Source: Deltaproteobacteria bacterium (GTDB taxonomy: Bacteria > Desulfobacterota > Desulfobacteria > Desulfobacterales > UBA11574). Taken from it: a stretch of DNA of 12,753 bases. The first letter of the stretch is position 1, and every line of letters starts with the position of its first letter. Below the pieces are notes generated by a model. It was given only the letters and a program-made list of their open reading frames with translations. It had not been told where the DNA came from and did no database searches. The stretch covers positions 1-12,753 of the forward strand of contig JAFDCA010000230.1 in assembly GCA_019313025.1 (NCBI GenBank), given 5' to 3'. Positions 1-12,753 of this stretch are shown here, in pieces. The translations under genes were made by a program, and so were the position numbers.

Positions 1-365
1 AGGGCCACGGATCGTTTTGTGTAGTCGCGGTCAAATCCCGGCAGAAGCCCCAGGTTGACAAGCGTCTGAAATCCATTACAAATACCGAGTACAAGATTTC
101 CGGCCTCGATAAATTCCAGAATTTTATCGCCCACATTGGTTTTCATGCGAACCGCCTGGATAACCCCTGCACCGTGGTCGTCCCCCCAGCTGAATCCCCC
201 TCCAAATACCATGATCTGGAAATCCGTTAAGTCGACGGCGCCTTGAATAAGAGTATTGATATGGAGACGATGTGCAACAGCACCGGCAAGTTCCAGAGCA
301 TACGCCGTCTCATGATCGCAATTCAGGCCGTATCCGGTAAGAACGAGGGCTTTGACCATGCTCAT
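1..365 (-). CDS. purQ: Phosphoribosylformylglycinamidine synthase, glutaminase subunit PurQ (5' part only)
   Basis: This is the glutamine amidotransferase subunit of FGAM synthase; it hydrolyses glutamine and passes ammonia to PurL in purine synthesis. About 121 N-terminal codons are present and the gene runs off the left edge, so the His-Glu part of the catalytic triad is not visible. The translation begins MSMVKALVLTGYGLNCDHET, which matches the PurQ opening (Asn15-Cys16-Asp17). It continues with FGGGFSWGDD at 54-63 and the nucleophile elbow GICNGFQ at 94-100, with Cys96 as the expected catalytic cysteine of class I amidotransferases. I chose the ATG at 365 because it forms an ATGA overlap with the purL stop and lies 7 bases after GGAG. 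An ATG two codons later (359) is possible but more poorly spaced. The overlap implies coupled translation with purL. Confidence 0.95.
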   Translation of the reverse strand, partial: MSMVKALVLTGYGLNCDHETAYALELAGAVAHRLHINTLIQGAVDLTDFQIMVFGGGFSWGDDHGAGVIQAVRMKTNVGDKILEFIEAGNLVLGICNGFQTLVNLGLLPGFDRDYTKRSVA

Positions 366-3358
366 ATCAATTCTCCGAAAGGTTTCTTCCAAAAAGCCTT
401 AAGATCCTGATTAGAAACATCCACTATGATTTGGCCGTCAAGCCCTTTAATAACAAAATGATTCCCCTGGGTCACCGTTCCGATACAGGCAAACTCAAGC
501 CCTTTGAAAATCTCTTCAAACGCTTTTCGATTTTCCGGATCGATGGTGACAATAAAGCGGCCGGGGGATTCTGAAAACAAAACCACATCATCACGGTCAA
601 TCTGGTCTTTGGGAACAACACCAAGATTAATCTCCATGCCAAGATTGCCTCCCATGGCGACCAAGGCGAGATGTATCCCCAACCCACCACGGTAGATGCC
701 GTGGGCAGAGGCCAAAAGCTCTCTGTCAATGGCACGGCCCAATGCCCTGTATAGCGCAACGAACGCCTTGGGGATAACCTTTGGCACATTGAGACCCACA
801 TGTCCGAAATGCTCGTAATATTCGGATCCTCCGAGCTCATTACGCGTCATACCCAATATATAAACGAGGTCCTCGGCCATCTTGCTGTCCATGGTGATGC
901 ATTTTTCGATATCCTTGACAATTGATGTGGCCGAAAATTGAAGGGTCTCCAAGGCCGAAACCTTGTGGGTTTCTCCGTAATTTCCCTGAAGATGCCCGTC
1001 AACGTACATACTGTCTTTTCCCGATAGGAGCGGTATTTCATACGCAAGACAGATATCACGCAACGCCCGACATGATCGTACGAGTTTCGCGGCTTTCAAT
1101 TTTCCATCCGGATTATTCTGAGGGTGAAATTTAATACTGGGCCAGCAGAAATTATCCACCCCTCCGATTTGGTCAAAATCCGCACCAACGGCCACCAGTC
1201 TGCGTACCGCCTCGTCAATGGTGCAGCTGGTCATATGATAGGTATCTATGGCTGAATAGGACGGCAGCAGCGCCTGGGCAAAAGCAAGTCCCTGCCGGGC
1301 GTCAAGAACAGGTCTTATGACCGCTGCATCACTGTTAACATCACGGTCTGCGCCCACCATGGGTTTAATGACACTTGTTCCCTGAACTTCGTGATCATAT
1401 TGTCGAATGATCCACTCTTTGGAACATATATTGGGACGTGAAAGCATGTCCAACAGCAACGCTTGATAGTTGTCGGGTGCTTTCAAAACCGGTTCGAACA
1501 GTCCCCGTTTTTCCGCCGACATCCATTCGGCATCAAACTCCCACTGGGGGAAACCTGACGTCATCAAATCCATATCGATATAGGCGCATGTCACGTCGTT
1601 GTATGTGATATGAAGTTTTCCGGAATCCGTGTATTTCCCGATAACCGTGCTCTCAACGGCATGCATTTTCGAAAGCGCCATAAATCGTTCGAGATGTTCC
1701 GGTCTTACCGCAACGGTCATCCGCTCCTGGGATTCGGAAACCCAAATTTCCCACTGATCAAGCCCCTCATATTTCAACGGCACGTTTTCAAGTTGAATCT
1801 CGCATCCATTACTGAATCTGGCCGATTCTCCCACCGATGAGGAAAGCCCGCCGCCGCCGTTATCCGTAACAAACTGCACCAACCCTTCATCTCGTGCATC
1901 CAAAAGAAAATCATGCATTTTCTTCTGGGTGTAAGGATCACCGATTTGAACATGGCCTGCCGGGGTGCTTTCTGAAAATGTCTCTGATGATGCAGTAACC
2001 CCGTGAATACCGTCCTTGCCGACCCTTCCGCCGCACATAATTACCAGATCTCCGGGCGATGTTTTCTTTTTTTCAGTGGGTTGACCTTTGACCTGGGCCG
2101 GCATAATTCCAATCGCTGTCACAAAAACCAGGCATTTCCCCAGGTAACCGTGGTGAAAAAGTACCTGGCCGAAGGTTGTGGGAATCCCGCTTTTGTTTCC
2201 GCCGTCACGAACGCCTTCGATAACACCATCCAGAAGCCGTCTCGGATGAAGATGCGGGCGAAGGGGCCCGTTATAATCCCTGGGTCCCACACAAAAACCA
2301 AAGCCTCCCATTACCAACTTGGACCCTTTGCCGGTCCCCAAGGGGTCACGGTAAACCCCTACAATACCGGTAATGGCGCCGCCGTATGCTTCAATATTGG
2401 ATGGGGAGTTGTGGGTTTCTCCTGTGATGACGTAGTAATGATCGTTGTCAAACCGACCGACACCTGCATTGTCCCACAGCACCGATATCACCCAAGGTTT
2501 TTGCTTCTGCAGTGTCAGTGTGGGCACCTCAATGCATGTCTTAAAAAGATTGCTCACGATATCCGTATCACCGGTTTCCAGATCCCGGTACCGAAACAGC
2601 CCTCTAAACGTATTGTGGTTACAGTGATCACTTCTGGCCTGGGATATGTATTCAAGTTCAATATCCGTGGGGTCTGAGAGACCCTTTAATGTCCGTTCGG
2701 CATGAACCGATTTGTCCAAGAAATAAGATCTTATAAAGGGAATATCAGCAGGGTTCAATGCGAGGCCCCGATCATCGCTGATCTGTTGAAGATACGCATC
2801 GCTGGGAACGGGAATCAATGTTACTCTGGGCGTATGGTCGAGGATGACTTTCGGAAGGATAATCCCGGTTCCTGTTTCAGAATCCCATTCATGGGTTGAA
2901 AAAATCTTCCATTGCTGGATAATATCATTGGCCAAAAGTTCACCGGCAATGGTATGTATGTTTTCAAAAGACAGTCCTCTTCCTTTTAGACAATACCGTT
3001 TAGAGGTGTAGATCGCTTCGTCCGATCCGAATTTAATATTTAGAATATCTTCCACTGCCTCAACAGCGGTACTTCCAGGATTGTCTCTGACCCCCGGCCG
3101 AAAACCCACCCATATGGTCCAGTCAAAGTCGATGTCAAGGGGGTCATAAGAAGAGAATTGTGTAACCGGATTGGTAAAAACGTCATTTTGGATGATCTTG
3201 AGCTGTTCCACTGAAAGATTCGCATCAATGGTCACCACCTGAATGCTGCGAACCCGATCGATTACAATCCCAAAATAATTATTTGCTTTCCGGCGAATCC
3301 CATCGCCTTCGGCATCAAACAACTCCGGTCTCAGTGCAATTTCAAGTCGATATGGCAT
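362..3358 (-). CDS. purL: Phosphoribosylformylglycinamidine synthase PurL, long form with PurS-like N-terminus and no glutaminase domain
   Basis: This 998-residue protein is the ATP-dependent synthase subunit that converts FGAR to FGAM. Residues 1-75 and about 78-155 look like two tandem PurS-like units; the second ends LLANDIIQQWKIF, like the PurS C-terminus. This matches the known picture of the large-PurL N-domain as a PurS dimer equivalent. The first synthase half shows SQARSDHCNHNTF (239-251), ETHNSPSNIEAYGGAITG (314-331), a TDNGGGGLSSS motif (498-508) and YDHEVQG (654-660). The second half shows DARQG (686-690), LLSGKDSMY (777-785), RGGLG (890-894) and FSESPGRF (928-935). It is longer than small PurL (about 600-750) and shorter than the fused PurL of about 1300; the missing glutaminase is the adjacent purQ. 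The usual HNHP is HNSP here. The start ATG overlaps the rseP stop (TAATG), and no strong Shine-Dalgarno is visible, so translation probably depends on coupling. Confidence 0.95.
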   Translation of the reverse strand: MPYRLEIALRPELFDAEGDGIRRKANNYFGIVIDRVRSIQVVTIDANLSVEQLKIIQNDVFTNPVTQFSSYDPLDIDFDWTIWVGFRPGVRDNPGSTAVEAVEDILNIKFGSDEAIYTSKRYCLKGRGLSFENIHTIAGELLANDIIQQWKIFSTHEWDSETGTGIILPKVILDHTPRVTLIPVPSDAYLQQISDDRGLALNPADIPFIRSYFLDKSVHAERTLKGLSDPTDIELEYISQARSDHCNHNTFRGLFRYRDLETGDTDIVSNLFKTCIEVPTLTLQKQKPWVISVLWDNAGVGRFDNDHYYVITGETHNSPSNIEAYGGAITGIVGVYRDPLGTGKGSKLVMGGFGFCVGPRDYNGPLRPHLHPRRLLDGVIEGVRDGGNKSGIPTTFGQVLFHHGYLGKCLVFVTAIGIMPAQVKGQPTEKKKTSPGDLVIMCGGRVGKDGIHGVTASSETFSESTPAGHVQIGDPYTQKKMHDFLLDARDEGLVQFVTDNGGGGLSSSVGESARFSNGCEIQLENVPLKYEGLDQWEIWVSESQERMTVAVRPEHLERFMALSKMHAVESTVIGKYTDSGKLHITYNDVTCAYIDMDLMTSGFPQWEFDAEWMSAEKRGLFEPVLKAPDNYQALLLDMLSRPNICSKEWIIRQYDHEVQGTSVIKPMVGADRDVNSDAAVIRPVLDARQGLAFAQALLPSYSAIDTYHMTSCTIDEAVRRLVAVGADFDQIGGVDNFCWPSIKFHPQNNPDGKLKAAKLVRSCRALRDICLAYEIPLLSGKDSMYVDGHLQGNYGETHKVSALETLQFSATSIVKDIEKCITMDSKMAEDLVYILGMTRNELGGSEYYEHFGHVGLNVPKVIPKAFVALYRALGRAIDRELLASAHGIYRGGLGIHLALVAMGGNLGMEINLGVVPKDQIDRDDVVLFSESPGRFIVTIDPENRKAFEEIFKGLEFACIGTVTQGNHFVIKGLDGQIIVDVSNQDLKAFWKKPFGELI

Positions 3359-4425
3359 TAACTTAAAAATACCCGTGCAATGTCATTGTAGAACACATAG
3401 ATCATCAACAGTATCAATACAAATATCCCCGCCTGCTGTGAAATCTCACGAACCTTTATACTTACCGGACGACCTTTGATCGCCTCAATAAAAAAGAAAA
3501 GTAAATGGCCGCCGTCCAAAACCGGTATGGGAAGAAAATTCAATATGGCGAGATTGATGCTTATCAGGGCAATAAAAAAAATTAAATTGACCACACCTTC
3601 TTTTGCCTGCTGTCCCGCCATCTGTGCGATCATAATAGGACCGCCCAGTGTTTTTGGCGAAACCGTCCCCTGAAAGAGCTTTACAACCCCTTTTATGGTC
3701 AGAGCGGTGATTTGATAAGTCTGGATGATACTCTCCGAAAAGGATTGAAATAGGTTCAGATCCTTTTTTAACACCTCGCCTGAAGCGGTAATGCCGATGA
3801 CATAACGATCCACATCTTCATTAAAAATATTTTTAAATTTTTTCACTTCCTGCGTAACGTTTTTGGTGAGGATCGTATCACCGCGAATTACGGATATTGC
3901 AATCGTTTTGCCTTTGCTTGCCATAATCGCATTGGCCATATCTTCCCAGCTTGAAATGTTGGCGCCGTCGATAGACACGACAAGATCATCTTTCTTCAAT
4001 CCCGCCATATATGCAGGCGTGCCCTCATTGACATCTCCGATACTCGGTTTCAATATTAAAAGACCGGAGATTTGAAAAATGCCAAAAAATATGATCACCG
4101 CCAAAAAGATATTAAAAAGAGGACCGGCCGCAACGATCAAAATTCGTTTAAAGACATGTTTATGCGTAAAGGAAATGGGGATATCCGAAGGATCTAATTC
4201 GCTGTCCGGAGATTCTCCCACCATTTTCACATATCCTCCAAGTGGGATTGCTGAAATACGGTATTCTGTGATGCCGATCTTTTTGCCGATCAATTTGGGT
4301 CCAAAACCCAAAGAAAATCTCTCTACCCCGACACCCAACAACCTTGCCACAAGGAAATGTCCCAGTTCATGAAAAAATATCAGTACACCTAAAACGATAA
4401 TCAATGAAAATATGCTGACACTCAT
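3358..4425 (-). CDS. rseP: RIP metalloprotease RseP (site-2 protease family)
   Basis: This is an inner-membrane zinc protease that cuts transmembrane substrates, classically the anti-sigma factor RseA in the envelope stress response. The 355-residue protein opens with a hydrophobic helix carrying HELGH at 19-23 (zinc ligands and catalytic Glu). A second membrane segment covers about 93-120, a single PDZ domain about 126-200, and C-terminal membrane helices about 278-300 and 332-350. The second conserved motif, NFLPIPVLDGG, is at 296-306, with Asp304 as the third zinc ligand. E. coli RseP is longer (about 450) with two PDZ domains; this is the shorter single-PDZ type. The ATG at 4425 has AGAGAG a few bases upstream. 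It overlaps purL by one base at its 3' end and lies 410 bases after dxr, across a repeat-bearing spacer, so it may have its own promoter. The substrate cannot be told from this window. Confidence 0.95.
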   Translation of the reverse strand: MSVSIFSLIIVLGVLIFFHELGHFLVARLLGVGVERFSLGFGPKLIGKKIGITEYRISAIPLGGYVKMVGESPDSELDPSDIPISFTHKHVFKRILIVAAGPLFNIFLAVIIFFGIFQISGLLILKPSIGDVNEGTPAYMAGLKKDDLVVSIDGANISSWEDMANAIMASKGKTIAISVIRGDTILTKNVTQEVKKFKNIFNEDVDRYVIGITASGEVLKKDLNLFQSFSESIIQTYQITALTIKGVVKLFQGTVSPKTLGGPIMIAQMAGQQAKEGVVNLIFFIALISINLAILNFLPIPVLDGGHLLFFFIEAIKGRPVSIKVREISQQAGIFVLILLMIYVFYNDIARVFLS

Positions 4426-4455
4426 GATGTCTCTCTATAGTTTATTTAACCTTCT

Positions 4456-4737
4456 TCTCCAAATTTGGTAGGAAAAAAGGATTCGAGGATTCAAGGGGCC
4501 AAGTAATTGAAAACGTTTTGACTCAGCTTTCTGCTCGTAGAGCTTACAGCTCAGACAGATGCTGTTAACATCGTCGTTTTTTCTGCCTTTATTCCTCGAT
4601 CTTTTTAAAAATATGTTCTTATAAGAAAGTGACTCCAAAGATCAAGGGATTATCTTTATTTATATTTTCTTTTTTCACTCGACCCCTTGAATCCTTAGAC
4701 CCTTGGCCTCTTATCAACCGACCAACTTTTTTGGAGA
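4456..4737. repeat. MITE-like imperfect inverted-repeat element
   Basis: Two nested pairs of inverted arms bound about 280 bases. The inner arms are AGGATTCAAGGGGCCAAGT at 4486-4504 and its inverted copy at 4677-4695, matching 17 of 19. The outer arms are TCTCCAAATTTGGTAGG at 4456-4472 and, inverted, 4718-4737 (TCTCCAAAAAAGTTGGTCGG on the other strand), with a small indel. The left side also has GGATTCGAGG directly followed by GGATTCAAGG. The interior has a small perfect hairpin (GAGCT-TAC-AGCTC, near 4539-4551) and no recognised gene. Such non-coding, inverted-repeat-flanked intergenic insertions are typical of miniature mobile elements; mobility is inferred, since only one copy is in the window and no target-site duplication was identified with confidence. 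Confidence 0.5.
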
Positions 4738-4744
4738 TGATTTT

Positions 4745-4774
4745 AAAATATTACTCCGATTAACCGAAAGTCAA
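4745..4774 (-). promoter_or_regulatory. Possible sigma-70-type promoter for rseP-purL-purQ
   Basis: Reading the minus strand, TTGACT (4774-4769, five of six to the -35 consensus) is followed after 18 bases by TATTTT (4750-4745, four of six to the -10 consensus). It lies after dxr and just before the repeat element, about 320 bases ahead of the rseP start. The -35 box sits inside a small dyad AGTCA-N4-TGACT (4769-4782) that could be an operator. AT-rich DNA gives such matches by chance, so this is tentative. Confidence 0.3.
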
Positions 4775-4835
4775 GGATGACTGTATCCGAATTTTGTTTG
4801 CGTTCAATGGCTTAAACTGTCTGTGCAATATTCAC

Positions 4836-5996
4836 TTATTTCAAAGCGTTTATCAGATTTTCAGCCTGTTTTCTGGCCCACCGGTCGGCCTCAAGAATAT
4901 CGCTTAAAGTCGGATCGGTAACAGGCACATGATATCCCATTGTTTTTTCGATGACTTCATGAATTTTTAAAAAAGAAATGTTATTTTGCAAAAAAGCCTC
5001 TACAGCCACTTCGTTTGCAGCATTTAAAACAGCCGGAAGGGTCTTGCCGGTTTCACAGGCGGCGAACGCCAAGGCAAGACATGGAAACTTTTTTATGTCA
5101 GGTTTTTCGAATGTAAGTTTACCGATACTCACAAAGTCCGGTGCCGGCTGTCTCAACGCCAGACGCTCAGGATAAGCCATTGCATAGGCAATCGCCCCTT
5201 TCATATCAGGAATCCCTAACTGGGCCATCACCGTTCCATCTCTAAAAGAGACCATGGAATGAATCACGCTTTGCGGATGGATCACAATTTCAATCATCTC
5301 GTGAGAAACATCAAAAAGACATTTGGCCTCTATGGCCTCGAGCCCTTTGTTCATCAACGTTGCTGAATCGACGCTGATCTTTTTCCCCATATTCCAATTG
5401 GGATGATTTAAGGCATCTTTGGGTTTAATTTTATTAAATTCCTTTTTCGGCAGGTTTAAAAACGGACCACCTGAAGCAGTGAGGAAGATCTTATCAACAT
5501 CCTCTTTTCGATTTCCCTCAATACATTGAAAAATAGCGCTGTGTTCACTATCAATGGGAAGTATGGTTATATTATTTAATTCTGCCTGTTCAATAACAAT
5601 ATCACCCGCCATTACAAGGGTTTCTTTGTTCGCCAGGGCAATGTTTTTCCCTGCTGCGATGGCCGAAAGCGTCGGCATTAAACCTGCCGCCCCAACCACG
5701 GCCACAACAACCAGGTCCACGGATTCATGGACAGACGCAGCTTTGTAGCCACTTTCGCCAAATAATATTTCAACACCGGTTCCAACCGGAAGTCTGTTTT
5801 TTAGTTCACCGGCAACAGTTTCATCAAAAACCACGGCCATTTCCGGACAAAATCGCTCAATTTGGCCGGCCAGTAAGGAAATATTGTTTTTTGCGGATAG
5901 TGCCTTAACGGAAAATCGATCGGGAAACATTTCCACAATTTTTAGGGTATTACAGCCGATGGATCCCGTTGAGCCCAATATGGAAAGTTTTTTCAT
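4836..5996 (-). CDS. dxr: 1-deoxy-D-xylulose 5-phosphate reductoisomerase
   Basis: DXR rearranges and reduces DXP to 2-C-methyl-D-erythritol 4-phosphate with NADPH and a divalent metal, the committed step of the MEP isoprenoid route. The 386-residue protein has the usual length. It begins with the NADPH-binding loop GSTGSIG (8-14). It then shows ANKET (122-126), PIDSEHSAIF (147-156; Asp149 and Glu151 bind metal), ASGGPF (174-179), HPNWNMGKKISVDSATLMNK (198-217) followed by the metal ligand Glu220, and IHPQSVIHSMV (239-249). The alpha-helical C-terminal domain is complete. The ATG at 5996 overlaps the cdsA stop as ATGA, so the two are coupled. DXR supplies the isoprenoid units that UppS, encoded in the same operon, polymerises for cell-wall lipid carrier. 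The 3' side is followed by the repeat-bearing spacer. Confidence 0.97.
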   Translation of the reverse strand: MKKLSILGSTGSIGCNTLKIVEMFPDRFSVKALSAKNNISLLAGQIERFCPEMAVVFDETVAGELKNRLPVGTGVEILFGESGYKAASVHESVDLVVVAVVGAAGLMPTLSAIAAGKNIALANKETLVMAGDIVIEQAELNNITILPIDSEHSAIFQCIEGNRKEDVDKIFLTASGGPFLNLPKKEFNKIKPKDALNHPNWNMGKKISVDSATLMNKGLEAIEAKCLFDVSHEMIEIVIHPQSVIHSMVSFRDGTVMAQLGIPDMKGAIAYAMAYPERLALRQPAPDFVSIGKLTFEKPDIKKFPCLALAFAACETGKTLPAVLNAANEVAVEAFLQNNISFLKIHEVIEKTMGYHVPVTDPTLSDILEADRWARKQAENLINALK

Positions 5997-6805
5997 GGCA
6001 ATAAATATTCTTTAAAAATGTACGCCACCGGAGCAGCAAACAGCAATGCATCGATCCGATCAAGGACACCGCCGTGACCCGGCAGGATTGCCCCTGAATC
6101 TTTTATATGGGCAACCCGTTTTATTTGAGACTCAAACAAATCTCCCACCTGGCCTGCAATGCCGATGGAAAGGAACAACAGAAGACTTAAACCCCATGGC
6201 AACAGTGGTAAAAATAAGTATTTGATCAAAGCACCCGAAACCAGGCTTGCAGCAAGCCCGCCTAAAGCCCCCTCAATGGTTTTATTGGGACTAACGGCTG
6301 AACAAAGTTTGTGCTTACCGAAATAAGACCCCAAGTAGTATGCGCCTGTATCCCCCATGAAAACCACGATTAACAGTAAAAATATCCAGAGTACACCGTT
6401 GTCTCCGTTTCGAATAAGAACCATATAAGACAGAAAAAGTGGAATATAAAGGATGCCAACGACCTGTTTAAAAACAATTTCCCAAACAGATGGATCAGAC
6501 TTGAATTTGGGTAGAGAAATCAGGGCGGAAATGATGACGTTTAAAACAATAATGTCTAATATCATATTAAAGGAACGAAAATATGCCGCCCAGAGAACCA
6601 TCGATCCTGTCAAGAGAGCTAAAATCTGAAAGCTTGTCGTCGTAATTTTTCGATCTTTATTCAGTACAATACGAAAATATTCCCACAACGCCAAAATACA
6701 TATGACATTGATCACAACAGCAAGCCACATTGTGCCCCCGATGCTGATGAGTAAAACCAGAAAGGGGATGATCACAAGGGCAGTAATCCATCTTTTTAAT
6801 TGCAT
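5993..6805 (-). CDS. cdsA: Phosphatidate cytidylyltransferase CdsA
   Basis: CdsA joins CTP and phosphatidic acid to give CDP-diacylglycerol, the branch point for membrane phospholipids, in the inner membrane. The 270 residues are very hydrophobic, with several predicted membrane helices (for example about 7-22, 26-44, 60-75, 82-98, 138-150, 200-218). The family signature runs from about 226 to 250: SQIKR, then KDSG, then PGHGGVLDR with the expected acidic and basic residues. Earlier conserved blocks are GDTGAYY (151-157) and SPNKTIEG (172-179). The ATG at 6805 has no Shine-Dalgarno at normal distance; the 13 bases before it are only A and T. It lies 100 bases after uppS, unlike its tightly packed neighbours, and its stop overlaps the dxr start by four bases. 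Confidence 0.95.
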   Translation of the reverse strand: MQLKRWITALVIIPFLVLLISIGGTMWLAVVINVICILALWEYFRIVLNKDRKITTTSFQILALLTGSMVLWAAYFRSFNMILDIIVLNVIISALISLPKFKSDPSVWEIVFKQVVGILYIPLFLSYMVLIRNGDNGVLWIFLLLIVVFMGDTGAYYLGSYFGKHKLCSAVSPNKTIEGALGGLAASLVSGALIKYLFLPLLPWGLSLLLFLSIGIAGQVGDLFESQIKRVAHIKDSGAILPGHGGVLDRIDALLFAAPVAYIFKEYLLP

Positions 6806-6905
6806 AATAATAAAATTATGAAGTAAAATCCTTCCCCAGAGGGCCGGACTTTGGTTTCACCTCGGAGGGAATTTGTTTTGTTAAAAGTTCATCGACGGAT
6901 TAAAA
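6806..6905 (-). promoter_or_regulatory. uppS-cdsA spacer with hairpin, possible cdsA leader
   Basis: On the transcribed strand, TTCCC (6871-6867) can pair with GGGAA (6836-6832) and GAGG (6863-6860) with CCTC (6842-6839), enclosing a 17-base loop. No run of T follows, so it is a poor terminator. A 14-codon frame starting with GTG sits across the same stretch. It may be a leader or an mRNA processing site, or simply spacer; no known riboswitch was recognised. Confidence 0.3.
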
Positions 6906-7655
6906 TCAAGGTTCGACTTTGCCGAATCTTCTTTCACGCTGCTGGTAGTTTTTAAGAATTCGTATAAACTCATCTTTCCCAAAATCCGGCCACAAGGTGT
7001 CTGTAATACAAATTTCCGTGTAGGCGAGCTGCCATAACATAAAATTGCTGATTCGCATCTCTCCGCTGGTTCGGATTAAAAGATCCGGATCCGGCATTTT
7101 ACCGGTATAAAGATGTTTGGAAACGAAATCTGGTGTTATTGAATCAGGATCGATACGACCCTCTATGGCCTTTTTTGCAATCTCCTTAACAGCCTTAACA
7201 ATTTCATCCCGCCCCCCATAGCTCAGTGCCAAATTAAGGATTAATCCTGTATTTTCCTTTGTTAACATCTTGCTCTTTTCCAGTTCATGCCGAACATCTT
7301 CCGGTAATCGCTCCGTCTGTCCAAGGGTATTCAGCCGGATATTGTTGTCCAGCAACTCTTTTTGCTCGGATTTTAGGAATTTTTTAAGGAGGGCCATCAG
7401 GGCAGAGATTTCGGTTTGAGGCCGTTGCCAGTTTTCAGTGGAGAAAGCATACAATGTTAAAATGTGAATTCCAATTTCACGACAGGCACGAACAATGGTT
7501 CGAACAGCTTCAGAACCTTTTTCGTGACCTTTGATTCGACTTAAAAGACGCTTTTTGGCCCACCGGCCATTGCCATCCATAATAATAGCAACATGCAAGG
7601 GTAGGTTCAGGGGGTCAAGATCTGTATGAATAGAGGAAGATGTATTAGAATTCAA
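6906..7655 (-). CDS. uppS: Isoprenyl transferase UppS (undecaprenyl diphosphate synthase family)
   Basis: This cis-prenyltransferase extends farnesyl diphosphate with isopentenyl diphosphates to the lipid carrier used for peptidoglycan and O-antigen synthesis. It is cytosolic and membrane-associated. Using the TTG at 7655 the protein is 249 residues, the usual length. MDGNGRWAK lies at 26-34 (Asp27 binds metal and diphosphate), FSTENW at 71-76, SYGGRDEI at 145-152, and PDLLIRTSGE at 190-199 followed by the conserved Trp208, Glu214 and LWPDF block. I prefer this TTG because AAGGAG (7665-7660) is four bases upstream and the longer ATG start at 7709 adds 18 non-conserved residues and has no Shine-Dalgarno. 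The gene would then overlap frr by 11 bases. If the ATG at 7709 is used, the overlap is 65 bases and the protein has 267 residues. Confidence 0.93.
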   Translation of the reverse strand: MNSNTSSSIHTDLDPLNLPLHVAIIMDGNGRWAKKRLLSRIKGHEKGSEAVRTIVRACREIGIHILTLYAFSTENWQRPQTEISALMALLKKFLKSEQKELLDNNIRLNTLGQTERLPEDVRHELEKSKMLTKENTGLILNLALSYGGRDEIVKAVKEIAKKAIEGRIDPDSITPDFVSKHLYTGKMPDPDLLIRTSGEMRISNFMLWQLAYTEICITDTLWPDFGKDEFIRILKNYQQRERRFGKVEP

Positions 7656-8202
7656 GGATCTCCTTCTCTTTGTCTTTACAGACGTCATCAATAAGCTGGA
7701 TGTGCTCATCAGTTATTTTCTGAACCCGGTCCTGGGCTTTGAAAGCATCATCTTCAGAAATTTCGCCATCTTTTTTCAAGCTTTTCAACAGATCATTGGC
7801 ATCACGTCTGATATTTCGTATAGAGATCTTATGTTCTTCACTCTTTTTATATATAACCTTGACAAGCTGTTTTCTTCTCTCTTCTGTCAGTGGCGGGATG
7901 GAGATCCGTATCACTTTGCCGTCACTGGAAGGCGTTAAACCAAGGTCGGATTTCAATATCGCCTTTTCCACATCTTTTATAACAGATACGTCCCAGGGTT
8001 GGATAGTAATCAGGCGGCTTTCGGGAATGGAAAGTGATGCCATCTGATTCAAAGGCGTTTTGGTGCCATAGTAATCAACCCGGATGTCATCAAGAATTGA
8101 AAGGGAAGCACGTCCTGTTCTTACTTTATTAAATTCATTTTTGAGTGCGTCTATGGACTTTTGCATACTCTCTTTGGTTTCCTGATACATGGATTCAATC
8201 AT
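7645..8202 (-). CDS. frr: Ribosome recycling factor
   Basis: RRF works with EF-G in the cytosol to split the post-termination ribosome from mRNA. The 185-residue length is standard. Family features are the N-terminal helix leading to VRTGRAS (27-33), DYYG (43-46), the beta domain with TPLNQMASLSIPE (49-61) and IQPWD (67-71), IPPLTEERRK (102-111), and RNIRRDAN (129-136) in the long three-helix bundle. The ATG at 8202 is preceded by AGGA with 7 bases of spacing, 11 bases after the pyrH stop. Its 3' end carries the Shine-Dalgarno for uppS. Confidence 0.97.
   Translation of the reverse strand: MIESMYQETKESMQKSIDALKNEFNKVRTGRASLSILDDIRVDYYGTKTPLNQMASLSIPESRLITIQPWDVSVIKDVEKAILKSDLGLTPSSDGKVIRISIPPLTEERRKQLVKVIYKKSEEHKISIRNIRRDANDLLKSLKKDGEISEDDAFKAQDRVQKITDEHIQLIDDVCKDKEKEILEF
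7660..7665 (-). promoter_or_regulatory. Shine-Dalgarno deciding the uppS TTG start
   Basis: AAGGAG lies in the last codons of frr, four bases ahead of TTG at 7655. It is the only good ribosome binding site near the uppS start and favours TTG over the ATGs at 7709 and 7688. Confidence 0.6.
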
Positions 8203-8213
8203 TGACTTTTCCT

Positions 8214-8930
8214 TTAATTCTTTATCTGTGTTCCGACGACGTCACCACATACCACTCTTTTAATATTGCCCTTGTTTGTTAGATTAAAAACAACGAGGGG
8301 GAGATGGTTATCCATTGCCAAAGAAATCGCCGTCATATCCATTACATGGAGTTGCTTTTCAATAACTTCCATGTAGCTGATTTCTCTTATGAATTTAGCG
8401 TCCTTTTTAACAAGCGGATCAGAATCGTATAGGCCGTCAACTTTGGTGGCCTTTAAAAGAATCTCGGCGCGTATCTCCTGGGCCCTGAGTACCGCAGCAG
8501 TATCGGTCGTAAAGTAGGGGTTGCCCGTACCGGCGGCGAATATCACCACCCGCCCTTTTTCCAGATGTCGAATAGCCCTCCGAACAATAAAGGGTTCCGC
8601 CACTTCATGCATGGAAATAGCCGTCTGAACTCGGGTCATCATCCCTCTTTTTTCCAGAGCATCCTGCAAAGCCAGGCTGTTAATTACCGTGGCCAACATA
8701 CCCATTCTGTCGGCAGAAACACGATCCATGCCATATGAAGATGCGGCAACCCCTCTAAAAATATTCCCTCCGCCGACAACGATAGCGATTTGAACCCCTA
8801 AATCAAATACGGAACGGATCTCCTCGGCCACATACTGTATCATATCCGGACTAATTCCAAAACTCTGATCGCCCATGAGCGCTTCTCCGCTCAGCTTTAA
8901 TAGAATCCTTTCAAATCGGTGTGTCGTCAA
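8214..8930 (-). CDS. pyrH: UMP kinase PyrH
   Basis: UMP kinase phosphorylates UMP to UDP; the bacterial enzyme is a hexamer of the amino-acid-kinase fold and is controlled by GTP and UTP. The 238-residue protein has KLSGEAL (12-18), VGGGNIFRG (52-60), [13 protein letters not shown] (134-146) and [12 protein letters not shown] (161-172), all typical. It starts with TTG: the codons before it are ACG and then the in-frame TAG stop of tsf, so TTG is the only standard start possible ahead of the essential KLSGEAL motif. GGGGAG, formed by the last tsf codons (8945-8940), is nine bases upstream. tsf and pyrH thus lie in the same reading frame, separated only by TAG ACG. Confidence 0.97.
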
Positions 8931-8933
8931 CGT

Positions 8934-9533
8934 CTAATTCTCCCCGATCTTGAATCTTGCGAAACGTTTAATAGAAATATTCTCACCTATCTTTGCTATC
9001 ATTTCATTCAAAAGGTCCGCGATGGTTATTTCGGGATTACGAACATAGGCCTGATCCATTAAGCAATTCTCTTTAAAATACTTTGCCAATTTACCTTCCA
9101 CAATCTTGTCCGCAATTTTTTCTGGTTTACCCATTTCCAGGACCTGCCCGCGATAAATTTCTTTTTCCTTGTTAATGATCTCTTCCGAAACATCTTCGGG
9201 TCGTATTCCAACCGGATTGGTCGCTGCAATATGCATGGCTATATTTTTAGCAAATGCTTTAAAATCTTCATTTTTGGCTACAAAATCAGTTTCGCAATTC
9301 ACTTCAACCAGCACCCCAAGTTTACTGTCCATATGGATATAAGACGCTACGATTCCTTCTGTCATGGCCCGACCGGCTCGTTTTGCAGCCGTTGCCAATC
9401 CTTTTTTTCTTAAAAAATCAATCGCTTTATCCATATCACCACTACACTCTGAAAGCGCTCCTTTACAATCCATAATTCCGGCACCGGTCTTTTCGCGGAG
9501 CTGCATAACCATCTTTGCGCTAATTATTGACAT
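8934..9533 (-). CDS. tsf: Elongation factor Ts (short form)
   Basis: EF-Ts exchanges GDP for GTP on EF-Tu. The 199-residue protein begins with the UBA-like domain (VMQLREKTGAGIMDC at 9-23, then the ALSE and GDMDKAIDFLR region), followed by the core with VEVNCETDFVAKN at 76-88, the TDFV motif that contacts EF-Tu. It ends with KIGENISIKRF (181-191). E. coli EF-Ts has about 283 residues; short versions near 200, with one core subdomain, are known in Thermus and other groups, so this is a natural short form and not a truncation. The ATG at 9533 has GGAG 7 bases upstream and is two bases after the rpsB stop. Its stop is TAG, the only TAG terminator among the genes here. Confidence 0.96.
   Translation of the reverse strand: MSIISAKMVMQLREKTGAGIMDCKGALSECSGDMDKAIDFLRKKGLATAAKRAGRAMTEGIVASYIHMDSKLGVLVEVNCETDFVAKNEDFKAFAKNIAMHIAATNPVGIRPEDVSEEIINKEKEIYRGQVLEMGKPEKIADKIVEGKLAKYFKENCLMDQAYVRNPEITIADLLNEMIAKIGENISIKRFARFKIGEN
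8940..8945 (-). promoter_or_regulatory. Shine-Dalgarno for the pyrH TTG start inside the tsf end
   Basis: GGGGAG forms the penultimate tsf codons (Gly-Glu) and lies nine bases before the pyrH TTG. With the tsf stop just six bases upstream of TTG, pyrH is probably translated by ribosomes finishing tsf. Confidence 0.6.
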
Positions 9534-9535
9534 CT

Positions 9536-10456
9536 TTATTCTCCTGATTTTTCTGTTTCTGCATCCTCTTGAAGTGTTTCGTCTTCAGAATTTTCTGTGA
9601 ATTCAACATCTTTTTGAGCTGAAGGGGTTGTCTTTTTTATGATCTCTACAACGGGACCGTCTGTGCCGTCTGAAATCACCTTCCTTTCCCCCGGTTTTAA
9701 TTCGGCGCTGACCGCTGCAACCGCTGATACGTCTTCCACCTCTTTATCGGCTTCAGCTTGCTGCCGTTCTTCCAGACGTTCTTTCCCCTCGATACAGGCG
9801 TCGGCAATTCTGGAGGTAATCAGCCGAATGGCTCGAATGGCGTCATCATTACCTGGTATGATATAATCGATCTCATCCGGGTTACAATTTGTGTCTACAA
9901 TGGCGATAATCGGTATTCCCAGGCGTCTTCCTTCACGTACGGCAATGGCTTCATTCCTGGGATCAACAACAAAAATGGCACCCGGAAGTCCATTCATGGT
10001 TCGAATTCCGCCAAGATTATTATCGAGTTTTAAACGTTCCTTTTTTAATTTCAACCGTTCCTTTTTGGGAAAAAGGTTGATCGATTCATCGTTCACAATA
10101 GTATTGAGATAGTTAAGACGGTCGATACTTTTTCTGATGGTCTGAAAATTCGTCAGCATTCCCCCCAGCCACCGGTTGTGAACGTAAAACATTTCGCATC
10201 GATTCGCTTCTTCATAGATCGAATCACGTGCCTGTTTTTTAGTACCTACAAAAAGTAGCTGTTTCCCGTTTGAAACTGTATCGACAACAAAATCATAGAC
10301 TTTTTTGAACATTCGAACGGTTTTCTGAAGATCAATAATATAGATGCCGTTCCTGGCCCCGAAAATATAAGGTTTCATTTTGGGGTTCCAGCGCCTTGTT
10401 TGATGACCAAAATGTACTCCCGCCTCCAAAAGCTCTTTCATCGTAATGTAAGACAT
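9536..10456 (-). CDS. rpsB: 30S ribosomal protein S2, with C-terminal extension
   Basis: S2 binds the 30S head-body junction and helps recruit S1. The S2 core covers residues 1 to about 228: [20 protein letters not shown] (6-25), FVGTKKQA (69-76), the WLGGMLTN block (96-103), NNLGGIRTM (146-154), DPRNE (165-169) and [10 protein letters not shown] (201-210). The tail from about 229 to 306 is rich in Glu, Ala and Lys, acidic at the end, and probably disordered; E. coli S2 has 241 residues. Such charged S2 tails vary between lineages. The ATG at 10456 follows AGGAAG at suitable spacing. It heads the rpsB-tsf-pyrH-frr run and has a structured 157-base leader. Confidence 0.97.
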
Positions 10457-10613
10457 TTTTATCTTCCTTTCTTAATGGTTTTTCTTCCCCCGCCCCTATC
10501 AACCCTGTTTCCGACCCCGTTAAATGGGGCACCGGGAAGCAGGTCCAAGAGCGTGCGAATTGATTAAACTGATATGTTTAACAAATAAAAAATTGATTCG
10601 CAACAGATTTTTA
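10457..10613 (-). promoter_or_regulatory. prmC-rpsB intergenic leader, likely promoter region of the rpsB operon
   Basis: These 157 bases separate the end of the prmC reading frame from rpsB. The distal half (about 10554-10613) is very AT-rich, as expected for a promoter. A loose candidate is TTGCGA at 10603-10598 followed 17 bases on by TAAACA, but it matches the consensus poorly. A dyad TGCGAAT/ATTCGCA (10554-10560 and 10596-10602) brackets this AT-rich block. The proximal half carries the GC-rich hairpin listed separately, then a purine-rich stretch leading to the rpsB Shine-Dalgarno. Confidence 0.4.
10504..10543 (-). ncRNA. Nested hairpin in rpsB mRNA leader (candidate S2 leader element)
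   Basis: On the transcribed strand the stem reads CCTG / TTCC / GCCCC, a seven-base loop ATTTAAC, then GGGGT / GGAA / CAGG. The three helices (4, 4 and 5 pairs) stack around a single-base mismatch and a small asymmetric internal loop. The top helix closes with a G-U pair that exists only in the RNA of this strand; on the other strand it would be an A-C mismatch. No T run follows, so it is not an ordinary terminator. S2 leader structures are known to control rpsB in some bacteria; whether this is related is unknown. Confidence 0.45.
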
Positions 10614-10739
10614 TTATTTTTTACACATTTGGACAACACGATCAAACCCACTGTAATCTTTTGTATATAAGACATTTTCATATTTTGAACATTGATCGAT
10701 AATTTCTTGGACGTCATTTCTTTGATTATGTCCGATTTA
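10614..10739 (-). pseudogene. prmC: Detached 3' end of prmC behind an in-frame TAA
   Basis: After the TAA at 10739-10737 the same frame stays open for 40 codons to TAA TAA (10616 and beyond). It reads IGHNQRNDV, then QEIIDQCSKYENVLYTKDY, then SGFDRVVQMCKK. That is a normal PrmC C-terminus, where the family has LLLEIG-x-x-Q followed by a GRDRVV-like end. The TAA replaces exactly the Glu codon of LLLEIG, so one base change (GAA to TAA) explains it. No frameshift is needed. Without this tail the last beta strands of the methyltransferase fold are missing. Confidence 0.85.
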
Positions 10740-11522
10740 CAGTAAAAGGTGTCCTTTTTGTTGCAGATAGAGATGGGCATTGTTAATAATATGTCTTAAA
10801 CAAGAAAGTCCGTCTTCGCTTCCATCTATTGCTGAAATCGGTTCATATTTGATAATCTCAGGCTGAAGTTTTTCAATAACCCGGCGTGGAACATAGGGTG
10901 GATTTGAAATAATCATATCAAATAAAGACCTTTTGTCTTTAAAAGGCTCAAGCCAATCTGCACAAACAAAAGACACCTTACTTTCAAAGCCATGAACCGT
11001 TGCATTTTGCTTGGCCAGTTTGACAGCGGTTGTTATTCGATCAGATGCAAAAAAAAGGTGGCAGGGCCTCATGGATACAAGGGCTAAAACCACCGCTCCT
11101 GAGCCTGTACCAAGCTCGAGTATGCGCTTTGGGGTTAATATCTGATGAGAAGCTGACTCTTGCGGCAAAAGATTTAGGGCAGTCTCAACCAAAAATTCCG
11201 TTTCGGGTCGTGGAATCAGAACGTCTTTTGTCACCATAAAATCCATAGACCAAAATTCCTTGCTTCCCACGATATATGCAACCGGTTCTCTTTTAATCCG
11301 TCTCTTTATTAAATCCTTGAATCGAGACAGCTCTCTTGCAGAAAGCGGCTGATCATATTGCAAATATAGATCTATTCTTTGTAATTGCATTGCATGGGCG
11401 AGAAGAATTTCAGCTTCAATTCTTGCAGCGTCTATATCATGGGATTCGAAATAAGATGTAGTCCACCCAAGGAGTTTTATTATCGTCCACTCAGAATCAG
11501 TGGACGTAGGCTGGTTCTGCAT
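10737..11522 (-). CDS. prmC: Release factor glutamine methyltransferase PrmC, truncated by an in-frame stop
   Basis: PrmC (HemK) uses S-adenosylmethionine to methylate the glutamine of the GGQ motif in RF1 and RF2. The open part has 261 residues. The N-terminal helical domain (about 1-85) leads into [12 protein letters not shown] (80-91) and LIPRPETE (102-109). The SAM-binding motif is ILELGTGSG (134-142), the catalytic motif SNPPYV is at 206-211, and the AIDGSEDGL block is at 231-239. Translation then stops after GHLLL, where the family continues EIG plus about 40 residues; those follow in frame behind the TAA. Full length would be about 302, normal for PrmC. The ATG at 11522 overlaps the end of prfA, its substrate gene, by 26 bases. 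The truncated product would lack the final strands of the Rossmann-like fold and is probably inactive unless the stop is read through or is an error. Confidence 0.9.
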
Positions 11523-12576
11523 TTTGTAATGCCTGGGCTTGATAATAAGTGATAATCGCTTCTATAATTTCATCGATTTCCCCCTGCAAAATATTTTCCA
11601 GTTTATAAAGGGTAAGCCCGATTCTGTGATCGGTAACTCTTCCCTGCGGGAAATTATACGTTCTTATCCTTCCGCTTCTGTCTCCATCTCCAATTTGGCT
11701 CTTTCGCTCTTGAGACCTTTTTTCATCCTGCTCTCTTGTCACACGATCAAGAATGCGGGCACGAAGAACTTTCATTCCCTTGTTTTTATTTTTCAGCTGC
11801 GATTTTTCATCCTGACATGTCACAACAATACCTGTCGGAAGATGGGTAATACGTACGGCTGAATCGGTTGTGTTCACGCTCTGGCCGCCTGGGCCGGTAG
11901 ATCGAAACACATCAACTCTGATTTCGCTGGGATCGATATGAATTTCCACTTCTTCGGCCTCGGGTAAAACTGCAACGGTAACTGCAGAAGTGTGTATCCG
12001 TCCCTGTGTTTCGGTTTCCGGAACACGCTGTACACGATGTATGCCGCTTTCATATTTTAAGCAGCTGTATGCCCCTTTGCCATGAATCATGGCAATGATC
12101 TCCTTTAAACCACCAATGCCGGTTGGGTGATGGCTCAAAACTTCGACTTCCCAGTTCTTGAATTCTGCATATCTACTATACATTCTAAACAGATCGCTGA
12201 CAAACAGCCCGGCTTCTTCACCGCCGGTACCGGCCCGTATTTCAATGATAACATTCTTGTCATCATTGGAATCTTTGGGTAAAAGTAGTTTTTTGAGATC
12301 ATATTCGAGGTTGTCTTTTTTAAGCGTCAGGGCTTCGACTTCATCCCGGGCCATCTCTTTTATATCCGGGTCTTTGTCCTTTAATAATTCCATGCTTTCA
12401 TCAAGTTCTATTAAAGTCTTTTTGTACTTTCTAAAGACTGTTACAATTTTATTAAGTTCAGCATGCTCCCGGCTATATTTTTGATATGCCTCCCGATTCT
12501 GGATGATACCAGAATCGCTTAAAAGCTTTTCAACCTCCGAAAAGCGATCTTCAACACCTGTTAATCTGTCAATCAT
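11497..12576 (-). CDS. prfA: Peptide chain release factor 1
   Basis: RF1 recognises UAA and UAG in the ribosomal A site and triggers peptide release. The 359-residue protein is full length. It has an N-terminal coiled-coil domain (about 1-100), the RAGTGGEEA motif (114-122), and the stop-codon reading tripeptide in PxT form as PET at 186-188 within [18 protein letters not shown]. The catalytic GGQ is at 230-232 in [17 protein letters not shown]. The PxT rather than SPF tripeptide separates it from RF2. The ATG at 12576 has AGG four bases upstream, which is rather close. Its 3' end overlaps prmC, whose product would methylate Gln232. Confidence 0.97.
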
Positions 12577-12753
12577 TTTTCCTGTAAAGACTCATAAAGA
12601 TTAAAATTGAGAAATTGTCGAGTTTGCCGGTCGTAAAATCCCGCCTTTCAGGGAGATGCAGATCGAAGATCCCGAATTTTTTCTATCGGGGGCATGTGAG
12701 ACATACAACCGTAGTCTACTACTACAACTGCTTCATAAAGCAGCAGATTCGAC
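12577..12753. other. Region upstream of prfA, no gene recognised
   Basis: These 177 bases contain no recognised coding sequence. A 33-codon open frame on the minus strand entering from the right edge resembles nothing I know. Two small dyads are present: CTGCTT-CATA-AAGCAG (12729-12744) and CCCGA/TCGGG (12671-12675 and 12686-12690), neither followed by a T run. A loose promoter-like pair (TCGACA, 17 bases, TTTATG on the minus strand) lies just ahead of prfA. The prfA promoter or the tail of the upstream gene may be here. Confidence 0.35.

Follow-up and report, generated by a model that had tools for sequence, protein, structure and literature searches.

An in-frame TAA at a conserved glutamate codon of prmC in a Desulfobacterales contig

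PrmC/HemK is the release factor N5-glutamine methyltransferase (TIGR03534; E. coli 2b3t and 1t43), in which the NPPY motif is catalytic and the ELGTGSG motif binds SAM. A stop within a gene of the termination pathway is familiar from prfB, in which an in-frame stop together with a frameshift site is kept in many species. At the same time, isolated nonsense changes or sequence errors occur in assembled genomes. Here, we analyzed a prmC gene whose reading frame is interrupted by a single TAA and compared it to each of these situations.

The gene shares with PrmC/HemK the sequence family, the prfA-prmC order and the NPPY motif in its body, as well as the fold, the latter being judged on the intact relative P0001; in contrast to PrmC/HemK, it lacks the C-terminal 41 residues, which are present in every one of the 120 listed homologues. 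The likeness to the autoregulatory frameshift of prfB lies in the presence of a stop within a termination-pathway gene. However, the prmC stop is common to no relative examined and the frame behind it is unchanged. With the nonsense changes or sequence errors met singly in genome assemblies, the locus shares a single affected codon, an intact close relative and the lack of a broken neighbour gene, and none of the features compared sets it apart. Whether error or allele, a lone prmC stop is an ordinary event. Of seven papers listed in a search on stops within hemK/prmC, none deals with this subject as judged by title, and a narrow search on sequence errors and premature stops in genome assemblies returned no paper.

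Gene layout and the interrupted prmC frame

The window, i.e. the whole stretch of 12,753 nucleotides analyzed, carries the genes prfA, prmC, rpsB, tsf, pyrH, frr, uppS, cdsA, dxr, rseP and purL, throughout on the minus strand, the names of genes other than prmC and prfA having been assigned by reading their translations. The prfA gene, encoding release factor 1 (11497–12576, minus strand, 359 amino acids), is open, carries GGQ at residues 230–232 and overlaps the start of prmC, which it directly precedes in the window as well as in the loci L001–L011 (the usual location for PrmC, though no requirement). The prmC body (10740–11522, minus strand) comprises 261 codons from a start at 11522, with ELGTGSG at residues 136–142 and NPPY at residues 207–210. 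Codon 262 is an in-frame TAA (10737–10739, minus strand), behind which the same frame resumes for 40 sense codons (10617–10736, minus strand), identical to residues 263–302 of P0001, and reaches a tandem TAA TAA (10614–10616, then 10611–10613, minus strand) at the site where prmC ends in the closest relatives. The next gene on the 3' side is rpsB (9536–10456, minus strand). All ten other genes of the window are open, purL being comparable with its relatives only up to 286 residues.

The original prediction had described a prmC frame broken by TAA and resuming up to TAA TAA, a conserved glutamate at the position of the stop, and a distance of one base between this stop and the codon GAA; coordinates and description were found to be right on all three points. 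The column is occupied by glutamate in 120/120 listed homologues, in 37/37 rows of the alignment A2 and in L001–L003. That the stop falls onto a conserved column is nevertheless unremarkable, since 50 of the 134 single-base routes to a stop in prmC hit columns that are invariant in A2 (37 rows), such columns amounting to 96 of 302.

Despite its shortening, the 261-residue PrmC passes the TIGR03534 cut-off (237 bits against 199.1, the intact P0001 scoring 274.6), with only 217 of 253 profile positions matched. As the stop lies at codon 262, the complete C-terminal methyltransferase fold expected of a family member is not contained in one frame. For this C-terminal part, we made use of a predicted structure of the intact relative P0001 (37 sequences; mean pLDDT 65.9), the remainder being set aside because other regions (residues ∼1–110 and 210–232) are poorly predicted. 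In this model, the final helix and two strands of the fold lie within the 41 residues removed by the stop, suggesting that a real stop at 10737–10739 should inactivate the PrmC enzyme.

Distribution of the stop and constraint on the frame

To place the stop among relatives, the 261-residue PrmC was aligned with 120 listed matches of 7835 over threshold, drawn from a protein database clustered at 90%. None of these 120 listed homologues ends at the stop column, and each keeps at least 41 residues beyond residue 261. The closest of them, P0001, encoded on a 4434-base JGI contig, is intact (98% identity); it matches the window PrmC in 257 of the 261 residues preceding the stop and in 40 of 40 behind it. 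Its cluster has four members, so that, with clustering at 90%, a second truncated copy could hide within it. The nearest loci, L001–L003, belong to assembled Desulfobacteraceae/Desulfobacterales genomes and encode PrmC proteins of 85–87% identity; the bacterium is akin to uncultured sulfate reducers. An alignment of prmC from relatives, which had been put forward as a check, showed glutamate at the column throughout and a stop in none.

Among 60 genomes related to the one carrying L001, 57 contain a PrmC match (1e-67 or better), all reaching at least residue 297 and having no internal stop; the remaining three are G014, with a 35-residue fragment only, and G022 and G043, in which no PrmC match was obtained. 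Across the order, a PrmC match at 1e-30 is present in 230 of 242 genomes. Assembly incompleteness may explain the other 12, and some of them may reflect real loss. Within the matched spans, no internal stop was encountered in 150 match rows examined of ∼234 (149 genomes, up to 10 candidates being scored per genome), nor in 25 PrmC rows from 17 genomes chosen for low scores or two copies. Fifteen of these 17 genomes lie beyond the 149, and eight further rows were weak matches to other methyltransferases. Together, the rows cover all but 66 of the 230 PrmC-bearing genomes, 19 of these 66 being covered among the 57 described above. Four fetched partial PrmC copies run into contig ends. Two PrmC matches are found in four genomes of the order sample (G200, G223, G241 and G244), the pair in G223 representing pieces of one frame, and the sister genomes G001–G003 have one match each over the TIGR00536 cut-off, their other methyltransferase matches being weak (at most 47.7 bits).

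Among the sequences examined, the one-base prmC stop is private to this one. The lack of a stop in any related copy examined also suggests that loss of prmC by nonsense is rare in the group.

Constraint on either side of the stop was estimated as dN/dS (NG86) between the window and L001 or L003. For the prmC body, the values are 0.163 (vs L001) and 0.188 (vs L003), and for the tail, which provides 40 codons only, 0.207 and 0.202, respectively, all of which fall within the range of nine neighbour genes (0.058 to 0.253). Comparison of L001 with L003 gave 0.34 for the body and 0.78 for the tail; these ratios rest on few changes, so that the test has little power to separate body from tail. Relaxed selection on the prmC tail was considered and rejected, as this low-power test against L001 and L003 revealed no useful difference between body and tail. 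As far as so weak a test can indicate, nearly all prmC divergence is accounted for by accumulation under ordinary constraint. Private among the sequences examined and with ordinary constraint on both sides, the stop is either very young or not real. The earlier statement that the tail shows no decay is correct (0/40 differences to P0001). It carries little weight as evidence, because the 4/261 differences in the body predict only ∼0.6 in 40 residues.

Genetic code and readthrough

Five genes of the window, namely rseP, dxr, frr, pyrH and rpsB, terminate with TAA, and they end at the same residue in L001 (rseP lying outside this comparison), L003 and L006, with the exception of dxr in L006, which ends one residue earlier. 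In L006, the terminators are TGA for frr and TAG for pyrH, rpsB and dxr. The original prediction had dismissed a changed genetic code as explanation, and these shared ends uphold and strengthen this view: TAA is used in the neighbours as a terminator where relatives end, partly with TAG or TGA, which refutes a changed code for the genes of the window and makes genome-wide reassignment or suppression of TAA extremely improbable. A search of the window revealed no suppressor tRNA, a result that has no bearing on the rest of the genome.

A programmed readthrough, in which poor methylation of the release factors lets ribosomes pass the TAA and full-length PrmC is made, would be compatible with the open frame beyond the stop, whose constraint is similar to that of the body. 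It would also find some basis in the lower kcat of unmethylated RF2 on UAA (6.0 vs 10.4 per second for the methylated form; PMC8131318) and a precedent for release-factor autoregulation in prfB frameshifting (PMC8073009). However, a stop conserved among relatives with a constrained frame behind it, by which programmed readthrough is recognized, was not found, the stop being present in 0/120 listed homologues and 0/57 PrmC matches from the 60 related genomes. Moreover, UAA is decoded by both release factors, the kcat/KM values on UAA are near equal for unmethylated and methylated RF2 (20.0 vs 21.2; PMC8131318), and in B. subtilis, knocking down RF2 or RF1/PrmC elicited no response from an rsbV variant with UAA (PMC8073009). 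The latter two observations suggest that UAA is probably a poor sensor of release-factor methylation. A real stop with PrmC made by readthrough alone would amount to a strain-specific feedback loop on termination quality, in which the cell senses release-factor methylation by way of the prmC message, which we consider very unlikely here. Of the three origins proposed earlier, a very recent change and a sequence error thus stand, whereas readthrough is unsupported, given that no related copy has the stop and that RF2 acts on UAA with near equal kcat/KM.

Sequence error or recent nonsense allele

The remaining explanations start from a one-base difference, apparently private to this sequence, that places a stop in an otherwise normal prmC. 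A base-calling or assembly error is, in our estimation, the most likely source, with about an even chance of being correct, and the window itself appears to be a metagenome-type consensus. The organism would then make an ordinary 302-residue PrmC methylating the GGQ glutamine of RF1 and RF2, and the truncated PrmC, which passes the family cut-off, would be annotated as functional. Error is favoured over a real allele because no relative examined carries such a stop and the gene is intact in P0001, which is 98% identical. Against error, the prmC body keeps the shared residue at all 71 columns that do not vary among the 72 homologues with a length of 302 residues (of the 120 listed), and nothing else in the window is clearly error-like.

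A real and very recent nonsense allele fits the same data as well and is a serious contender, at somewhat less than even chances. Under this explanation, a 261-residue PrmC devoid of the last helix and two strands would be unfolded and inactive, RF1 and RF2 would stay unmethylated, termination would be slower, and the allele would be tolerated in a slow grower or be in the course of being lost. It is countered by the absence of the stop from every related PrmC copy examined and by the intact P0001, which indicates that close relatives keep prmC. If real, the stop would provide a natural PrmC null among relatives that retain prmC, and a small case bearing on the dispensability of release-factor methylation in such organisms. 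The suggestion that a true null would be notable is somewhat overstated, because prmC knock-out is non-lethal and leads to slow growth, according to PMC8131318. That the 261-residue protein is itself active, with a dispensable tail, appears very unlikely: it retains NPPY together with the SAM-binding region and scores above the TIGR03534 cut-off, but every one of the 120 listed homologues keeps the tail, several tail columns are invariant in the 37 rows, and the closing helix and strands of the fold are built from the tail. Overall, sequence error and real recent nonsense fit the data almost equally, and we lean towards error.

Further observations were made at other positions of the window. 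In prfA (11497–12576), whose nearest listed homologue is 96% identical (queried without the first codon of prfA), compared to 98% for PrmC, S22 and I341 are private and located at columns invariant in 116 equal-length homologues of the 120 listed; both may represent either errors or genuine divergence. If the first ATG is taken as its start, the uppS frame shares 65 bases with the end of frr (7645–7709), and the true uppS start may be later than this ATG. Finally, the gap between dxr and rseP (4426–4835) measures 410 bases, compared to 146, 217 and 329 in L001, L003 and L006, respectively, and contains an inverted repeat with 28-base arms (4477–4504 and 4677–4704) that are 79% complementary and 172 bases apart, possibly representing a small non-coding mobile element.
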